A stretch of 64,000 nucleotides of DNA, taken from the NCBI GenBank assembly GCA_026985095.1, contig JALSQW010000029.1, forward strand, positions 62,001-126,000, in the 5' to 3' direction. The number at the start of each line of letters is the position of its first letter. Position 1 is the first letter of the stretch. A program made the translations under genes and the position numbers. Positions 1 through 64,000 of the stretch are shown here, one piece after another. Below the pieces are notes generated by a model that was not told the origin of the DNA, did not search any database, and saw only the letters and a list, made by a program, of their open reading frames with translations. The DNA is from Acidimicrobiia bacterium. GTDB lineage: Bacteria; Actinomycetota; Acidimicrobiia; Spongiisociales; UBA5794.

Positions 1-162
1 GGCGAGGAGGGCGAAGGCGATCGCCCACATCCAGAACCATCGGCTCCGAACCGCGTCGTCGAGTTCCTTGTGGGCGATGGCGAGGGTCGCTCGCCACTGG
101 GCACGTTCGGGGAGGTCGGGGAGCGACCTCCCGGTGGTCGGCTTCGTCGCGGTCGCGGTCAT
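1..162 (-). CDS. nosY: NosY-type ABC transporter permease (5' end only)
   Basis: Only the first 54 codons lie in the window; the gene runs off the left edge. It starts with an ATG that overlaps the nosF stop (ATGA), so it is translationally coupled to nosF. The visible protein has a short polar N-terminus followed by an amphipathic stretch and the start of a membrane segment (about residues 42-54), as in ABC-2 type permeases. In nos clusters NosY is the membrane partner of the ATPase NosF, and with NosD it matures the copper centre of nitrous oxide reductase. The assignment rests mainly on gene order. Confidence 0.7.
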   Translation of the reverse strand, partial: MTATATKPTTGRSLPDLPERAQWRATLAIAHKELDDAVRSRWFWMWAIAFALLA

Positions 163-1013
163 GACCACACCTCCAGATCCTCGATCTCCACTCCCGCTCG
201 GTACAGCACCTTGAGCGCCTCGCCCTTCCGTTGGGCCGGCACCTCGACGACGATCCCTGCCGCGTTGAGGCGAGCGTCGAACCCGTCGGCTGCCAGGGCC
301 GCTCGTGCCTTGGCGGTGCTGTCCGCGTCGAGGAGGATGTGCAACCAGACACGGAGGCCGAGTTGGTCGGCGAGTTCCGCCGGGGCGCATTCGGTGACGA
401 TCCTGCCGCTCTCCATGGCTACGACCCGATCGACCAGCATCCCCATCTCCTCCATGTGGTGGGTGGTGAGCAGGATCGTGCGGCCTTCGTCGCGGAGGTG
501 TTCGAAGAGCTCGATCGCCTCTTCCCGGCTGTGGGCATCGAGACTCGACGTGGGCTCGTCGAGGAGCAGGATGGGCGGATCGGGGATGAGTGCCGAGGCG
601 AGGGCCAGCCGCTGCTTGAGGCCGCCGGAGAGCTCCGCGATCCGCTTGCGGCGGTGATCGCCGAGGCGGAAGGTGTCGATGAGCTCGTCGACACGGCCGG
701 TGTCGATCCGGCGGAGCGACGCCGAGAAGTCGAGGACGTCGACCACGGCCATGTCGTCGTAGAAGGAGAGCTCCTGGGCGACGTACCCGATGTGGCTCCG
801 GACCGCCTTGCCTCGGGAGGCGGCATCGAGCCCGCCCACGTGTACGGTCCCCTCGTAGCCGGCCAAGCCCAGGATGCAGCGCACGACGGTCGTCTTCCCG
901 GCGCCGTTGGGTCCCCACAATGCCACGGCCTCCGCCTCGGCGACGTCGAGGGAGAACCGGTCGAGGACGGTCAAGCTCCCGTATCGCTTCGTCAGCTCCT
1001 CGATGTGGATCAT
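159..1013 (-). CDS. nosF: NosF, ABC transporter ATPase for N2O reductase maturation
   Basis: 284 residues. The ABC ATPase signatures are all visible: Walker A GPNGAGKT at about 34-41, signature LSGG at about 128-131, Walker B ILLLDE at about 148-153, and a switch His in TTHHMEE. The C-terminal 70 residues form the usual small regulatory extension. The start is the ATG that overlaps the nosD stop by four bases. NosF powers the NosFYD complex, which is needed to build the tetranuclear copper site of NosZ. Position between nosD and nosY makes a general drug or multidrug exporter unlikely. Confidence 0.85.
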   Translation of the reverse strand: MIHIEELTKRYGSLTVLDRFSLDVAEAEAVALWGPNGAGKTTVVRCILGLAGYEGTVHVGGLDAASRGKAVRSHIGYVAQELSFYDDMAVVDVLDFSASLRRIDTGRVDELIDTFRLGDHRRKRIAELSGGLKQRLALASALIPDPPILLLDEPTSSLDAHSREEAIELFEHLRDEGRTILLTTHHMEEMGMLVDRVVAMESGRIVTECAPAELADQLGLRVWLHILLDADSTAKARAALAADGFDARLNAAGIVVEVPAQRKGEALKVLYRAGVEIEDLEVWS

Positions 1014-2380
1014 CCCAGGGACCTCCTTCGACGGGTCGAGAGCACGATCGTTGCGGCGAACGCCTCCATGGTGAGGGAACCCACGAGCAGCGCCGCGCTC
1101 GGTCGAACGCCGAGATCGAACGGCGGCTCCGGTGGCGCCGGGGGGCTGATCAGCGGGGCGGGGTCCTCGACCTTGGGCCTCGGTTTGATGACGGGGAACG
1201 CCCGGGCGGCCAGGTCGAGGGCTCGGGCCGCTGGCGTTTCGCTGAACAGCATGATCTCGGGGTTGCGGTCGAGGAGGTGGTCGTAGAGGTCGTCGAGTCG
1301 GTACGGCACGTCCCCGATCCCGTCCCCGTCGGCGTCGTAGCCGGCATAGTCGGACCAGTGGTTCCCGATCCCGTCCTTGGACCATTCGTTCCCCGAGAAG
1401 CGGCCGCCTCCTTGGACCGTCACCTGGACGGTGTTGTCGACGAAGGAGTTCTCCCAGAAGACGTTGTGCTCGACCGACGGCAGGAAGAGCGCCCCGATCT
1501 GGTTGTAGGCGAAGAGGTTGCCGCGGAACCACTGCTCGATGCCGACCGTCTGGGGCGAGTTGTCGAGGAAGACGCCGACCCGGTTCCCGACCAGGAGGTT
1601 GTCCTCGAGCAGCGCACCGTCCATGTCCTTGAGGCCGACGCCGTAGCCGCTCGGTCCGTTGTTCCCCGAGATGAGGTTGCGGCGGAGCACCAGGTCCTTG
1701 CTGTACATCAGGAAGGAGCCGACGCTGTTGTCCACGAGCGCGTTGGCTTCGACGAGCGCCCGGTCGCTGTACATGAAATGCAGTCCGTATCGACCGTTCG
1801 AGATCCGATTGCCCCGGATCTCGAGGTCGTCGCAGAACCAGAACACGGCATCGCGTCCGCCGTCGACGACGTTGTTGGCGACGACCGAGCGATGGGATTC
1901 CCAGAGCCGGATCCCGTCGCCGCGGCGGGCGACGAAGACGTCCTTGGCGCCGATGATGTTCCCTTCGACCACCGAGTCGGGGGCCTGATGCAGGAAGATG
2001 CCGAAGAGGACGTCGTCGAGGCGATTGTCGACGATCCGGGCTCGGGGTGCTTTGACGTAGATCCCGGAGTCCTCGCGGTCCAGCGTGTCGCCCGAGCCGC
2101 GAACGACGAGGCCTTCGAGGGTGACGTCGGGGGCCTCGATCGTGATCACCGTGTCGTCGCCGCCTCCGTCGATGATCGCGGCACCGTCGGAGCGAACGGT
2201 GATCGGTTTGTCGATCGTGATCCCGCCTCGGTAGGTGCCGGCGGCCAGGTCGAGGACGGCTCCGGGGGCGGCGTCGTCGATGAGCGTCTGCAGATCCTGC
2301 GGTTCGTGGGCTGCCGGCGAGGCGGCGGCGGTGACGAGTCCCCAGGCCAGCAAGGCGACCGCCACGATCCGGGTCGTCAT
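1010..2380 (-). CDS. nosD: NosD, periplasmic-type copper maturation protein for N2O reductase
   Basis: 456 residues. An N-terminal signal peptide (about residues 1-21) is followed by right-handed beta-helix repeats of the CASH/parallel beta-helix type, seen as recurring N-x-hydrophobic and G-hydrophobic ladders from about 60 to 330. A NosD-typical section with GNHWSDY and a D-x-D-x-D-G run follows. A hydrophobic stretch near the C-terminus, followed by arginines, suggests a membrane anchor, as expected for a monoderm. The ATG overlaps the stop of the upstream membrane protein. NosD works outside the membrane with NosF and NosY to assemble the NosZ copper centre. Confidence 0.9.
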   Translation of the reverse strand: MTTRIVAVALLAWGLVTAAASPAAHEPQDLQTLIDDAAPGAVLDLAAGTYRGGITIDKPITVRSDGAAIIDGGGDDTVITIEAPDVTLEGLVVRGSGDTLDREDSGIYVKAPRARIVDNRLDDVLFGIFLHQAPDSVVEGNIIGAKDVFVARRGDGIRLWESHRSVVANNVVDGGRDAVFWFCDDLEIRGNRISNGRYGLHFMYSDRALVEANALVDNSVGSFLMYSKDLVLRRNLISGNNGPSGYGVGLKDMDGALLEDNLLVGNRVGVFLDNSPQTVGIEQWFRGNLFAYNQIGALFLPSVEHNVFWENSFVDNTVQVTVQGGGRFSGNEWSKDGIGNHWSDYAGYDADGDGIGDVPYRLDDLYDHLLDRNPEIMLFSETPAARALDLAARAFPVIKPRPKVEDPAPLISPPAPPEPPFDLGVRPSAALLVGSLTMEAFAATIVLSTRRRRSLG

Positions 2381-3048
2381 GGCTGGTCGCGCTCCCCGGC
2401 GAGGATCCGGTCGAGGAGCGGCTTGTAGGCCTTCCGGTGGTGGTACAGACCGAAGCCGACCAGCACCGAGGCGATGGTCGCCAGGATGAGGCCGGGGCCG
2501 GGCAAGGCCAGTGTGTGGAACTGCGCGATCTTGGCCGGGCCGAAGATCGGGGGGGTGAACTCTCCGACGGCGTTGGCCAGGGGTGCTCGAGGATCCAGGC
2601 TGTGGCCGTACCTCCAGAGCCAGAACTGGAGATCCGCGAGGAACGCGAGGGGGAACAGTACCGCCGGGAGGGCGAGCAGGACGACCCAGCGACTGTGGAT
2701 GAAGAACGCCGCGAGCAGGAGCCCGGCCAGCACCACGATGGCGATGATCGAGACCGACCGTTCGAGTACGGCTCCGTGTTCGAACGATGGCATGCCGACG
2801 TAGTGGTTCAGGCCTTCGAGGATCTGCACGTCGCCCTCGAGACGGTTGACGTACGCCCGGACGACGAGCCCGTCGGGGAACTGGGGGGCCTGGAGGCGGA
2901 GGATCCAGTAGGGGAGGAGCAGGGAGACCATCAGGAGCAGCGCCGCCGACCCGAAGAAGAGCGACGGCTTGCGGTACCGATCCGCATGTTGCGCCAGCTC
3001 CGCTTTGGGAACGGGCGGTCCCAGGATCCGATCCCTCAGGCTCGCCAT
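2377..3048 (-). CDS. NosB-like membrane protein of clade II nos clusters
   Basis: 223 residues with about five hydrophobic segments (near 31-50, 100-118, 121-139, 175-199). The stretch LRLQAPQFPDG and the motif LNHYVGM in the extracytoplasmic loop are typical of the integral membrane protein that sits directly after nosZ in clade II clusters, often called NosB. Its function is not established, though a link to electron supply or NosZ assembly is usually inferred from linkage. It lies 69 bases after nosZ and overlaps nosD. I am fairly sure of the family and not of the activity. Confidence 0.65.
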   Translation of the reverse strand: MASLRDRILGPPVPKAELAQHADRYRKPSLFFGSAALLLMVSLLLPYWILRLQAPQFPDGLVVRAYVNRLEGDVQILEGLNHYVGMPSFEHGAVLERSVSIIAIVVLAGLLLAAFFIHSRWVVLLALPAVLFPLAFLADLQFWLWRYGHSLDPRAPLANAVGEFTPPIFGPAKIAQFHTLALPGPGLILATIASVLVGFGLYHHRKAYKPLLDRILAGERDQP

Positions 3049-3117
3049 GGTCGCGTTCCTTTCTCGAGTCGGGGAGGGGGTCGCCCGCTCCGGGGCGACC
3101 CCCTCCGAGTGTCGTGG

Positions 3118-5169
3118 TTACGGTTCGACGAGGAAGTAGCCGGCCATCTCCAGGTGCAGCGCCGAGCAGAACTCGGTGCAGTAGAAGGGGAAGGTCCCGC
3201 TCTCGGTCGCGTCGAACTCGATCGTCGTCGTCTCGCCGGGCTCCAGGCTCAACGTGACGTTGTATCCCGGCAGGGCGAAGCCGTGGGTGGCGTCCTTGGA
3301 CAGGTCGATGTTCGTGATGTGCCAGATCACGTGGTCGCCCTTCTTCACATCGATGCGGTCCGGTGTGTAGTGGCTCCGGATGGCGGTCATCCAGATCTCC
3401 ACCGTGTTGCCGTTGCGTTCGACCCGTTCGTTCCCGGCCACCGGCGCGTTCGGGTCGACCGACATCGTGGCCGGATCCCATCCGATCTCGGGATAGATCT
3501 CGAAGGTGTTCGCTTCGAGCTTGTCGGCCTTGATGATCTGGGCGTAGTGCGGCTCACCGAGACCCAAGGGCATGTCGTACAGGAGCTGCATCCCGTTCGG
3601 ATCGGTTCCGCCGACATCCACCGTCGGGTTGATCGGCGGCTGGGCGATGTCGATGAGCTGCAGGTTCTGGGGCAGCAGCGGCCCCGGCGGCAGGAACCGG
3701 TCGATCGACCACTTGTTGAGGGACACCAGGTAGTTCCCGTCGGGGCTGACGGTGTCGCCTTCGGCGGCCGCGATGTGGCCGACGTTGTAGTTGATCGGGA
3801 TCCGCCCGACGAGCTTCCATGCCTCGTCGCCGTCGTGATACGGGGGACCGAGGCTCCATCGGCTGACCACCGAGTCCAGGAAGATGCTCGTGTACGCGTA
3901 GCCCTTGTCGTCGAACTGCGTGTGAAGCGGTCCCAGGCCGACCTCGACCTGTGCCTCTTTCACGGCGTCGAAGTCGAGGACCGGCACGCCGTATCGGTCC
4001 GGCTCCCAGTTCTTGTCCGCGATCGCCTGCTGGATCTTGTCGAACGAGTAGATCGTGACGTGCGGATCGAGCTTTCCGGACACGACGATGTACTCGCCGC
4101 CTGGTGTGACGTCGGATCCGTGGGGGCTCTTCGGCTCGGGGATGAAGTACAGGACGCCTTCATCGATGAGCGTCTGCAGCGGGATGATCGGGAAGCCGTC
4201 GACCTCGGTCGTCTTGCCGGCCTCGTAGAGCGCTTCGGCCTTCTTCAGGTCGATCACATGGAGGTAGTCGTTCTCGCCTGCCGACGCGCCGGCTTCGAAG
4301 TCGGCGCCGTCGGTGACCTTCCCGCGAGCCATCTCCACGTTGAAGGAGTTGCAGAAGATCCATCCTTCGGAGACCTTCTTGCCCGAGTCGCACAGGTCCT
4401 GCCAGTAGGGCGGCAGCTCGAGTGCGAACGATCGGGATTCGTCGATCCGCGCCGTGTCGCGGTCGACCTTCCAGAAGGTCACCATCCCACGGTACTTGGC
4501 CTCGTAGTCCTCGAGGGGCGCGTAGTCCCATCCGAGCGGGTTGGCGTATTGGCCGCCCTCGATCACGTACTCGGTGTTGGGCGTGACGAACGTCCCACCG
4601 TGGTCCACGATCGAGACCGGGTTCTTGACGATCTGCTTGGTCTCCCAATCGCGCAGGTCGATGAGCGCGACCCTGGCGTTCGCCTTGTCGTTGATGAACA
4701 AGAGCTCACCGTCGTAGTCGCCCTCGGTCTCCGACAGCGCCGGATGGTGCGTGTCGCCCCACCGGATCTCGTTGCCGCGCACGTTGCCGGCGTCGAACAG
4801 CGCCTGCTGTTCGACGTTCCCGTAGCCCCAGCCTTGCCACGGCTCGGGGGTGAACACGGCGATGTTCTTCAGGATCCGCATCGACGGGATCCCGATGGCG
4901 ATGACCTGCCCGCTGTGACCGCCCGAGGCGAACATGACGTAGTCGTCCCATTCGCCGCTGGGCACGTAGGTCTTGAGCGCCGCCGCGACCTGCTCGTCGG
5001 TGAACCCGCGGTCGTTGATGATGTCGACGTAGGAGCCGGTCGCTCCGTTGTCCCCTCCGCCGCCGCCTGGTGTGCAGGCGACCGCGACCAGCGCGATCAC
5101 CGCCGCCAGGACCAGCACCGCCATGATCGGACGGTTGCGCCACAGGGGGGTCGCCGATCTTCGTCTCAT
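3118..5169 (-). CDS. nosZ: Nitrous oxide reductase, clade II (Sec/lipoprotein type)
   Basis: 683 residues. Reduces N2O to N2 outside the cytoplasmic membrane. The N-terminus is a Sec-type signal with a lipobox ending at Cys32, not a twin-arginine signal; this is the hallmark of clade II enzymes. The propeller part shows the His-rich copper-site motifs DTHHP, SPHGSD, PLHTQ, NVGHIAAAEGD and EPHY. The C-terminal cupredoxin carries the CuA motif CTEFCSALHLEM with Cys664, Cys668, His672 and Met675, and an upstream THGF His. Both copper centres therefore look intact. The ATG overlaps the stop of the Rrf2-type regulator, so the regulator and nosZ share one transcript. Confidence 0.95.
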   Translation of the reverse strand: MRRRSATPLWRNRPIMAVLVLAAVIALVAVACTPGGGGGDNGATGSYVDIINDRGFTDEQVAAALKTYVPSGEWDDYVMFASGGHSGQVIAIGIPSMRILKNIAVFTPEPWQGWGYGNVEQQALFDAGNVRGNEIRWGDTHHPALSETEGDYDGELLFINDKANARVALIDLRDWETKQIVKNPVSIVDHGGTFVTPNTEYVIEGGQYANPLGWDYAPLEDYEAKYRGMVTFWKVDRDTARIDESRSFALELPPYWQDLCDSGKKVSEGWIFCNSFNVEMARGKVTDGADFEAGASAGENDYLHVIDLKKAEALYEAGKTTEVDGFPIIPLQTLIDEGVLYFIPEPKSPHGSDVTPGGEYIVVSGKLDPHVTIYSFDKIQQAIADKNWEPDRYGVPVLDFDAVKEAQVEVGLGPLHTQFDDKGYAYTSIFLDSVVSRWSLGPPYHDGDEAWKLVGRIPINYNVGHIAAAEGDTVSPDGNYLVSLNKWSIDRFLPPGPLLPQNLQLIDIAQPPINPTVDVGGTDPNGMQLLYDMPLGLGEPHYAQIIKADKLEANTFEIYPEIGWDPATMSVDPNAPVAGNERVERNGNTVEIWMTAIRSHYTPDRIDVKKGDHVIWHITNIDLSKDATHGFALPGYNVTLSLEPGETTTIEFDATESGTFPFYCTEFCSALHLEMAGYFLVEP

Positions 5170-5588
5170 GCCTTAGCCTCCTCCGTGTAGGTGCACGGCT
5201 GGTACGCCTCCGCCAGAGACGTCCTGCCGAGCTCTGCCAACAGCGCGGTCCGTGCCCGGGACCACGGGAGATGCAATGCGCAGTGCTCCTCATCCGGGCA
5301 CGGACCGCCTTTCAACACGCACTGGCCGGTGTCGGTGGGTCCTTCGATCGTTTCGATCAGCTGGAGCGTGGACACCTGGTCGAGCGTGATGGTTCTGGTG
5401 TATCCCCCGTTGCGGCCGGGGGCCGATGCGACCCATCCGGCCTTGACGAGGGGGTTCATGATCTGGGGTAGGTAGCTGGTCGTCACCCCGATGCGTTCGG
5501 CCAGCTCGGGCCCCGGAAGGGTCCCTTCCCCGAGGCACTTCATGGCCTGCAGTGCGAGGTCGGTCTTCTTGGTGACTTCGAGCCGCAT
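5166..5588 (-). CDS. Rrf2-family Fe-S transcription regulator (NsrR-like)
   Basis: 140 residues. An N-terminal winged helix (about 1-65) is followed by three cysteines, Cys90, Cys97 and Cys103, in the arrangement used by Rrf2 regulators to hold an Fe-S cluster. NsrR senses nitric oxide in this way. The gene is first in the nosZ operon and overlaps nosZ by four bases, so it most likely controls N2O reductase in response to NO, oxygen or Fe-S state. The effector cannot be fixed from sequence, and IscR-like or other Rrf2 roles remain possible. Confidence 0.8.
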   Translation of the reverse strand: MRLEVTKKTDLALQAMKCLGEGTLPGPELAERIGVTTSYLPQIMNPLVKAGWVASAPGRNGGYTRTITLDQVSTLQLIETIEGPTDTGQCVLKGGPCPDEEHCALHLPWSRARTALLAELGRTSLAEAYQPCTYTEEAKA

Positions 5589-5604
5589 GACACCCGCCTT
5601 CGCT

Positions 5605-5651
5605 GAATCCCTGAGTCAGGAACTATGGGATTCCTTCGCGTAGGGTGCCAG
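5605..5651 (-). promoter_or_regulatory. Promoter and nested palindromic operator of the Rrf2-nosZ operon
   Basis: On the minus strand CATAGT (5622-5627) reads as a -10 box, and CTGGCA (5646-5651) is an 18-base-spaced -35 candidate. Perfect 7-base arms GAATCCC/GGGATTC (5605-5611 and 5627-5633) flank the expected start site. Inside them lies an 11-base palindrome, CCTGAGTCAGG (5610-5620). Nested symmetry over the start site, 17 bases from the regulator gene, fits an autoregulatory Rrf2 operator. The binding itself is inferred. Confidence 0.5.
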
Positions 5652-5694
5652 AGCGCACGGGGACGGCCCAGGGCCGAAAGTCCCGGACGCACGA

Positions 5695-5715
5695 GGACCG
5701 CCCCGAAGGCGGTCC
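5695..5715 (-). terminator. Hairpin terminator after the cytochrome c gene
   Basis: Perfect 8-base stem GGACCGCC/GGCGGTCC with a 5-base loop, 30 bases after the cytochrome c stop codon. No T-tract follows, as is common in GC-rich genomes. Confidence 0.5.
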
Positions 5716-5744
5716 CCATGGGTCGAGCGACGATGCCGCTCAGG

Positions 5745-6179
5745 TCATTCGAGTGTGCGGAGGTACGCCACGATGTCGAGGAGATCGTCGTCCGACAGCG
5801 ACGGGTTGCCGCCCTTGGGGGGCATGTCCACGCCGGTGGTGTTGGCCGGGTCCGATGCCGGGCGGCCGGTCTCGATGAAGGCCACGAGTTCCTCGTCGCT
5901 GAGACCCTTGGCGAACTCGCTCGTCGTGAGGTCCTTGCCGAGGCCGGTGATGCCCTTGGCGTCGGGGCCGTGACAGGCGACGCAGGTTCCCTGGTACAGC
6001 TTCTCGCCGTTGGCGGCGTCACCGCTGCCACCGCTGCCGCCGCTGCCTCCATCGCCGCCTGCGGCGGTGGTCGCCACTGTCGTGGCCGAACCGCCGCCGG
6101 CGTTCCCTCCGCCGCTTCCGCCGCAGGCCGCGGCGATCACCGCCACCAGGACGAGCAGCACGATCAGACTTCGACGCAT
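5745..6179 (-). CDS. Lipoprotein class I cytochrome c
   Basis: 144 residues. The N-terminus is a lipoprotein signal with the lipobox Cys at about 19, followed by a Gly/Ser/Thr linker (20-55) that tethers the haem domain to the outer face of the membrane. One haem-binding CVACH lies at about 66-70, and the distal Met is in VDMPPKGG (about Met119). This is a small mono-haem electron carrier. It sits between the nosZ operon and the ba3-type oxidase, so it could feed electrons to either NosZ or the oxidase. Which one it serves is not shown by sequence. Confidence 0.85.
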   Translation of the reverse strand: MRRSLIVLLVLVAVIAAACGGSGGGNAGGGSATTVATTAAGGDGGSGGSGGSGDAANGEKLYQGTCVACHGPDAKGITGLGKDLTTSEFAKGLSDEELVAFIETGRPASDPANTTGVDMPPKGGNPSLSDDDLLDIVAYLRTLE

Positions 6180-6240
6180 GGATCAACCTCCGGGTTCGGT
6201 TCGTCGCGTCGAACCCTACGGACCGGATGGTGGCGTCTCT

Positions 6241-6256
6241 AGGGTCCTTCGACCCT
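6241..6256 (-). terminator. Small hairpin after the oxidase operon
   Basis: Six-base stem AGGGTC/GACCCT with a CTTC loop, 20 bases beyond the stop codon of the oxidase subunit I gene. Weak as a terminator but well placed. Confidence 0.3.
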
Positions 6257-6276
6257 GCCCGCGGAGGGTCCGCCCG

Positions 6277-7935
6277 CTACCAGCGGACGAACCCCGGCGA
6301 CGTGAAGTTGTAGGCGTGCGAGATGAAGACCGGCACGTAGGCGATGAGGATCAACACGACGCTCACCGCCGTCCACAGGCCGATCCGGTCCAGGATCGCC
6401 GGGCTCTGCTCGGGCCCGTAGACGGTGTCGGCGATCGGGAACTCGACGGCGCCGGCCGAGCCCTTCTTCCGCAGCAGCGTGCCGAGGATGACGATGAAGA
6501 AGATCGTTCCGCTGGTCACCATCAGCGTGCCGCCGATGCCGGTGACGATGTCCCACAGCTTCCAGCTTTCTTCGGCGTAGGCCATGAGGCCGACCGGGAC
6601 CCGGCGCGGCTGGCCTTCGATGCCGGCGGCCATGAGGCCCCGTGAGAAGAGCATCACCCCGCCGAACCACAGCCACGACTGGGCCACGGCCAAGCGGCGG
6701 CAGCACAGCTTCTTGCCTGTCAGGTACGGCACCAGCCAGTACGAGGCGCCCATGATGGTGAGGGCCACGGCCGTGCCGACGGTCAGGTGGAAGTGGCCAG
6801 GGATGAACGACGTGTTGTGCACCACGAGGTTCACGGTCGCGCTGGCGTTGATGAGGCCGCTGACCCCGCCGAGGACGAAACCCAGCATGGCGAAGAGCTG
6901 AGCCACCACCGACGGGTTGCCCCACGGGAGCTGCTTGATCCACGCCACGAGTCCCCTGCCGCCGTTGCGTTTGGCTCCGTCTTCGAGTGCCGCCATGAGC
7001 GTGAAGGCCGTCACCAACGACGGGAAGAACACCGCGAAGGTGAACAGCATGTGCAGCAGCTTGAGGCCCTCTTCGACGCCGGGGTCGGTGAACTGATGGT
7101 GCAGTCCGACCGGCGTCGAGAACAAGAGGAACAGGATGAACACGCCTTTGACGACGCCGTCGGAGTACAGCCGACCGCCGACCATCTTGGGCACGGTGAT
7201 GTACCACGACACGTACGCCGGCAGCAGCCAGAAGTACACGATCGGATGGCCCGTGAACCAGAACAGCGTCCGGTTCAGGAGCGGGTCGGTGTTCTCGACG
7301 AGCCCGAGCGACCAGGGGATGAGGAAGACGAGCACCTCGATGGCGACCCCGAGCGAGGCGATGAACCACATGATGTAGGTGATCACCGACACGAACGCCA
7401 GCAGCGGGATCGGCTCGCCGGGATGGTCCTTCCGCCACGCACGCAACGTGAGGAGCTGGTTGAGGAGGACGATCCACGTCGAGACGACCAGGAGCACGGC
7501 CCCGACGTAGAACGCCACGTGCGGCCGCAGCGGCGAGTACATCGTGTAGAGCACCGTCGCTTGGTTGGCGAGGATCGCCCAGGCGGCGAGGGCGACGCCG
7601 ATCGCCGCCGACCAGAACGACGCCGCGACGAGCATCGTGCTGGCCATCGGACGTTCCAGGCTCCGCATCACCCCGAGGGTGAGGAACGCGTTGCCGAAGG
7701 CGAACGTCAAGATGAACACCATCGAGACGCCGTGCAGGGTGAGGCCCTGGTAGTACGACGAGAGTTGGGCTTCCTTGTACAGGTAGAAGCCCATACGGTC
7801 GAGGGCCTGGAGCAGGCCCATCAGCAACCCCAGGAAGAACCCGACGAACCCCAGGTAGAGCTGCCATTTGGCCCACTTCTTCTGCGCGATCTCCGCGGTG
7901 CCGAGGTCGGCGGGTGGGCGGGCGGTCGTCGTCAT
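6277..7935 (-). CDS. ba3-type (B-family) cytochrome c oxidase subunit I
   Basis: 552 residues with about 13 hydrophobic segments. Motifs of haem-copper oxidases are present: LHGVSM (low-spin haem His), TGHPIVYFWLLPAY (CuB His and cross-linked Tyr) and LHHQF (CuB His pair). The sequence around these motifs resembles Thermus ba3 and not the A-family aa3 enzymes. The start chosen is the ATG overlapping the stop of subunit II (ATGA); a longer open frame reaches upstream but has no family similarity. This is the catalytic subunit that reduces O2 to water and pumps protons. Confidence 0.93.
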   Translation of the reverse strand: MTTTARPPADLGTAEIAQKKWAKWQLYLGFVGFFLGLLMGLLQALDRMGFYLYKEAQLSSYYQGLTLHGVSMVFILTFAFGNAFLTLGVMRSLERPMASTMLVAASFWSAAIGVALAAWAILANQATVLYTMYSPLRPHVAFYVGAVLLVVSTWIVLLNQLLTLRAWRKDHPGEPIPLLAFVSVITYIMWFIASLGVAIEVLVFLIPWSLGLVENTDPLLNRTLFWFTGHPIVYFWLLPAYVSWYITVPKMVGGRLYSDGVVKGVFILFLLFSTPVGLHHQFTDPGVEEGLKLLHMLFTFAVFFPSLVTAFTLMAALEDGAKRNGGRGLVAWIKQLPWGNPSVVAQLFAMLGFVLGGVSGLINASATVNLVVHNTSFIPGHFHLTVGTAVALTIMGASYWLVPYLTGKKLCCRRLAVAQSWLWFGGVMLFSRGLMAAGIEGQPRRVPVGLMAYAEESWKLWDIVTGIGGTLMVTSGTIFFIVILGTLLRKKGSAGAVEFPIADTVYGPEQSPAILDRIGLWTAVSVVLILIAYVPVFISHAYNFTSPGFVRW

Positions 7936-8450
7936 GGCTGCACCACCACCTTTCCGTACATCGAATGGTGCCCGATCTGCTCGTTGGCGAGACCGCAGAA
8001 CTCGTGGCAGAGGAACGTGTACTCGCCCGGTTCGTCGAACCTCTGGCTGATCTTGGTGACCCGGCCGGGGATGATCATGGCGTTGACGTCGGTCCGGGGG
8101 ATGTACAGGCCATGGATGACGTCGCCGGAGGTGACGATGAACGTCACCGTGGATCCCGCCGGGACGGTGATCGTCGGGATCCCGTCGGCGTCCGTCTCGC
8201 CGGTGGTGAACTGCCACGTGCGGGCGACCATGACCGCTTCGTAGGTCCCGTCACCGGTCTGGCGGAGCCCCGGGTTGTCGAACGGCGGGGTCTCGGCCAC
8301 CGTGTTGGGGTCGAGGGAGCCCTCGTCGGTGGGGAGGTGGATGCCGGCTTCCCCGATGGACGCCAAGATGGCCACGAGGAAACCGACGAGGACGACCACC
8401 GAGGCGTACAGGAACCAGCGTTCCCACTTCTCGATCTTCAGGGTCGCCAT
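7932..8450 (-). CDS. ba3-type cytochrome c oxidase subunit II (CuA)
   Basis: 172 residues. One N-terminal membrane anchor (about 12-32) is followed by a cupredoxin domain. CuA ligands are visible as His113, Cys148, Cys152, His161 and Met164. The loop between the second Cys and the ligand His is five residues longer (ANEQI) than in the usual CxxxCxxxHxxM pattern. The protein takes electrons from a cytochrome c or cupredoxin and passes them to subunit I. It overlaps the subunit I gene by four bases. Confidence 0.9.
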   Translation of the reverse strand: MATLKIEKWERWFLYASVVVLVGFLVAILASIGEAGIHLPTDEGSLDPNTVAETPPFDNPGLRQTGDGTYEAVMVARTWQFTTGETDADGIPTITVPAGSTVTFIVTSGDVIHGLYIPRTDVNAMIIPGRVTKISQRFDEPGEYTFLCHEFCGLANEQIGHHSMYGKVVVQP

Positions 8451-8451
8451 G

Positions 8452-8601
8452 TCAGATCCCTCTGCTCACCAGCGTCGTGTAGGTGTACAGCCACGTGGCG
8501 ATGAGGAGCAGGAGGAACATCATCATGAGGAACACGGTGCCTCGGGGATGCTCCGGCTCTCCCTCGTCGGCGGATGCCACGTCCGGCCGATCGTCGGCCA
8601 T
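8452..8601 (-). CDS. Small single-helix oxidase subunit (IIa-like)
   Basis: 49 residues. An acidic N-terminus (about 1-20) is followed by one hydrophobic helix (about 22-42). It starts with ATG behind an AAGGAGGAG ribosome site and ends one base before the subunit II gene. ba3 oxidases of Thermus have a one-helix subunit IIa encoded in the same place, so this is inferred to be its counterpart; the sequence is too short for a firm family match. Confidence 0.65.
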   Translation of the reverse strand: MADDRPDVASADEGEPEHPRGTVFLMMMFLLLLIATWLYTYTTLVSRGI

Positions 8602-8793
8602 CGTTCGCTCCTCCTTGGTCGCTCGGGCGGCACCTTAGACGAAGGGCCGACGCGATGTCGGGGTCGCGCCGGGGGTCGCCCGCCGCCTCGTCGATGTGTC
8701 CGCCCCGGGTCCCGACGAGGCCCGTGGACGTCGGCGGCGAGCGGGAGGCCGCCGGTTGACTACCGTTCGTTCGTACCCGCCGGGAGGAGCAGC

Positions 8794-9915
8794 GTGCGTC
8801 CGTCGTGGATCGAGGTCGATCTCGATGCCGTCGCCCACAACGTCGCCACGATCGTCGATGCCGTGGCTCCGTCTGCGGTGTGGGCGGTGGTGAAGGCCGA
8901 CGCCTACGGTCACGGGGACGTTCCCGTCGCCGAGACGGCGCTCCGCTCCGGTGCCGCCGGCCTCGGGGTGGCGCTCGTCGAGGAGGCGGTCCGTCTCCGG
9001 GAGGCGGGGATCGACGCGCCGGTGCTCCTGCTGTCGGAGCCCGACCCGTCCGACCTGGACGTCGTCGTTCGCCTCGGGATCACCCCGACGGTGTACCGGC
9101 GCGAGGCCGTCGCCCGGATCGCGGACGCGGTGCGTGAGCGATCCGCCGAAAGGTTCGCCGTGCATCTGAAGGTCGACACCGGGATGCATCGGGTGGGCGC
9201 CGCTCCCGTCGAGGCGTTCGCGGTCGCTCGTGCGGTGGCCGCCGACCGACGGCTGACCCTCGGGGCGATCTGGACCCACTTCCCCGTCTCCGAGGCCGAT
9301 GGCGACTACACGATGCGCCAGGTCCGAGCGCTGGAAAAGTTCACGGATGCCTTGGCGGCCGAGGGCATCGAGGTGCCGGTGGTCCATGCAGCCAACACCG
9401 CGGGGGCGTTGGCGATCCCGTCGTCCCGGTTCGATCTGGTCCGCGTCGGGCTCGGGATCTACGGACTGCGCCCGGCGCCGAACATCGCCGCGGATCTGGA
9501 GCTTCGTCCGGCGATGCGGGTCGTGTCCCACATCTCGTACCTGCGGCGTCTCCCGGCTGGGGCGCGTCCCTCGTATGGTCGTGTCCGCGAGCTGGCGGCG
9601 GCGTCGACGGTGGCCACCGTGCCGATCGGCTACGCGGACGGTGTGCCACGTCGATACGGCTCGAGTGGGGGGGAGGTCCTGATCGGTGGCCGCCGGTTCC
9701 CCCTGGCAGGTACGGTCACGATGGACCAGCTCGTCGTCGACCTCGGCGACACCGATGCCGTCGTGGGCGACGAGGTGGTGCTCCTCGGCCGACAGGGGGA
9801 CGAGGAGATCACCGCCGACGAGTGGGCCCGGCGGCTCGACACGATCAACTACGAGGTGGTCACCCGCTTCGGCCCTCGGCTCCCGCGCCGCTATCGGGGG
9901 ACGGACCATGGGTGA
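8794..9915 (+). CDS. alr: Alanine racemase
   Basis: 373 residues. Converts L-alanine to D-alanine for peptidoglycan. The N-terminal PLP motif VVKADAYGHG is present (catalytic Lys), as is the HLKVDTGMHR region of the barrel and the C-terminal catalytic Tyr in NYEVVTR. The GTG at 8794 is chosen because CGGGAGGAG stands four bases upstream and the family N-terminus begins there (RPSWIEVDL). The open frame continues upstream without family similarity. It overlaps the next gene by eight bases and begins an apparent operon running to about 15.2 kb. Confidence 0.95.
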   Translation: MRPSWIEVDLDAVAHNVATIVDAVAPSAVWAVVKADAYGHGDVPVAETALRSGAAGLGVALVEEAVRLREAGIDAPVLLLSEPDPSDLDVVVRLGITPTVYRREAVARIADAVRERSAERFAVHLKVDTGMHRVGAAPVEAFAVARAVAADRRLTLGAIWTHFPVSEADGDYTMRQVRALEKFTDALAAEGIEVPVVHAANTAGALAIPSSRFDLVRVGLGIYGLRPAPNIAADLELRPAMRVVSHISYLRRLPAGARPSYGRVRELAAASTVATVPIGYADGVPRRYGSSGGEVLIGGRRFPLAGTVTMDQLVVDLGDTDAVVGDEVVLLGRQGDEEITADEWARRLDTINYEVVTRFGPRLPRRYRGTDHG

Positions 9916-10810
9916 CGGATCGCTGACCGACGTACCGGGCGTGGAGGTCGGCCATTGGAGCGATCCGGTGGCCCGGACCGGCGTCACCGTGGTGGCGCTC
10001 CCGGTTCCCAACGTCGCCGTCGTCGATGTCCGAGGCGGCGCACCGGGCACCCGCGAGACCGACGTCCTCGGCGCGGCGATGAGGCCCGTGTCCGTCGACG
10101 CGGTGGTCCTGTCGGGCGGCAGTGCCTTCGGGCTGGCCGCCGCCGATGGGGTCGTGCGGGAGCTCGCGCGGGCCGGCCGGGGAACCTCCACGCCGGCGGG
10201 ACCGGTCCCGATCGTCCCGTCGGCCATCGTGTTCGACCTCGGGGTCGGCGACGGTTCGGTCCATCCCGGGCCCTCCGAGGGAGCGGCGGCCTGGCGGGCG
10301 CGGGAGTCGGGCCCCGTCGCATCGGGAAGGGTCGGGGCAGGGACGGGCGCCACGGTCGCCAACTGGAGAGGTCTCGAGGCGGTGGTCGACGGAGGTGTGG
10401 GGAACGCCGCGGTGGAGGTCGGGGGCGCCGTGGTGGCGGCATTGGCGGTGGTGAACGCGGCCGGCGACGTCTTCGATCTCGAGGGGCGCCCTCTGACGGG
10501 TGGGTCGCCGGCGGACGTGTCGGCGCCGGGCCTGCCGGCGCCGAACGCCGGCAACACGACCCTCGTGTGCGTGGTCACCTCCGCCGGGATCGGTGACCGC
10601 AACGAGCTGCGGCGAGCCGCCGTGCGCGCGCACGACGCCCTCGGTGCGTGCATCCGGCCCGTGCACACCCGCTACGACGGCGACACGGTGTTCGTGGTCT
10701 CCTGCGGCGGCGACGAGATCGACATCGACCTGTTCCAGCAGGCCGCGTTCGTGGTGACCGGACGGGCGATCGCCGACGCGGTCGGGCCTCCGAGGGAGGG
10801 CGGCCGATGA
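9908..10810 (+). CDS. P1-family (S58, DmpA-like) peptidase
   Basis: 300 residues. The family is recognised by its N-terminal GVEVGHWSDP, the VDVRGGAPGTRETD segment and the GNTTL motif, whose Thr/Ser is the self-processing and catalytic nucleophile in DmpA-type aminopeptidases. Such proteins cleave themselves into two chains and act as aminopeptidases or amidases. The biological substrate is unknown. Its place between alr and the glycosylase gene, with overlaps on both sides, suggests co-expression and not a shared pathway. Confidence 0.85.
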   Translation: MGDGSLTDVPGVEVGHWSDPVARTGVTVVALPVPNVAVVDVRGGAPGTRETDVLGAAMRPVSVDAVVLSGGSAFGLAAADGVVRELARAGRGTSTPAGPVPIVPSAIVFDLGVGDGSVHPGPSEGAAAWRARESGPVASGRVGAGTGATVANWRGLEAVVDGGVGNAAVEVGGAVVAALAVVNAAGDVFDLEGRPLTGGSPADVSAPGLPAPNAGNTTLVCVVTSAGIGDRNELRRAAVRAHDALGACIRPVHTRYDGDTVFVVSCGGDEIDIDLFQQAAFVVTGRAIADAVGPPREGGR

Positions 10811-11475
10811 CGGATCGGGAACGCCGCGCCGAGGAGCTGTCCGCCCTGGCGGCGGAGGCAGCGGCGTGTGTGGCGTGCGACCTGGCCGCGTCCCGCACCC
10901 AGGTCGTGTTCGGGGCGGGGGATCCGGACGCCGAGGTGATGATCGTCGGTGAAGGCCCCGGACGTCGTGAGGACGAGACCGGCTTGCCGTTCGTCGGTCC
11001 CTCCGGGAAGCTGCTCGACCGACTGTTGGGCGAGATCGGGTTGGAACGCTCCGACGTGTACATCGGCAACGTGGTCAAGTGCCGGCCTCCCGGGAACCGG
11101 GACCCTCGCCCGGTCGAGATCGACGCCTGCAAGGGCTATCTCCGGACCCAGATCCAGCTCGTCGATCCGGCGGTCGTGGTGACCCTGGGGAACTTCTCCT
11201 CCAAGCTCCTGCTGGCCACCACGACGGGCATCACGCGACTTCGGGGTCGGGCCTACGACTGGTGGGGCGGCAGGAAGCTGGTACCCACCTACCATCCGGC
11301 GGCGGCGCTCCGCGGCAGCGCCCGGGTCCTCGCCGAGATGCAGGAGGATCTGTCCCTCGTCAGGTCCATCCTCGACGGTAACCTCTGGTCTGCACCCGAC
11401 CCCGACCCGCCGGCGGGAGAGGTGTCCGGACCGGAGGAGCCCCCCACCATCGAGCAACTCGACCTGTTCTCATGA
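10807..11475 (+). CDS. Uracil-DNA glycosylase, family 4 (Fe-S type)
   Basis: 222 residues. Excises uracil from DNA. Motif A GEGPGRREDETG and the downstream FVGPSGKLLD match the family 4 active site, and motif B is YHPAAALR. Cysteines 21 and 24 (CVAC) plus CRPPGNRDP and a further Cys in DACKGYL supply the four ligands of the Fe-S cluster. The ATG overlaps the preceding stop (ATGA). The C-terminal 35 residues are Pro- and acid-rich and probably disordered. Confidence 0.9.
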   Translation: MTDRERRAEELSALAAEAAACVACDLAASRTQVVFGAGDPDAEVMIVGEGPGRREDETGLPFVGPSGKLLDRLLGEIGLERSDVYIGNVVKCRPPGNRDPRPVEIDACKGYLRTQIQLVDPAVVVTLGNFSSKLLLATTTGITRLRGRAYDWWGGRKLVPTYHPAAALRGSARVLAEMQEDLSLVRSILDGNLWSAPDPDPPAGEVSGPEEPPTIEQLDLFS

Positions 11476-11933
11476 CCGTACGGACCCAGATCACGACGAC
11501 CTCGCCCGAAGGGACGGCCGACCTCGGTCGGCGGTTCGCCGCCACCTTGACGGCCGGCGACGTGGTGCTGGTCTCCGGGAGACTCGGTGCCGGCAAGACG
11601 GTGTTCGTTGCGGGTGTCGCCGAAGGTCTCGGTGTCTCCGAACCGGTCACCAGCCCCTCGTTCGTCCTCGCTCGGTCGTACCGGGACGGGTTCCTTCCCC
11701 TCGTCCACGCCGACGTCTACCGACTGCGGACCGTCGCCGAGTTCGAGGATCTCGATCTGGTGGCCGAAGCCGAAGACGGCGTGCTCATCGTCGAATGGGG
11801 AGAGGCGGTCGAGGGCGCCGTCCCACACGATCATCTCGTCGTCCGCTTCACCACGACCGAGGCCGACACGCGTCGGATCGAATTCGAACCGCACGGATCG
11901 TGGGAGACGCGGGATCTCGGGATGCTGTCGTGA
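11472..11933 (+). CDS. tsaE: TsaE, tRNA t6A synthesis ATPase
   Basis: 153 residues. Walker A GRLGAGKT at about 36-43, with the following GVAEGLGV and VTSPSFVL typical of TsaE; a DVYRL motif follows at about 79-83. TsaE is the P-loop ATPase that resets the TsaB-TsaD complex during formation of threonylcarbamoyl-adenosine at position 37 of ANN-decoding tRNAs. It overlaps its neighbours on both sides and is followed by tsaB, rimI and tsaD, so the context fully supports it. Confidence 0.95.
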   Translation: MTVRTQITTTSPEGTADLGRRFAATLTAGDVVLVSGRLGAGKTVFVAGVAEGLGVSEPVTSPSFVLARSYRDGFLPLVHADVYRLRTVAEFEDLDLVAEAEDGVLIVEWGEAVEGAVPHDHLVVRFTTTEADTRRIEFEPHGSWETRDLGMLS

Positions 11934-12634
11934 AGCTCCTGGCCATCGAGACCTCGACCCCCGCATCGTCCGTCGCCATCGGCAGGGACGGCGCCCTCAC
12001 CGCGATGAACGTGCACGTCGACCGGCGCGGTCACATCGGGTTCCTCGTCCCTGCCCTCGAGTTCGTGTTCGACCGCGCCGGTTGGGACGCCTCCGACGTC
12101 GACGTGGTCGCGGTCGATCTCGGACCGGGTCCCTTCACGGGGCTGCGCGCCGGGGTGGCGACGGCACAGGCGTTGGCGGCCGCGGTCGGCGCCCGCCTCG
12201 TCGGGGTCGACTCGTTGTCGGTGCTGGCGTTGCGAGCCGCCACGGGAAGGCGCCGGATCTGGCCGGTCGTCGACATGCGTCGCGGGCAGATCGCGACCGC
12301 TCCGTTCCGCCCGCTGCCGGGCGGGATCGCCCCCGACGGCCCGACCGAGGTCGTCTCTCCCGAGGAGTTCCGGGCGACCCTGGAATGCGAACCGACCGAC
12401 ACGCTGGTGGTGGGGGACCTACATGCCCTCCCAGACGGGTTCTGGTCCGGCCTTCACCGCGTCAAACGGGGCCGGCCGCGGTTCCCGTCGGCGGAGGTCA
12501 TCCTCGAGATCGCTGCGCTCCGAGCCGAGCGGGGCGAGTTCATCAGCCCGGAGGATCTTCGTCCCCGCTACCTGCGGGAGCCGGACGTCGCCATCAACTG
12601 GTCGGAGTTCCGATCGGAGGGGTTGTGGCCGTGA
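11930..12634 (+). CDS. tsaB: TsaB, tRNA t6A synthesis scaffold
   Basis: 234 residues. N-terminal LLAIETSTPASSVAI and the DLGPGPFTGLRAG loop identify TsaB, an ASKHA-fold protein related to TsaD but without its metal-binding histidines. It dimerises with TsaD. The GTG start overlaps the tsaE stop (GTGA). The C-terminal third is divergent, as is usual in the family. Confidence 0.93.
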   Translation: MKLLAIETSTPASSVAIGRDGALTAMNVHVDRRGHIGFLVPALEFVFDRAGWDASDVDVVAVDLGPGPFTGLRAGVATAQALAAAVGARLVGVDSLSVLALRAATGRRRIWPVVDMRRGQIATAPFRPLPGGIAPDGPTEVVSPEEFRATLECEPTDTLVVGDLHALPDGFWSGLHRVKRGRPRFPSAEVILEIAALRAERGEFISPEDLRPRYLREPDVAINWSEFRSEGLWP

Positions 12635-13137
12635 CCTCGGTGCCCACCATCCGGCCCATGGAGCGCGGCGACATCCCGTCGGTGGCGGCACTCGAGCGGG
12701 TCGTGTATCCCGAACCGTGGTCGGCGAGGGTGTTCTTCGACGAACTCGCCCAGCCGAACCGGACCTACCTGCTGGCGACGGACGCCGACGACGAGGTCAT
12801 CGGCTATGGGGGGTTCCTCCTCGTCGAGGACGATGCCCACATCACCACCCTGGCGGTGGATCCGGCGGCTCGCCGGCAACGTCTGGGTACTCGGCTCCTG
12901 TCGGCGCTCATCGACGCGGCGTTGGCGCGGGGCGCCCGGCACCTGACCTTGGAGGTGCGGGAGTCGAACGTCGACGCGCAGCGGCTCTACGAGCGGTTCG
13001 GTTTCCGTCCCGTGGGCCGTCGGAAGCACTACTACCCGGGTGAGGATGCCCTCGTGATGTGGGCCATCGACATCGACACGCCCGGGTACGCGAGGCGGCT
13101 GGCCGCGATCCGTGAGCACCTCGGGGGAGCGGTATGA
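12631..13137 (+). CDS. rimI: RimI-type ribosomal protein S18 alanine N-acetyltransferase
   Basis: 168 residues. GNAT fold with the acetyl-CoA loop RRQRLGTRLL at about 88-97 and the RimI-like tail EVRESNVDAQRLYERFGF. The GTG at 12631 overlaps the tsaB stop and has GGAGGGG eight bases upstream; an alternative GTG at 12625 is too close to that site. rimI is commonly inserted between tsaB and tsaD. In some actinobacteria the protein acetylates other N-termini as well. Confidence 0.88.
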   Translation: MTSVPTIRPMERGDIPSVAALERVVYPEPWSARVFFDELAQPNRTYLLATDADDEVIGYGGFLLVEDDAHITTLAVDPAARRQRLGTRLLSALIDAALARGARHLTLEVRESNVDAQRLYERFGFRPVGRRKHYYPGEDALVMWAIDIDTPGYARRLAAIREHLGGAV

Positions 13138-14147
13138 GCGAACCGATCGTGCTCGGGATCGAGACGAGCTGCGACGAGACCGCCGTGGCGGTGGTGGAAG
13201 GGATGACGATCCGCAGTTCGGTGTTGGCGTCCCAGACCGATCTCCACGCTCGCTTCGGTGGTGTCGTTCCCGAGGTGGCGGCGCGGGCACACGTGGAGGC
13301 GATCCGACCACTGGTGCATCAGGCGTTGTCGGCGGCGGGGATCTATTCCGATCAGATCGACGCCGTCGCGGCGACCCGAGGTCCGGGCCTGGCAGGGGCG
13401 TTGATGGTCGGGTTCGGGTTCGGCAAGGCCTTGGCATGGAGCCTCCACAAGCCGTTCTACGGCATCGACCACATGGAGGGACATCTGTTCGCGCCCCGGC
13501 TCGAGTTCCCCGGCTACGGTCCGCCCGCGGTGGTCCTCCTCGCGTCGGGCGGTCACAGCCAGATCGTGCACTTCGTCGAGTGGGGCACCTACGAGACGAT
13601 GGGGCGGACGATCGACGACGCCGCCGGCGAGGCGTTCGACAAGCTGGCTCGGTTCATCGGGCTCGGCTATCCGGGCGGGCCTGCCATCGATCGCGAGTCC
13701 GAAGGTGGGGACCCGGACGCGGTTGCGTTCCCTCGCGCATTGCGGGACCGCCCGTACGACTTCTCGTTCTCGGGTCTGAAGACGGCCGTGGTCACGTACC
13801 TCGAGCAGGCCGTCGAGCGGGGGGAGCTGCCGTCCCGGGCCGATGTCGCGGCGTCGATCCAGGAGGCGATCGTCGACGTGCTCGTGGACAAGACCTTCAA
13901 CGCCGTCGAGGCGACCGGTGTGCGCGCGGTGGGAGGAGGCGGCGGGGTGCTGGCGAACCGACGGCTGCGGGAGCGGTTCGCGATCGAAGCGGAGCGGCGT
14001 GGGATCGAGCTGTTCGTGCCATCGGGGGCCTTGTGCACGGACAACGGGGCGATGGTCGCTGCCGTCGGTGTCCAGCGGATCCGCGACGGGGTCGAGCCGA
14101 CGGCGTGGCCCGCCGACATCGATCCAGGGTTGGCGTTGGGGACGTGA
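13134..14147 (+). CDS. tsaD: TsaD, tRNA N6-threonylcarbamoyladenosine transferase
   Basis: 337 residues. Begins with the family signature GIETSCDETAVAV and has the metal-binding HMEGH, the nucleotide loop ASGGHSQ, and KLARFIGLGYPGGP with the conserved Gly/Pro turn. It transfers the threonylcarbamoyl group to A37 of tRNA together with TsaB and TsaE, both encoded just upstream. Length is standard. Confidence 0.97.
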   Translation: MSEPIVLGIETSCDETAVAVVEGMTIRSSVLASQTDLHARFGGVVPEVAARAHVEAIRPLVHQALSAAGIYSDQIDAVAATRGPGLAGALMVGFGFGKALAWSLHKPFYGIDHMEGHLFAPRLEFPGYGPPAVVLLASGGHSQIVHFVEWGTYETMGRTIDDAAGEAFDKLARFIGLGYPGGPAIDRESEGGDPDAVAFPRALRDRPYDFSFSGLKTAVVTYLEQAVERGELPSRADVAASIQEAIVDVLVDKTFNAVEATGVRAVGGGGGVLANRRLRERFAIEAERRGIELFVPSGALCTDNGAMVAAVGVQRIRDGVEPTAWPADIDPGLALGT

Positions 14148-15238
14148 ACGGTGGGATCCGTGTCGGCCGGATCGCCGGTGTGGAGATCGTGGCGGACCCG
14201 TCGGTCTTCGGGATCGCCGCACTGGTGGCATGGCTCGTCGTGGTGGACCTGCGGGTGTCGTTCGGGTTGGCGGGGGCCGCCGGGGCGGTGCCGGCGGTCG
14301 TCGTGGTGGTCGCCGGGTACCTGACATCGTTGGCGGTGCACGAGCTGAGCCATGCCGTCGTCGCGCGTCGCCGCGGCCTCGGGGTCCGCGGGATCCGTCT
14401 GCTCGTGTTCGGAGGCTCGACGGTCGTCGATCCCGGCGCCGAGCATCCCGGCGACGAGCTGGCGGTGGCGGCGGCCGGCCCCTTGTCGTCGCTGCTGGTG
14501 GCGGTGGTCTTCGCAGGTGTCGGCGCGGTGACCGCGCCGTGGCCCACGATCGGCCGGGCCTTCGAGCTGCTGGCCGTCATGAACCTGGCCATCGGGGTGG
14601 TGAACCTGCTTCCGGGGTTCCCGCTCGATGGCGGCCGGGTGTTGCGTTCGTTCCTGTGGGCGAGGAGCGGCGATCGGGAGCGAGCGACGGATCGAGCGAT
14701 CCGGTTCGGCCGGATCTTGGGGTTGATGTTCGTCGGCGCCGGGGTGTACACCTTGCTCGCCGGCCGTCTGCCCGTCGGGGCGTTGGGGGCGCTGGTCGGC
14801 TGGTTCTTGGCGCGCAGTGCGGACGCGGCCGGACGGCGGGAGCGCCTCGCGGCCAGGGTCGACGGGTTGACGGCGCTCGATGTCATGCGGCCGGTGTCCG
14901 AGTCGGTGCCGGGATCGATGACCGTGGCCCGGATGCTCGACCTGTACGGTTTCGGTTCGCGCCTGCGGAGCCTGCCGGTGGAGGTGGGCGGTCGGGCCGT
15001 GGGGTTGGTGGGCGAGCGCGAGGTTGCGGGTCTGCCCCCGGACCGTCGACGGACGACGCCGGTGGCGTCGGTGATGACCGAGATCGGGCCGGCCGATGTC
15101 GTCGATCCCGGGATGCCTCTCGGCGAGCTGTTGGGACGACCTGCAGGCCGGACGGGACGGGCGGTCGTCGTCGACGGCGGCGAGGTCGTGGGGATCATCG
15201 AAGGGGTGGACCTGGGAAGGGTGTTCGACGGATCCTGA
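14144..15238 (+). CDS. Site-2-type zinc metalloprotease (M50) with CBS-like tail
   Basis: 364 residues. Four or more hydrophobic segments. The zinc motif HELSH lies in a membrane helix at about residue 66, and the second active-site motif NLLPGFPLDGGRV at about 155-168 supplies the Asp ligand. The C-terminal ~120 residues look like a pair of CBS repeats (DVMRPVSESVPG... and SVMTEIGPADVV...), as in the Rip3/YwhC branch of intramembrane proteases. Substrate unknown; a regulated membrane anchor such as an anti-sigma factor is typical. It overlaps tsaD by four bases and ends about 40 bases before the CIRCE element. Confidence 0.85.
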   Translation: MNGGIRVGRIAGVEIVADPSVFGIAALVAWLVVVDLRVSFGLAGAAGAVPAVVVVVAGYLTSLAVHELSHAVVARRRGLGVRGIRLLVFGGSTVVDPGAEHPGDELAVAAAGPLSSLLVAVVFAGVGAVTAPWPTIGRAFELLAVMNLAIGVVNLLPGFPLDGGRVLRSFLWARSGDRERATDRAIRFGRILGLMFVGAGVYTLLAGRLPVGALGALVGWFLARSADAAGRRERLAARVDGLTALDVMRPVSESVPGSMTVARMLDLYGFGSRLRSLPVEVGGRAVGLVGEREVAGLPPDRRRTTPVASVMTEIGPADVVDPGMPLGELLGRPAGRTGRAVVVDGGEVVGIIEGVDLGRVFDGS

Positions 15239-15276
15239 GGGGCCGTCGCAGCACGAACGGCGGCCCGGGGAAAGGG

Positions 15277-15303
15277 TTAGCACTCATCATCGGGGAGTGC
15301 TAA
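15277..15303 (+). promoter_or_regulatory. CIRCE operator of groESL
   Basis: Perfect match to the CIRCE inverted repeat: TTAGCACTC, nine bases, GAGTGCTAA. It lies 52 bases upstream of the groES start. The repressor HrcA binds this element, so the genome almost certainly encodes HrcA. Confidence 0.97.
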
Positions 15304-15354
15304 TCTTGGCACTCGTAAGGACCGACTGCCAATTCACCTCAAAGGAGGGGTCGG

Positions 15355-15642
15355 ATGAAGTTGAAGCCGTTGGGCGACCGCGTCGTCGTCAAGCCCAAGG
15401 AGGAGCAAGAGGCCCGCACGCCGAGCGGGATCGTGATCCCCGACACGGCGAAGGAGAAGCCACAGCTCGGCGAGGTCCTCGCCGTAGGGCCTGGCGAGTG
15501 GCACGACGGGGAGCGGATCCCCTTGGACGTGAAGGTCGGTGACGTCGTCTTCTACTCGAAGTACGGAGGCACCGAGGTCAACGTCGAAGGAGACGAGTAC
15601 CTCGTCCTGTCAAGCCGCGACCTGCTCGCCGTAGTCGAATAG
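15355..15642 (+). CDS. groES: GroES co-chaperonin
   Basis: 95 residues, the standard length. [12 protein letters not shown] at the N-terminus and the mobile-loop region [15 protein letters not shown] are typical. The heptameric lid for GroEL. A strong AAAGGAGGGG ribosome site precedes the ATG and a CIRCE element lies further upstream. groEL follows after 15 bases. Confidence 0.98.
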
Positions 15643-17295
<1,653 letters not shown>

Positions 17296-17319
17296 CCCGG
17301 ACGTTCATGTCACGGTCAC

Positions 17320-17344
17320 GGAGGGGCGGCGATGCCGCCCCTCC
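17320..17344 (+). terminator. Hairpin terminator after groEL
   Basis: Eleven-base perfect stem (GGAGGGGCGGC paired with its complement) closed by a three-base GAT loop, 25 bases after the groEL stop. It lies between convergent genes and could serve both directions. Confidence 0.75.
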
Positions 17345-17357
17345 CGTCGCGTCTGGT

Positions 17358-18611
17358 TCATCGGCATGCGGAGGGGGTCGCCGCGGCGGTGTCGCGCTCG
17401 ATCCGGACGTCGAGGAGGGAGGCACCGGTGCGAAGGGCGGCCTCGACGTCCTCGGCGGTGGCGCCGGTGGCGAACAGGAAGGCCAGGTAGCGGTCCCCCT
17501 CGGGGAGGGGAGCCACCGGCGTCCCGGGAGCGACCGTCGGTTCGAACGCGGTGATCCCGTCCGTCGCCAGGACCGCGTCGATCCGCTCGAAGCCCACGAG
17601 CACACCCGGCTCGGGGACCGGGACCATCAGCACCCCGGCTGCGGGGGCCGAGGGGCGACTGCCGGAGCGGGGGAGTCCGAGGGCAGAGCGGATGATCACC
17701 CCCTCCAGGGTCTCTCCGAGCAGCCCGAAGGTGAGCGCTCGGCCGCACAACCCGCCGATGGGTCGGGCGGCGAGCTCGATCACCACCGGCCCGGTGTCGG
17801 GGACCCGCAGCTCGCCGTGGATCGGGCCCTCCCGAAGCCCCACCGCGTCCACCGCCGCCTCGGTCGTGGAGATGATCGACCGTTGGGTGTCGGGGTCGAG
17901 ACGGGAAGGGGTCACGAGGTACGTCTCTTCGAAGAAGGGGCCATCGGTCTGGCCGGGCTTGTCCATGATGGCCAGCACCTCGAGCTTCCCGCCGCTCAGG
18001 ATCCCGTCGACGGAGACCTCGGGCCCGGGCACGAACGATTCGACCACCAGCGCCTCGTCGGGGTCGTGGCCGATGGCGCCCAGGAGCGCACGGATACGCG
18101 CCTCGGCGGCCTCCGCACCGGGACGGTCGTCAGCGCGGATCACCCCGCGCCCGGCCGACAGACGGCGAGGCTTGACGACGACGGGCACCCCCAGGGCATC
18201 GGCGGCGACGGCGGCTTTGCCGGCCGGAGCGATCCGGAACCGAGGTTGTGGGACGTCTGCCCGGGCGAGGAGGGTGCGCAGCAAGGCCTTGTCCCGGGTG
18301 GCGGAGACGGCCGGAACGGGGTTGTGGGGGAGGTCGAGGCGCTCGGCGGCGGCGGCCGCAGTGACGACTCCGGCGTCGTCGATGGCGACGATCGCGTCCG
18401 GCCATGGACGGGTGGAGGCGATCCGCCGTGCGGACCACTCGGGGCGAGCGAAGTCGACCCTCACGGTCGTGTTCGATCCGATCCTGGCCATCGGAGGCGC
18501 GGCGTCGGTGGCGACGACCACGTCGACCCCCATCGCTGCGGCCGCGGTGAGGTAATCGGCGAGACGGTACCCGTGGCTGGAACCGACGATGGCGAGGCGC
18601 CGTCTTCGCAC
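17358..18611 (-). CDS. ATP-grasp domain ligase of unknown substrate
   Basis: About 417 residues from the GTG at 18611. The N-terminal Rossmann-like part opens with RLAIVGSSHGY; the ATP-grasp core has VPVVVKPRRLSAGRG (ATP-binding Lys) and VESFVPGPEVSVDGIL, then GELRV and VVIELAARPIGGLCG with the Glu/Asn-type metal ligands of the family. It resembles the dapdiamide/bacilysin-type and carbamoyl-phosphate-synthase-like ligases that couple a carboxylate to an amine. An ATG at 18674 would add 21 residues but would overlap the start of the divergent Nfu gene, so the internal GTG is preferred. Function not assigned. Confidence 0.7.
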   Translation of the reverse strand: MRRRRLAIVGSSHGYRLADYLTAAAAMGVDVVVATDAAPPMARIGSNTTVRVDFARPEWSARRIASTRPWPDAIVAIDDAGVVTAAAAAERLDLPHNPVPAVSATRDKALLRTLLARADVPQPRFRIAPAGKAAVAADALGVPVVVKPRRLSAGRGVIRADDRPGAEAAEARIRALLGAIGHDPDEALVVESFVPGPEVSVDGILSGGKLEVLAIMDKPGQTDGPFFEETYLVTPSRLDPDTQRSIISTTEAAVDAVGLREGPIHGELRVPDTGPVVIELAARPIGGLCGRALTFGLLGETLEGVIIRSALGLPRSGSRPSAPAAGVLMVPVPEPGVLVGFERIDAVLATDGITAFEPTVAPGTPVAPLPEGDRYLAFLFATGATAEDVEAALRTGASLLDVRIERDTAAATPSACR

Positions 18612-18672
18612 GCCGCTCCGGTAGGGATCCTCGTCGTGCGAGAATGCGGGCGCTGCCGACGAACGGGAACTC

Positions 18673-19308
18673 ATGTCTCAACAGTCTCGCGTCCTGACGA
18701 TCACAGACAAAGCGCTCGAGAAGCTCCTCGAGGTCCGCGGCACCGAACCCGACGCCGAGGACCTGGCGTTGGTGATCCAGGTCGTCGGTGTGCGGGGAAC
18801 CGAATACGCCTACGAGATGCATCTGACGCCGACGGCGTACCTCACCGGGGACACCCTCGTCGAGCGCCACGGTGAGCTCCCGGTCGCGATCCCCGCCGAC
18901 AGCATCGAGAAGCTCCGTGGCGCGACGATCGGGATGTCTCGGAACCTGCTCAACCCGAGCCTGGAGATCGACAACCCGAACTCGCCGTCACCGACCATCC
19001 TCGGTGAGGGGCCGCCGCCCGACATGTCGTTGCCGGTGGTCGAACAGGTCGCCCACGTGATCGAGCACCAGATCAACCCGTCGATCGCCTCCCACGGCGG
19101 CACCGCCGAGCTGGTCGCCGTGGAAGAGGGTGTCGCCTACGTGCGCCTCGGAGGAGCCTGTCAGGGCTGCGGCCTGGCCGGGGTGACGCTCACCCAGGGG
19201 ATCGAGGCGACGATCGTGGCCATGGTGCCTGAGGTGACCAAGGTCATGGATGTCACCGACCACGCGTCGGGAACGAACCCCTACTACGAGAGCAACCAGA
19301 AGAAGTAG
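18673..19308 (+). CDS. Nfu-type Fe-S cluster carrier protein
   Basis: 211 residues. The N-terminal half (about 5-100) resembles an A-type scaffold domain without its cysteines; the C-terminal half is a NifU C-terminal domain with the cluster-binding motif CQGCGLA. This is the NfuA layout. The protein passes 4Fe-4S clusters to target enzymes such as the Fe-S proteins in this window (uracil-DNA glycosylase, Rrf2 regulator). Start at ATG; divergent from the ATP-grasp gene. Confidence 0.88.
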   Translation: MSQQSRVLTITDKALEKLLEVRGTEPDAEDLALVIQVVGVRGTEYAYEMHLTPTAYLTGDTLVERHGELPVAIPADSIEKLRGATIGMSRNLLNPSLEIDNPNSPSPTILGEGPPPDMSLPVVEQVAHVIEHQINPSIASHGGTAELVAVEEGVAYVRLGGACQGCGLAGVTLTQGIEATIVAMVPEVTKVMDVTDHASGTNPYYESNQKK

Positions 19309-19309
19309 C

Positions 19310-19333
19310 CGTCATCCGAGCCACAGGATGACG
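19310..19333. terminator. Bidirectional hairpin between convergent genes
   Basis: Perfect 8-base stem CGTCATCC/GGATGACG with an 8-base loop, starting two bases after the Nfu stop and containing the stop codon of the convergent permease gene. Confidence 0.5.
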
Positions 19334-20217
19334 AGGGGAAGGGTGACGACCGACGCGACGGTGCCGACGAGGACCGTCGTGGCGACCAGGTCGGGCGCGA
19401 GATCGTGCTCGAGGGCGATCAGGGCGGTGAACACCGCCGGGGGCATGGCGAACTGGAGGACGACGACACCCGCGTCGGTTCCCTCGAGGCCGGCGGCGAC
19501 GGCGGCGACGGTGGCGACGGCCGGGGCGACGGCGAGCTTGACGACGAGCGCGCGGATGGTGTCGACCGTCGGCTTCGGTGAGCGCATGGCGGCGAGCTGA
19601 ACTCCGAGGGTGAGCAGCATCAGCGGGATCAACGCGGTGGCCAGGAGGCCCACCGCTCGGTCCGCCCACAGCGGCAGCGTCCACCCACCGGCGTTGACCA
19701 CGAGCGCCGGGATCGCGGCCAGTGTCATGGGGGCGGTGAGCGCTCGACGGACGGCCGATGCCGCCCCATGGTGCTCCCATCGGGCCGCAGCGACGCCGAC
19801 GATGATGCCGACGACGTTGACGACGACGAGGACGACGCCTGCCAGGGCCAACGCGTCGGTCCCGAAGGTGAACGCGACGATGGCCAAGCCGAAGTTGCCG
19901 ACGTTGCCGTAGATCGACGTGAGGACGGTGGCTGCCGCCGTGGCCGCCGGCGCCCCCGAGACGCGGGCGGCGACGGCGGCCACGACCCCGGTCGCGGCCA
20001 TCGCGACGAGCGTGACGCCTGCGACCTTCCCGACCAGAGCGGCCCCGAGGTCGGCGCCGGCGAGGATGTCGAAGACGAAGGCGGGGCCGACGATCCAGTA
20101 CGCGAGCTTGGACAGGGTCTGGGCGTCGAGGGACAGGCGCCGGGCGGCGACGGCCCCGATCCCGACGATGACGAACACCGGGAGCAGGATGTCGGCGAGG
20201 ACCTGCAGGAACGGCAC
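19312..20217 (-). CDS. AEC-family (auxin efflux carrier-like) permease
   Basis: 301 residues with about ten hydrophobic segments arranged as two repeats of five, the AEC fold. N-terminal LADILLPVFVIVGIGAVAAR and the YGNVGNFGLAIVAFTFG crossover helix are family typical. Members export or import small organic acids such as malate or auxin-like compounds; the substrate here is unknown. The GTG at 20217 is chosen because the first membrane helix begins nine residues later and GGGAG precedes it. It ends inside the hairpin shared with the Nfu gene. Confidence 0.85.
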   Translation of the reverse strand: MPFLQVLADILLPVFVIVGIGAVAARRLSLDAQTLSKLAYWIVGPAFVFDILAGADLGAALVGKVAGVTLVAMAATGVVAAVAARVSGAPAATAAATVLTSIYGNVGNFGLAIVAFTFGTDALALAGVVLVVVNVVGIIVGVAAARWEHHGAASAVRRALTAPMTLAAIPALVVNAGGWTLPLWADRAVGLLATALIPLMLLTLGVQLAAMRSPKPTVDTIRALVVKLAVAPAVATVAAVAAGLEGTDAGVVVLQFAMPPAVFTALIALEHDLAPDLVATTVLVGTVASVVTLPLVILWLG

Positions 20218-20233
20218 GCTCCCAGTACCGGGG

Positions 20234-20833
20234 TTACCCGGGGGCCTTCCCCGCGGAACGGTCCGCCAGGGTGGCGCGCCACTCCGACTCGAGGAGGCTC
20301 CACGACGAATGGTCCAGCCAGCGCGGCCCGACCTTGACCTCTTCCCGCAGCACGCCCTCCCTGACGAACCCAAGCTTCTCGGCGACCCGCTCGGAGCCCA
20401 CGTTGCCGACGGCGATGCGGAGTTGGACCTTGTGCATCGCCAGCTCCTCGAAGCCGATCCGGAGGACCCGCATGGCGGCCTCGGTGGCGATGCCTCGACG
20501 GGTCTCGTCCGAGCGGATCCAGTAGCCGATCTCGCCCACGGCGTTCTGTTTCGACACCCACCAGATCGAGACGTTGCCGAGGTGACGGTCCGGTCGGTCC
20601 GGGGAGCGGATCGAGAAGTCGTAGGCGCGACCTTCGGCCCAGGCGTTGAGTGACTCCCGGATGAACCGGGTCGCGATGTTCTGGTCGTACTCGGCGGCCC
20701 ACGGGAGCCACGGTTGGAGGTCGGAGAGGGAGACCCGGACGGCCTCTTCGAGCGAGCTCGCGTCCCGGCGGCGCAGCGGACGCAGGACGAGGTTCTCGCT
20801 GGTGCGAGGACGTGTATGGAGGTGACGGGCCAT
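20234..20833 (-). CDS. GNAT N-acetyltransferase (RimJ/RimL-like)
   Basis: 199 residues. The pattern LRPLRRRDASSLEEAV, GEIGYWIRSDETRRGIATEAAMRVL and AVGNVGSERVAEKLGFVREG is that of RimJ/RimL-type acetyltransferases acting on protein N-termini or small amines. The acetyl-CoA loop RRGIATEA is intact. Target unknown. It is 16 bases upstream of the permease gene and may share its transcript. Divergent from the Nudix gene. Confidence 0.85.
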   Translation of the reverse strand: MARHLHTRPRTSENLVLRPLRRRDASSLEEAVRVSLSDLQPWLPWAAEYDQNIATRFIRESLNAWAEGRAYDFSIRSPDRPDRHLGNVSIWWVSKQNAVGEIGYWIRSDETRRGIATEAAMRVLRIGFEELAMHKVQLRIAVGNVGSERVAEKLGFVREGVLREEVKVGPRWLDHSSWSLLESEWRATLADRSAGKAPG

Positions 20834-20852
20834 CGAACCCAGCCTATCGGCT

Positions 20853-20858
20853 TATGCT
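20853..20858 (+). promoter_or_regulatory. -10 box of a probably leaderless Nudix transcript
   Basis: TATGCT stands six bases before the ATG of the Nudix gene, and no ribosome binding site is present. The transcript would start at or next to the ATG. No convincing -35 box was found. Confidence 0.4.
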
Positions 20859-20864
20859 CGCCGG

Positions 20865-21398
20865 ATGGATCCTTGGCGCCGGTTCGATGGGCTACCTCCC
20901 GTGGCCGACCACGAGGGGGCGCGAGCGGCCGTCCTTGTGCCGCTGTACACCGACGACGCCGGCCACGTCCGGATGGTCTTGACTCGGCGTCCCGACGAGA
21001 TGCGCACCCACCCAGGTGACGTCGTGTTCCCGGGCGGTTCGATCGAGCCGGGCGAGACCCCCGTGGAGGCCGCGATCCGTGAGGCGTTCGAGGAGGTGGC
21101 GTTGCCGCCCGACAACGTCGAGACGATCCTCGGGGGGTTGTCGCCCTTGACGACGCGGGACACGACGCGCTGGATCGTGCCGGTGGTGGCGAGGGTGATC
21201 CGCCCGACGAGGCTGGTACCGGACCCTCGCGAGGTGGCGGCCATCATCGAGCCGAGCCTCGTCGAGCTGCTGGACGAGGACCGCTGGCACCGGGCCGACT
21301 GGAACGGCCATCCGTTGTGGTTCTTCGAGTTCCCCGAGGGGACGCTGTGGGGTGCGACGGCGTTCATGGTTCGGGAGCTGCTTTCATACCTCCGATGA
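20865..21398 (+). CDS. Nudix hydrolase, CoA pyrophosphatase-like
   Basis: 177 residues. The Nudix box spans about 63-85: GGSIEPGETPVEAAIREAF followed by EEV, and all catalytic Glu residues are present. The upstream VLTRRPDEMRTHPGDVVFPGG block is characteristic of the NUDT7/8 branch, which cleaves coenzyme A and its esters. The gene overlaps the following decarboxylase gene by four bases. Confidence 0.85.
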   Translation: MDPWRRFDGLPPVADHEGARAAVLVPLYTDDAGHVRMVLTRRPDEMRTHPGDVVFPGGSIEPGETPVEAAIREAFEEVALPPDNVETILGGLSPLTTRDTTRWIVPVVARVIRPTRLVPDPREVAAIIEPSLVELLDEDRWHRADWNGHPLWFFEFPEGTLWGATAFMVRELLSYLR

Positions 21399-22807
21399 CG
21401 TTCCCCGACTGGACGCCCGACGATTTCCGACGGCACGGCTACGAGGTCGTCGACTGGATCGCCGACTATCTGGCCCGCGTGGAGGATCTCCCGGTGATCT
21501 CCCGGGTGGAGCCCGGCGACATCCGCGCCATGCTGCCTCCCCGAGCGCCCGAAGAGGCCGAACCGTTCGATGCCGTGCTGGCGGACCTCGATCGTGTCAT
21601 CTTGCCCGGCATCACCCACTGGCAGCATCCGGGGTGGTTCGCCTACTTCCCGACGGGCGCGTCGCCGCCATCGATCCTCGGTGACCTGGTGTCCTCGGGC
21701 CTCGGGGTGGTCGGGTTCCTGTGGGCGACGAGCCCTGCGGCGACCGAACTGGAGTCGCAGGTGCTGGATTGGCTCGTCGACCTGCTCGATCTGCCGCAGG
21801 GATGGAAGACCACCGGGCCGGGGGGCGGCGTCATCCAGATGAGCGCATCGGACGCGACCCATCTCGCGTTCGTCGTCGCTCGTCACCGCAGGCACGAGAC
21901 GCCGGTGGAGCAGATGGTCGTCTACGCGTCGGCGGAGGCCCATTCGTCCGTCGTCAAGGGCGCCCGGGTCGCCGGGGTGCGACACGTCCGTCCGCTGGCC
22001 GTCGACGAGGAGCTGGCGATCGTCCCGGCTGCCTTCGAGGCGGCCGTCGTGGCCGACCTCGAAGTGGGACGAACCCCCCTGGCGGTCGTCTCGACGGTCG
22101 GGACGACGGGGACCACGGCGGTCGACCCGGTCCGGCCGATCGGTGAGATCGCCCGGCGCCACCGGCTCTGGCACCACGTCGACGCTGCCTACGCGGGGAC
22201 GGCGATGATCTGTCCCGAGTTCCGGCACCATCAGGACGGTCTCGAGCTGGTCGACTCCTACGTGTTCAACCCCCACAAGTGGATGCTGACGAACTTCGAC
22301 TGTTCGGCGTTCTGGGTGGCGGATCGGCGACCGCTGATCGACGCCATGAGCATCATGCCGCCCTACCTGCGCAACGCCGCCTCCGAGAGCGGCCAGGTCA
22401 TCGACTACCGCGACTGGCACGTCCCGCTGGGCAGGCGGTTCCGGGCGCTGAAGTTGTGGTTCGTCCTGCGGGCCTACGGTGCCGAGGCGATCCGGGCGAT
22501 GGTGCGCAGCCACGTGGAGCTGGCTCGCGGGTTGGCGGCCAGGCTCGAGGCCGATCCCCGTTTCGAGCTGGTCGCTCCGGTGCCGTTCTCGCTGGTGACG
22601 TTCCGCCACGTCGCCGGCGACCGGGCGACCGACGACCTGGCAGCGGCCCTCAATGCCTCCGGTGACGTCTACGTGACGCCGTCGCATCTCGACTCGGGGT
22701 CGTTCATCAGGGTCTCCATCGGCCAGCGGACGACCGAGGCCCGTCACGTCGAGCGTCTCTGGCAGCTCATCGACGACCTGGCGCCGCCGGCGCGATCTGC
22801 TGGGTGA
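21395..22807 (+). CDS. PLP-dependent aromatic amino acid decarboxylase family protein
   Basis: 470 residues. Group II decarboxylase: HPGWFAYFPTGASPPSILGD substrate-pocket region, HVDAAYAG (PLP ring Asp) and the PLP-lysine motif VFNPHKWMLTNFDCSAFWV. It resembles aromatic-L-amino-acid decarboxylases (tyrosine, tryptophan, DOPA). Exact substrate not fixed by sequence. The ATG overlaps the Nudix stop. It converges on cimA with a 64-base gap that holds no clear terminator. Confidence 0.88.
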   Translation: MTFPDWTPDDFRRHGYEVVDWIADYLARVEDLPVISRVEPGDIRAMLPPRAPEEAEPFDAVLADLDRVILPGITHWQHPGWFAYFPTGASPPSILGDLVSSGLGVVGFLWATSPAATELESQVLDWLVDLLDLPQGWKTTGPGGGVIQMSASDATHLAFVVARHRRHETPVEQMVVYASAEAHSSVVKGARVAGVRHVRPLAVDEELAIVPAAFEAAVVADLEVGRTPLAVVSTVGTTGTTAVDPVRPIGEIARRHRLWHHVDAAYAGTAMICPEFRHHQDGLELVDSYVFNPHKWMLTNFDCSAFWVADRRPLIDAMSIMPPYLRNAASESGQVIDYRDWHVPLGRRFRALKLWFVLRAYGAEAIRAMVRSHVELARGLAARLEADPRFELVAPVPFSLVTFRHVAGDRATDDLAAALNASGDVYVTPSHLDSGSFIRVSIGQRTTEARHVERLWQLIDDLAPPARSAG

Positions 22808-22871
22808 TCCGGGCCCACCCCTCGGAGACCGGTACCGGCTCCGTCGCTCCGGGTCCCAGGCAGGACCTCCG

Positions 22872-24437
22872 CTACCTGGGAGCCGCTCGGAGCAATCCGA
22901 GCACGAGGCCGTCGGAGACGGCCTTCCACGAGGCGTCGATGATGTTCTGATGTACCCCGACGGTGCCCCAGGTCTCGTCGACGTTGGAATGGGTGCACAG
23001 GACCCGGACCCTGGCCGCGGTGCCGTCGGTCGAATCGAGGTCGCGGACCCGATAGTCGATGAGCCGGATCTCGCCGATCTGGGGGAACGTCGGCTCCAAC
23101 GCCGCTCGGAGGGCCCGGTCGAGGGCCCCGACCGGGCCGTCGCCTTCGGCGGTCGTGACGACCCGATCGCCGCCCACGTGGACCTTCACCGTCGCCTCGG
23201 CCACGACCTCTCCGGCCCGGTGCTCGACGAACACCCGGTACGACTCCAGCTCGAAGAACGGTTGGGTCCATCCCTTGGCTTCCCGCACGAGCAGTTCGAA
23301 GCTGCCGTCGGCAGCCTCGAAGTGGTAGCCCTCGTGCTCGAGCTCCTTGATGCGGTCGACGACCTGCTGGGCTTCGTCGCCGGTCATGTCCAGCCCGGAG
23401 GCCTGGGCCTTGGCGAGCACGGTGGATCGCCCCGCCAGCTCGGAGACCACCACCCGCGTCGAGTTGCCCACCGCCTCGGGAGCGAGATGCTCGTATGCGT
23501 CGGGCCGTCGCGCCAACGCCGAGGTGTGGAGCCCGGCCTTGTGCGTGAACGCCGACACGCCGACGTAGGGGAGATGCGGATCGAGGGTCAGGTTCACGAT
23601 CTCGGCCAGATGATGCGACACGGTCGTGAGCCGGCTCAGGCGATCGGAGGGGATCGACTCGACCCCCATCTTCAGGGACAGGTTGGGGATGATCGTGCAC
23701 AGGTCGGCGTTGCCGGTGCGTTCACCGTACCCGTTGATGCAGCCCTGGACCTGGGCCACGCCCATGCGGACCGACTGGAGGCTGTTGGCGACCGCCACGC
23801 CGGTGTCGTTGTGGAAGTGGCAGCCGAAGGTGGCCTCGGGGAGGGCATCGGTCACCTCCCCGACGACCCGCTCGACCTCATGGGTGAGGGAACCGCCGTT
23901 GGTGTCGCACAGGACGAGCCGTTCGGCTCCGGCATCGAGGGCCCCACGGAGGACGGCCAGGGCGAAGTCCGGGTCGCTCCGGTAGCCGTCGAAGAAGTGC
24001 TCGGCGTCGAAGAAGACCCGACGGCCCAGCGACCGCAGGTAGGCCACGGAATCGGCGACCATCGCCACCGCTTCGTCGGGTGTCGTCCTGAGCGCATGCT
24101 CGACGTGATAGGACCACGACTTGCCGACCAGGCACACGACGTCGGTGTCTGCCGCCACGAGGGCCGCCAGTTGCTCGTCGTCCTCGGGTCGACGGTTCGC
24201 CCTGCGGGTCGAACCGAACGCCACCAACGTGGCGTCCTTCAAGGTGAGCTCCTCCTTGGCCCTCGCGAAGAACTCGTCGTCCTTGGGGTTCGCGCCCGGC
24301 CATCCCCCCTCGATGTAGGTGACGCCGAGATCGTCCAGGAGCCGAGCGACCGCCAACTTGTCGGTGGCCGTCAACGAGATGCCCTCCTGCTGGGTGCCGT
24401 CGCGGAGGGTGGTGTCGTAGATCTCGACGTTGTGCAT
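22872..24437 (-). CDS. cimA: Citramalate synthase (isoleucine pathway)
   Basis: 521 residues. Condenses pyruvate and acetyl-CoA to citramalate, giving 2-oxobutyrate for isoleucine without threonine. HMGL-like barrel with YDTTLRDGTQQEG (general base and metal Asp), CDTNGGSLTHEV and GCHFHNDTGVAVANSL (metal His pair), and a C-terminal LeuA-like allosteric domain (about 380-521). The start is the ATG at 24437 with GAGGAG upstream. An Ile-rich leader peptide and a terminator stand just upstream, which independently supports an isoleucine role. Confidence 0.92.
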   Translation of the reverse strand: MHNVEIYDTTLRDGTQQEGISLTATDKLAVARLLDDLGVTYIEGGWPGANPKDDEFFARAKEELTLKDATLVAFGSTRRANRRPEDDEQLAALVAADTDVVCLVGKSWSYHVEHALRTTPDEAVAMVADSVAYLRSLGRRVFFDAEHFFDGYRSDPDFALAVLRGALDAGAERLVLCDTNGGSLTHEVERVVGEVTDALPEATFGCHFHNDTGVAVANSLQSVRMGVAQVQGCINGYGERTGNADLCTIIPNLSLKMGVESIPSDRLSRLTTVSHHLAEIVNLTLDPHLPYVGVSAFTHKAGLHTSALARRPDAYEHLAPEAVGNSTRVVVSELAGRSTVLAKAQASGLDMTGDEAQQVVDRIKELEHEGYHFEAADGSFELLVREAKGWTQPFFELESYRVFVEHRAGEVVAEATVKVHVGGDRVVTTAEGDGPVGALDRALRAALEPTFPQIGEIRLIDYRVRDLDSTDGTAARVRVLCTHSNVDETWGTVGVHQNIIDASWKAVSDGLVLGLLRAAPR

Positions 24438-24457
24438 GGTCGACTCCTCAATCGAAA

Positions 24458-24480
24458 GACCCCCCGCTGGGCGGAGGGTC
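24458..24480 (-). terminator. Attenuator terminator in the cimA leader
   Basis: On the minus strand a 10-base stem, GACCCTCCGC paired with GCGGGGGGTC (one U-G pair), loop CCA, followed directly by TTTCGATT. It lies between the Ile leader peptide and cimA, 21 bases before the cimA ATG. Confidence 0.8.
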
Positions 24481-24484
24481 GACT

Positions 24485-24512
24485 GCACACACGCTCTTGG
24501 GGGCGTGTGTGC
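24485..24512 (-). promoter_or_regulatory. Hairpin following the cimA leader peptide
   Basis: Perfect 10-base stem GCACACACGC/GCGTGTGTGC with an 8-base loop, beginning at the base after the leader stop codon and ending four bases before the terminator. A ribosome at the stop codon would cover its 5' arm, so it is a candidate sensing element of the attenuator. I could not find a clean antiterminator pairing. Confidence 0.55.
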
Positions 24513-24542
24513 CTAGGCGATGATGATGATGGATGCGGACAT
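24513..24542 (-). CDS. Ile-rich leader peptide of cimA
   Basis: Nine-residue open frame MSASIIIIA, with four consecutive ATC isoleucine codons ahead of the stop. Such peptides act as sensors: ribosomes stall at the Ile codons when charged tRNA-Ile is scarce. The predicted transcription start is about five bases before the ATG, so there is no room for a ribosome site and the peptide is probably translated from a near-leaderless mRNA. A terminator hairpin and cimA follow. Confidence 0.8.
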   Translation of the reverse strand: MSASIIIIA

Positions 24543-24553
24543 GGTCGACGCCG

Positions 24554-24582
24554 AGTATCCCCCGAGATCGAGGAGACGTCAA
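24554..24582 (-). promoter_or_regulatory. cimA promoter
   Basis: Minus strand -35 TTGACG (24577-24582), exactly 17 bases, -10 GATACT (24554-24559). A housekeeping sigma-type promoter that places the start site near 24547. Confidence 0.75.
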
Positions 24583-24593
24583 GGCGCGACATC

Positions 24594-24623
24594 TTGCTCG
24601 CGGGTCGGGCCCTCGGGTAGCCT
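24594..24623 (+). promoter_or_regulatory. trpS promoter
   Basis: -35 TTGCTC (24594-24599), 18 bases, -10 TAGCCT (24618-24623). The -10 box ends six bases before the leader peptide ATG, so transcription should begin at the ATG. Its -35 box lies 11 bases from the divergent cimA -35 box. Confidence 0.6.
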
Positions 24624-24629
24624 TGGGCG

Positions 24630-24671
24630 ATGCGCACGAACGATCTCGGGTGGTGGCGGCACGATCGATAG
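24630..24671 (+). CDS. Trp leader peptide of trpS
   Basis: Thirteen-residue open frame MRTNDLGWWRHDR with two adjacent TGG codons (24651-24656). It starts six bases after a -10 box and has no ribosome site, so it is probably leaderless. Tandem Trp codons followed by mutually exclusive RNA pairings and a terminator are the signature of ribosome-mediated attenuation. Here it would let tryptophanyl-tRNA synthetase respond to uncharged tRNA-Trp. Confidence 0.85.
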   Translation: MRTNDLGWWRHDR

Positions 24672-24711
24672 GCCGCCGCGCGCGAGGAGTCGAACACGAG
24701 ACGCCGGTGGC
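24655..24711 (+). promoter_or_regulatory. Competing 1:2 and 2:3 pairings of the trpS attenuator
   Basis: Segment 1 GGCGGC (24655-24660) pairs perfectly with segment 2 GCCGCC (24672-24677). Segment 2 GCCGCCG (24672-24678) can instead pair with segment 3 CGGTGGC (24705-24711, one G-U), which is the 5' arm of the terminator. A ribosome stalled on the Trp codons would block segment 1 and favour 2:3, the antiterminator. One at the stop codon (24669-24671) would block segment 2 and allow termination. Confidence 0.75.
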
Positions 24712-24728
24712 TCGGGCCCCGGCGTTTT
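24701..24728 (+). terminator. Attenuator terminator in the trpS leader
   Basis: Stem ACGCCGG plus GGC (a single bulged T between them) paired with GCC plus CCGGCGT, tetraloop TCGG, followed by TTTT. It ends 27 bases before the trpS start, so it can only act on trpS. Confidence 0.85.
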
Positions 24729-24755
24729 CCCATACGCGGAGCGAAGGAGCAGACC

Positions 24756-25745
24756 GTGGAGACGAACAAGAAGGTGTTCTCCGGCGTACAGCCGACCGGC
24801 AACGTGCATCTGGGCAACTACCTGGGGGCGTTCCGGAACTGGGTCGCGCTCCAGGACGACTACGACACGATCTACTGCATCGTCGATCTGCACGGGATGA
24901 CCGTCCCCTACGACCCGGCCGAGTACCGGCGGGCCCGTCTCGAGACCGCGAAGGTGCTGCTGGCCATCGGGGTCGACCCCGACCGGTCGTTGTTCTACAT
25001 GCAGTCCCAGGTGCCGCATCACGCCGAGTTGGCCTGGATCCTCGGCACCATCACCCCGACGGGTGTGCTCAACCGTATGACCCAGTACAAGGACAAGCTC
25101 GCCACCGGTGCGCCGGCCAACCTGGGCCTGTATTCGTATCCGGTGTTGATGGCTGCCGACATCCTGTTGTTCCGCGCCGACCTGGTGCCCGTCGGGGAGG
25201 ACCAGAAGCAGCATCTCGAGATGACCCGGGATCTCGCCGAGCGCTTCAACAACCGGTTCGCGGAGGTCTTCCCGATCCCCGATCCGTTGATCCCCGAGAC
25301 CGCCGCCAGGGTGATGTCGTTGACCGAGCCGACGGCGAAGATGTCGAAGTCCGACCCGGCGGAGCGGTCGCGGATCCTCCTCCTCGACTCGGCGGACGCG
25401 ATCATGAAGAAGGTCAGGTCCGCGGTGACCGATTCGGAACCCACCGTCCGGTACGACGTGGAAGCCAAGCCCGGTATCTCGAACCTGCTCGAGATCATGG
25501 CGGCGTGTACCGGACGTTCCATCGACGATCTCGTCGCCGAGTTCCACGACGCCGGGTACGGACGGTTCAAGGAGGCGGTGGCGGAGGCCATCATCGACGC
25601 GCTGGCACCGATCAGGTCGGCGTACGAACGTCTCGACGACCGTGAGGTCGCTCGGATCCTCCAGAAGGGCGCGCTCGACGCCAGGACCCAGGCCGAGTCC
25701 TACCAGGCGGAGGTCCGCCGCGCCGTCGGCCTCGACCAGATCTAG
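24756..25745 (+). CDS. trpS: Tryptophanyl-tRNA synthetase
   Basis: 329 residues. Class I synthetase charging tRNA-Trp. SGVQPTGNVHLGNYLG contains the HIGH-type motif and TAKMSKSD the KMSKS motif; GEDQKQHLEMTRDLA is also typical. GTG start with AAGGAG six bases upstream. The gene is preceded by a complete Trp attenuator. Confidence 0.96.
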   Translation: METNKKVFSGVQPTGNVHLGNYLGAFRNWVALQDDYDTIYCIVDLHGMTVPYDPAEYRRARLETAKVLLAIGVDPDRSLFYMQSQVPHHAELAWILGTITPTGVLNRMTQYKDKLATGAPANLGLYSYPVLMAADILLFRADLVPVGEDQKQHLEMTRDLAERFNNRFAEVFPIPDPLIPETAARVMSLTEPTAKMSKSDPAERSRILLLDSADAIMKKVRSAVTDSEPTVRYDVEAKPGISNLLEIMAACTGRSIDDLVAEFHDAGYGRFKEAVAEAIIDALAPIRSAYERLDDREVARILQKGALDARTQAESYQAEVRRAVGLDQI

Positions 25746-26000
25746 GCGCGGCCCGGTAACCTTCCCGCCGTAATCCGCGACGTCCCTGATGAGGGTGCAA
25801 CGATCCGGCCGGCGGCTCCCACGGGGGGCAGGAGAAGGTCGGCGCCACCGGCGTCGGGCTCCCTGAGGGGTGGAGAGGAGCCGACGGGCACCGCCGCCAC
25901 GTTCCCGGGCCCGGGCGGACGGCGGCCGGTCGCGGGACAGGGCACCGACCCCGACTACCCTCCTGGGGGCCGGCACCAACGACGCGGAGGCAGGAAGCTC
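25746..26000 (+). other. trpS-guaB3 intergenic leader with a strong hairpin
   Basis: 255 bases without a gene. GTAACCTT near 25755 could be a -10 box. A small CCCT/AGGG hairpin follows near 25785-25797. The main element is a 10-base stem CGTCGG(G)CTCC/GGAGCCGACG (25852-25886, one bulged G, 14-base loop), which would lie in the guaB3 5' leader. I compared it from memory with purine, ZTP, SAM, c-di-AMP and glycine riboswitch consensus sequences and saw no convincing match. Confidence 0.35.
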
Positions 26001-27158
26001 GTGGAGATCGAGATCGGAATGGCCAAGTCCGCCCGTCGCGCCTGGGGGCTCGACGACATCGCCATCGTCCCTTCACGGAGGACGCGGGATCCCGAGGACA
26101 TCGACCTGAGCTGGGAGCTCGATGCCTTCACGTTCGATCTGCCCATGATGGCCTCGGCCATGGACTCGGCCGTGAGCCCTGCCACGGCCATCGAGATCGG
26201 CCGCCTCGGCGGTCTCGCCGTCCTCAACCTCGAAGGCCTCTGGACCCGCTACGAGGATCCGACGCCCGTGTACGAGGAGATCGCCGCGCTGGCGAAGGAG
26301 AAGGCGACGCGTCGCATGCAGGAGCTCTACCAGGAGCCGATCGATCCGGACCTCATCACCCGTCGGGTTCGGGAGATCAAGGAAGGTGGCGTCATCGTCG
26401 CCGGGAGCCTCACCCCTCAGCACGTCGACCGGTACGTGGGTGCGGCCAAGGCCGGTGGGCTCGACATCCTCGTCATCCAAGGCACCGTCGTCTCTGCCGA
26501 GCACGTCTCGAGTCGCGCCGAGCCGCTCGACCTGTTCGAGTTCATCCGCGACGTCGAGATGCCCGTCGTCGTCGGTGGGTGTGCGTCCTACGCCGGGGCC
26601 CTCCACCTGATGCGGACCGGGGCGGTCGGTGTGCTCGTCGGGGTCGGCCCGGGGGCCGCGTGCACGACCCGCGGCGTCCTCGGGATCGGCGTACCGCAGG
26701 CGACGGCGATCGCGGATGCCGCCGGGGCGAGGACCCGCTATCTCGAGGAGACCGGGCGTTACGTGCACGTGATCGCCGACGGGGGCATGCGCACCGGCGG
26801 CGACGTCGCGAAGGCCATCGCCGTGGGCGCCGATGCCGTGATGCTCGGATCGCCGATCGCGGCTGCCGCCGAGTCCCCGGCGGGAGGCTTCCATTGGGGC
26901 ATGGCGACGTTCCATCCCACCTTGCCGCGGGGGTCCCGAGTCGAGGTGGGACGCCTCGGCACGCTGAAGGAGATCCTGCTCGGCCCGGCCCATGAGAACG
27001 ACGGACGCAGGAACCTCTTCGGCGGTCTCCGCGGCGCGATGGCGCTCACCGGTCACGCCAACGTCAAGGAGTTCCAGAAGGCCGAGGTGATGATCGCGCC
27101 CGCCCTGCAGACCGAGGGCAAACAGCTCCAGCGGTCCCAGGGTGTCGGTATGGGCTGA
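26001..27158 (+). CDS. guaB3: GuaB3-type IMP dehydrogenase family protein
   Basis: 385 residues. IMPDH barrel with the catalytic loop Cys in [20 protein letters not shown] and [11 protein letters not shown] near the N-terminus, but no CBS domains. The [12 protein letters not shown] region and short length match the GuaB3 paralogue characteristic of actinobacteria, which has GMP-reductase-like activity in some characterised members. GTG start behind AGGAAG. It overlaps guaA by one base, so it shares a guanine nucleotide operon. Confidence 0.88.
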
Positions 27159-28726
27159 TGGCCGCTGCGACACCCGCCGGCCACGCCTCGTCGGGGGACT
27201 TCGACCGGGTCGTGGTGGTCGACTTCGGTGCCCAGTACGCCCAGCTCATCGCCCGGCGGATCCGCGAGGCGCATGTCTTCTCCGAGATCGTGTCGCGGGA
27301 CATCACCGTCGACGAGATGCAGGAGCTGGCCCCCGTGGGCATCGTCTTGTCCGGTGGTCCCGCTTCGGTCTACGCCGAGGATGCCTACGGCATCGACCCG
27401 GGGATCCTCGAACTGGGGATCCCGGTCCTCGGTATCTGCTACGGCCATCAGGTCCTCGCCGAGGAGATGGGTGGGAAGGTCGCCCGCAACGACATCGCCG
27501 AGTACGGACGGACCGAACTCGAGGCGACGCCCGACTCCGTGCTGTTCCGCGAGCTCCCGGAGCACGAGACCGTGTGGATGAGCCATCGGGATGCGGTGGT
27601 CGAACCTCCTCCCGGCTTCCGCGTGACCGCCCGGACCGCCGATGTTCCGGTCGCCGCCATGGAGGATCGGGCGCGCCGGCTCTTCGGGGTGCAGTTCCAT
27701 CCCGAGGTCGCCCACACCGATCGCGGCCAGGAGATCCTCAAACACTTCCTGTACGACGTCTGTGGTGCCCGCCCGACGTGGACCCACGTCGGGATCATCG
27801 AGCAGTCGGTGGCCGCGGTGAAGGCGCAGGTGGCCGAGGGCGTGGTCATCTGCGGACTGTCCGGCGGCGTCGACTCGTCGGTCGCCGCGGCGCTCGTGCA
27901 CAAGGCGATCGGCGACCAGCTCGTCTGCGTCTTCGTCGATCACGGGCTCCTTCGCAAAGGCGAGGCGGAGCAGGTCGACGAGACGTTCCGTCGGACGTTC
28001 GGGATGCGGCTGATCACCGTGGATGCGCGGGAGCGGTTCCTGCAGGCGCTCGCCGGTGTCGCCGATCCCGAGCGGAAGCGGAAGATCATCGGTGAGACCT
28101 TCATCCGCGTCTTCGAGGACGTGGCCGCGGAGCTCGCCGACGTGCGGTTCCTCGTTCAGGGGACGCTGTACCCCGACGTCATCGAGTCCGGCACGCAAGA
28201 CGCCGCCAAGATCAAGTCACATCACAACGTCGGCGGTCTGCCCGAGGACATGCAGTTCCAGTTGATCGAACCGTTGCGGGACCTGTTCAAGGACGAGGTC
28301 CGTGCCGTCGGCGAGGAGCTCGGCCTTCCCGAAGAGATCGTGTGGCGCCAGCCCTTCCCCGGGCCGGGGCTGGCGGTGCGGATCATCGGCGAGGTCACCG
28401 CCGAGCGCCTCGAGATCCTCCGCGACGCGGATGCGATCATCCTGGAGGAGATCCATCGTGCCGGCCTCTACCGGACGCTGTGGCAGTCGTTCGGAGTCCT
28501 CCCGGCGGTCAAGACCGTGGGCGTGCAAGGAGACGGTCGGACCTACGCCTATCCGCTGGTCGTTCGGGCGGTCACCTCCGCCGATGCCATGACGGCCGAC
28601 TGGGCCCGGCTGCCCTACGAGGTCCTCGAACGCATCTCCTCGCGGGTCATCAACGAGGTGGAAGGGATCAATCGGGTCGCGTACGACATCTCGTCGAAGC
28701 CGCCGGCGACGATCGAGTGGGAGTGA
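27158..28726 (+). CDS. guaA: GMP synthase (glutamine-hydrolysing)
   Basis: 522 residues. N-terminal class I glutamine amidotransferase with the nucleophile Cys94 in LGICYGHQ and the His-Glu pair in [13 protein letters not shown]-pyrophosphatase P-loop [16 protein letters not shown], then the C-terminal dimerisation domain ending in KPPATIEWE. Makes GMP from XMP. The start ATG overlaps the guaB3 stop. Confidence 0.97.
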
Positions 28727-28735
28727 CCGTCGGGG

Positions 28736-29602
28736 TCAGCCGCCGACGATCCCGGCCGCCGGCGCGTCGGCGGCGTCGAGGCGGCCCCGCCACGTCGACG
28801 CCTGGGACATCTGCGCCACGTACGCCTGACGTGCTCGCTTGCCGGGGAGATCGTCGGGGACGTCGGGGACGCCGTCGTAGACGCTCCCGAACCATGCTCG
28901 GACCGAGTTGAGCGCCTCGGTTCGGATCTGGGAGACGCGGGCCTGGGTGACGCCCAGCTCGGCGGCGATGTCCTGGAGCAGGTCGCCTTCGAAGTAGTAG
29001 CGCCGGATGACCTCGCCGTGGATGCCGGGGAGGGAGGCGACGGCCTCCCTCAGTGTTCCGAGGAGCTCGCGTTGTTCGAGGGCGAGGTCCGGTCGCCCGT
29101 CGGTCGAGTCGTCGCTGATCGAGTCCTTCAGGGTGGGGCCCTCACCGTCGCCTTCGTGGTCGAGGTAGAGCAACATCGAGTTCCTGGACTTGGCGCGGAT
29201 CTTCTCCAGTTCCCCGGTGTCGATCCCGAGCCGCTCGGCCAGTTCGTCGTCGGTCGGTCCGCGGCCTTCGCTCTCGGTGAAGGCATCCTCTTCTCTGGTG
29301 ACCTCCCGGTAGCGGCGTCGCACCGACCGAGAGGCCCAGTCGCGGGATCGGGTGGAGTCGATGATGGCTCCGCGGATGCGGATGCTGGCGTACCGTTCGA
29401 AGGGGATCCCAGCGTCGGGGTCGAACCGGCGAGCGGCTTCGACGAGGCCGAGCGCTCCGGCGTTCCACAGATCCTGGCGGTCCACGTGGCGGGGGTACAT
29501 GGCGGTGACCCTGCCGACCACCTTGCCGACCAGATCGAGATGGTCGACGACGAGCCGGTTCGAACCGTCGGGCTCCGAGGCCCTTGTGGGACGTGCGCCC
29601 AT
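28736..29602 (-). CDS. fliA: FliA/WhiG-type sigma factor (sigma-28)
   Basis: 288 residues. Region 2 contains DLWNAGALGLVEAARRFDP and FERYASIRIRGAIIDSTRSRDWASRSVRRR, closely matching FliA/WhiG. Region 3 is FTESEGRGPTDDELAERLG. Region 4 is a helix-turn-helix in DIAAELGVTQARVSQIRTEAL. A tail of about 50 residues beyond region 4 (PGKRARQAY...) is unusual. It sits divergent from the flagellin genes and is itself preceded by a FliA-type promoter. It most likely transcribes all the sites of that type listed here. Confidence 0.92.
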   Translation of the reverse strand: MGARPTRASEPDGSNRLVVDHLDLVGKVVGRVTAMYPRHVDRQDLWNAGALGLVEAARRFDPDAGIPFERYASIRIRGAIIDSTRSRDWASRSVRRRYREVTREEDAFTESEGRGPTDDELAERLGIDTGELEKIRAKSRNSMLLYLDHEGDGEGPTLKDSISDDSTDGRPDLALEQRELLGTLREAVASLPGIHGEVIRRYYFEGDLLQDIAAELGVTQARVSQIRTEALNSVRAWFGSVYDGVPDVPDDLPGKRARQAYVAQMSQASTWRGRLDAADAPAAGIVGG

Positions 29603-29682
29603 CTCCGTCGTTCTCCTCCTCGGACGTGCCTACGAGGCGTGGTGGTGACCGGTCATCGACCGGGTCTCGTTCCTGTGGGTTC

Positions 29683-29709
29683 TCGTCGGCCGGCGACCAC
29701 GGCGGGTAA
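29683..29709 (-). promoter_or_regulatory. FliA-type promoter of fliA
   Basis: Minus strand TTAC (29706-29709), 15 bases, GCCGACGA (29683-29690). The start site would be near 29676, leaving a leader of about 74 bases with a perfect CCGGTC/GACCGG hairpin. Suggests autoregulation of the sigma factor. Confidence 0.65.
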
Positions 29710-29747
29710 ATGACTAATCACCAAATGGTCACTCTCCGTGGTCACCT
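29706..29747. promoter_or_regulatory. AT-rich, partly symmetric patch between fliA and flagellin genes
   Basis: The only distinctly AT-rich stretch in this 435-base gap. TGAC and GTCA flank ACCAAATGGT (an imperfect palindrome), and TGGTCAC occurs twice (near 29726 and 29739). It could bind a regulator acting on fliA. The remaining bases to about 29846 show nothing I can identify. Confidence 0.3.
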
Positions 29748-29937
29748 GGTGGGGGTCCCCTCACGGGAGCGTGGGATCGGGGCCGTCGGTCGCCGGGCCG
29801 AGTCCGCCCGCGACGCCGGGTTCGAGGACGACGGCAGCATCGACCGTCCGCCGCGTCGGTGATCATTCGCGATCTGGTCCTCGAGGTGGACGGTGCCGGC
29901 GGCCGAAGATGCATCGAGACGACACGATGGTCTGTGC

Positions 29938-29964
29938 TTATGTCGCGTCGGGGCGGGCCGACAG
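29938..29964 (+). promoter_or_regulatory. FliA-type promoter of flagellin gene 1
   Basis: TTAT (29938-29941), exactly 15 bases, GCCGACAG (29957-29964). The start site near 29971 gives a 5' leader of about 67 bases. Confidence 0.75.
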
Positions 29965-29972
29965 GCTCGGCG

Positions 29973-30033
29973 TCGACATGGATGTCGATGTTGCTCCTTG
30001 ACCGAGGAGTACGCACAGGCGACAAGGAGGTGC
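29973..30033 (+). promoter_or_regulatory. Flagellin leader with two candidate CsrA sites
   Basis: Site 1 is a hairpin at the 5' end of the transcript: TCGACA/TGTCGA (29973-29988) presenting UGGA as its loop. Site 2 is ACAAGGAGGTGC (30022-30033), which covers the ribosome site and matches the core of the CsrA consensus ACARGGA. The same two-site layout is known for Bacillus hag, which CsrA represses and FliW relieves. Confidence 0.6.
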
Positions 30034-30037
30034 AATC

Positions 30038-30871
30038 GTGCGCATCAATCAGAACATTGCGGCGTTCAACGCGTATCGCAATCTTTCGGTCACGCAGGGC
30101 CAGTTGGGCAAGTCGCTCGAGAAGCTGTCTTCGGGGTTCCGGATCAACCGGGCTGCCGACGATGCTGCTGGTCTGGCCAAGTCGGAGTCCCTCCGGGCAG
30201 AGATCCGCGGTTCGCGGGCTGCGGTTCGGAACGCCCAAGACGGGGTGAGCTTCGTGCAGACCGCAGAGGGTGCCCTCAACGAGGTGCATTCGATCCTGCA
30301 GCGGATGCGGGAGCTCGCGGTGGACGCGGCCAACACCGCCACCACCGACGGTTCGGCCCAGCAGGCCGAGATCGACGAGCTGGTGAGTGAGCTGGGGGCC
30401 ATCGGCACCCGGACCAAGTTCGCCGGCAACACCGTCTTCCAGAACTACGGCACCAACAACCTGACCTTCCAGGTGGGTGCCAGCTCCGGCGACACGCTGT
30501 CGATCTCGAGCGATCTGCGTCTCGACACCGCCAGCGCCGCCAACGGTGTCTTCGGCGTCGACCTGTCGGCGATCGACGTGACCACCGGTGCGGGTGCCTC
30601 CTCGGCCCTGACGGCCCTCGACACGGCGATCGGGAACGTGTCGTCGACCCGGTCGACGTTGGGTGCGACCCAGAACCGGCTGGAGCACACGATCGCGAAC
30701 CTGTCGGTGGCGGTCGAGAACCTGTCGGCGTCGGAGTCCCGGGTCAGGGACACGGACATGGCCATGGAGATGGTGACCTTCACCAGGAACCAGATCATGT
30801 CCCAGGCCGGGACCGCCATGTTGGCCCAGGCCAACCAGGTGCCGTCCTCGGTCCTCACCCTCCTGCGATAG
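30038..30871 (+). CDS. fliC1: Flagellin, copy 1
   Basis: 277 residues. The N-terminal D0/D1 (MRINQNIAAFNAYRNL, SSGFRINRAADDAAGLA, QRMRELAVDAANTA) and C-terminal D1/D0 (FTRNQIMSQAGTAMLAQANQ) are complete. The middle variable part is only about 60 residues, so the filament subunit lacks large surface domains. GTG start. It ends in VLTLLR followed by a UUCG-hairpin terminator. Copy 2 differs by one residue (Met here, Leu there, in DMAMEMV). Confidence 0.97.
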   Translation: MRINQNIAAFNAYRNLSVTQGQLGKSLEKLSSGFRINRAADDAAGLAKSESLRAEIRGSRAAVRNAQDGVSFVQTAEGALNEVHSILQRMRELAVDAANTATTDGSAQQAEIDELVSELGAIGTRTKFAGNTVFQNYGTNNLTFQVGASSGDTLSISSDLRLDTASAANGVFGVDLSAIDVTTGAGASSALTALDTAIGNVSSTRSTLGATQNRLEHTIANLSVAVENLSASESRVRDTDMAMEMVTFTRNQIMSQAGTAMLAQANQVPSSVLTLLR

Positions 30872-30892
30872 GAGACCACGGACCCGAGACGT

Positions 30893-30916
30893 GGAGGGGC
30901 CCTTCGGGGCCCTTCC
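30893..30916 (+). terminator. UUCG-hairpin terminator after flagellin gene 1
   Basis: Ten-base stem (one G-U pair) closed by the stable tetraloop UUCG. The second repeat copy begins inside its 3' arm. Confidence 0.8.
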
Positions 30917-31004
30917 GCCGCGTCGGTGATCATTCGCGATCTGGTCCTCGAGGTGGACGGTGCCGGCGGCCGAAGATGCATCGAGACGACACGATGGTCT
31001 GTGC

Positions 31005-31031
31005 TTATGTCGCGTCGGGGCGGGCCGACAG
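31005..31031 (+). promoter_or_regulatory. FliA-type promoter of flagellin gene 2
   Basis: TTAT, 15 bases, GCCGACAG; identical to the promoter of copy 1. Confidence 0.75.
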
Positions 31032-31039
31032 GCTCGGCG

Positions 31040-31100
31040 TCGACATGGATGTCGATGTTGCTCCTTGACCGAGGAGTACGCACAGGCGACAAGGAGGTGC
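31040..31100 (+). promoter_or_regulatory. Leader of flagellin gene 2 with two candidate CsrA sites
   Basis: Identical to the copy 1 leader: GGA-loop hairpin at 31040-31055 and the 12-base box at 31089-31100 over the ribosome site. Confidence 0.6.
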
Positions 31101-31104
31101 AATC

Positions 31105-31938
31105 GTGCGCATCAATCAGAACATTGCGGCGTTCAACGCGTATCGCAATCTTTCGGTCACGCAGGGCCAGTTGGGCAAGTCGCTCGAGAAGCTGTCTTCG
31201 GGGTTCCGGATCAACCGGGCTGCCGACGATGCTGCTGGTCTGGCCAAGTCGGAGTCCCTCCGGGCAGAGATCCGCGGTTCGCGGGCTGCGGTTCGGAACG
31301 CCCAAGACGGGGTGAGCTTCGTGCAGACCGCAGAGGGTGCCCTCAACGAGGTGCATTCGATCCTGCAGCGGATGCGGGAGCTCGCGGTGGACGCGGCCAA
31401 CACCGCCACCACCGACGGTTCGGCCCAGCAGGCCGAGATCGACGAGCTGGTGAGTGAGCTGGGGGCCATCGGCACCCGGACCAAGTTCGCCGGCAACACC
31501 GTCTTCCAGAACTACGGCACCAACAACCTGACCTTCCAGGTGGGTGCCAGCTCCGGCGACACGCTGTCGATCTCGAGCGATCTGCGTCTCGACACCGCCA
31601 GCGCCGCCAACGGTGTCTTCGGCGTCGACCTGTCGGCGATCGACGTGACCACCGGTGCGGGTGCCTCCTCGGCCCTGACGGCCCTCGACACGGCGATCGG
31701 GAACGTGTCGTCGACCCGGTCGACGTTGGGTGCGACCCAGAACCGGCTGGAGCACACGATCGCGAACCTGTCGGTGGCGGTCGAGAACCTGTCGGCGTCG
31801 GAGTCCCGGGTCCGGGACACGGACATGGCCCTGGAGATGGTGACCTTCACCAGGAACCAGATCATGTCCCAGGCCGGGACCGCCATGTTGGCCCAGGCCA
31901 ACCAGGTGCCGTCCTCGGTCCTCACCCTCCTCCGTTAA
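31105..31938 (+). CDS. fliC2: Flagellin, copy 2
   Basis: 277 residues, identical to copy 1 except Leu for Met in DMALEMV. It has its own complete promoter, leader and terminator, so both copies should be expressed. Because its terminator is the last barrier before fliD, which has no recognisable promoter of its own, fliD-fliS-fliT are probably fed by read-through from this gene. Confidence 0.97.
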   Translation: MRINQNIAAFNAYRNLSVTQGQLGKSLEKLSSGFRINRAADDAAGLAKSESLRAEIRGSRAAVRNAQDGVSFVQTAEGALNEVHSILQRMRELAVDAANTATTDGSAQQAEIDELVSELGAIGTRTKFAGNTVFQNYGTNNLTFQVGASSGDTLSISSDLRLDTASAANGVFGVDLSAIDVTTGAGASSALTALDTAIGNVSSTRSTLGATQNRLEHTIANLSVAVENLSASESRVRDTDMALEMVTFTRNQIMSQAGTAMLAQANQVPSSVLTLLR

Positions 31939-31964
31939 CCCGGGGCAGGACCGGACGACCAGAA

Positions 31965-31999
31965 GGGGAGAGGGCCCGGAAGGGCCGGGCCCTCTCCCC
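31965..31999 (+). terminator. Strong hairpin after flagellin gene 2
   Basis: Perfect 15-base stem, GGGGAGAGGGCCCGG and its complement, with a 5-base loop AAGGG; no T-tract. It lies 26 bases after the stop and 50 bases before fliD. Confidence 0.75.
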
Positions 32000-32049
32000 A
32001 CACGAGACCACGACACCCGATCCCACGACCCGGACGGTGAATCCCCACC

Positions 32050-33945
32050 ATGGCACTTCCACTCATGAACATCGGCGGCCTCGCATCGGGCCTCGACACC
32101 AACAACATCATCAACGAGCTGATGCAGGTCGAGCGGATCCCGATCGATCAGCTCGAGGCCCGCAAAGCCGGCTACCAGGCGAAGGATGCGGCCTGGCAAC
32201 AGATCAGCTCGCGTTTCTCCGCCATCCGGACCGCCCTCGACGCCGTCAAGGACGCCTCCGATCTGTCCGGGTTCGTCTCGGCCGCGTCCTCCGACGAGTC
32301 CGTGGCGACGGTCGCGGTGACGGGCAACGCACGACCCGGCACCAGCACGTTCACCGTCGATGCCCTCGCCGCCGCCCATCAGGTCGTCTCTGCGACCGAC
32401 TTCTCGTCGGCCGATGCCCTCGTTGGCGCCGGCGACTTCACCCTCACCGTGGGCGGAGTCGACACCACCGTCACCGCCGACGCCACCACCACCCTCAGCG
32501 AGCTCGCCCAGAAGATCAACGCCGCCGACGCCGGGGTGTCCGCGGCCGTGCTGCAGATCGACGCCACGACCTTCAAGCTGTCGCTCACCTCGACCGACAC
32601 CGGGGTCTCCGCCCAGTTCACCTCGTCCTCGACGATCGCGGCCCTCGGGACGACCTCGGTCGTCCAGCAGGCCTCCGACGCTCAGCTCACGATCGGGTCC
32701 GGCACCGGAGCCCTCACCCTGTCCCGCTCGTCGAACACGGTCACCGACCTCGTCCCAGGGGTCTCCATCGAGCTCAAGAGCACGTCGGCGACGCCGATCA
32801 CGATCTCCGTCGACCGGGACACCGCCGGCGCCGCGGACGCCATCGAGGCGCTGGTCGACGAGGTCAACACCACCTTGACCACGCTCGGGTCCTTCTTGGA
32901 CTACGACGCCGACACGGATCAGGCCGGTGCCCTGCTCGGTGACAGCACCGCCCGGTCGCTCGTCGACCAGCTGCGGTCGTCCATCTCCGGAACGATCCTT
33001 CCGGGCGGGAACCATCCGACCGCCTCCTCGATCGGGATCTCGATCAACCGGGACGGCACCTTCGATGTCGACTCCACCAAGCTGCAGGACGCGCTCGACG
33101 CGGACTTCGACGCCGTCGTCGACCTCCTCGTACGGAGCGCGAGCGCGACCGACGGTCGCGTGACGTACGTGTCGTCGACATCGGGAACCGTCAGCGGCAC
33201 CTACGCGGTGCAGATCACCCAAGCCGCCACCGCTCCGAGTGCCACCAGTAGCGTCTACGCCGCTCCGGCGGCGGACGGCACCTTCCAGATCACCGTCGGC
33301 TCGACCACCGTCGACGTGTCGGTCGTCGCCGGCGACCCGATCGCCACCACCGTGGCGAACATCAACGCCGCCCTCACCGCCGCCGGGGTGACCACGCTGA
33401 CGGCCTCGGCCGTCGTCAACGGCGGGAACGACTACATCCAGCTCGACCACGCGAGCTACGGATCCGGTTCCACGTTCACCGTCACCGGCGACCCCTTCGG
33501 GCTCGCCGGCACCTACACGGGGCTCGATGTGGCAGGGACCATCGGAGGACAGGCATCGACCGGGACGGGCAGGTACCTCACCGCCGACGCGGGGGATCCT
33601 TCCGGGCTCGAGCTGTCGATCGCGTCCACCGCCGCGGACGTGTCGGGAGCCGGCGGCACCCTCGACCTGGGGACCGTCACCTACTCCGACGGCGTCTTCG
33701 GGGCCCTCGACGCGGTCGTCGAGGAGGCCGAAGGCACCTTCGGGGCCATCGCCCGGGCCCAGGATCGGTGGCAGTCGCAGATCGATCTGATCGACGACCG
33801 GATCGCCGACATGGAGGACCGCCTCGACCGGAAGGAGGCGTTGCTCGTCAAGCAGTTCTCGGCCCTCGAGACGGCGATGGCCCAGCTCACCGCCCAAGCC
33901 AACTGGTTGGCGTCGCAACTCGGATCGCTGGCCGGTGGCGCATGA
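32050..33945 (+). CDS. fliD: Flagellar filament cap protein FliD
   Basis: 631 residues. N-terminal NIGGLASGLDTNNIINELMQVERIPIDQLEARK is the FliD signature; the C-terminal part forms the coiled coil (about 555-620) that inserts into the filament. The middle is Thr/Ser/Ala-rich and contains two similar segments. FliD caps the growing filament and guides flagellin folding. No FliA-type promoter was found directly upstream. fliS follows after 16 bases. Confidence 0.93.
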   Translation: MALPLMNIGGLASGLDTNNIINELMQVERIPIDQLEARKAGYQAKDAAWQQISSRFSAIRTALDAVKDASDLSGFVSAASSDESVATVAVTGNARPGTSTFTVDALAAAHQVVSATDFSSADALVGAGDFTLTVGGVDTTVTADATTTLSELAQKINAADAGVSAAVLQIDATTFKLSLTSTDTGVSAQFTSSSTIAALGTTSVVQQASDAQLTIGSGTGALTLSRSSNTVTDLVPGVSIELKSTSATPITISVDRDTAGAADAIEALVDEVNTTLTTLGSFLDYDADTDQAGALLGDSTARSLVDQLRSSISGTILPGGNHPTASSIGISINRDGTFDVDSTKLQDALDADFDAVVDLLVRSASATDGRVTYVSSTSGTVSGTYAVQITQAATAPSATSSVYAAPAADGTFQITVGSTTVDVSVVAGDPIATTVANINAALTAAGVTTLTASAVVNGGNDYIQLDHASYGSGSTFTVTGDPFGLAGTYTGLDVAGTIGGQASTGTGRYLTADAGDPSGLELSIASTAADVSGAGGTLDLGTVTYSDGVFGALDAVVEEAEGTFGAIARAQDRWQSQIDLIDDRIADMEDRLDRKEALLVKQFSALETAMAQLTAQANWLASQLGSLAGGA

Positions 33946-33961
33946 TCTCGAGGAGCCGCCC

Positions 33962-34372
33962 ATGAGCACCCCCGCATCGCTCTACGACCGGGCTGCCCAG
34001 AGCTACACGGACCAGTCGGTCGGCACCGCCGGCCCCGAGGCGTTGCTCCTGCTGTGTTTCGACAAGGCGCTCGACTCGATCGCCCACGCCGAGGCGGCCA
34101 TGGAGGAGGGAGGCGAAGACCGGATCTGGGAGTCGCACCGAGCCCTCACCAAGGCGCAGGACATCGTCAGCGAGCTGCAGCTCTCGCTCGACCACGACCG
34201 CGGCGGCGAGATCGCCGGCAACCTGCATGCGCTCTACGGGTTCTGCCTCGAACGTCTCACCGAGGCGAACCTCCGCAAGGACCCGAGGGGTCTCGGACCG
34301 GTCTCGGCCATCCTCTCGGAACTCCGGGGCGCCTTCCACGAAGCAGCCGGAGCCCTCAAGGCGGCGCCATGA
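33962..34372 (+). CDS. fliS: Flagellin chaperone FliS
   Basis: 136 residues. YDRAAQSYTDQSV, LLLLCFDKALDSIAHAE and LYGFCLERLTEANLRKDP show the four-helix FliS fold. It keeps flagellin soluble before export; in Bacillus-type systems it also works with FliW. The ATG at 33962 is chosen for its GAGGAG ribosome site; the frame begins a little further upstream. Confidence 0.92.
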   Translation: MSTPASLYDRAAQSYTDQSVGTAGPEALLLLCFDKALDSIAHAEAAMEEGGEDRIWESHRALTKAQDIVSELQLSLDHDRGGEIAGNLHALYGFCLERLTEANLRKDPRGLGPVSAILSELRGAFHEAAGALKAAP

Positions 34373-34656
34373 CCGTCGACGATCTCCTCGATCGCTGCGA
34401 AGCGTCCGTGCGGGAGATCGAGTCGGCCATCGCGCTCGGCGACTGGGAGCGACTCGAGAGCCTCGCCGACGAGTTCCCCGCGGTCGTTCCCGAGCTCGAA
34501 GCATCGCCGGAGATCCGGGCCCGTTTCGCGGCCCTCCTCGAGGACACCCTCGGCCTGGTCTCCATCGCCGCGGAACGACGCGCCGAGGTCGCCGCCGACC
34601 TGACCCGATCCGCTCGCTACCGCAAGGCGTCCCGCACCTACCTGCGAGGCGGGTAG
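34369..34656 (+). CDS. fliT: FliT-like small helical export chaperone
   Basis: 95 residues, almost all helical, rich in Glu, Ala and Arg. The ATG overlaps the fliS stop (ATGA). Position after fliD-fliS and size match FliT, the FliD chaperone, but sequence similarity in this family is low. It is the last gene before the FliA-type promoter of the flgB operon. Confidence 0.6.
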   Translation: MTVDDLLDRCEASVREIESAIALGDWERLESLADEFPAVVPELEASPEIRARFAALLEDTLGLVSIAAERRAEVAADLTRSARYRKASRTYLRGG

Positions 34657-34674
34657 GTCAGGCTCGGTACGTCC

Positions 34675-34701
34675 TTAACCGCAGGCCCCCGACGCCGACT
34701 G
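34675..34701 (+). promoter_or_regulatory. FliA-type promoter of the flgB operon
   Basis: TTAA (34675-34678), exactly 15 bases, GCCGACTG (34694-34701). The start site near 34708 leaves a leader of about 93 bases that includes an intrinsic terminator. Confidence 0.75.
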
Positions 34702-34722
34702 GGGCTCCGACAATCGAGTACA

Positions 34723-34736
34723 CGAGAAGGATCTCG
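34723..34736 (+). promoter_or_regulatory. GGA-loop hairpin in the flgB leader
   Basis: CGAGA/TCTCG stem presenting AGGA as its loop, eight bases before the leader terminator. A candidate CsrA site that could influence termination. Confidence 0.4.
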
Positions 34737-34743
34737 CGACAAG

Positions 34744-34774
34744 GCCAAGGAAGAGCCCGGGGCTCTCCCTTGGC
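34744..34774 (+). terminator. Intrinsic terminator between the flgB promoter and flgB
   Basis: GCCAAGG/CCTTGGC then, after one A-C mismatch, AGAGCC/GGCTCT with a CGG loop, followed by TTCTTTCGATTTT. One of the few terminators here with a real T-tract. It ends 26 bases before the flgB start, so it terminates the fliD-S-T transcript and could also attenuate the flgB transcript. Confidence 0.85.
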
Positions 34775-34800
34775 TTCTTTCGATTTTCGAGGAGACGGAT

Positions 34801-35157
34801 GTGACGCCGATCAGCGACACCACGATGCAGGCCATCGAGTACGCGCTCGGCGCGCTCGCCCGGCGCGCCGAGGTCACCGCACAGAACGTGGCCAACGCGC
34901 AGGTCCCCAACTTCCGAGCCTCACGGCTCTCGTTCGAACAGCAGCTGAAACGAGCCATCGGATCGGGCGACGTCACCGACGTTCGTCCTCCCAGCGTGGT
35001 CGCCACCAACGACCCTGCCGGTCCGAACGGCAACAACGTGATCATCGAAGAGGAGGTCGTCGAGATGATGAAGACCAATCTCCTCCAGAGCGCCATGGTG
35101 GAGGCGTTCAACTTCAAGGCCGGCCTCATCCGTTCCGCCATCCAAGGAAGCAGGTAG
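34801..35157 (+). CDS. flgB: Flagellar proximal rod protein FlgB
   Basis: 118 residues. ARRAEVTAQNVANAQVPNFRASRLSFEQQL matches FlgB, and the C-terminal EMMKTNLLQSAMVEAFNFKAGLIR is the D0 helix. GTG start behind GAGGAG. Shorter than average but with both rod-type terminal helices. Three bases separate it from flgC. Confidence 0.92.
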   Translation: MTPISDTTMQAIEYALGALARRAEVTAQNVANAQVPNFRASRLSFEQQLKRAIGSGDVTDVRPPSVVATNDPAGPNGNNVIIEEEVVEMMKTNLLQSAMVEAFNFKAGLIRSAIQGSR

Positions 35158-35160
35158 GCG

Positions 35161-35562
35161 ATGTTCACCTCCCTCGACATCGCTGCCACCGGCGTCTCGC
35201 TCGCCCAGACGTGGCTCGACACGATCGCCCACAACATGGCCAACGCCAACACCGTGCGCCCACCCGACGAGGAGCCCTTCCGCGCCGATCTGGTGTACGC
35301 CCAGGAGATCACCGACGGCCCGGGCGCATCCGGTTCGGGGGTCGCCGTCCGGGACTTCGTCGATGCCGCCGGCGAGCCGATCAAGGTGTACCAGCCGGAG
35401 CATCCCCTCGCGGACGCCGACGGCATGGTGACCCTCCCGGTCGTCGACATGGCGGGGCAGATGTCCGATCTCATCATCGCCCAGCGGACCTACCAGATGA
35501 ACATCCAGGTCATCCAGTCCTCGCGAGAGGCCTACGAGACCGCGTTGAGGATCGGACGATGA
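35161..35562 (+). CDS. flgC: Flagellar proximal rod protein FlgC
   Basis: 133 residues. SLDIAATGVSLAQTWLDTIAHNMANANT at the N-terminus, VYQPEHPLADADGMVTLP in the middle and MSDLIIAQRTYQMNIQVIQSSREAYETAL at the C-terminus identify FlgC. It overlaps fliE by four bases. Confidence 0.95.
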   Translation: MFTSLDIAATGVSLAQTWLDTIAHNMANANTVRPPDEEPFRADLVYAQEITDGPGASGSGVAVRDFVDAAGEPIKVYQPEHPLADADGMVTLPVVDMAGQMSDLIIAQRTYQMNIQVIQSSREAYETALRIGR

Positions 35563-35852
35563 ACGTGTCAGCCGTCGGAGGGATCGGCGCCACCTCGGGC
35601 ATCCCCGCCGCCAAGGTCGCGCCGAAGGCCGACTCCGGTTTCGGCGACATCGTCGGGAAGGCCATCGAGACCGCATCGAAGGCCGAGCAGAAGGCCGATC
35701 GGATCGCCACCGACATCGCGACCGGAGGGTCGTCGTCGGTGCACGAGCTGATGGTCGCCACCACCGAGGCGACGTTGAGTCTCGAGCTGATGGTGCAGGT
35801 GAGGAACAAGGCCGTAGAGGCGTATCAAGAGATCATGAGGATCCAGGTCTGA
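35559..35852 (+). CDS. fliE: Flagellar hook-basal body protein FliE
   Basis: 97 residues, the usual size. ATTEATLSLELMVQVRNKAVEAYQEIMRIQV is the C-terminal FliE signature. It links the MS ring to the rod. The ATG overlaps the flgC stop; fliF follows immediately. Confidence 0.93.
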   Translation: MNVSAVGGIGATSGIPAAKVAPKADSGFGDIVGKAIETASKAEQKADRIATDIATGGSSSVHELMVATTEATLSLELMVQVRNKAVEAYQEIMRIQV

Positions 35853-35853
35853 C

Positions 35854-37380
35854 ATGGAACGACGAGGTATCGCAAGTGTGTTCGGGTCCCTTCCGCTTCC
35901 TCAGCAGGTGATGGTCGGAGTGGCCATCGCGTTGCTCGCGATGGGGTCGTTCTTCTTCTTCCGTTGGATCAGCGAACCGTCGTACACGGTGCTCTACTCC
36001 GACCTCGACGATCAGGCGCTCTCATCGGTGGTCACGGAGCTGGACCGGGCCGACGTGCCCTACAAGATCGAAGGTGGCGGATCCAGGGTGCTGGTGCCGC
36101 GAGCCCAGGTGTACGAGGTGCGGGCCGACCTCGCCGCAGCCGGCGTCCGTTCTCGCGTCGTGCCCCAAGGCTTCGAACGCCTCGACGACCAGGGACTCAA
36201 CGTCAGTGAGTTCATGCAGGACGTGAACTACCAGCGGGCCCTCGAAGGGGAGCTGGCACGAACCCTCGCCGCCATGGACGACATCGCCACCGCAACGGTC
36301 CGTCTCGTCCTTCCCAAGGACGCGTTGTTCTCGTCGGACCAGGAGGAGACGACCGTCTCCGTCCTGGTGGATCCGGTTCGGCCTCTCGACGAGGGGCAGA
36401 TCGAGACGATCACGTTCCTCGTCGCGGCCTCCGTCGAAGGGCTGACGGCAGAGAACGTCACCGTGGCCGACGTGTCGGGCCAGGTCCTGCACGCAGCCGG
36501 GCAGCTCGGCGGGACCTCCGCCTTGACGAGCCGCAACCTCCGGCTGACCCGCGAGTACGAGACGACCCTGGCCCAGGACGTGCAGTCGCTGCTGTCGTCG
36601 GTCCTCGGCCCCGATCGATCCTCGGTGGTCGTGCGGGCAACCTTGGACTTCGACGAGGTCTCCTCGGAGCAGGAGACCTACGATCCCGACAGTGCCACCT
36701 CCCTCAAGGAGTCGGTCACGACCGAGAGCTTCAACGGGACCGGCACCCCGCCGGGTGGGACCGTCGGCGTGGACGGGGCCCCCGAGCCCCCTGCCGATTC
36801 GGACGCCTACACGTACGACCGGAACGAGACGCTCCGCGAGTACGGCATCAACCGCACCGTGTCACGGCGGGTCTCGGCGCCGGGAGTCGTCAAGACGCTG
36901 TCGGCGGCGGTGCTCGTCGACGACGGCTCGCTGACCGGCGCCGATGCGCCCGACGCCGCCGAGGTCGAGAAGATCGTGTCGGCTGCCCTCGGCGTGGACG
37001 CGACCCGGGGCGACGAGGTGGCGGTCAGCCTGGTGGCGTTCCCCGCGCCGCAGGATCCAACCGAGCCGCCGGCCGATGCGGCTGCTGCCTCCAGCCCGTT
37101 GGATCTGATCCCCCAGGCGATCGGCGCGCTGGTGATGCTGTTGGTCGTCGGCAGTCTGCTGTTCATGGCCAGAGGCGCCAACAAGAAGGTGGTGACGCCG
37201 GTCGAGGTCGGGACCGTGAACGCGGGCCTCCCCGGCGGATCGACGAACGTCGAGGCAGCAGGGAGGGGAGACGCCGGCGCCGTCGAGCCCGGGGTCCGCC
37301 CCGATGTGATCGACCTCGTCCAGCGGCAACCCGAGGAGATCGCGGTGCTCCTCCGCGGATGGTTGGCTGATCGGCGATGA
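35854..37380 (+). CDS. fliF: Flagellar MS-ring protein FliF
   Basis: 508 residues. N-terminal membrane helix (about 20-40), EPSYTVLYSDLDDQALSSVV and the ring-building domain with VRADLAAAGVRSRVVPQGFE, then a second helix at about 415-435. The C-terminal end carries a FliG-binding stretch (VIDLVQRQPEEIAVLLRGWLAD). Complete, overlapping fliG by four bases. Confidence 0.95.
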   Translation: MERRGIASVFGSLPLPQQVMVGVAIALLAMGSFFFFRWISEPSYTVLYSDLDDQALSSVVTELDRADVPYKIEGGGSRVLVPRAQVYEVRADLAAAGVRSRVVPQGFERLDDQGLNVSEFMQDVNYQRALEGELARTLAAMDDIATATVRLVLPKDALFSSDQEETTVSVLVDPVRPLDEGQIETITFLVAASVEGLTAENVTVADVSGQVLHAAGQLGGTSALTSRNLRLTREYETTLAQDVQSLLSSVLGPDRSSVVVRATLDFDEVSSEQETYDPDSATSLKESVTTESFNGTGTPPGGTVGVDGAPEPPADSDAYTYDRNETLREYGINRTVSRRVSAPGVVKTLSAAVLVDDGSLTGADAPDAAEVEKIVSAALGVDATRGDEVAVSLVAFPAPQDPTEPPADAAAASSPLDLIPQAIGALVMLLVVGSLLFMARGANKKVVTPVEVGTVNAGLPGGSTNVEAAGRGDAGAVEPGVRPDVIDLVQRQPEEIAVLLRGWLADRR

Positions 37381-38378
37381 CGGTGGATCTCCGCCCCGAG
37401 CAGAAGGCGGCCGCCCTCGTCGTCGCCGTCGGATCGGATCTGGCATCGAGTGTCCTGCAGTACCTCACCGAGGACGAGGTCGAAGCCCTCGCGGTCGAGG
37501 TCGCCAAGATCGGTCGACTGCATCCCGAGACGGTGCAGGCGCTCCTGGAGGAGGTCGCCAGGGAGACGGGCAACGACCAGTACCTCGCCTCGGGCGGCAT
37601 CGACTACGCCAGAGAGCTCCTCACCGCGTGGGAGTCCAACCGGGGAGCCGAGATCATCGAGCGTCTCCTGGCCGACCTCAGCGTCAGCCCGTTCAACTTC
37701 GTCAGGAACATCGAAGCCGACGCTCTCGTTCACATCCTCAAGGACGAGCATCCCCAGACGGTGGCGCTCATCCTCGCCTACCAGACGCCCGGCTACGCCG
37801 CCGAGGTGATCCGCGGGCTCGACCCCGACATGCAGGCGGAGGTCGCCTTCCGCATGGGAACGATGGGCAAGACCTCGCCCGAGGTGATCCGCCGCGTCGA
37901 GGAGGCGCTCGAGAGCCGCCTCGGGTCGGTCTCGTCGGCCGAGGTCACCGTTCGCGGCGGGGTCGAGGACCTGGCTGCGGTGCTGAACAACACCGACCGT
38001 ACGACCGAGCGAGCCATCCTCGAACGGCTGTCGGTGGCCGACCCGCAACTCGCCGAGCAGGTGCGAGCCCTCATGTTCGTCTTCGAGGACATCGCGTCGC
38101 TCGACGACCGATCGATCCAACAGGTTCTCAAGCACGTCGACACCAAGGACCTGGCATACGCCATGAAGGGCATCAGCGGAGACGTGCGCGAGGCGATCCT
38201 TCGGAACATGTCGCAACGGGCCAGCGAGTCGCTCATCGAGGAGATCGAGCTCCTCGGCGCCGTGCGCCGGTCGGACGTCGAGGCGGCGCAGAGCCGCGTC
38301 GTCGCCGTGATCCGGCGCCTCGAAGAGTCCGGCGACATCATCATCTCTCGAGGTGGGGAGACCGAGCTCATTGAGTAG
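37377..38378 (+). CDS. fliG: Flagellar motor switch protein FliG
   Basis: 333 residues. LRPEQKAAALVVAVG at the N-terminus, ILKDEHPQTVALILAY in the middle domain, and the C-terminal torque domain with FEDIASLDDRSIQQVLKHVD and EEIELLGAVRRSDVEAAQ. FliG couples to FliF and to the MotA stator. Charged residues of the torque helix are present. Confidence 0.96.
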   Translation: MTVDLRPEQKAAALVVAVGSDLASSVLQYLTEDEVEALAVEVAKIGRLHPETVQALLEEVARETGNDQYLASGGIDYARELLTAWESNRGAEIIERLLADLSVSPFNFVRNIEADALVHILKDEHPQTVALILAYQTPGYAAEVIRGLDPDMQAEVAFRMGTMGKTSPEVIRRVEEALESRLGSVSSAEVTVRGGVEDLAAVLNNTDRTTERAILERLSVADPQLAEQVRALMFVFEDIASLDDRSIQQVLKHVDTKDLAYAMKGISGDVREAILRNMSQRASESLIEEIELLGAVRRSDVEAAQSRVVAVIRRLEESGDIIISRGGETELIE

Positions 38379-38925
38379 CGTGATCCGCGACGCCGTCGTC
38401 GCAGACGTTCCCCGGTTCCTCGGCGCCAACGCGGCGCCGCTGATCGACGACGCCGTCGCCGCGATGATCGATGCCGCCGCCGCCGAGGCCTACCAGCGAG
38501 GTCTCCGGGATGGGCGGCGTCGAGGGATCGAACAGGTCGAGCTGGCCGCCGACGTGTTGCGGTCGGCCCTGGCGACGGCGACCGACGAGTTGCGATCGGT
38601 CCATCGCGACGCTGCCGCGATGGCCCTGGAGGCCGGCATGCAGGTCGCCGAGTTCGTTCTCGGGCGGGTTCCCCACGACGAGGGCCACGGTCTGGCCGGA
38701 CTCGTCGCCGAAGCCGTCGACGAGATGGACGACGAGCAGCTCACCGTGGCGGTCAGCCCCGGCGATCGGGAAGCGGTCGTGGCTCGGCTGGCGGGAGCCG
38801 TCGGGATCGACGTCGTCGCCGACGAACGCCTCGGTCCCGGTGAGGCGCGGATCGTCGGACGATGGGTCGCGGCGGAGTTCAGCCGGGACATCGCCCTGGA
38901 GGCGGCACGAAGGGCGTTGCGATGA
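38371..38925 (+). CDS. fliH: Flagellar export ATPase regulator FliH
   Basis: 184 residues from the TTG at 38371, which overlaps the fliG stop by eight bases and follows GGGGAG at ten bases; a GTG at 38353 would add six residues. YQRGLRDGRRRGIEQ, with spaced glycines, resembles the GxxxG helix of FliH. The C-terminal half has the V-ATPase E-subunit-like fold. FliH holds the FliI ATPase at the export gate. Confidence 0.8.
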   Translation: MSSVIRDAVVADVPRFLGANAAPLIDDAVAAMIDAAAAEAYQRGLRDGRRRGIEQVELAADVLRSALATATDELRSVHRDAAAMALEAGMQVAEFVLGRVPHDEGHGLAGLVAEAVDEMDDEQLTVAVSPGDREAVVARLAGAVGIDVVADERLGPGEARIVGRWVAAEFSRDIALEAARRALR

Positions 38926-40241
38926 CGAAGCTGGCGGAACGTCTCGATCGGCTCTCCGACGTCACGCCCTACATGATCGAGGGGAAGGTCGCAGGCGTCG
39001 TCGGCGCCGAGATCGAGATCCGGGGTCTCCGGCTCCGGGTGGGTGACGCCATCGAAGTGGTCGGGTCGGCCGGACCGCAACCCGGAGAGATCATCGCGCT
39101 CGCCCCTGACGGCGCGCGGGCGCTCTTGTACGGCGACCCGCTCGGGATCGGGTCGGGTGATCGGGTGGTTCGGCTCGCCGAGGGACATGGAGTCCCGCTG
39201 ACCTCGGCACTGATCGGCAGGGTCATCGACGCTATGGGTCGTCCTCTCGACGGAGGCCCACCGTTGGCGTCGACGCGGGGAACGCCGGCAGGGAGGGCAC
39301 CGTCGCCGCTGGCTCGGGCCCGGATCCTCCAGCCGCTGCCGGTGGGCGTACGGGCGATCGACGTGTTCGCCACCACAGGCAAGGGGCAGCGCATCGGCAT
39401 CTTCGGCGGCTCCGGCGTCGGGAAGTCGACCCTGCTCGGCATGATGGCCGGAGGGACGACGGCCGACGTGACCGTCCTCGCCCTCATCGGGGAACGGGGC
39501 CGGGAGGTGCGGGAGTTCATCGAGGACGAGCTGGGATCCGAGGGGATGCAGCGGTCGGTGGTGGTCGTCGCCACCTCCGACCAGCCGGCCCTCGTGAGGA
39601 TCCGCGCCTCGCACCTGGCGACGAGGATCGCCGAATGGTTCGCGGATCAGGGCGCCGACGTGCTGTTGATGATGGATTCGCTCACTCGACTGGCGATGGC
39701 GCGCCGAGAGGTCGGTCTGGCCGCCGGTGAACCTCCGACCGCACGGGGCTACACCCCGTCGGTGTTCGCCGAGATGGCACACCTCCTCGAACGGGCAGGG
39801 CCGCGGGAAGTGGGCACGATCACCGGCTTCTACACGATCCTCGTCGAAGGTGACGACATGAACGACCCGATCGCCGACGCCGCCCGGTCGATCCTCGACG
39901 GGCACATCGTGCTCGACCGCGGCTTGGCTCACGCCGGGCGCTACCCGGCGATCGACCCGCTCGCGTCCCTCAGCCGCCTCGCGCCCAAGCTCGTCGACGC
40001 CAAGCGGACCGCGCTGGTCACCCGGGCGCGGGGTGCGTTGGCAGCCGCCGAGGAGGTGCGTGACCTCGTCGAGGTGGGCGCCTATGTGCCGGGAACCAAC
40101 CCGGGCGCCGATCTCGGTCTCGCCGTCAAACCGCACCTCGTCGAGTTCCTGAAACAGCCGCCATCCGACCGGCCGTCCTTCGAGGATTCGTGGGCACGTC
40201 TGGAAGCCTTGGCGCCGGTCCTGGGGGACGATGGGTCGTGA
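38922..40241 (+). CDS. fliI: Flagellum-specific export ATPase FliI
   Basis: 439 residues. Walker A GGSGVGKSTLLGMM, GERGREVREFIEDELG, Walker B VLLMMDSLTRLAMARREVGLAAGEPP and YTPSVFAEMAHLLERAG are all intact. F1-beta-like ATPase energising flagellar export. ATG overlapping the fliH stop; the frame extends upstream without similarity. Confidence 0.96.
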   Translation: MTKLAERLDRLSDVTPYMIEGKVAGVVGAEIEIRGLRLRVGDAIEVVGSAGPQPGEIIALAPDGARALLYGDPLGIGSGDRVVRLAEGHGVPLTSALIGRVIDAMGRPLDGGPPLASTRGTPAGRAPSPLARARILQPLPVGVRAIDVFATTGKGQRIGIFGGSGVGKSTLLGMMAGGTTADVTVLALIGERGREVREFIEDELGSEGMQRSVVVVATSDQPALVRIRASHLATRIAEWFADQGADVLLMMDSLTRLAMARREVGLAAGEPPTARGYTPSVFAEMAHLLERAGPREVGTITGFYTILVEGDDMNDPIADAARSILDGHIVLDRGLAHAGRYPAIDPLASLSRLAPKLVDAKRTALVTRARGALAAAEEVRDLVEVGAYVPGTNPGADLGLAVKPHLVEFLKQPPSDRPSFEDSWARLEALAPVLGDDGS

Positions 40242-40669
40242 GTAGGAGCAGGAACCCGTTCGATGCGCTGTTCCGTGTGCGGGCCATCCGTGAGCGGCAA
40301 GCTCGCGGCGAGATGGGACGGGCCCGTGCCGATCAGCACGAGGCGTACGCCAGACTCCAGGAACTCAAGGCCAGTCTCGAGGGAGCACCGGGCCTTCCCG
40401 GGTCGCTGTCGGCCGTCCAGCTGCGCGCCCTGCAGCTGACCGGCATCACGTCGCACGAGCGGCTCCAGGCCGCGGCCGAAGCCCACGAAGAAGCCAGGGT
40501 CCTGGTCGAGCACCACACGGCCAAGTGGCGCGCCACCTACGAGGAGCTCGAAGCCGCCGACCGGCTCAAGCAGAAGAAGAAGGAAGCCGCGGCCTTCCGA
40601 GCCGTCATCGCCTCGGAACGAGCCCTCGACGATCTGCTGCTCTCGCTCAGGTCCCGGAGGTCCCGATGA
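40238..40669 (+). CDS. fliJ: Flagellar export chaperone FliJ
   Basis: 143 residues, almost entirely coiled coil, with NPFDALFRVRAIRERQARGEMGRA near the N-terminus, as in FliJ. It is the gamma-like stalk of the FliI hexamer. GTG start overlapping the fliI stop. Identification rests on coiled-coil character, size and position. Confidence 0.8.
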   Translation: MSRSRNPFDALFRVRAIRERQARGEMGRARADQHEAYARLQELKASLEGAPGLPGSLSAVQLRALQLTGITSHERLQAAAEAHEEARVLVEHHTAKWRATYEELEAADRLKQKKKEAAAFRAVIASERALDDLLLSLRSRRSR

Positions 40670-41328
40670 CCGGCAACGTCGTCGCCGCCGCCGGCAGGAT
40701 CGCCGCCATCCGACAACGCATGGAGGCGATCGCACCCCCGCCACGGGACTTCGGCAGCGTCCTCGCTGCCGCCACCGGGACCGTCCGGTCGGGACCGGTC
40801 GCGGCGACGAAACCATCGGCGGTCTTCGGGGCTCCGACCGTTGGCATCCTCGGCACGAGGCTCAAGCTCGCGCCGGGGGCTGCCACCGGTTCGTGGGTCG
40901 GCGCGACCACCGACTGGGCCCGGCGGCTCCCTGAGGCCGCACGACCCTGGGTCGGACCGATCCGGGACGCGGCGCGGGAGGCCGGCCTCGATCCCCGGAT
41001 GCTGGCCGCCCTCGTGTGGACCGAGTCGTCGTTCCGTCCCGACGCGGTCTCGTCGGCCGGCGCCGTGGGCCTCACCCAGCTCATGCCGGCGACGGCCGCC
41101 GACCTCGGGGTCGACCCGGTCGATCCGATCCAGAACCTCGAAGGTGGTGCTCGCTACCTGGCCCGGAACCTGGCCGAGTTCGGACGTCTCGACCTCGCCG
41201 CGGCAGCGTACAACGCCGGTCCGGGGGCCGTCCGGGAGAACGGAGGCCACCCCTACATCGACGAACCCGGCGGCTACGTCGACCGGATCGTCTCTCGCTA
41301 TCGACGACTTGGAGGTACCCACCCGTGA
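40666..41328 (+). CDS. Lytic transglycosylase (SLT) of the flagellar operon
   Basis: 220 residues. The C-terminal 120 residues form a goose-type SLT domain: catalytic Glu in LVWTESSFRPDAVSSAGAVG, then LTQLMPATAADLG, YLARNLAEFG and AAAYNAGPGAV. The N-terminal 90 residues are low complexity. There is no obvious signal peptide, so secretion through the flagellar export route is possible. It would open peptidoglycan for the rod, replacing the muramidase domain of FlgJ. Confidence 0.85.
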   Translation: MTGNVVAAAGRIAAIRQRMEAIAPPPRDFGSVLAAATGTVRSGPVAATKPSAVFGAPTVGILGTRLKLAPGAATGSWVGATTDWARRLPEAARPWVGPIRDAAREAGLDPRMLAALVWTESSFRPDAVSSAGAVGLTQLMPATAADLGVDPVDPIQNLEGGARYLARNLAEFGRLDLAAAAYNAGPGAVRENGGHPYIDEPGGYVDRIVSRYRRLGGTHP

Positions 41329-42707
41329 TCGAGTTCCCCCGCCTGCCCGATCCCCTCGGCGCCACGGGCTCCGACGAGGGCGCCCCGGCCGAGGAAGGGT
41401 CGTCGGCGTTCGCCGAGATGCTGCAACGTTCCCTCGGTCGCAACCTGGCTCCCGGTTTCGCCTCCCGTGCTCCCTCCCGTGAGACCGACGGTGAGCCGCC
41501 GATGGGCGGCGACGGGGACGGTGGCAGCGACCCCGGCCGGCCCGGCGGCGCCGGAGCGCTCGGGTCGGGCATCGTGGCGCTGGGCGCCGCGACCGCGGCC
41601 TCCGTGCCTGTGGACGCCGGTGTCCCCGAGCGGCACACGGGTACCGAACCCACCGTCGCCGATGGTTCCGGCTCCGTCGCCCCCGGGCCGGAGATGCCCC
41701 GGGTGTCGCTCGGATCGGCGCCGTCGCTGCCGGTCCCGGCCACCTCCATCCCCGCGGCAGGATCGACCCAGGCCGACGCGACCGTCGTCGAGACCACGCA
41801 GGCCGACCCGGGGACGCCTCCGGCGGCGGAACCGGCGCCGGCGCACACTGACGACCCCGACGAGGTCGTGACCGTCGCCACGATGGTGTCGGGATACGTG
41901 GCGATGGGGGAACTCGCGACGGTGACCCCGATCCGTGCTCCCGGTGACGTCCCGGATGTCGGGTTCGGTGCCGGCGCGGGCGTCGACGGCGCCATCGATG
42001 CCCCCTCCGCTTCGGCCCCGGCCGCGGTGGCGCAGTCCGACCCGCTCGTGCGTCCTGACGCAGCGGACGGCGCCGGCGAGGGTGGAGTCGTCTCGGAGCG
42101 GGCCGTCGGACCTGCAGGTCCCGCCGATGTCCCATCTGCCGAACCGGGCCCGGTGGTGTCGGCGATCCCCTCGACGTCGGCTTCGGCGGGCGATGAAGCG
42201 CTGGCCCGGTTGCGGGCCCGTCTCGGGCGCCACGACGTCCGCCGCGGCGGCGATGCGCCGCCGCCGTCTGTCGCCATCGGCGAGCCGTCCGGCGACGGTC
42301 GAACCCACGCGGCTCGCCCGACCCAGCCGACCGCCCCGCGGCCGGTCCCCGCCTCCGGCCCGGCCTCGGCGCTGGCGGCTCGCATCGTCGAGATCGCCGA
42401 TCTCGTCGAAGCCCGCAAGCTCCCCCAGCGCGTGATCATCGACATGCCCGAGCTCGACGACGTTCGCCTGGCGGTGACCGTGCGTGGGACCACGGTGACG
42501 ATCACCGCCCCCGGCCGGACGGAACTCCCCGGTGCGGTACGCGCATGGATCCCCGCCCTCGACGCCGCACTCGCCGAACGGGGACTCGACCTCGGCGGCG
42601 GTGAGCGGCGCCGGGACACCGGACCCGGCGAGCATCGCCCCGGCCGCTCCGTCGGCGGCGCCCGGGCGCGGTCCGGTGGGAAGACCGATGACGATCTCCG
42701 GCTCTGA
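41325..42707 (+). CDS. fliK: Flagellar hook-length control protein FliK
   Basis: 460 residues. Long Pro/Ala/Gly/Thr-rich disordered ruler (about 30-340) and a compact C-terminal domain (about 345-440: LAARIVEIADLVEARKLPQRVIIDMPELDDVRLAV...) that fits the FliK switch domain. GTG overlapping the upstream stop. Length and position between the export genes and flgD support the call. Confidence 0.85.
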   Translation: MIEFPRLPDPLGATGSDEGAPAEEGSSAFAEMLQRSLGRNLAPGFASRAPSRETDGEPPMGGDGDGGSDPGRPGGAGALGSGIVALGAATAASVPVDAGVPERHTGTEPTVADGSGSVAPGPEMPRVSLGSAPSLPVPATSIPAAGSTQADATVVETTQADPGTPPAAEPAPAHTDDPDEVVTVATMVSGYVAMGELATVTPIRAPGDVPDVGFGAGAGVDGAIDAPSASAPAAVAQSDPLVRPDAADGAGEGGVVSERAVGPAGPADVPSAEPGPVVSAIPSTSASAGDEALARLRARLGRHDVRRGGDAPPPSVAIGEPSGDGRTHAARPTQPTAPRPVPASGPASALAARIVEIADLVEARKLPQRVIIDMPELDDVRLAVTVRGTTVTITAPGRTELPGAVRAWIPALDAALAERGLDLGGGERRRDTGPGEHRPGRSVGGARARSGGKTDDDLRL

Positions 42708-42725
42708 CAAGGGAGGAACCTCGCC

Positions 42726-43151
42726 ATGAACATCGACGCCACAGGTGCCGCCGCCGCGGCGGCCTCCACGCCGGCATCGGAGAGCGCGTCCAGTGCGCTC
42801 GGCCAGCTCGGCTCCGACGCCTTCCTCAAGTTGCTGGTGGCGCAGCTCCGGTATCAGAACCCCATGGCTCCCAACGACGGCGCCGCCATGTTGCAGCAGA
42901 CCGCCCAGTTCACGTCCGTCGAGACGCTCCAGGCGATCAGCGAGTCGAACCAGCAGATGATGGGCCTCCAACAGGTGACCTTGGCCATGTCGGTGGTCGG
43001 CAAGGAGGTCACCGCACTCGATCCGTCGGGCAGCCGGGTCGTCGGGATCGTCGGATCCGTGCGGTTCACCGCCGACGGCCCGATCCTCGATGTGGACGGC
43101 TCGCAGATCCCGCTCGACAACGTCCTCGAGGTGACCGCTCCCACCTCCTGA
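42726..43151 (+). CDS. flgD: Flagellar hook scaffolding protein FlgD
   Basis: 141 residues. SDAFLKLLVAQLRYQNPMAP is the FlgD signature, followed by QTAQFTSVETLQ. Compared with longer homologues it has only the N-terminal conserved region and a short tail and lacks the extra beta-domain. It caps the growing hook. AAGGGAGGAA precedes the ATG. Last gene of the flgB operon. Confidence 0.92.
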   Translation: MNIDATGAAAAAASTPASESASSALGQLGSDAFLKLLVAQLRYQNPMAPNDGAAMLQQTAQFTSVETLQAISESNQQMMGLQQVTLAMSVVGKEVTALDPSGSRVVGIVGSVRFTADGPILDVDGSQIPLDNVLEVTAPTS

Positions 43152-43153
43152 TC

Positions 43154-43174
43154 GGTCCCGCGCGAAGGCGGGCC
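43154..43174 (+). terminator. Hairpin after flgD
   Basis: GG(T)CCCGC/GCGGGCC with a 6-base loop, two bases after the flgD stop; no T-tract. A FliA-type promoter begins eight bases later. Confidence 0.45.
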
Positions 43175-43181
43175 GCGGGCC

Positions 43182-43208
43182 TTACGTCGGGCCCGGCGAA
43201 GCCGACAG
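43182..43208 (+). promoter_or_regulatory. FliA-type promoter of flbD-motAB
   Basis: TTAC (43182-43185), exactly 15 bases, GCCGACAG (43201-43208). Start site near 43215, leader about 64 bases. Confidence 0.75.
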
Positions 43209-43236
43209 ATCAGGTGCAAGCGACGAACGATGAGCA

Positions 43237-43275
43237 CATCCAAAGGGAATTGGATGAGCGCGCACAAGGAGGTGC
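43237..43275 (+). promoter_or_regulatory. flbD leader with two candidate CsrA sites
   Basis: Hairpin CATCCAA/TTGGATG (43237-43256) presenting AGGGAA as its loop, then ACAAGGAGGTGC (43264-43275) over the ribosome site. The 12-base box is identical to that of the flagellin and HD-GYP leaders. The two GGA cores are 22 bases apart. Confidence 0.55.
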
Positions 43276-43278
43276 CGA

Positions 43279-43542
43279 GTGATCCCCGTATCACCGCTCC
43301 AGGGTCGATCGATCCTGGTCAACGCGGATCTCATCGAAGCCATCGAACGGGTCCCCGACACCGTCGTCGTCCTCGCCAACGGCCGGCGGATGTTCGTCAC
43401 CGATGCCCCTGAGGAGATCATCGACCGGATCCGCCACGTGCGGGCCTCCATCTTGGCCTACGCCGACGACATCCTCGATCACGGTACCGCCGAAGTCGTT
43501 GCCCTGCATGGCATCGACGGGGTCTCGGGGGATCCCCGATGA
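43279..43542 (+). CDS. flbD: FlbD/SwrD-family flagellar protein, copy 1
   Basis: 87 residues. VNADLIEAIERVPDTVVVLANGRRMFVTD is the FlbD/SwrD pattern. In Bacillus SwrD raises swarming power, and the gene usually precedes motA-like or fliL genes, as here. GTG start three bases after the 12-base leader box. A second family member is at 62261-62506. Overlaps motA by four bases. Confidence 0.85.
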   Translation: MIPVSPLQGRSILVNADLIEAIERVPDTVVVLANGRRMFVTDAPEEIIDRIRHVRASILAYADDILDHGTAEVVALHGIDGVSGDPR

Positions 43543-44321
43543 CCACCATCCTGGGCATCGTCATCGCCCTCCTCGCGATCGTCGTGGCGACGATCATGGA
43601 CGGGAACTCGTTCGGCGCGCTCATCGGCCCGTCGTCGCTGGTGCTCGTCCTCGTGGGGTCGCTCGGGGTGTCCATGTCGGGGTTCCAGATGGACGACCTG
43701 AAGAAGCTGCCGAAGGTCATCATCTACTCGTTCACCGGCAAGGAGCCGGACGCCTCGGCCACCGTCGACACGCTCATGGAAGCCGCCGAGGTCGCTCGCA
43801 AGGAAGGGGTGCTGGCCCTCGAATCGAAACTCGAAGGGATCGAAGATCCCTTCCTCCGCAACGGGCTCCAATCCGTCGTCGACGGCGTCGACGCCGACAC
43901 CATCCGGGACATGCTGGAGATCGACATCCAGGCGCTCGACGATCGGCACCGCACCGGCATGAACATCGTCAAGGCGATGGGTGGCTACGCCCCGACCATG
44001 GGCATGATCGGGACCGTCGTCGGGCTCATCAACATGTTGGGCAACCTCTCGGATCCTGCTCAGCTCGGTCTCGGCATGTCCGTGGCCCTGCTGACGACGC
44101 TCTATGGCGTCATCTTCGCCAACCTCGTGTTCCTTCCCATCTCCGCCAAGCTCGAGCGCCTGAACGCCCTCGAAATGGGACAGCGTGAGCTCGCCATGGA
44201 CGGCATCCTCGCCATCCAGGCCGGCGCCAGCCCCCGGCTCCTCGTCGAGCGGCTCGAGTCGTACCTCATCCCCGAGGCCCGTGTGGGTCACCAGGAACGT
44301 TCGAAGAGGAAGGCCGCCTGA
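43539..44321 (+). CDS. motA: Flagellar motor stator protein MotA
   Basis: 260 residues with four membrane helices. GGYAPTMGMIGTVVGLINML carries the conserved Pro of the torque-transmitting helix, and LLTTLYGVIFANLVFLPISAKL the last helix. With MotB it forms the proton channel (MotA-type and not sodium-type cannot be decided by eye). Overlaps motB by one base. Confidence 0.93.
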   Translation: MTTILGIVIALLAIVVATIMDGNSFGALIGPSSLVLVLVGSLGVSMSGFQMDDLKKLPKVIIYSFTGKEPDASATVDTLMEAAEVARKEGVLALESKLEGIEDPFLRNGLQSVVDGVDADTIRDMLEIDIQALDDRHRTGMNIVKAMGGYAPTMGMIGTVVGLINMLGNLSDPAQLGLGMSVALLTTLYGVIFANLVFLPISAKLERLNALEMGQRELAMDGILAIQAGASPRLLVERLESYLIPEARVGHQERSKRKAA

Positions 44322-45199
44322 TGGCCAGGAAACGCCAACCACCCGAAGAGGACAACCCGCTGCGGTGGCTCACCACCTACGGTGACGTCGTGACGCTGCT
44401 GCTGGCGTTCTTCGTGATGCTCTACGCCATCTCGCGGGTCGACGAGCAGAAGTTCATGCTGTTCGTCGCCGGCCTGCAGGATCCCTTCGGCAACGAAGCC
44501 ATCGCCAACGGCCTTCTCGCCCAAGGCACCGGCATCGTGGGCGGGGCGTACGGCGACAAGCCCGTCGGCGACCGGGAGGGATTCGAAGGCGACGGCCTCC
44601 TCGACGGACGGCCCCAGGTCGACACGAAGGTCGCCGGCGACGTGCCGCCGGAGGATCAGATCGACGAAGAGGAGGTCCGTGACTACCTGACGTCGCTCGA
44701 GGACCTGGCGCGGGTGCGCGACGCCGTCAAGGAGGCGCTCCAGGCCGCCGGATTCGACGAGAACGTCGACTTCGAGCTCGGCGCCCGGGGGTTGGTGATC
44801 GCGGTGGCGACCGACGACGTCCTGTTCGCCAGCGGATCGGCCGCCTTCGGGGCCCAGGGACGGGAGATCATCGCGGCGATCGCGCCGAGCCTTGGCTCCT
44901 TCGAGAACCAGATCCTCGTCGAGGGACACACCGACTCGGTCCCGCTGCACGGACGGGGCGGCTACGACAACTGGAACCTGTCGGCCGATCGCGCCCTGGC
45001 GGTCCTGAAGCTGCTCGTCGACGGGTACGGCATCGAGCCGCAACGGCTGGCCGCCACCGGGTACGGCGAGTTCAGACCTCGGGCTTCGAACGAGACGGAG
45101 GAAGGCAAAGCGAAGAACCGCAGGGTCGAGCTGGTCGTCGTCGCCGACGTCGCCCGGCTCCAGGACACCACGAACGGAGGTGATGGCGATGGTGGCTGA
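44321..45199 (+). CDS. motB: Flagellar motor stator protein MotB
   Basis: 292 residues. Single helix near the N-terminus with the ion-binding Asp in TYGDVVTLLLAFFVMLYA, then a plug/linker region (about 45-135), and an OmpA-like peptidoglycan-binding domain with VEGHTDSVPLHG and NLSADRALAVL. Anchors the stator to the wall. It overlaps the fliL reading frame. Confidence 0.94.
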   Translation: MARKRQPPEEDNPLRWLTTYGDVVTLLLAFFVMLYAISRVDEQKFMLFVAGLQDPFGNEAIANGLLAQGTGIVGGAYGDKPVGDREGFEGDGLLDGRPQVDTKVAGDVPPEDQIDEEEVRDYLTSLEDLARVRDAVKEALQAAGFDENVDFELGARGLVIAVATDDVLFASGSAAFGAQGREIIAAIAPSLGSFENQILVEGHTDSVPLHGRGGYDNWNLSADRALAVLKLLVDGYGIEPQRLAATGYGEFRPRASNETEEGKAKNRRVELVVVADVARLQDTTNGGDGDGG

Positions 45200-45662
45200 G
45201 GTCGCCGAGGCGCCGGCAGGAGAAGCGCCCAAGAAAGGGAAGAAGAAGCTCATCATGATCGTCGTACCGGTCGTGGTGCTGGTCGGGGTCGCGGGCTTCT
45301 TCATGTTCGGGAAGGGCGGGGGAGACGAGACCGCCGTCACGACCACCACCGTGGCGGAGATCGGCTCGGTCATCGAAGGCGAGACGTTGACGGTCAACCT
45401 GGCCGATCCGGGCTCGCCCCGCTACGCCCGAGTGACCTTCGCCGTCGTGCTCCCGATGGGCGCCGACTCGGGGGTCGTGGGGATGAAGATCGCGCTGCTC
45501 AAGGATCGAGCGGTCAGCATCATCTCGGCGTACACGTCCGACATGCTCCTCGGCGACGGTGGCCTGGATCGCCTCCGGAACGAGCTGTCCGCGGCCGCTG
45601 CCGAGATCTGGGACGAGACGGAGGTGATGGAGGTCGTCCTGACCGAGGTCCTCGTCCAGTGA
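45189..45662 (+). CDS. fliL: Flagellar basal body-associated protein FliL
   Basis: 157 residues from the ATG at 45189, which has GGAGG eight bases upstream; two earlier starts are too close to that site. Lys-rich cytoplasmic end, one membrane helix (about 21-40), Thr-rich linker and a stomatin-like domain with LTVNLADPGSPRYARVTFAVVL. Supports stator function. Overlaps the end of motB by 11 bases. Confidence 0.85.
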   Translation: MVAEVAEAPAGEAPKKGKKKLIMIVVPVVVLVGVAGFFMFGKGGGDETAVTTTTVAEIGSVIEGETLTVNLADPGSPRYARVTFAVVLPMGADSGVVGMKIALLKDRAVSIISAYTSDMLLGDGGLDRLRNELSAAAAEIWDETEVMEVVLTEVLVQ

Positions 45663-45686
45663 CCTGAACGCGAAGTCGACGGGTCC

Positions 45687-45713
45687 TTCACCTCGAGACG
45701 TCCCTGCCGACGG
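45687..45713 (+). promoter_or_regulatory. FliA-type promoter of the fliM operon
   Basis: TTCA (45687-45690), exactly 15 bases, GCCGACGG (45706-45713). Start site near 45720, leader about 28 bases. The fliM ribosome site is in the stem of a CGGAG-GCA-CTCCG hairpin (45736-45748). Confidence 0.65.
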
Positions 45714-45747
45714 TTGATGGCGTGACACCTTCGACCGGAGGCACTCC

Positions 45748-46677
45748 GTGACCGCAGCACCGACGACCGACACGCCGCTCCGACCGGACCGGGTCACCGT
45801 CGCGCCGTTCGACTTCCGGGCCACCGGCGCGATCGCCAAGGAGCTGGTCCGGCGTCTCGAGCTGCTGCACGAGGTCTTCTCCAGGGCCCTCGGCAACGAG
45901 CTGTCCAACGCGCTGCGCTCGCTGGTCCGGATCGAACTGATGTCGGTCGACCAGGTGAGCTACGACGAGTACGTGCGGTCGGCGCCGAACCCGACGGTGC
46001 TCTGCTCGATGGCCACCCCGCCGCTTGCGGGCACCGTCCTCGTCGAGATGAGCACGCAGATGGCGCTCAACCTCGTCGATCGCCTCCTCGGCGGCAACGG
46101 GGCCTCCACGGTCGTCCGCCGGCCCACCGCGCTGGAGACCTCCATCATCGAGGACCTGCTGCAGATGTTCGTCGAGCCCGTCCGTCAGACCCTCGAACCG
46201 CTCATCGAGGTCGAACCGGCCCTCGGCGGGATCGAGTACAACCCACACTTCCTGCAGGCCGCCAACCCGTCGGACACCATGACGATCCTGTCGTTCTCGC
46301 TGTCGATCGTCCAGGGTGTCCGCGCCGAGGGCCTGCTCACCGTCGCCTACCCGCCGCCGGTCGTCGATGCGATCACCGAGCGCGCGGACGCCGCCGTCGC
46401 CGATGACCGCCTTCCGGCGTTGGAGGCGGGCATCCCCGATTCCCCCGTCGCCGAGCGTCTCGTCGACGCTCCGGTGACCCTCCGAGTCGAGTTGCGACCG
46501 ACCGCGGTCGCGGCCGCCCAGATCGTCGAGCTACGGCCCGGCGACGTTCTCACCCTCGACCACCGGGTCGACGAGGAGGTCGTCGGGCGGGTCGCCGAGA
46601 TGGAGATCCTTCGCGGTCGGATCGGCCGCAACGGCAAGAACCTGGCCCTACAGCTGACCCAGTGGAGCGCACGATGA
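45748..46677 (+). CDS. fliM: Flagellar motor switch protein FliM
   Basis: 309 residues. FDFRATGAIAKELVRRLELLHEVFSRALGNELSNALRS is the start of the FliM middle domain; MSTQMALNLVDRLLGG follows, and the C-terminal SpoA-like domain is at about 235-309. The N-terminal peptide LSQxEIDALL that binds phosphorylated CheY in most bacteria is missing. GTG start within a hairpin. Overlaps fliN by four bases. Confidence 0.92.
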   Translation: MTAAPTTDTPLRPDRVTVAPFDFRATGAIAKELVRRLELLHEVFSRALGNELSNALRSLVRIELMSVDQVSYDEYVRSAPNPTVLCSMATPPLAGTVLVEMSTQMALNLVDRLLGGNGASTVVRRPTALETSIIEDLLQMFVEPVRQTLEPLIEVEPALGGIEYNPHFLQAANPSDTMTILSFSLSIVQGVRAEGLLTVAYPPPVVDAITERADAAVADDRLPALEAGIPDSPVAERLVDAPVTLRVELRPTAVAAAQIVELRPGDVLTLDHRVDEEVVGRVAEMEILRGRIGRNGKNLALQLTQWSAR

Positions 46678-47444
46678 CCACCGACATGATCACTCCCGAC
46701 GTCGAAGCGACCCTCGCCGCCGTCGCATCCGATGCCGTCCAGGCGTGGGCCACCGCCGCCGGTCTCGACATCGAAGCCGCCACGCCGGTCGTCGGCGGCG
46801 ACGCCGACGTCGACCCGGACGCCGCGGTCGCCGTCGCCGCCCAACTGTCGGGAACGGTCCAGGGCGCGCTGGTGGTCGTCGTGCCCGCCGACGCGGTGCC
46901 CGATGCCGAAGCGGCGCTCGAAGGGATCGTTGCCGCGGCCGCCGATGCCCTCGGGCGAGCCGCGGGGGGACCGGTCGGGGTCGAAGGTTCAGGCATCGTC
47001 GCTGCCGCCGAGGTCCTCACCGCCGGTGGGCAGCACGTCGCCATCGAGATCGCCGGTGCGCAGGGCTCGTACCTGATGCACTGGCTGCTGGAGCCCACGC
47101 TCGTGGCCCGGATCGGGGACGGTCCGGTCGCGTCCCCCGGGTCACCGAGCGTGGCTCCGGCGTCGTACCCGGACCTCACGTCCCAGCCGCCGGCATCCGC
47201 CTCCTTGCGGGAGCTGAGCGTCCTGGCAGACGTCCAGATGGAGGTCAGCGTCGAACTGGGCCGTACGCAGCTGCGGGTCCGGGACCTCCTCGCCCTCGTC
47301 GAAGGCAGCATCATCGACCTGGACCGGACCGCCGACGCCGAGGTCTCGGTGTTCGTCAACGGCACCCTGATCGCCAAGGGCGACGTCGTGGTCGTCGACG
47401 AGGAGCTCGGCGTTCGGATCACCGAGGTCGTCGCTCGGCCATGA
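46674..47444 (+). CDS. fliN: FliN/FliY-like switch protein with N-terminal CheC-like region
   Basis: 256 residues, about twice the length of simple FliN. The C-terminal 75 residues are the SpoA domain (LSVLADVQMEVSVELGRTQL...GSIIDLDRTADAEVSVFVNG). The N-terminal 160 residues resemble a CheC/FliY phosphatase-like fold, but the catalytic pattern D/S-x3-E-x2-N is not evident. ATG overlapping the fliM stop. Confidence 0.85.
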   Translation: MTTDMITPDVEATLAAVASDAVQAWATAAGLDIEAATPVVGGDADVDPDAAVAVAAQLSGTVQGALVVVVPADAVPDAEAALEGIVAAAADALGRAAGGPVGVEGSGIVAAAEVLTAGGQHVAIEIAGAQGSYLMHWLLEPTLVARIGDGPVASPGSPSVAPASYPDLTSQPPASASLRELSVLADVQMEVSVELGRTQLRVRDLLALVEGSIIDLDRTADAEVSVFVNGTLIAKGDVVVVDEELGVRITEVVARP

Positions 47445-47827
47445 ACGTCGGCGAGGTCATCGGCCGGACGATCCCGGCGCTCCTGCTGGTGCTGGCGGTC
47501 CCGCTCGGCGCGTACTGGTGGGCTCGCCGGAGCGGCAGCACCGGAGCCGGAGCGGACCTCCGCATCGGGGCCAAGGCAGCGTTCGGGAAGAACCTCTGGG
47601 TGGCGGTGGTCGAGGTCGACGGTCGACGGTTCCTCGTCGGTGTCGGCGACGGAGGGATCAACGTCATCGCGGAGTTGGATCGGATCCCCGCTCCCGACGC
47701 GGGACACGGCACGGACGCAGATGAAGGAACGGAACGGCCAGGGATGGGCCTCGTCCGCCGGTTGCAGCACATGACGGTGCGCAAGCCGACGGGGACCTCC
47801 TGGAGGCCGCGTGTTCCGGCCTCGTAG
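47441..47827 (+). CDS. fliO: Flagellar export component FliO
   Basis: 128 residues. One membrane helix near the N-terminus (about 10-27) and a small soluble domain with NLWVAVVEVDGRRFLVGVGDGGINVIAEL, the FliO pattern. Assists assembly of the FliP ring. Overlaps fliN by four bases and fliP by 17. Confidence 0.85.
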   Translation: MNVGEVIGRTIPALLLVLAVPLGAYWWARRSGSTGAGADLRIGAKAAFGKNLWVAVVEVDGRRFLVGVGDGGINVIAELDRIPAPDAGHGTDADEGTERPGMGLVRRLQHMTVRKPTGTSWRPRVPAS

Positions 47828-48659
47828 GTTCGCCGCGTTCCTCCTGATCGTCGCCGCCTTCATCGGGATGCCCAGTGGTGCCGCCTCCGCGCAGGTGCCC
47901 GACCAGCCTCCCGCCGCTGGCGTCGTCGGCGTCCCCGAGAACCAGCCGGTGCTGGCCGTCCCCGACGTCCCCACGCCCGCGGCGGTTCCCGACGTCGGCA
48001 TCACCATCGATTCGGAGGACGGGGGCATCTCGAAGGCGGTCCTCATCGTCATCATGCTCGCGCTCGCTTCGGTGGTGCCGCTGCTGTTGCTCCTGACGAC
48101 GTCGTTCACGAGGTTCGTCGTCGTCCTCGGCTTGACACGCAACGCCGTCGGGATCCAGAACATCCCGCCCACCCAGGTGCTCATCGGATTGGCCTTCTTC
48201 CTGACCCTGTTCGTCATGGGACCGATGCTGTCCACCATCAAGGCCGACGCGGTGGATCCGCTCCTCGCCGGCGAGATCGACCAGTCCACGGCCATCGAGA
48301 TCGCCTCCGAGCCGCTCCGCAGCTTCATGCTCGACCAGACCCGTGAAGAGGACCTCGCCCTGTTCATCGGTCTCGCCGGCAAGGAGAAGCCCGAGACACC
48401 CGAGGACGTGTCGCTGACGACGCTGATCCCCGCCTTCGTCGTCTCGGAGCTGACGACGGCGTTCATGATCGGTTTCCTCATCTACGTGCCGTTCCTCATC
48501 ATCGATCTGATCGTCTCGGCGGTCCTGATGGCCCTGGGCATGGTGATGTTGCCGCCGGTGTTCATCTCCCTGCCGCTGAAGCTGCTCCTGTTCGTCCTCG
48601 TCAACGGCTGGGCGCTGATCATCGGCTCGGTCGTCCAATCGGTCGGAGCGGTGTCGTGA
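47811..48659 (+). CDS. fliP: Flagellar export gate protein FliP
   Basis: 282 residues. N-terminal signal peptide (about 1-25) and a short Pro/Val-rich spacer, then the FliP core: LLLLTTSFTRFVVVLGLTRNAVG, IPPTQVLIGLAFFLTLFVM, ELTTAFMIGFLIYVPFLIIDLIVSAVLMALGM. GTG start. Core of the export channel with FliQ and FliR. Confidence 0.96.
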   Translation: MFRPRRFAAFLLIVAAFIGMPSGAASAQVPDQPPAAGVVGVPENQPVLAVPDVPTPAAVPDVGITIDSEDGGISKAVLIVIMLALASVVPLLLLLTTSFTRFVVVLGLTRNAVGIQNIPPTQVLIGLAFFLTLFVMGPMLSTIKADAVDPLLAGEIDQSTAIEIASEPLRSFMLDQTREEDLALFIGLAGKEKPETPEDVSLTTLIPAFVVSELTTAFMIGFLIYVPFLIIDLIVSAVLMALGMVMLPPVFISLPLKLLLFVLVNGWALIIGSVVQSVGAVS

Positions 48660-48922
48660 CCGACGCCCAGGTCCTCCAGATCGCCCAGGACGCGTTCGTC
48701 ATCGCCGGCAAGATCGCCGGACCCGTGCTCATGGCGGCCCTCATCGTGGGGGTGGTCATCTCCGTCATCCAGACGATCACCCAGATCCAGGAGATGACCC
48801 TGACCTTCGTCCCGAAGCTGCTCGCCGCCGGGCTGGTCGTGTTGCTCGGGGGCAACTGGATGATCGGCGAGATGACGAGCTGGGTCCGCGCCCTGTGGGG
48901 CTTGATCCCGGGGATCGGATGA
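48656..48922 (+). CDS. fliQ: Flagellar export gate protein FliQ
   Basis: 88 residues, two membrane helices, ISVIQTITQIQEMTLTFVPKL motif between them. GTG overlapping the fliP stop by four bases; overlaps fliR by four bases. Typical length. Confidence 0.96.
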   Translation: MTDAQVLQIAQDAFVIAGKIAGPVLMAALIVGVVISVIQTITQIQEMTLTFVPKLLAAGLVVLLGGNWMIGEMTSWVRALWGLIPGIG

Positions 48923-49686
48923 ACATCGACGTCGAGGCCGCGTTCGTCTTCGGTTCCCTCCTCGCGATGGCCCGGATGATCGGGTTCGTCATCGCCTCGC
49001 CGATCTACTCGAAGGCCATCCCGATGCCGGGCAGGATCGCGTTCGTCACGGTGCTCGGGTTCTTCTTCGCCGGCGAGGGAGCGAACCCCCACACGATGGG
49101 CACGCTCATCGCATGGCTCCTCGCCAACCTCGCGGTGGGCATCGTGCTCGGGTTCGTCACCGGGCTGATCTTCCATCTGTTCACCATGGCTGGAGCCATG
49201 ATCGACTTCTCGTCCGGACTCTCGATCGCCCAGGTGTTCGACCCGCTGTCCGCCAGTCGGTCGGCACCCTTCGGGCGTTCCTTCACCATCATCGCCTTGA
49301 CGATCTTCTTCGCCATCGGCGGGCACCGACTCGTCGTCGAAGGCATGGCCGCCTCCTTCCAGACCATCGGCCTCACCGGATCGCTCGATCTGTCGCCGGA
49401 CCTGGCGGCCGCCGCCATCGAGCTGCTCTCCCGGTCGTTCGTCGCCGCGCTGGAACTCGCCATGCCCGTCGTCACCGCGTTGTTCGTCACCGAGCTCGTG
49501 TTGGGCATCGCCTCGCGATTCGCTCCCCAGTCGAACGTCTTCATGGTCGGACTCCCGCTCAAGCTGATCATCGCCCTGTCCAGTGTCGGCGTCATCGTCC
49601 TGCTGATGCCGGACTCGCTCGACGGGGCGATGCGGGTCATGCGCGACGCCTTCGCTCAGGTCGTCAACGGCATGGCGGCGGGATGA
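48919..49686 (+). CDS. fliR: Flagellar export gate protein FliR
   Basis: 255 residues with about six hydrophobic segments; ARMIGFVIASPIYSKAIPMPGRIAF near the N-terminus and AMPVVTALFVTELVLGIASRFAPQ are FliR motifs. The start is the ATG overlapping fliQ. A FliA-type promoter for flhB begins 10 bases after the stop. Confidence 0.95.
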   Translation: MNIDVEAAFVFGSLLAMARMIGFVIASPIYSKAIPMPGRIAFVTVLGFFFAGEGANPHTMGTLIAWLLANLAVGIVLGFVTGLIFHLFTMAGAMIDFSSGLSIAQVFDPLSASRSAPFGRSFTIIALTIFFAIGGHRLVVEGMAASFQTIGLTGSLDLSPDLAAAAIELLSRSFVAALELAMPVVTALFVTELVLGIASRFAPQSNVFMVGLPLKLIIALSSVGVIVLLMPDSLDGAMRVMRDAFAQVVNGMAAG

Positions 49687-49695
49687 CGCCGTCCC

Positions 49696-49722
49696 TAAAC
49701 CCCGCGCCGTCGATGCCGACTG
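49696..49722 (+). promoter_or_regulatory. FliA-type promoter of flhBA
   Basis: TAAA (49696-49699), exactly 15 bases, GCCGACTG (49715-49722); the -35 box is an exact match to the enterobacterial sigma-28 core. The leader (about 60 bases) has a hairpin TGCCC/GGGCA (49729-49745) with ACGGAAC in its loop. Confidence 0.75.
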
Positions 49723-49788
49723 GACCGATGCCCACGGAACGGGCACCGAACGCCATGGAACGGCTGCGAACGCCGACGCGGAGCGACC

Positions 49789-50835
49789 ATGAGCGACCGG
49801 TCCCAGGACCGCACCGAGAAGCCGACTCCCCGCAAACGCCGGGAAGCGCGCCGTGAGGGTCGTGTCGCCCGCAGCCAGGAGGTCGGCGTCGCCCTCTCCC
49901 TCCTCGTGCTCGTCGCCTCGGTCCGGTTCCTGTTCCCGCTGGTGGCTCCTCGCCTCCTCGTGGCGGCCCGGGACCTCCTCATCCTCAGCGGCACCGGCCG
50001 CGTCACCCAGGGGGTCCAGAACGCCATGACCGAGATGGTGATCGTCGGCCTCCTGCCGGTCCTCGGGCTCGCCACGGCCTTCGGGATCGTCGGCGGCGTG
50101 AGCCAGGTCGGGTTCTCCTTGGCGCCCAAGGCGATGAAACCGAAGCTGTCGAACCTGTCGCCGAAGAAGGGTCTCCAACAGTTCAAGCCGTCCGTGTTCG
50201 GCTGGAACCTCCTCAAGACCCTCCTCAAGCTCGGGCTGCTGGCGCTGGTGGTCTGGGCGCCGCTGCATGCGGCCCTGTCCGGGCCGTTGGTGCCCTACGG
50301 GTTGGGGAGCGCCGTCGGCAACACCACGGCGATCGCCTGGAAGATCGTCGTGGGAGCCACGGTGCTGGCGGTCGCGATCGCCGGCGCCGACTACGGGGTC
50401 ACCTGGTGGCGCACCGAGAAGGAACTGAAGATGACCAAGCAGGAACTCAAGGAGGAGCACAAGACCTCCGAAGGGGACCCGTTGGTGAAACAGCACAGGA
50501 GGCGGCGTGCAGCCGAGCTGTCGAGGAACCGCATGATCTTCAACGTGGCATCCGCCGACGTCGTCGTCACGAACCCGACGCATCTGGCCGTGGCGCTCCG
50601 CTACGGACCGGGAGATCCCGCCCCGAAGGTCGTCGCCAAAGGTGCGGACTCGGTCGCCGCCCGGATCCGGCGAGAGGCCTACCGTCATGGCGTCGTCGTG
50701 GTCGAGAACAAGCCGGTCGCCCGGGCTCTGTTCCGGACCGTCAAGCTCGACCACTTCGTTCCGGCCGCCCTGTTCGAGGCCGTGGCGACGGTCCTCGCCG
50801 TCGCCTACCGACGTCGGGGGAAGCGGGTCGCATGA
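49789..50835 (+). CDS. flhB: Flagellar export switch protein FlhB
   Basis: 348 residues. RSQDRTEKPTPRKRREARREG at the N-terminus, four membrane helices, and the autocleavage site in VVVTNPTHLAVALRY (cleavage between Asn and Pro). Controls the change from hook to filament export together with FliK. ATG behind GCGGAGCG. Overlaps flhA by four bases. Confidence 0.96.
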   Translation: MSDRSQDRTEKPTPRKRREARREGRVARSQEVGVALSLLVLVASVRFLFPLVAPRLLVAARDLLILSGTGRVTQGVQNAMTEMVIVGLLPVLGLATAFGIVGGVSQVGFSLAPKAMKPKLSNLSPKKGLQQFKPSVFGWNLLKTLLKLGLLALVVWAPLHAALSGPLVPYGLGSAVGNTTAIAWKIVVGATVLAVAIAGADYGVTWWRTEKELKMTKQELKEEHKTSEGDPLVKQHRRRRAAELSRNRMIFNVASADVVVTNPTHLAVALRYGPGDPAPKVVAKGADSVAARIRREAYRHGVVVVENKPVARALFRTVKLDHFVPAALFEAVATVLAVAYRRRGKRVA

Positions 50836-52892
50836 AGGTGCGCTCTTCCACGATCGTTCCGCTGACGTTGGTCGCCATCGTCCTGTTGATGGTCGTGCCG
50901 GTGTCACCGAGGGTCCTCGACGTGTTGTTGGCGGCGAACATCACCCTGGCGATCCTGATCATGGTCGGGACCATCTTCCTCAAGGACAGTCTCGACTTCG
51001 CCATCTTCCCGTCGTTGCTGCTGATCACCACCATGGCGCGGCTCGCCCTCAACGTCTCGTCCACCCGCCTCATCCTGCTCGACGGCGACGCCGGCAAGGT
51101 CATCGAGACCTTCGGCAGCTACGTCGTCGGCGGCTCCATCGTGGTGGGTCTGGTCGTCTTCTTGATCCTCATCGTCATCCAGTTCGTCGTCATCACCAAC
51201 GGCTCGACGCGGGTCGCCGAGGTCGGGGCTCGGTTCACGCTGGACGCCATGCCCGGCAAGCAGATGGCGATCGACGCGGACCTCGCGTCGGGCCTCATCG
51301 ATGAGACCCAGGCCCGCGAGGCTCGCAAGCGCATCGCGGCGGAAGCCGACTTCTACGGAGCGATGGACGGCGCATCGAAGTTCGTCAAAGGCGACGCCAT
51401 CGCGTCGCTCATCATCGTGGCGATCAACCTCATCGGCGGTCTCGCCATCGGGATGGCGTCCCTCGGTCTGTCCTTCGGCGACGCGGTCAACCAGTACGTC
51501 CTCCTGTCGGTCGGCGACGGTCTGGTCTCGCAGATCCCGGCCCTCCTCATCTCGATCAGCACCGGTCTGCTGGTCACTCGGGTCGGAACCGAGACCGACA
51601 TGGGTGAGCAGATCGGCATCCAGCTCTTCGGCAGCCGGCGGGCGCTGCTCTACGCAGCAGTGGCGGTCGCCGGGCTCGCCATGCTGCCGGGCTTCCCGAA
51701 GCTCCCGTTCTTCGCCGTGGCCGGCGTGCTGTATCTCGTCGCCGCACGACGTTCCGAGGACGATCGCGACGCCCCTGCCGAGGCTGACGACGAGACCCCG
51801 CGCGTGTCCCTCGACCCCGAGGAGCCGGAGGCGATCATCGGCGAGATGCGGATCGAGCCTCTCGAGTTGCGGCTGTCCTACGACATCTTGGATCTGATCG
51901 ATACGGCCAAGGGCGGAGATCTCCTCGAACGGGTACGGGCGCTTCGTCATCAGATCGCTCTGGAGCTCGGCATCGTGATGCCCCTCGTCCGCACCCGCGA
52001 CGATGCGTCGTTGCCGCCGTCGACGTACTCGATCGTCTTGCGCGGCACGGAGGTCGGTCGCGGACTCGCCCCCCGCGATCAGATCCTGGCCTTGCCGATC
52101 GACGCCGGTTCCGAGCTGCGCGGGCTGGGCGGCATCGAGACCGTGGAGCCGGTCTTCGGCCTTCCGGCGTTCTGGGTGCCCGAGTCGGCGCGGGCCACTG
52201 CCGCGGCCACCGGGGCCACGGTCGTCGATCGCGCCTCGGTGCTGGTGACGCACCTCGCCGAGGTGGTTCGGACCAACGCTCCCTCGCTGCTGTCCCGCCA
52301 GGACGTGCAACGGCTCGTCGAGGGTCTCCGGTTCGAAGAGCCGGTTCTCGCCAACGAGGTGGGGACCGAGTTCCTGCCGTTGAGCTTGCTCCACGAGGTC
52401 CTTCGCGGCCTGCTCGCCGACCGGGTCTCGATCCGGGATCTGAGCCCCATCGTGGAGGCGGTCGCCGCCAAGGCCCACGAGACGAGGAACGTCGACCAGC
52501 TCGTCGCCGCGGCCCGGGTCGCGGTCGGTCGGGCGATCGTGACCGGCATCGCTCGGGAAGGCAAGCTGGGAGTGATCACGCTGGACCCCGGCCTCGAGGC
52601 CGGGTTGCACGAGTCGATCCGCGACGCGGACGGGACCTCGCTGCTCGCCATCGACGCCAATCGGCTCGTCGGTCTGCAACGAGAGATCGAACGTTGCGCC
52701 ACCGACGCCGCCCGGCAGGACGTGCCTGCCGCCATCGTGTGCGGCTCGGCGCTGCGGGGACCACTGCAGCGTACGGTCACCTCCATGAGCATCGACCTCA
52801 CCGTTCTCGCCTACCCGGAGCTTCCCCCAGATATCGAACTCATCGCCGTCGGAGTGATCGGAGTGAATGATGCACATCCAGCAGTCGTCTGA
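50832..52892 (+). CDS. flhA: Flagellar export gate protein FlhA
   Basis: 686 residues. Eight N-terminal membrane helices with FAIFPSLLLITTMARLALNVSSTR and TLDAMPGKQMAIDADLASGLIDETQAREAR, then the cytoplasmic docking domain (about 330-686). All family blocks are intact. The start ATG overlaps the flhB stop; the frame extends further upstream without similarity. Confidence 0.97.
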   Translation: MKVRSSTIVPLTLVAIVLLMVVPVSPRVLDVLLAANITLAILIMVGTIFLKDSLDFAIFPSLLLITTMARLALNVSSTRLILLDGDAGKVIETFGSYVVGGSIVVGLVVFLILIVIQFVVITNGSTRVAEVGARFTLDAMPGKQMAIDADLASGLIDETQAREARKRIAAEADFYGAMDGASKFVKGDAIASLIIVAINLIGGLAIGMASLGLSFGDAVNQYVLLSVGDGLVSQIPALLISISTGLLVTRVGTETDMGEQIGIQLFGSRRALLYAAVAVAGLAMLPGFPKLPFFAVAGVLYLVAARRSEDDRDAPAEADDETPRVSLDPEEPEAIIGEMRIEPLELRLSYDILDLIDTAKGGDLLERVRALRHQIALELGIVMPLVRTRDDASLPPSTYSIVLRGTEVGRGLAPRDQILALPIDAGSELRGLGGIETVEPVFGLPAFWVPESARATAAATGATVVDRASVLVTHLAEVVRTNAPSLLSRQDVQRLVEGLRFEEPVLANEVGTEFLPLSLLHEVLRGLLADRVSIRDLSPIVEAVAAKAHETRNVDQLVAAARVAVGRAIVTGIAREGKLGVITLDPGLEAGLHESIRDADGTSLLAIDANRLVGLQREIERCATDAARQDVPAAIVCGSALRGPLQRTVTSMSIDLTVLAYPELPPDIELIAVGVIGVNDAHPAVV

Positions 52893-54003
52893 GGACATCG
52901 TCGTCGAGGCCGCAGATCTCGAGGCCGCCCTGGCCGAGGTCGCAGAGCGGCTCGGACCGGAGGCCGAGATCGTCGATGCCCAGAAGGTCCACAAGGGAGG
53001 CCTCGGAGGCTTCTTCGCCAAGGAGCTCGTGCAGGTCACCGCCCGGGTGCCGGGTACCGCGGTGGGCGTCGCCGGCACCATCGACGCCCTCGTCGACGTT
53101 GCCGACGGTGGCGACATCGGGTTCGAAGCGCTGCTGCAGGAACGGATGACCGGCCGGTCGCTCGAGCCCTCCGTCGACGCCGACGGATCGACAGGTCCCG
53201 ACCCGCGTCCGGTCGGCCCGATGGCGCAGGCCGCGGCCACCGCGACCGGAGCCACCGATACGGTCGCCCCGTCCGTGCCCGTCATGATGGTCAGTGCCTC
53301 GATCGATGCCGACACCGAGCCCGACGCGCCCGCGGCATGGCTCGCGACCGAAGCCCGCGGCACCGAGACCGCCCATGCCACGTCTGCCGTCTGGGGCGCC
53401 CCCGATTCCGAGTCGTCGAGCCGGCCCGTCGACGAGGGCGAGGTTCCCGAGGGCATGGGGCGGGTGGACTGGAGCGCCACAGCCCTGGCGCGCATCGGGC
53501 TCCCGACCGAGATCGTCGAAGCCACCAGGGGCCTCGACCCACGCGACGACCTGGCGTGGGTCGGCGCGATCGCTCGAGCGGTGGCTCCGCTGTGCCGCGC
53601 GCTGCCGGACGTCCCGATGCTGATCGTCGGGGCCCACGCCGACCGTCTCGCCGAGCCGCTCGACGTTCCCCTGGTCAATCCACCGGGTATGCCCCCGTAT
53701 TCGGGATCGGTCTGTGCCGTCGTGTCCAACGACCAGCGGGACCTCGACTGGCTCCGGTTCGTTCGGGGTGATCGGAAGCTGCATCTGATGGTGGGCGAGG
53801 ACCCGTGGCGTGAGCTCCTCGTCGACGATCCGCTGGTCGTCTCATGGTCGGGCGACCGCGGGGTCGTCGATGCCATCTACCTCGCCAGCACCCTCGGTGG
53901 CTCCCTCGGATACGGGACGGTCGACGGGTTCGCCTCGGGGATGGTCAGGGCCCGTCCCGTCGACGTGGCGCTGGCGATCCGGCGCCTCGTCGGGAGGCGA
54001 TGA
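52867..54003 (+). CDS. FlhF-like protein without GTPase motifs
   Basis: 378 residues in the position normally held by flhF. The N-terminal 60 residues (AADLEAALAEVAERLGPEAEIVDAQKVHKGGLGGFF) match the FlhF N-terminal segment. No P-loop (GxxGxGKTT), DTAG or TKxD motif is present anywhere. About 110 residues of Pro/Ala-rich linker (80-195) follow, then a C-terminal domain (200-378) faintly like the SRP-GTPase fold. It is probably a degenerate FlhF that keeps a scaffold role in flagellum placement. It overlaps the end of flhA by 26 bases. Confidence 0.55.
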   Translation: MMHIQQSSEDIVVEAADLEAALAEVAERLGPEAEIVDAQKVHKGGLGGFFAKELVQVTARVPGTAVGVAGTIDALVDVADGGDIGFEALLQERMTGRSLEPSVDADGSTGPDPRPVGPMAQAAATATGATDTVAPSVPVMMVSASIDADTEPDAPAAWLATEARGTETAHATSAVWGAPDSESSSRPVDEGEVPEGMGRVDWSATALARIGLPTEIVEATRGLDPRDDLAWVGAIARAVAPLCRALPDVPMLIVGAHADRLAEPLDVPLVNPPGMPPYSGSVCAVVSNDQRDLDWLRFVRGDRKLHLMVGEDPWRELLVDDPLVVSWSGDRGVVDAIYLASTLGGSLGYGTVDGFASGMVRARPVDVALAIRRLVGRR

Positions 54004-54239
54004 ACGTGGGGATGCGTCAGATCTCGGCCATCTTGGGGTTGTTCGCGCTCGCCCCGATCGGGATGATGCTGCTCAGGGGGCAACTGTCGCTTCCCGAGGC
54101 GGCGACCCGAGCCGGCATCGTGCTGGTGGCCGTCATGGTGGTCACCTGGCTGGGGCGTCTGGGTGTCGCCATCCTCGCTCGTTCGATGGAGACGGCCGTT
54201 CCCCGGCGTCGGGCATCGGACGTCGTCGTCGAGGACTGA
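54000..54239 (+). CDS. Small two-helix membrane protein
   Basis: 79 residues with two hydrophobic segments (about 8-24 and 36-58) and a basic/acidic C-terminal tail. ATG overlapping the FlhF-like stop (ATGA), so it is the last gene of the flhBA transcript. I do not recognise the family. Co-expression suggests a flagellar or membrane role next to the FlhF-like protein. Confidence 0.6.
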   Translation: MNVGMRQISAILGLFALAPIGMMLLRGQLSLPEAATRAGIVLVAVMVVTWLGRLGVAILARSMETAVPRRRASDVVVED

Positions 54240-54245
54240 CCGGCC

Positions 54246-55739
54246 TCACCGATCCTCGAGGACCGCGACGACGGTGGGATCGAAGCGTGATCCTGCCCCC
54301 TCCTTGATCTTGACCAGGGCGTCGACGGTCGTCTCCGGAGGCGAGGACCACCGGTCGAGGGCGTCGGCGACGGCGAGGATGCGGGCTTCGAAGGGGATGT
54401 CGGTCCCTTCGGTGCCATCGGGGAAGCCGCTCCCGTCCCAGTGCTCGTGATGGCCCGCGATGGCGTCGGCCACGACGGTGCCTGCCGGGATCCGGACGAT
54501 GTCGGCTCCCAGGCGCGGATGGGACCGATAGGCCTGCGATCCGTCGCCTTCGGGGAACCGCTCGTCGGCGGGAACGTGGATCTTGCCGAGGTCGTGGAGC
54601 CGAGCGGCGAGACGGACCGCCGCCAGGCGTCGCCCTTCCAGCCCGAGCCGCTGGCCGAGATCGGCGACGATCCGCTCGACCCGGAGCCCGTGACCGGGTC
54701 CCGACGGGTCGTCCTGTTCGACGACCTCGACGGCCTGCAGCAAGGCTTCGAGCTCGGTGGTGGCAGAGAAGACCCGGGTCAGGCTGTCGGCCCCGACGAT
54801 GCGCTCGCCCAGGCTCCCATCGACGCACGCGGCGAGTCCGCGCTCGGCGAGCTCCCGGACCGTGGCCACGTCCGATCCGGTCTCCGGCCCGGCATGACCC
54901 ATCGCCAGCACCAGTGGTGCGGACCGGTCGGGAGCGAAGGTCGACGCGATCGACGACATCTCGCGCCCCAACGACGCGAACTCGTCGGCGGCGAGGATCT
55001 CGGCGAGGACGGCGAACTCGTCGTCGCCGACCGAGAAGATGTCGGCGCCTCGGATCCGGCAGGCCTGCTGCATCTGGGATCCGAGCCGCCGCTTGAGCAG
55101 CTTGGTGGCCTCGCGTCCGAGGCGACCCGTCGGCGAGCCGAGGACCTTCACGGCACCGTAGCGGGGGACGGTTCCGGCCTGACTCAGCGCGGCGAGTCGT
55201 TCGGCGAGCGCGGCCGGCCCGGGGAGGTTCGATGCCGGATCCCGGTCGAATACCGCCGGCGCCGAGTCTCCGTTCCCGAGACGTTCGAGGCGTTGGGCGT
55301 AGGTCTCGAGCACGTCCTCTTCGGGCGGACCCTCGTCCACATGGAGCCGGATCGCCTCTTCGTTCCCTTCGGCCACGATGGCGGTGCCGCCACACGCCAT
55401 CAGCGCCGCCGCCGTCGCCTCGCCGGCGGGGTGGGTCAGGATGATGACCGGGAGGTCCGTCGTCTCCATGGCACAGACCTGCGAGACGGCCTCCGGTGGT
55501 GCGTAGCGGGTGGACACGACGATGGCCGCGGCGGTCCCCTTCGCCTCGTCGTCGTCGCCCAGCTCGTAGCCGTACGCCGCCAGGCGGGACCGAAGGGGGT
55601 CGGGCGCCCAGGGCGAGTAGAGGCCCAGGGTGGGGACGTCGGCGGCCGTTTCGGTCTCGGAAGACGCCGGCGCGGACCCGCTTTCCTCCGGCGCGGTGGC
55701 CTCGGGCGGGGTCTCGAGCTCGGTTGCGGATCCTGCCAC
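54246..55739 (-). CDS. Degenerate GGDEF plus HD-GYP protein
   Basis: 497 residues from the GTG at 55739. An acid/Ala-rich N-terminus and a receiver-like segment (about 40-140) lack a clear phosphorylation site. A GGDEF-like domain follows (about 185-310) whose signature reads GDDEF. The C-terminal HD-GYP domain (about 330-497) has HDLGKIHVP and HHEHWDGSGFPDG, so the phosphodiesterase metal site looks intact. It would degrade c-di-GMP in flagellar control. It has its own FliA-type promoter and a leader with two candidate CsrA sites. Confidence 0.8.
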   Translation of the reverse strand: MAGSATELETPPEATAPEESGSAPASSETETAADVPTLGLYSPWAPDPLRSRLAAYGYELGDDDEAKGTAAAIVVSTRYAPPEAVSQVCAMETTDLPVIILTHPAGEATAAALMACGGTAIVAEGNEEAIRLHVDEGPPEEDVLETYAQRLERLGNGDSAPAVFDRDPASNLPGPAALAERLAALSQAGTVPRYGAVKVLGSPTGRLGREATKLLKRRLGSQMQQACRIRGADIFSVGDDEFAVLAEILAADEFASLGREMSSIASTFAPDRSAPLVLAMGHAGPETGSDVATVRELAERGLAACVDGSLGERIVGADSLTRVFSATTELEALLQAVEVVEQDDPSGPGHGLRVERIVADLGQRLGLEGRRLAAVRLAARLHDLGKIHVPADERFPEGDGSQAYRSHPRLGADIVRIPAGTVVADAIAGHHEHWDGSGFPDGTEGTDIPFEARILAVADALDRWSSPPETTVDALVKIKEGAGSRFDPTVVAVLEDR

Positions 55740-55742
55740 GGC

Positions 55743-55780
55743 GCACCTCCTTGTTGCCGAACCCGTTGCATCCGTGCAAC
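55743..55780 (-). promoter_or_regulatory. HD-GYP leader with two candidate CsrA sites
   Basis: Minus strand: perfect hairpin GTTGCA/TGCAAC presenting CGGA as its loop (55765-55780), then ACAAGGAGGTGC (55743-55754) three bases before the GTG. GGA cores are 23 bases apart, close to the 22 in the flbD leader. Confidence 0.6.
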
Positions 55781-55798
55781 CCGGCGGATCTGCCGACC

Positions 55799-55825
55799 CT
55801 GTCGGCGGGAGCATGGTGCGGTGAA
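55799..55825 (-). promoter_or_regulatory. FliA-type promoter of the HD-GYP gene
   Basis: Minus strand TTCA (55822-55825), exactly 15 bases, GCCGACAG (55799-55806). Back to back with the plus-strand site; the -35 boxes are 14 bases apart. Confidence 0.7.
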
Positions 55826-55839
55826 GGCCTCGGTCTTCG

Positions 55840-55866
55840 TAAACATCGGGCCGTTCCGGCCGACAG
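55840..55866 (+). promoter_or_regulatory. FliA-type promoter of the small ORF and FlgN-like gene
   Basis: TAAA (55840-55843), exactly 15 bases, GCCGACAG (55859-55866). The start site near 55873 is only a few bases before the ATG at 55877. Confidence 0.75.
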
Positions 55867-55876
55867 GGACGGCGAT

Positions 55877-55963
55877 ATGAGCCATCCCATCGCACCTGGG
55901 TCGAACGCGGAGGACGTCTTCCGTCGGTCGTGGCGCGACGTCATCGAGAGGGGCAGGCGATGA
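55877..55963 (+). CDS. 28-residue open frame coupled to the FlgN-like gene
   Basis: Encodes MSHPIAPGSNAEDVF followed by a basic helix-like end RRSWRDVIERGRR. It begins within a few bases of the predicted start of a FliA-type transcript, and its stop overlaps the next ATG (ATGA). It has no ribosome site, so it would be translated as a near-leaderless mRNA. It may be a real micro-protein or simply a coupling peptide that delivers ribosomes to the FlgN-like gene. No family recognised; not similar to FlgM. Confidence 0.45.
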   Translation: MSHPIAPGSNAEDVFRRSWRDVIERGRR

Positions 55964-56508
55964 CCCTCGGAGACGCGGTGTCCGGCCTGATCGGGCCGCA
56001 TCAGATGCCGACGCCGTCACCAGCGACCGTCGGGAGTGCCGAAGAACGGATGCGGGCGCTGCTCGCGCTCCTCGACGAGGAGCGGAGCATGCTCGAGAGG
56101 CTCGTGCACAAGCTGGCCGCGGCGACGGTCCTGGCCGAAGCCGCCGAGGACGTCTACCTCCTTCGGGCCGCCGACGAGGTCGTGGCGGTGGAGGAAGATC
56201 TCGGTGCCATGGAGCTGGCGAGAGCGATGATGGTCGCCGACATCTGTGATCTGCTCGGTTTCGCCAACGAGCTCACCCTCACCCAGCTCACCCAGATCGC
56301 ACCGGAGGGTCTCCGGGAACCCCTCGAGCGCCGCCGCACCGAACTCCTCTCCCAGGTCGACGATGTCAACCGGCTCAGGGAACGAGGGCGTGGCGCCGTC
56401 CGCGAGCGACTGGAGCGGATCGAACGGGGACTGTCGGGCCTCGAAGCCACCCTCGACGATGGGCGCTACGAACCCCCCTCGGGCCCGTCGTCGCGACGCT
56501 TCACCTGA
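55960..56508 (+). CDS. FlgN-like helical protein, second copy
   Basis: 182 residues, largely helical. The stretch LLDEERSMLERLVHKLAAATVLAEA and the later TLTQLTQIAPEGLREPLERRRTELL align with the FlgN protein at 59427-59945 (YERRLMEYLLFKLVTANLML, LAYLAVNAPEELREVFEDHR), so the two are paralogues. Likely a flagellar export chaperone or a diverged relative. ATG overlapping the 28-residue frame, GAGAGGGG upstream. Its last 43 bases overlap csrA on the opposite strand. Confidence 0.65.
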   Translation: MTLGDAVSGLIGPHQMPTPSPATVGSAEERMRALLALLDEERSMLERLVHKLAAATVLAEAAEDVYLLRAADEVVAVEEDLGAMELARAMMVADICDLLGFANELTLTQLTQIAPEGLREPLERRRTELLSQVDDVNRLRERGRGAVRERLERIERGLSGLEATLDDGRYEPPSGPSSRRFT

Positions 56509-56732
56509 TCGGGACGGGTCTCCGCGAATCGGCGCTTGGCCTCGGCGGCGTGCTCGACGGCGGCCAGGTTCTCCCGTTTGACCTGTTCGTACACCTCGGC
56601 CCGGTGGACCTGCACGCTGCGGGGCGCGTCGATCCCGATCCGTACCTGACCGCCGCGGACCTCGACGATCGTGATGACGATGTCGTTGTGGATGACGATC
56701 GATTCTCCGGGACGGCGGGTGAGGACGAGCAT
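56466..56732 (-). CDS. csrA: Carbon storage regulator CsrA
   Basis: 88 residues. MLVLTRRPGESIVI at the N-terminus and VRIGIDAPRSVQVHRAEVY match CsrA, including Arg44-equivalent RAE residues used for RNA binding. A 35-residue charged C-terminal tail is longer than in most homologues. Represses translation by binding GGA motifs in leaders and is held by FliW. It follows fliW with a one-base overlap (TGATG). Several flagellar leaders in this window carry suitable sites. Confidence 0.97.
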   Translation of the reverse strand: MLVLTRRPGESIVIHNDIVITIVEVRGGQVRIGIDAPRSVQVHRAEVYEQVKRENLAAVEHAAEAKRRFAETRPDQVKRRDDGPEGGS

Positions 56733-57181
56733 CAGGCGGCCGTCAGCTCGAATCGGGCCCTGGCGGGGTAGCCGCTGTCGGACAGCACGAGCTGCCGGCC
56801 GACGCGCTCGGCGGCGTTGACGACGAACGGGCCGAGGAGGTTGAGGTAGAGCGCTCCTTCGTCTTCGGAGTCGAAGGTCACCGAGCAGAACACCGTGGCA
56901 TCTTCGGGTCGCTCGATGGAGAGATCCGCCTCGTCCTCGGAAGAGAGCTCGAGGGCGTAGTCGGGGACGAACAGCCACGGCACGGTGACGAGCATGGCGA
57001 TCTCGGGATCGTCGACCGAGCGCAGCTCGTAGAACGCCGAATCGGGCGCGAGTTCCACGAGCACGAACCGTTCCAGGTCGGGGAATCCGGGGATCCCGCC
57101 GGGGAAGCGGATGATCTTGTCTTCCATGGTCACCGATCTGCAGTGGGTGGGGTCTGGGTGCAGGGTAGCGCCGGTCGTCAT
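56732..57181 (-). CDS. fliW: FliW, flagellin sensor and CsrA antagonist
   Basis: 149 residues. IIRFPGGIPGFPDLERFVLVEL and ITV-type repeats ending LVTVPWLFVPDYALEL match FliW. The ATG at 57181 overlaps the flgL stop and gives the normal number of residues before GIPGF; a later ATG at 57127 would remove the first strand. In Bacillus FliW binds either flagellin or CsrA, so free flagellin frees FliW to be titrated and CsrA to repress hag. Confidence 0.93.
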   Translation of the reverse strand: MTTGATLHPDPTHCRSVTMEDKIIRFPGGIPGFPDLERFVLVELAPDSAFYELRSVDDPEIAMLVTVPWLFVPDYALELSSEDEADLSIERPEDATVFCSVTFDSEDEGALYLNLLGPFVVNAAERVGRQLVLSDSGYPARARFELTAA

Positions 57182-58062
57182 CGAAGGAAGTCGACCAGGG
57201 ACGCCTGAGCCGATCGGGCGAACACCGCCAAGGTGGTCTGATAGGCGCTCTCCCTGAGCTTGAGGTCCATGACCGCCTCGGAGATGTCGACGTCCTCGAT
57301 CTGGGTGAGCTGACTGCGCAGCGTGTTGATCTCGTCCAGGAACCGATCCTGGGCGGCGTCGATGCGTCGCCCCGCCGATCCGAGGCGTGCCAGGGCGCCG
57401 AGGTTGCGCTCGAGGGCCGCATCGATGTCGGCGATGGCGGCTCCCATCGCTGCCTGGTCGCCGGCGAGCGCGGCCGTCTCGAAGTCGTCGAGCACGGTGA
57501 AGATGTCGTTCCCTGCGTTGAAGCCGAAGACGTCGTCGGCGGTGACGTTCACCTGGACGGTCTCGTCGTCGTCGATGCGGCGCATCACCGCGCCCGTGTC
57601 GCCGGTGAAGGTCCACGTCCCGGCGACGTTGGTGACGGGAGCACCCGCTCCGAAGCCGCCGAAGATGCGTCGCCCCTGATGTTGGGCGTTGGCGATCTCG
57701 ACGAGCTGGTCGCGGATCTCGGCCACCTCGATCGCGATGGCCTGCTGTTCGGTGGCCGATGCGAACGATGCCCCGGTGACGGCAAGTTCCTTGGCCCGCT
57801 GCAGTCGTTCGGACACCGTCTGCAGCTTCGCGTCGGCCACGTTGACCCACATCTCTCCGTCCGCCGCGTTCGTGGCGGCTTGCTCCTTGACACGGAGCGC
57901 CGAACGAAGCTCCATCGCCTGGCTCATGCCGATCGGGTCGGCCGACGGCCGGTCGAACGCCTTGCCGGTGGCGAGACGCCGCTGCGCGTCGGCCATGGCC
58001 GACTGGCCGGCCCCCATCCGTCGGATCGCTTCGTTGAACTGCCAGCGGTGGGTGATCCTCAT
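57178..58062 (-). CDS. flgL: Hook-filament junction protein FlgL
   Basis: 294 residues. Flagellin-like ends: MRITHRWQFNEAIRRMGAGQ, QRLATGKAFDRPSADPIGMSQAMELRS at the N-terminus and SEAVMDLKLRESAYQTTLAVFARSAQASLVDFLR at the C-terminus. GGGGAGGTAACGC before the ATG. Second junction protein after FlgK. Confidence 0.94.
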   Translation of the reverse strand: MRITHRWQFNEAIRRMGAGQSAMADAQRRLATGKAFDRPSADPIGMSQAMELRSALRVKEQAATNAADGEMWVNVADAKLQTVSERLQRAKELAVTGASFASATEQQAIAIEVAEIRDQLVEIANAQHQGRRIFGGFGAGAPVTNVAGTWTFTGDTGAVMRRIDDDETVQVNVTADDVFGFNAGNDIFTVLDDFETAALAGDQAAMGAAIADIDAALERNLGALARLGSAGRRIDAAQDRFLDEINTLRSQLTQIEDVDISEAVMDLKLRESAYQTTLAVFARSAQASLVDFLR

Positions 58063-58065
58063 GCG

Positions 58066-59427
58066 TTACCTCCCCACGAGCCCGGTCCGGTTGACGAGGG
58101 TGTCGAGGAGCTGGTCGACGGCCGTCATGACCCGTGCCGCCGCTTCGTAGGAACGCTGGTACCTGATGAGGTCCGCCATCTCCTCGTCGAGGGACACGCC
58201 TTGGCGGGATTCACGGATGTTCTGGGCGGTACGGAGCAGGTTCTGGGACGATTCGGCGTTGCTGGCCGCCAACCGAGCCCGACTTCCCACGTCGGTGACG
58301 ACCTGGCGGAAGGCTCCGTCGATGGTCGTCGTCCCCGAGAGGGCGACCGCCGCGTCGCGCAGGGCGGCGATGGCCTCGGCGTTGGTGCCGTCGAAGGCCG
58401 GGACCGGCGGTCCCGGGTCGCTCGCCGCCGCGATCTGGGAAGGATCGGTGACGGCCACGGCGATGGTGGACGCCGCCGCTCCCGGCGTGTAGGTCAAGAG
58501 GGGACCCCCGGGCGTCCCCGACGGGGTGACCCCGGCGGCGTGGGCGGCGTTGATGGCGTCGGCCAGGTCGGCGGCGAAGGTGTCGAGGCCGGACATGAGC
58601 GCCGGTGCATCGGCCGTGAGGAACTCTGCGTAGCCGGCCAGCGCTCCGCCTGGGCGCAGCGGGTTGCCCGAGTCGTCGGTGAACGCGTAGGACCCGTCGA
58701 CGGCGATCTGGTGGACGGTGTTGCCGTCGACCAATGCCAGCCCGTTCAGCGAGACCCGAACGGTCCCGTCGCCGTTGTCGGTGACCGCCACCCCGGCGAG
58801 CTCGGTGAGACGGTCGAGGATCCGGTCTCGGGAGTCGAGGAGGTCGTTGGGGGTGCCCGCGGTGCCGGTGTCGAGGATCTGGACGTTGAGCGGCCCGAGG
58901 TCCCGCAGGAGCGTGTTGACCTCGCCGACGGTGTCACCCAGCTCGACGCCCGCCCGGTCGACCTGGGCGCTCCATGACCCGGCCAGGTCCCTGATCCGAG
59001 CGGTCAATGCGTTCATCGCTGCGATCGTGTCGAGGCGGGCCGCGGTGTCGGGCGGGTCGAGGGCGAGCTGCTCGAACGACGCCCACAGGTTCCCGAGGGC
59101 GCCGGTGATCCCGCCCTCGGGTTCCATGGTCATCTCGTCCATCGTCCCCAGCAGTCCCGACATCGCCGAGAACCTCCCCGCGACCTCCGAGTTGGCCCAC
59201 ACCCGCCGATCGGCGAACCGGTCGCGGGCCCGGGAGACGTCGATCACGTCCACCCCGGTCCCGATCGGCCCGATCGGGCTCTGGTAGGTCGATCGGGTCG
59301 CCAGCTCGACGCGCTGGCGGGTGTAGCCGGCGGTTCCTGCGTTGGCGACGTTGTTGGAGGCGGTGTCGGTCCCCGCCTGAGCGGCTTGGAGAGCGGAGAA
59401 GGCCGTGTACAGGCTGATCATGGACAT
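58066..59427 (-). CDS. flgK: Hook-filament junction protein FlgK
   Basis: 453 residues. SLYTAFSALQAAQAGTDTASNNVANAGTAGYTRQRVEL at the N-terminus and SLDEEMADLIRYQRSYEAAARVMTAVDQLLDTLVNRTG at the C-terminus are diagnostic. The ATG at 59427 overlaps the flgN stop (TGATG); an upstream extension of the frame lacks similarity. Confidence 0.95.
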   Translation of the reverse strand: MSMISLYTAFSALQAAQAGTDTASNNVANAGTAGYTRQRVELATRSTYQSPIGPIGTGVDVIDVSRARDRFADRRVWANSEVAGRFSAMSGLLGTMDEMTMEPEGGITGALGNLWASFEQLALDPPDTAARLDTIAAMNALTARIRDLAGSWSAQVDRAGVELGDTVGEVNTLLRDLGPLNVQILDTGTAGTPNDLLDSRDRILDRLTELAGVAVTDNGDGTVRVSLNGLALVDGNTVHQIAVDGSYAFTDDSGNPLRPGGALAGYAEFLTADAPALMSGLDTFAADLADAINAAHAAGVTPSGTPGGPLLTYTPGAAASTIAVAVTDPSQIAAASDPGPPVPAFDGTNAEAIAALRDAAVALSGTTTIDGAFRQVVTDVGSRARLAASNAESSQNLLRTAQNIRESRQGVSLDEEMADLIRYQRSYEAAARVMTAVDQLLDTLVNRTGLVGR

Positions 59428-59945
59428 CACAGCACCTCGTCGATCCGTGCCGGGTTCGCCTGCCGTTCCGACCGGTGGCGACCAGAGGCGTCGTAGAGGC
59501 CGGGATCGGCGTCCCCGTCGGCGAGGATGCCGAAGCTTCCGCTGATCCCCGACAGGCCGAGGGTGGCCAGGCGGCGGTTCTCCTTGGTGACCGACTCGAT
59601 CTCTCCGGTGAGGGCGAGGAAGCGGTTGCGGTGATCCTCGAACACCTCCCGCAGCTCCTCGGGTGCGTTGACGGCGAGGTACGCCAGGGTCACCGACCCG
59701 GCGGGAACTCCCCACTCGGCGGCCAGGCCCGCCACGATCCCGGCCCGGTCGGCTTCGGTCTTGCGGATCTCGGCGATGATCCGATCGACCTCCCCGATCG
59801 CCGGTGCGATGAACCGCTGGTCGTCGGCGTTGAGCATGAGGTTGGCGGTCACCAGCTTGAACAGGAGGTACTCCATGAGACGGCGCTCGTACCACAGGAT
59901 GTCTGCGAGGCGCGTCAACTGCTGAAGGCGGAGCTGTGGATCCAT
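59427..59945 (-). CDS. flgN: Flagellar export chaperone FlgN
   Basis: 172 residues, helical, with LTRLADILWYERRLMEYLLFKL and NAPEELREVFEDHRNRFLAL, as expected for the chaperone of FlgK and FlgL, whose genes follow. Its FliA-type promoter would start transcription two or three bases before the ATG, and no ribosome site is present, so the mRNA is probably leaderless. First gene of flgN-flgK-flgL-fliW-csrA. Confidence 0.85.
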   Translation of the reverse strand: MDPQLRLQQLTRLADILWYERRLMEYLLFKLVTANLMLNADDQRFIAPAIGEVDRIIAEIRKTEADRAGIVAGLAAEWGVPAGSVTLAYLAVNAPEELREVFEDHRNRFLALTGEIESVTKENRRLATLGLSGISGSFGILADGDADPGLYDASGRHRSERQANPARIDEVL

Positions 59946-59953
59946 CGTGCTTC

Positions 59954-59980
59954 CGGTCGGCTGTGGCGGCCGTCGCTTAA
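59954..59980 (-). promoter_or_regulatory. FliA-type promoter of flgN-flgK-flgL-fliW-csrA
   Basis: Minus strand TTAA (59977-59980), exactly 15 bases, GCCGACCG (59954-59961). The -10 box ends nine bases before the flgN ATG. Confidence 0.75.
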
Positions 59981-60011
59981 GGAGGGCGGGGAGCCCGGGC
60001 GACGTTGCTCC

Positions 60012-60038
60012 TTAAGTTCCGCGGTGAGCTGCCGAGGT
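60012..60038 (+). promoter_or_regulatory. FliA-type promoter of the degenerate GGDEF gene
   Basis: TTAA (60012-60015), exactly 15 bases, GCCGAGGT (60031-60038). Divergent from the flgN promoter; the -35 boxes are 31 bases apart. Confidence 0.65.
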
Positions 60039-60097
60039 AGGGAGGAGGTAGATCGATCGAACGTGCCGTCCGCGAACGGCCGAGTTGGGGAGTCGAC

Positions 60098-60754
60098 ATG
60101 AACGGTGGAACGAACGGACCCGCGGGGAACCCGAGGAACGGATCGACCGCCTCGGCCGATGAGGCGATGGAACGGATCGCCGCCCTCGAGGAGATCATCG
60201 CCGGCCAGCGGGCCGAGCTCGGTCTGCTCCGTCTGCAGCTCGAGATGCTGTCGGCGACCGACGTGATCACCGGCCTGCCGAACCTGACCGGCATCATGCA
60301 GACCCTCGAGAAGCAGCTCGCTCGGAACCGCCGCACGGCCGAGCCGTTCGGGATCATGTTGATCGAGGCCGACGGCATCGAGACGACCGAGGACGCGGGC
60401 CAGGAAGCTCTCCACGACGCGTTGCGTCACTGCGGCGCGATGATCTCGGCGGCGTTGCGTCAGTCCGACACGGTCGGGCGGATCGACGAGCGGACCTTCG
60501 CTGCCGTGCTGCCGGACCTGAGCCGTGACGGTGCGGGCGTGGTGATGGGACGGATCGACGCCAACCTCCGGACGATGCCGCCCGGACCGATCGATGCGCC
60601 GACCCGCCTCACCCCGCGTCTGTCGGTGGTGCTGATCGACGATGCCTTCGCCGGTGACGCCACCGATCTGATGGAGGGCATCAACCGCCTCCGCGTCGAG
60701 GCGAAACCCGGAGAGCCCACGATCGTCGAGTCGTCGGACCTCGCCGCCTCCTGA
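60098..60754 (+). CDS. Degenerate GGDEF-domain protein
   Basis: 218 residues. A Gly/Asn-rich N-terminus and a short coiled coil (about 22-50) precede a GGDEF fold beginning TDVITGLPNLTGIM. The signature position reads GRIDERTFAAVLP, with IDERT in place of GGDEF, so diguanylate cyclase activity is not expected. It could still bind GTP or c-di-GMP, or act as a partner of the HD-GYP protein encoded 4 kb upstream. It has its own FliA-type promoter, so it belongs to the flagellar regulon. Confidence 0.75.
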   Translation: MNGGTNGPAGNPRNGSTASADEAMERIAALEEIIAGQRAELGLLRLQLEMLSATDVITGLPNLTGIMQTLEKQLARNRRTAEPFGIMLIEADGIETTEDAGQEALHDALRHCGAMISAALRQSDTVGRIDERTFAAVLPDLSRDGAGVVMGRIDANLRTMPPGPIDAPTRLTPRLSVVLIDDAFAGDATDLMEGINRLRVEAKPGEPTIVESSDLAAS

Positions 60755-60860
60755 GCGGCGGGAGGTTCCCCGGTCGCTCGACGGTCGATCGTTCCTGCCC
60801 CCGGGCCGCGCCGTCTCGGTGTCGTTGGCGGTGGACGTGTCCGGGCTCGCACGTTTCCGC

Positions 60861-60887
60861 TTAACCGACCGCCGCGACGGCCGACGG
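60861..60887 (+). promoter_or_regulatory. FliA-type promoter of flgE
   Basis: TTAA (60861-60864), exactly 15 bases, GCCGACGG (60880-60887). Leader about 110 bases. The rest of the 60755-61002 gap shows nothing else I can identify apart from the leader hairpins. Confidence 0.75.
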
Positions 60888-60936
60888 GACCGGGCGAGCG
60901 GAACGGAAGACCGGCCGCACGCTCGATACCAGCAGC

Positions 60937-60997
60937 GCTCCATGGATCGGAGCCGATCCTCTCTAGGGACGGAGACGACCATCACGAAGGAGTGATG
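60937..60997 (+). promoter_or_regulatory. flgE leader with GGA-loop hairpins, one over the ribosome site
   Basis: Hairpin GCTCC/GGAGC (60937-60953) has ATGGATC as loop; an alternative stem GGATCG/CGATCC overlaps it. Hairpin CATCAC/GTGATG (60980-60997) has GAAGGA as loop, and its last base is six before the ATG, so the ribosome site AAGGAG is held in the hairpin. Candidate CsrA sites. Confidence 0.5.
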
Positions 60998-61002
60998 CGC
61001 CG

Positions 61003-62229
61003 ATGATGCGATCGATGTTCTCCGGGGTCTCCGGATTGCGGTCCAACCAGACGATGATGGATGTGGTCGGCCACAACATCGCCAACGTCAACACCGCCGG
61101 CTTCAAGTCCTCTCAGGTCACCTTCGAGGAAGCACTCGCCCAGACGCTCGGCGGCCCGTCGGGTGCCGGCGTCAACCGGGGCGGAACGAACCCCATCCAG
61201 ATGGGTCTCGGCGTCAAGATCGCTTCCACCGACGCCGTCTTCACCCAAGGGGCGACGCAGGTCACGGGCCGGCCGACCGACCTGGCGATCCAGGGCGACG
61301 GGTTCTTCGTGCTCGAAGGCGGCGGCGAGCGGGTCTACACGCGGGCCGGTACGTTCCGGTTCGACGAGGTCGGCAACATCGTGGCCCCCGGCGGCATGAT
61401 GGTCCTCGGCTGGACCGCCGACGGCGCCGGCAACATCGACAACCAGGTGGCGGTCGCGCCGATCACCCTGCCGCTCACCCAGGTCATCGAACCGAACCTC
61501 ACCACCCTCGTCGAGGTGGGAGGCAACCTGTCGGCCGACACGGCCATCGGTGATGTCCATCGCACCTCGATCGACATCATCGACAGCCTCGGCGAGTCGA
61601 GGAACCTCCTGATCGAGTTCCAGAAGACCGCAGCCAACGACTGGAACGTGTCGGCGACGGTGGACGGGAACGCCGTGACGCTGTCGACGTCGTCGATCAG
61701 CTTCAACCCGGACGGGTCGCTCGCCGGACCGACGAGCTTCACGGTGTCGGGCTACACGCCTCCTGGGGCGAACCCACTGAACTTCACGGTGGAACTCGCC
61801 GGGAGCTCGCCCCTCCTCCAGTACGGGGGCGTGGCCAACGCCGAAGCCGTCAACCAGGACGGCAACCCGATCGGGTTCCTCAGGGACTTCTCGATCGGCT
61901 CCGACGGATCGATCAACGGGGTGTTCTCCAACGGAGAGGCCAAGCTCCTCGCCCAGATCGCCACCGCCACGTTCAACAACCCGTCGGGTCTCGTCCGCAA
62001 CGGCGAGTCGCACTTCGCCGCCTCGGTGAACTCCGGTCAGGCGTTGATCGGTGTCCCCGGGGGCGGCGGCAAGGGCACCATCGCCGCCGGTGCCCTCGAG
62101 ATGAGCAACGTCGATCTCGCCCAGGAGTTCACCAACCTGATCATCGCCCAGCGCGGGTTCCAGGCCAACTCCAGGATCATCACGGCAAGCGACGAGGTCC
62201 TCGCCGACCTGGTCAACATGAAGCGATGA
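61003..62229 (+). CDS. flgE: Flagellar hook protein FlgE
   Basis: 408 residues. MFSGVSGLRSNQTMMDVVGHNIANVNTAGFKSSQV at the N-terminus, TDLAIQGDGFFVLEG in the D1 region and NVDLAQEFTNLIIAQRGFQANSRIITASDEVLADLVNMKR at the C-terminus are diagnostic. Length suits FlgE and not the shorter rod proteins FlgF/FlgG. ATG at 61003 or 61006 (tandem ATG). Confidence 0.95.
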   Translation: MMRSMFSGVSGLRSNQTMMDVVGHNIANVNTAGFKSSQVTFEEALAQTLGGPSGAGVNRGGTNPIQMGLGVKIASTDAVFTQGATQVTGRPTDLAIQGDGFFVLEGGGERVYTRAGTFRFDEVGNIVAPGGMMVLGWTADGAGNIDNQVAVAPITLPLTQVIEPNLTTLVEVGGNLSADTAIGDVHRTSIDIIDSLGESRNLLIEFQKTAANDWNVSATVDGNAVTLSTSSISFNPDGSLAGPTSFTVSGYTPPGANPLNFTVELAGSSPLLQYGGVANAEAVNQDGNPIGFLRDFSIGSDGSINGVFSNGEAKLLAQIATATFNNPSGLVRNGESHFAASVNSGQALIGVPGGGGKGTIAAGALEMSNVDLAQEFTNLIIAQRGFQANSRIITASDEVLADLVNMKR

Positions 62230-62260
62230 TCTCGATCTCGACCATTGATGGGAGGAGCGC

Positions 62261-62506
62261 ATGATCACCGTCCACCGGCTGCGAGGAGAGGAGATCTTCC
62301 TCAACGCCGACCTGATCGAGTCGATCGAGCGAACGCCCGACACGGTCGTCACGCTCATCGACGGCCGCCGCATCGTGGTGGCCGACGACCCGGACGACAT
62401 CGCTCGCCGGGTCGTGGCCTACCGCGGAGCGATCCTCGCGTCGGCCGAGGACATGCGATCCGGTGGTCGGCCCTCCCTGGTGATGGTCGAGGGAGGTGAC
62501 GAATGA
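62261..62506 (+). CDS. flbD2: FlbD/SwrD-family flagellar protein, copy 2
   Basis: 81 residues. LNADLIESIERTPDTVVTLIDGRRIVV is the same family pattern as the gene before motA (43279-43542). GGGAGGAGCGC ribosome site. Follows flgE by 31 bases and overlaps the response regulator by four bases. flgE-flbD is a common arrangement. Confidence 0.85.
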   Translation: MITVHRLRGEEIFLNADLIESIERTPDTVVTLIDGRRIVVADDPDDIARRVVAYRGAILASAEDMRSGGRPSLVMVEGGDE

Positions 62507-62925
62507 GCGAGCACGTCCTGATCATCGACGACGACGAGGACTTCGCCCGCCTCCTGTCGGTGTACCTGAGCCGGGCGGGCTTCCGCACCACGATCGCCCC
62601 CGACGGGATCCAAGGCCAGATGGCGGCCAACCGATCCCAACCCGATGTGATCATCCTCGACTACCAGATGCCGGCCGCGTCGGGGGTCACCGTCGCCGCT
62701 CGTCTCCGGCGCTCCACGCTCACCGGGGGGATCCCGGTGGTCATGCTGACCGGACACAAGACCCAGACCCTCACCAGCACGGCGATCGCGGCGGGTGTCG
62801 CCGCGGTGGTGTCGAAGAACGACCTCACCGAGGACCTCCTGCTGCGCACGCTGCGGACCGCGCTCGACGGGAGCATGGGAACCTCCGTCGACCTCGATGC
62901 CCTGTTCCCGATCGATGTCGCCTGA
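62503..62925 (+). CDS. Single-domain response regulator (CheY-like)
   Basis: 140 residues. Receiver domain with acidic pocket DDDED (9-13), phospho-acceptor Asp53 in IILDYQMP, Thr83 in MLTGH and Lys105 in VVSKND. No output domain. The C-terminal 15 residues are extra. It is coupled to the histidine kinase (11-base overlap) and lies behind flgE-flbD, so it may signal to the motor or to flagellar gene control. Confidence 0.9.
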   Translation: MSEHVLIIDDDEDFARLLSVYLSRAGFRTTIAPDGIQGQMAANRSQPDVIILDYQMPAASGVTVAARLRRSTLTGGIPVVMLTGHKTQTLTSTAIAAGVAAVVSKNDLTEDLLLRTLRTALDGSMGTSVDLDALFPIDVA

Positions 62926-64000
62926 GCGCTCGCGACCGACGTCGCTGTTCCCCCTCGCGGCGGCGGCGTTCGCGGCGGTGGTGACGGTCGCGGCGATCCC
63001 CGGACCCATCCCCACCGTGGGGCGGGTCGCGGCCGTGGCGGTGTTCGTCGCCGTCTACGCCTGGTCGGCGTCGGTCGAGATCATCGTTCGGCAACGATCT
63101 GGTGGCGGGCGTCGCTGGTCGGTCCTCCCGCGGCCGGTCCTCGACAGTGTGGTCGACGCGCATCGAGCCACCCGGGACCACGAAGATGCCCTCCGCGCCG
63201 CCATCCAGCGGGAGCGCATCGCCGGATTGGAGCTCGAGATCCGGGCCGCGGCCGCGGCGGAGGCGCAGCGTCGGGTCGAGGAGCTCAACGCCGAGCTCGA
63301 AGCGTTCACGTTCTCCGCCTCGCACGACCTGGCCGTTCCCCTCACGACCATCCGGGCGTTCGTCGCGCTCCTCGAGGAATCGGACGGGCACCGCCTGGGC
63401 GAAGAGGGCCGTGAGTACCTCGGGCGAGTGGGGAACATCGCGGCCCGGATGGAGGAGTTGATCGGTGATCTGCTGGCGTTGTCGCGGATGCGGCGCGACG
63501 CCGATCCCGAACCGGCCCTCGTCGACGTCCGCGGTCTCGTCGATGAGGTCGCCGTCGAGGTCGAACGGGCCCTCGGCAGGCCTCTCGACGTCCGGGTGGT
63601 GGGGGACGTCGCTCAACTGCTGGTTCCGCCGTCGCTCCTGCGAGCCATCCTGCAGAACCTGATCCACAACGGCGCCAAGTACAACGACCACGAACGTCCC
63701 TCGGTCACGGTGCTGGTGGATGCCGGCGATCGCTTCGCGTCGCTGGTGGTCATGGACGACGGCATCGGGGTGGCCGACGACGACCGGGAACGGATCTTCG
63801 AGCTGTTCGTCAGAGGCACCGATCACCTCGGCCTGCCCGGAACCGGCGCCGGCTTGGCGATCGCTCGGCGTGCTGCTCGATCCCTCGGCGGCGACCTGTG
63901 GCTGGAGACGACCGGAGCGGAGGGAACCACGTTCTGCGTCACGATCCCCCGGCCGGCGGTGCCCGAGCACGGAGCCGATCGGTCGGCCTCGGTCGGCTGA
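62915..64000 (+). CDS. Membrane sensor histidine kinase
   Basis: 361 residues; the stop codon is the last three bases of the window. Two N-terminal membrane helices (about 9-28 and 36-53) with a very short outer loop, a coiled coil (about 85-130), then HisKA with His137 in FSASHDLAVPLTTIRAF. The ATPase domain has an N-box LIHNGAKYNDH, DDGIGV, and GTGAGLAIARR. The short sensor region suggests it senses a membrane or cytoplasmic signal. Pairs with the preceding response regulator. Confidence 0.9.
   Translation: MSPERSRPTSLFPLAAAAFAAVVTVAAIPGPIPTVGRVAAVAVFVAVYAWSASVEIIVRQRSGGGRRWSVLPRPVLDSVVDAHRATRDHEDALRAAIQRERIAGLELEIRAAAAAEAQRRVEELNAELEAFTFSASHDLAVPLTTIRAFVALLEESDGHRLGEEGREYLGRVGNIAARMEELIGDLLALSRMRRDADPEPALVDVRGLVDEVAVEVERALGRPLDVRVVGDVAQLLVPPSLLRAILQNLIHNGAKYNDHERPSVTVLVDAGDRFASLVVMDDGIGVADDDRERIFELFVRGTDHLGLPGTGAGLAIARRAARSLGGDLWLETTGAEGTTFCVTIPRPAVPEHGADRSASVG

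Follow-up and report, generated by a model that had tools for sequence, protein, structure and literature searches.

We find that cimA, the citramalate synthase gene of this Acidimicrobiia bacterium, lies behind a leader element that, judged by comparison of related genomes, is class-wide in Acidimicrobiia and has no Rfam entry; the cimA leader described here is one of its members. The element very probably exerts leader-peptide control that responds to isoleucine or, more generally, to branched-chain amino acids (BCAA). As for how it would act, we propose a translation-sensing transcription attenuator of cimA in which a hairpin abutting the leader stop codon, P1, serves as a folded spacer, or length switch, and no antiterminator takes part, a reading to which we give about an even chance of being right.

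The element lies on the minus strand of the window, that is, the whole stretch of 64,000 nucleotides that was analysed, and comprises the following features, given in window coordinates.

24577..24582, minus strand: -35 hexamer TTGACG of the leader promoter, from a promoter scan; TTGAC recurs in relatives
24554..24559, minus strand: -10 hexamer GATACT, 17 nt from the -35 hexamer and 11 nt 5' of the leader ATG
24513..24542, minus strand: leader ORF encoding MSASIIIIA (ATG TCC GCA TCC ATC ATC ATC ATC GCC TAG), from the sequence and relatives
24519..24530, minus strand: four ATC (Ile) regulatory codons, at positions -5 to -2 before the stop, from codon statistics in relatives
24515-24513, minus strand: leader stop codon TAG
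24485..24512, minus strand: hairpin P1, 10 bp, abutting the stop codon, GCACACACGC-CCCCAAGA-GCGTGTGTGC, from folding and covariation
24458..24480, minus strand: hairpin P2, the terminator stem, 10 bp with a 3-nt loop, GACCCTCCGC-CCA-GCGGGGGGTC, from folding, a terminator scan and covariation
24450..24457, minus strand: U-tract TTTCGATT, from the terminator scan
24444..24449, minus strand: GAGGAG, a Shine-Dalgarno-like sequence of cimA, read from the sequence
22872..24437, minus strand: cimA, citramalate synthase (TIGR00977), from a profile match, with its ATG at 24437

An earlier note on this DNA had described a TTGACG-17-GATACT promoter upstream of the leader, a nine-residue frame with four consecutive ATC codons, a 10-base hairpin after the leader stop, and an intrinsic terminator with a T-tract followed by cimA, and all of these parts are present (the frame at 24542-24513, the hairpin at 24512-24485, the terminator at 24480-24450 and the cimA start at 24437). 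The promoter is the sole promoter-like site within 24420-24760 (0.1 in shuffles), and P2 with TTTCGATT is the sole terminator site in the region, appearing as two overlapping stems (0.0 in shuffles). The 113-nt leader RNA has a folding energy of -49.3 kcal/mol (z -4.95), the pattern ATHATHATHNNNTAG has its single occurrence in the 2.93-Mb genome at the cimA leader, and the CimA protein scores 675 bits against TIGR00977, for which the cut-off is 450. A short ORF with a codon run for the amino acid of the regulated pathway and an intrinsic terminator between that ORF and the gene, by which a leader-peptide attenuator is recognised in the broad sense, are both found at this locus. In relatives, TTGAC and a C/GATACT-like -10 hexamer recur at a spacing of mostly 17 nt, and in the leaders of 60 relatives with a recognisable promoter the -10 hexamer lies at a median of 9 nt from the start codon, a distance so short that the leader mRNA would be nearly leaderless.

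At the majority of loci fetched by a DNA search of 60 relatives, cimA is preceded by these same parts, and a CimA protein scan of named genomes returned 80 loci, nearly all of them from Acidimicrobiia. Carriers range from Ilumatobacteraceae to the AT-rich Candidatus Actinomarina, in which the cimA leader reads MKKIIIII before its stop codon. A covariance model built from 34 cimA leaders (R1) was run against a sample of 395 Acidimicrobiia genomes and has matches in 297 of them, counts that rest on rough E-values and largely on metagenome assemblies. In a sample of the phylum, R1 also matches 27 genomes of other classes, where the matches that were fetched precede ilvB and have a P1 of greater length. 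A second model (R2), which begins at the stop codon and contains no codons, recovers ilvB and leuA leaders by itself.

Except on one unplaced contig, the element is found before every cimA examined whose upstream region is intact and not internal to an operon. In nearly all cimA loci without a leader of their own, cimA is the operon gene that immediately follows ilvE, and we rejected these as counterexamples because most ilvE-cimA operons bear the element before leuB. In leuB-ilvE-cimA operons it usually lies about 2 kb upstream of cimA, before leuB as the first gene, and R2 detects it ahead of leuB at 29 of the 46 loci in which cimA comes after ilvE. Candidates such as a T-box, a riboswitch (ppGpp and others), the ilvB motifs or another Rfam family were likewise rejected, since Rfam 15 covariance models gave no match at the element, either in this leader or at nine other loci.

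Several loci depart from this general picture. In one family of the same order (f8; G043, G050, G056 and others), most genomes are without a match, the exceptions being G158 and G258, and other families of that order do carry the element. One cimA gene (L014, on G002:C158) has no leader and a different upstream region, possibly on a contaminating contig. The ilvB leaders of other classes (L189, L192, L195, L199 and L201-L206) have a longer and irregular P1 together with LVLI codons.

The codons at -5 to -2 track the pathway of the target gene. Four targets were found, namely cimA, leuB(-ilvE-cimA), ilvB and leuA, and the codons are Ile for cimA, Val/Ile for leuB, Leu/Val/Ile for ilvB and Leu for leuA. 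The ATC run, whose conservation in relatives the earlier note had proposed to check, is retained: among 71 distinct cimA leaders, Ile occupies -2, -3 and -4 in 96, 94 and 93%, and -5 in 51%, compared with 3% at -1 and 4% at -6, although these statistics are partly selected, as the first script required at least two Ile codons per leader. At -3 and -2 the wobble bases of the Ile codons vary in cimA leaders, while the first two bases hardly do. The leuB leaders (59) have Ile at -2 in 95% and mixed Val/Ile at -3 to -5 (VIVIP, VVIP), and the ilvB leaders (40) have Leu, Val or Ile at -2 to -5 (LVLIT, VLILM). Similarly, all three leuA leaders (L258, L264 and L209) carry Leu throughout -5 to -2 (..DLLLLM and MTSTLTLLLLS, each up to the stop), with P1 and P2 downstream. 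The regulatory amino acids (Ile, Val or Leu) hardly ever appear at codon -1.

The genome analysed here contains a second copy of the element before ilvB (G000:C56:104034-104105; L142:2035-2106, minus strand), with a leader that ends in SFVLILM. Where one genome has an element before each of the two genes (13 genomes), Ile makes up a fraction of 0.75 of codons -5 to -2 in the cimA leaders and 0.23 in the ilvB leaders, and all 13 genomes show the difference in the same sense. The earlier suggestion that leader peptide and terminator would tie cimA to isoleucine supply thus receives strong support from the comparison of relatives.

Both hairpins are conserved as structures. In P1 and P2 together, 13 of 16 pairs show changes on both sides and 94.8% of cells pair, giving a covariation score of 0.492, compared with 0.225 for shuffles and at most 0.197 for slid controls. 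Of 172 leaders, 153 end with TAG, and pairing in P1 usually begins at the G of the stop codon. Among the 149 non-redundant leaders that were parsed, 97 have the first base of P1 at the third stop-codon base and 134 have it no more than one base away; the gap between P1 and P2 has a median of 2 nt. Counting a folded P1 as zero length and assuming E. coli-like ribosomes and polymerase, we obtain a median distance to P2 of 7 unpaired nt (5-11) for a ribosome with the last regulatory codon (-2) in its A site and P1 folded, and of 28 nt (5-95% range 24-36) for one with the stop codon in its A site and P1 unfolded. After the P2 stem, relatives have about 5 U among 8 nt, and the U-tract of Actinomarina consists of nine consecutive U.

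Folding with a masking ribosome, another check put forward in the earlier note, bore out the response of P1, whose pairing is 0.96-0.98 during Ile waits and 0.17 at the stop, whereas the mean equilibrium probability of P2 exceeds 0.9 in every state. As this equilibrium measure misses classical attenuation in the trpS control, it was dropped in favour of the co-transcriptional gain, which is the pairing energy available to the P2 5' arm before its 3' arm exists.

That an antiterminator is not obvious had been remarked before, and the doubt was justified: none is detectable in the 149 non-redundant leaders. We used a swap test that compares the pairing of a leader's own segments with pairing to segments taken from other species with that target gene. 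Own-segment pairing exceeds the swapped controls in P1 (z -30) and in P2 (z -18), and the alternative pairings give no overall signal in the 149 leaders (2:3, p 0.90; 2:4, p 0.15; 1:3, p 0.54; 1:4, p 0.60) in a test that is blind to complementarity identical in all species. In the ilvB subgroup, 2:4 reaches p 0.003, as one among many tests. At an absolute energy of -4.0 kcal/mol, against -16.8 kcal/mol for P2, the 2:3 pairing is too weak to compete with P2. Pairing with the 5' part of the leader, with the Ile codons or with the 45 nt downstream of P2 (the cimA start region) also gives no signal, and an antiterminator formed from any pair of P1/P2 segments or from these other regions was therefore rejected.

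The co-transcriptional gain leads to the same result, with means of -0.4 kcal/mol for cimA, -0.3 kcal/mol for leuB and -0.4 kcal/mol for ilvB leaders. In seven trpS leaders, used as a positive control, it amounts to -8.2 to -13.5 kcal/mol, and the antiterminator of the Trp leader is thus clear by the same measure that finds none in the BCAA element. An antiterminator that excludes the terminator, as in the trp/his type, is found in the trpS leader and is not found in the cimA element.

The trpS gene is divergent from cimA, and at 24630-24728 (plus strand) of the window it has a Trp leader peptide, MRTNDLGWWRHDR, with an antiterminator and a terminator, an arrangement conserved in relatives, whose Trp leader peptides include MELVGSWWWRQR and MIPTGTRWWRSTV. 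The trpS and cimA leaders would form two amino-acid attenuators back to back.

The palindrome GTCGAC had been pointed out as occurring three times on the RNA, with the suggestion that its copies could pair with each other. The three sites exist, but their mutual pairing was rejected: the hexamer has 114 copies in the window (77 expected), and in the sister genome (L002) only the middle one of the three sites is kept. Being unconserved and common, the GTCGAC sites are not part of the mechanism.

On a translating ribosome, downstream RNA can pair from about position +12, where the P site is +1 to +3. With codon -2 in the A site, position +12 falls on the last base of the stop codon, the usual start of P1, so that P1 would stay intact during waits at -5 to -2 and begin to open at -1, in keeping with the codon window of -5 to -2. 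We envisage that the nearly leaderless mRNA would be translated at once. With sufficient Ile-tRNA, the ribosome would reach the stop codon and open P1; at about 28 nt from P2 it would be too far away to block folding, and P2 would form and terminate transcription in vivo. With scarce Ile-tRNA, the ribosome would wait while one of codons -5 to -2 occupies its A site, and P1 would remain folded at the mRNA entry channel, leaving about 7 unpaired nt to P2. The nearby ribosome would then keep P2 from zipping in the exit channel of RNA polymerase, and cimA would be transcribed. With P1 acting as a folded spacer, the position of the ribosome would give the right output without an antiterminator.

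The steric step, in which a ribosome near P2 would block its folding, draws on E. coli distances and on knowledge of the entry channel, and in our judgement it is evenly poised between right and wrong. In E. coli, a terminator a few base pairs behind a stop codon is almost fully repressed, an effect that is lost once the distance to the ribosome exceeds about 27 nt (PMC4824070), and termination in vitro falls by half in the presence of a trailing ribosome (PMC10135430). Two points count against the folded spacer: P1 may retain a few of its upper pairs while the stop is occupied by the ribosome, and a ribosome waiting at codon -5 is 9 nt farther from P2 than one at the -2 end.

P1 could instead be mainly an RNA polymerase pause hairpin that allows the ribosome to catch up, in which case a stalled ribosome would prevent termination by general coupling, regardless of its distance from P2. 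P1 forms early and is placed like the trp and his pause hairpins, and a coupled ribosome reduces termination (PMC10135430). We nevertheless consider this explanation unlikely, given that pausing alone accounts neither for a P1 start fixed at the stop codon nor for the short gap to P2 and the sharp window from -5 to -2. No more probable is a classical attenuator in which a hidden antiterminator, formed by the P1 3' arm or another segment, captures the P2 5' arm in starvation. Every other part of such an attenuator is present, and the ilvB leaders of C. glutamicum and M. tuberculosis have been explained by antiterminators (PMC11857589; PMC13236596); against it stand the absence of signal for 2:3, 1:3 and 1:4 in 149 leaders, the lack of pairing with the 45 nt downstream, and a co-transcriptional gain close to nothing by a measure that does detect the trpS antiterminator.

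The U-tracts of several GC-rich members are interrupted, TTTCGATT in the present leader being an example, which would suit post-transcriptional control, with leader translation and P1 setting the processing, stability or translation of the cimA mRNA and P2 as a weak or incidental terminator. P2, however, is conserved, covarying and followed by a U-rich stretch that extends to nine U in a row in Actinomarina, and there is no conserved pairing with the cimA start region; we regard this possibility as quite improbable. A constitutive arrangement, in which the Ile run has no regulatory role, is already very unlikely, as codon identity shifts with the target gene while the position is kept and, in cimA leaders, the wobble base of Ile -3 and -2 varies with hardly any change in the first two bases.

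Classical attenuators of the E. coli trp, his and ilv type consist of a leader ORF, a terminator and a mutually exclusive antiterminator. The cimA element shares with them a short ORF with codons for the end product, an intrinsic terminator and a biosynthetic target gene, but it is without a detectable antiterminator and its post-stop hairpin does not overlap the terminator. Because no antiterminator was found, we do not class the element as a classical attenuator, although it would work like one. In the pyrBI operon of E. coli (pyrL), UTP is sensed through polymerase pausing and the leader ORF runs into the terminator. The proposed outcome would be similar, with a nearby ribosome preventing terminator folding without an antiterminator, whereas here the signal would be codon supply, a folded hairpin would set the distance, and the ORF ends 24-36 nt before P2 rather than overlapping the terminator.

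Among actinobacteria, the ilvBNC leader of C. glutamicum (ilvB-II motif) has an antiterminator that shares bases with the terminator (PMC11857589, PMC10272879), and the M. tuberculosis ilvB1 leader, with LVVI codons, has one that excludes the terminator (PMC13236596). Our element resembles both in combining a BCAA leader peptide with a terminator, and differs from them in that no antiterminator was detected here. The leader start without a ribosome binding site is also shared with C. glutamicum IlvL, which is made without one according to the title of a reference quoted in PMC10272879. Seliverstov et al. (2005) reported candidate actinobacterial ilvB leaders, some with attenuator parts missing, in which leader peptides and terminators likewise lie upstream of ilv operons; the codon runs there overlap the terminator, and cimA, leuB-ilvE-cimA and Acidimicrobiia are not covered (PMC1262725). 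In the open-access literature, we found no description of such an element for cimA or for Acidimicrobiia.

Extended to the whole class, our proposal would be a family of attenuators without an antiterminator, in which a stop-clamped hairpin serves as a folded spacer and the sensor codons are freely exchanged between Ile, Val/Ile, Leu/Val/Ile and Leu; we advance this wider reading tentatively, at slightly less than an even chance. If true, a simple amino-acid switch would require any codon run, a hairpin at the stop codon and a terminator, folds that exclude one another would not have to evolve, and the distance between ribosome and terminator needed to stop folding would become a testable quantity. 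Such an element might also account for the elusive antiterminators of some actinobacterial leaders, and it would provide BCAA control for a large and mostly uncultured class that includes the abundant marine Actinomarina.
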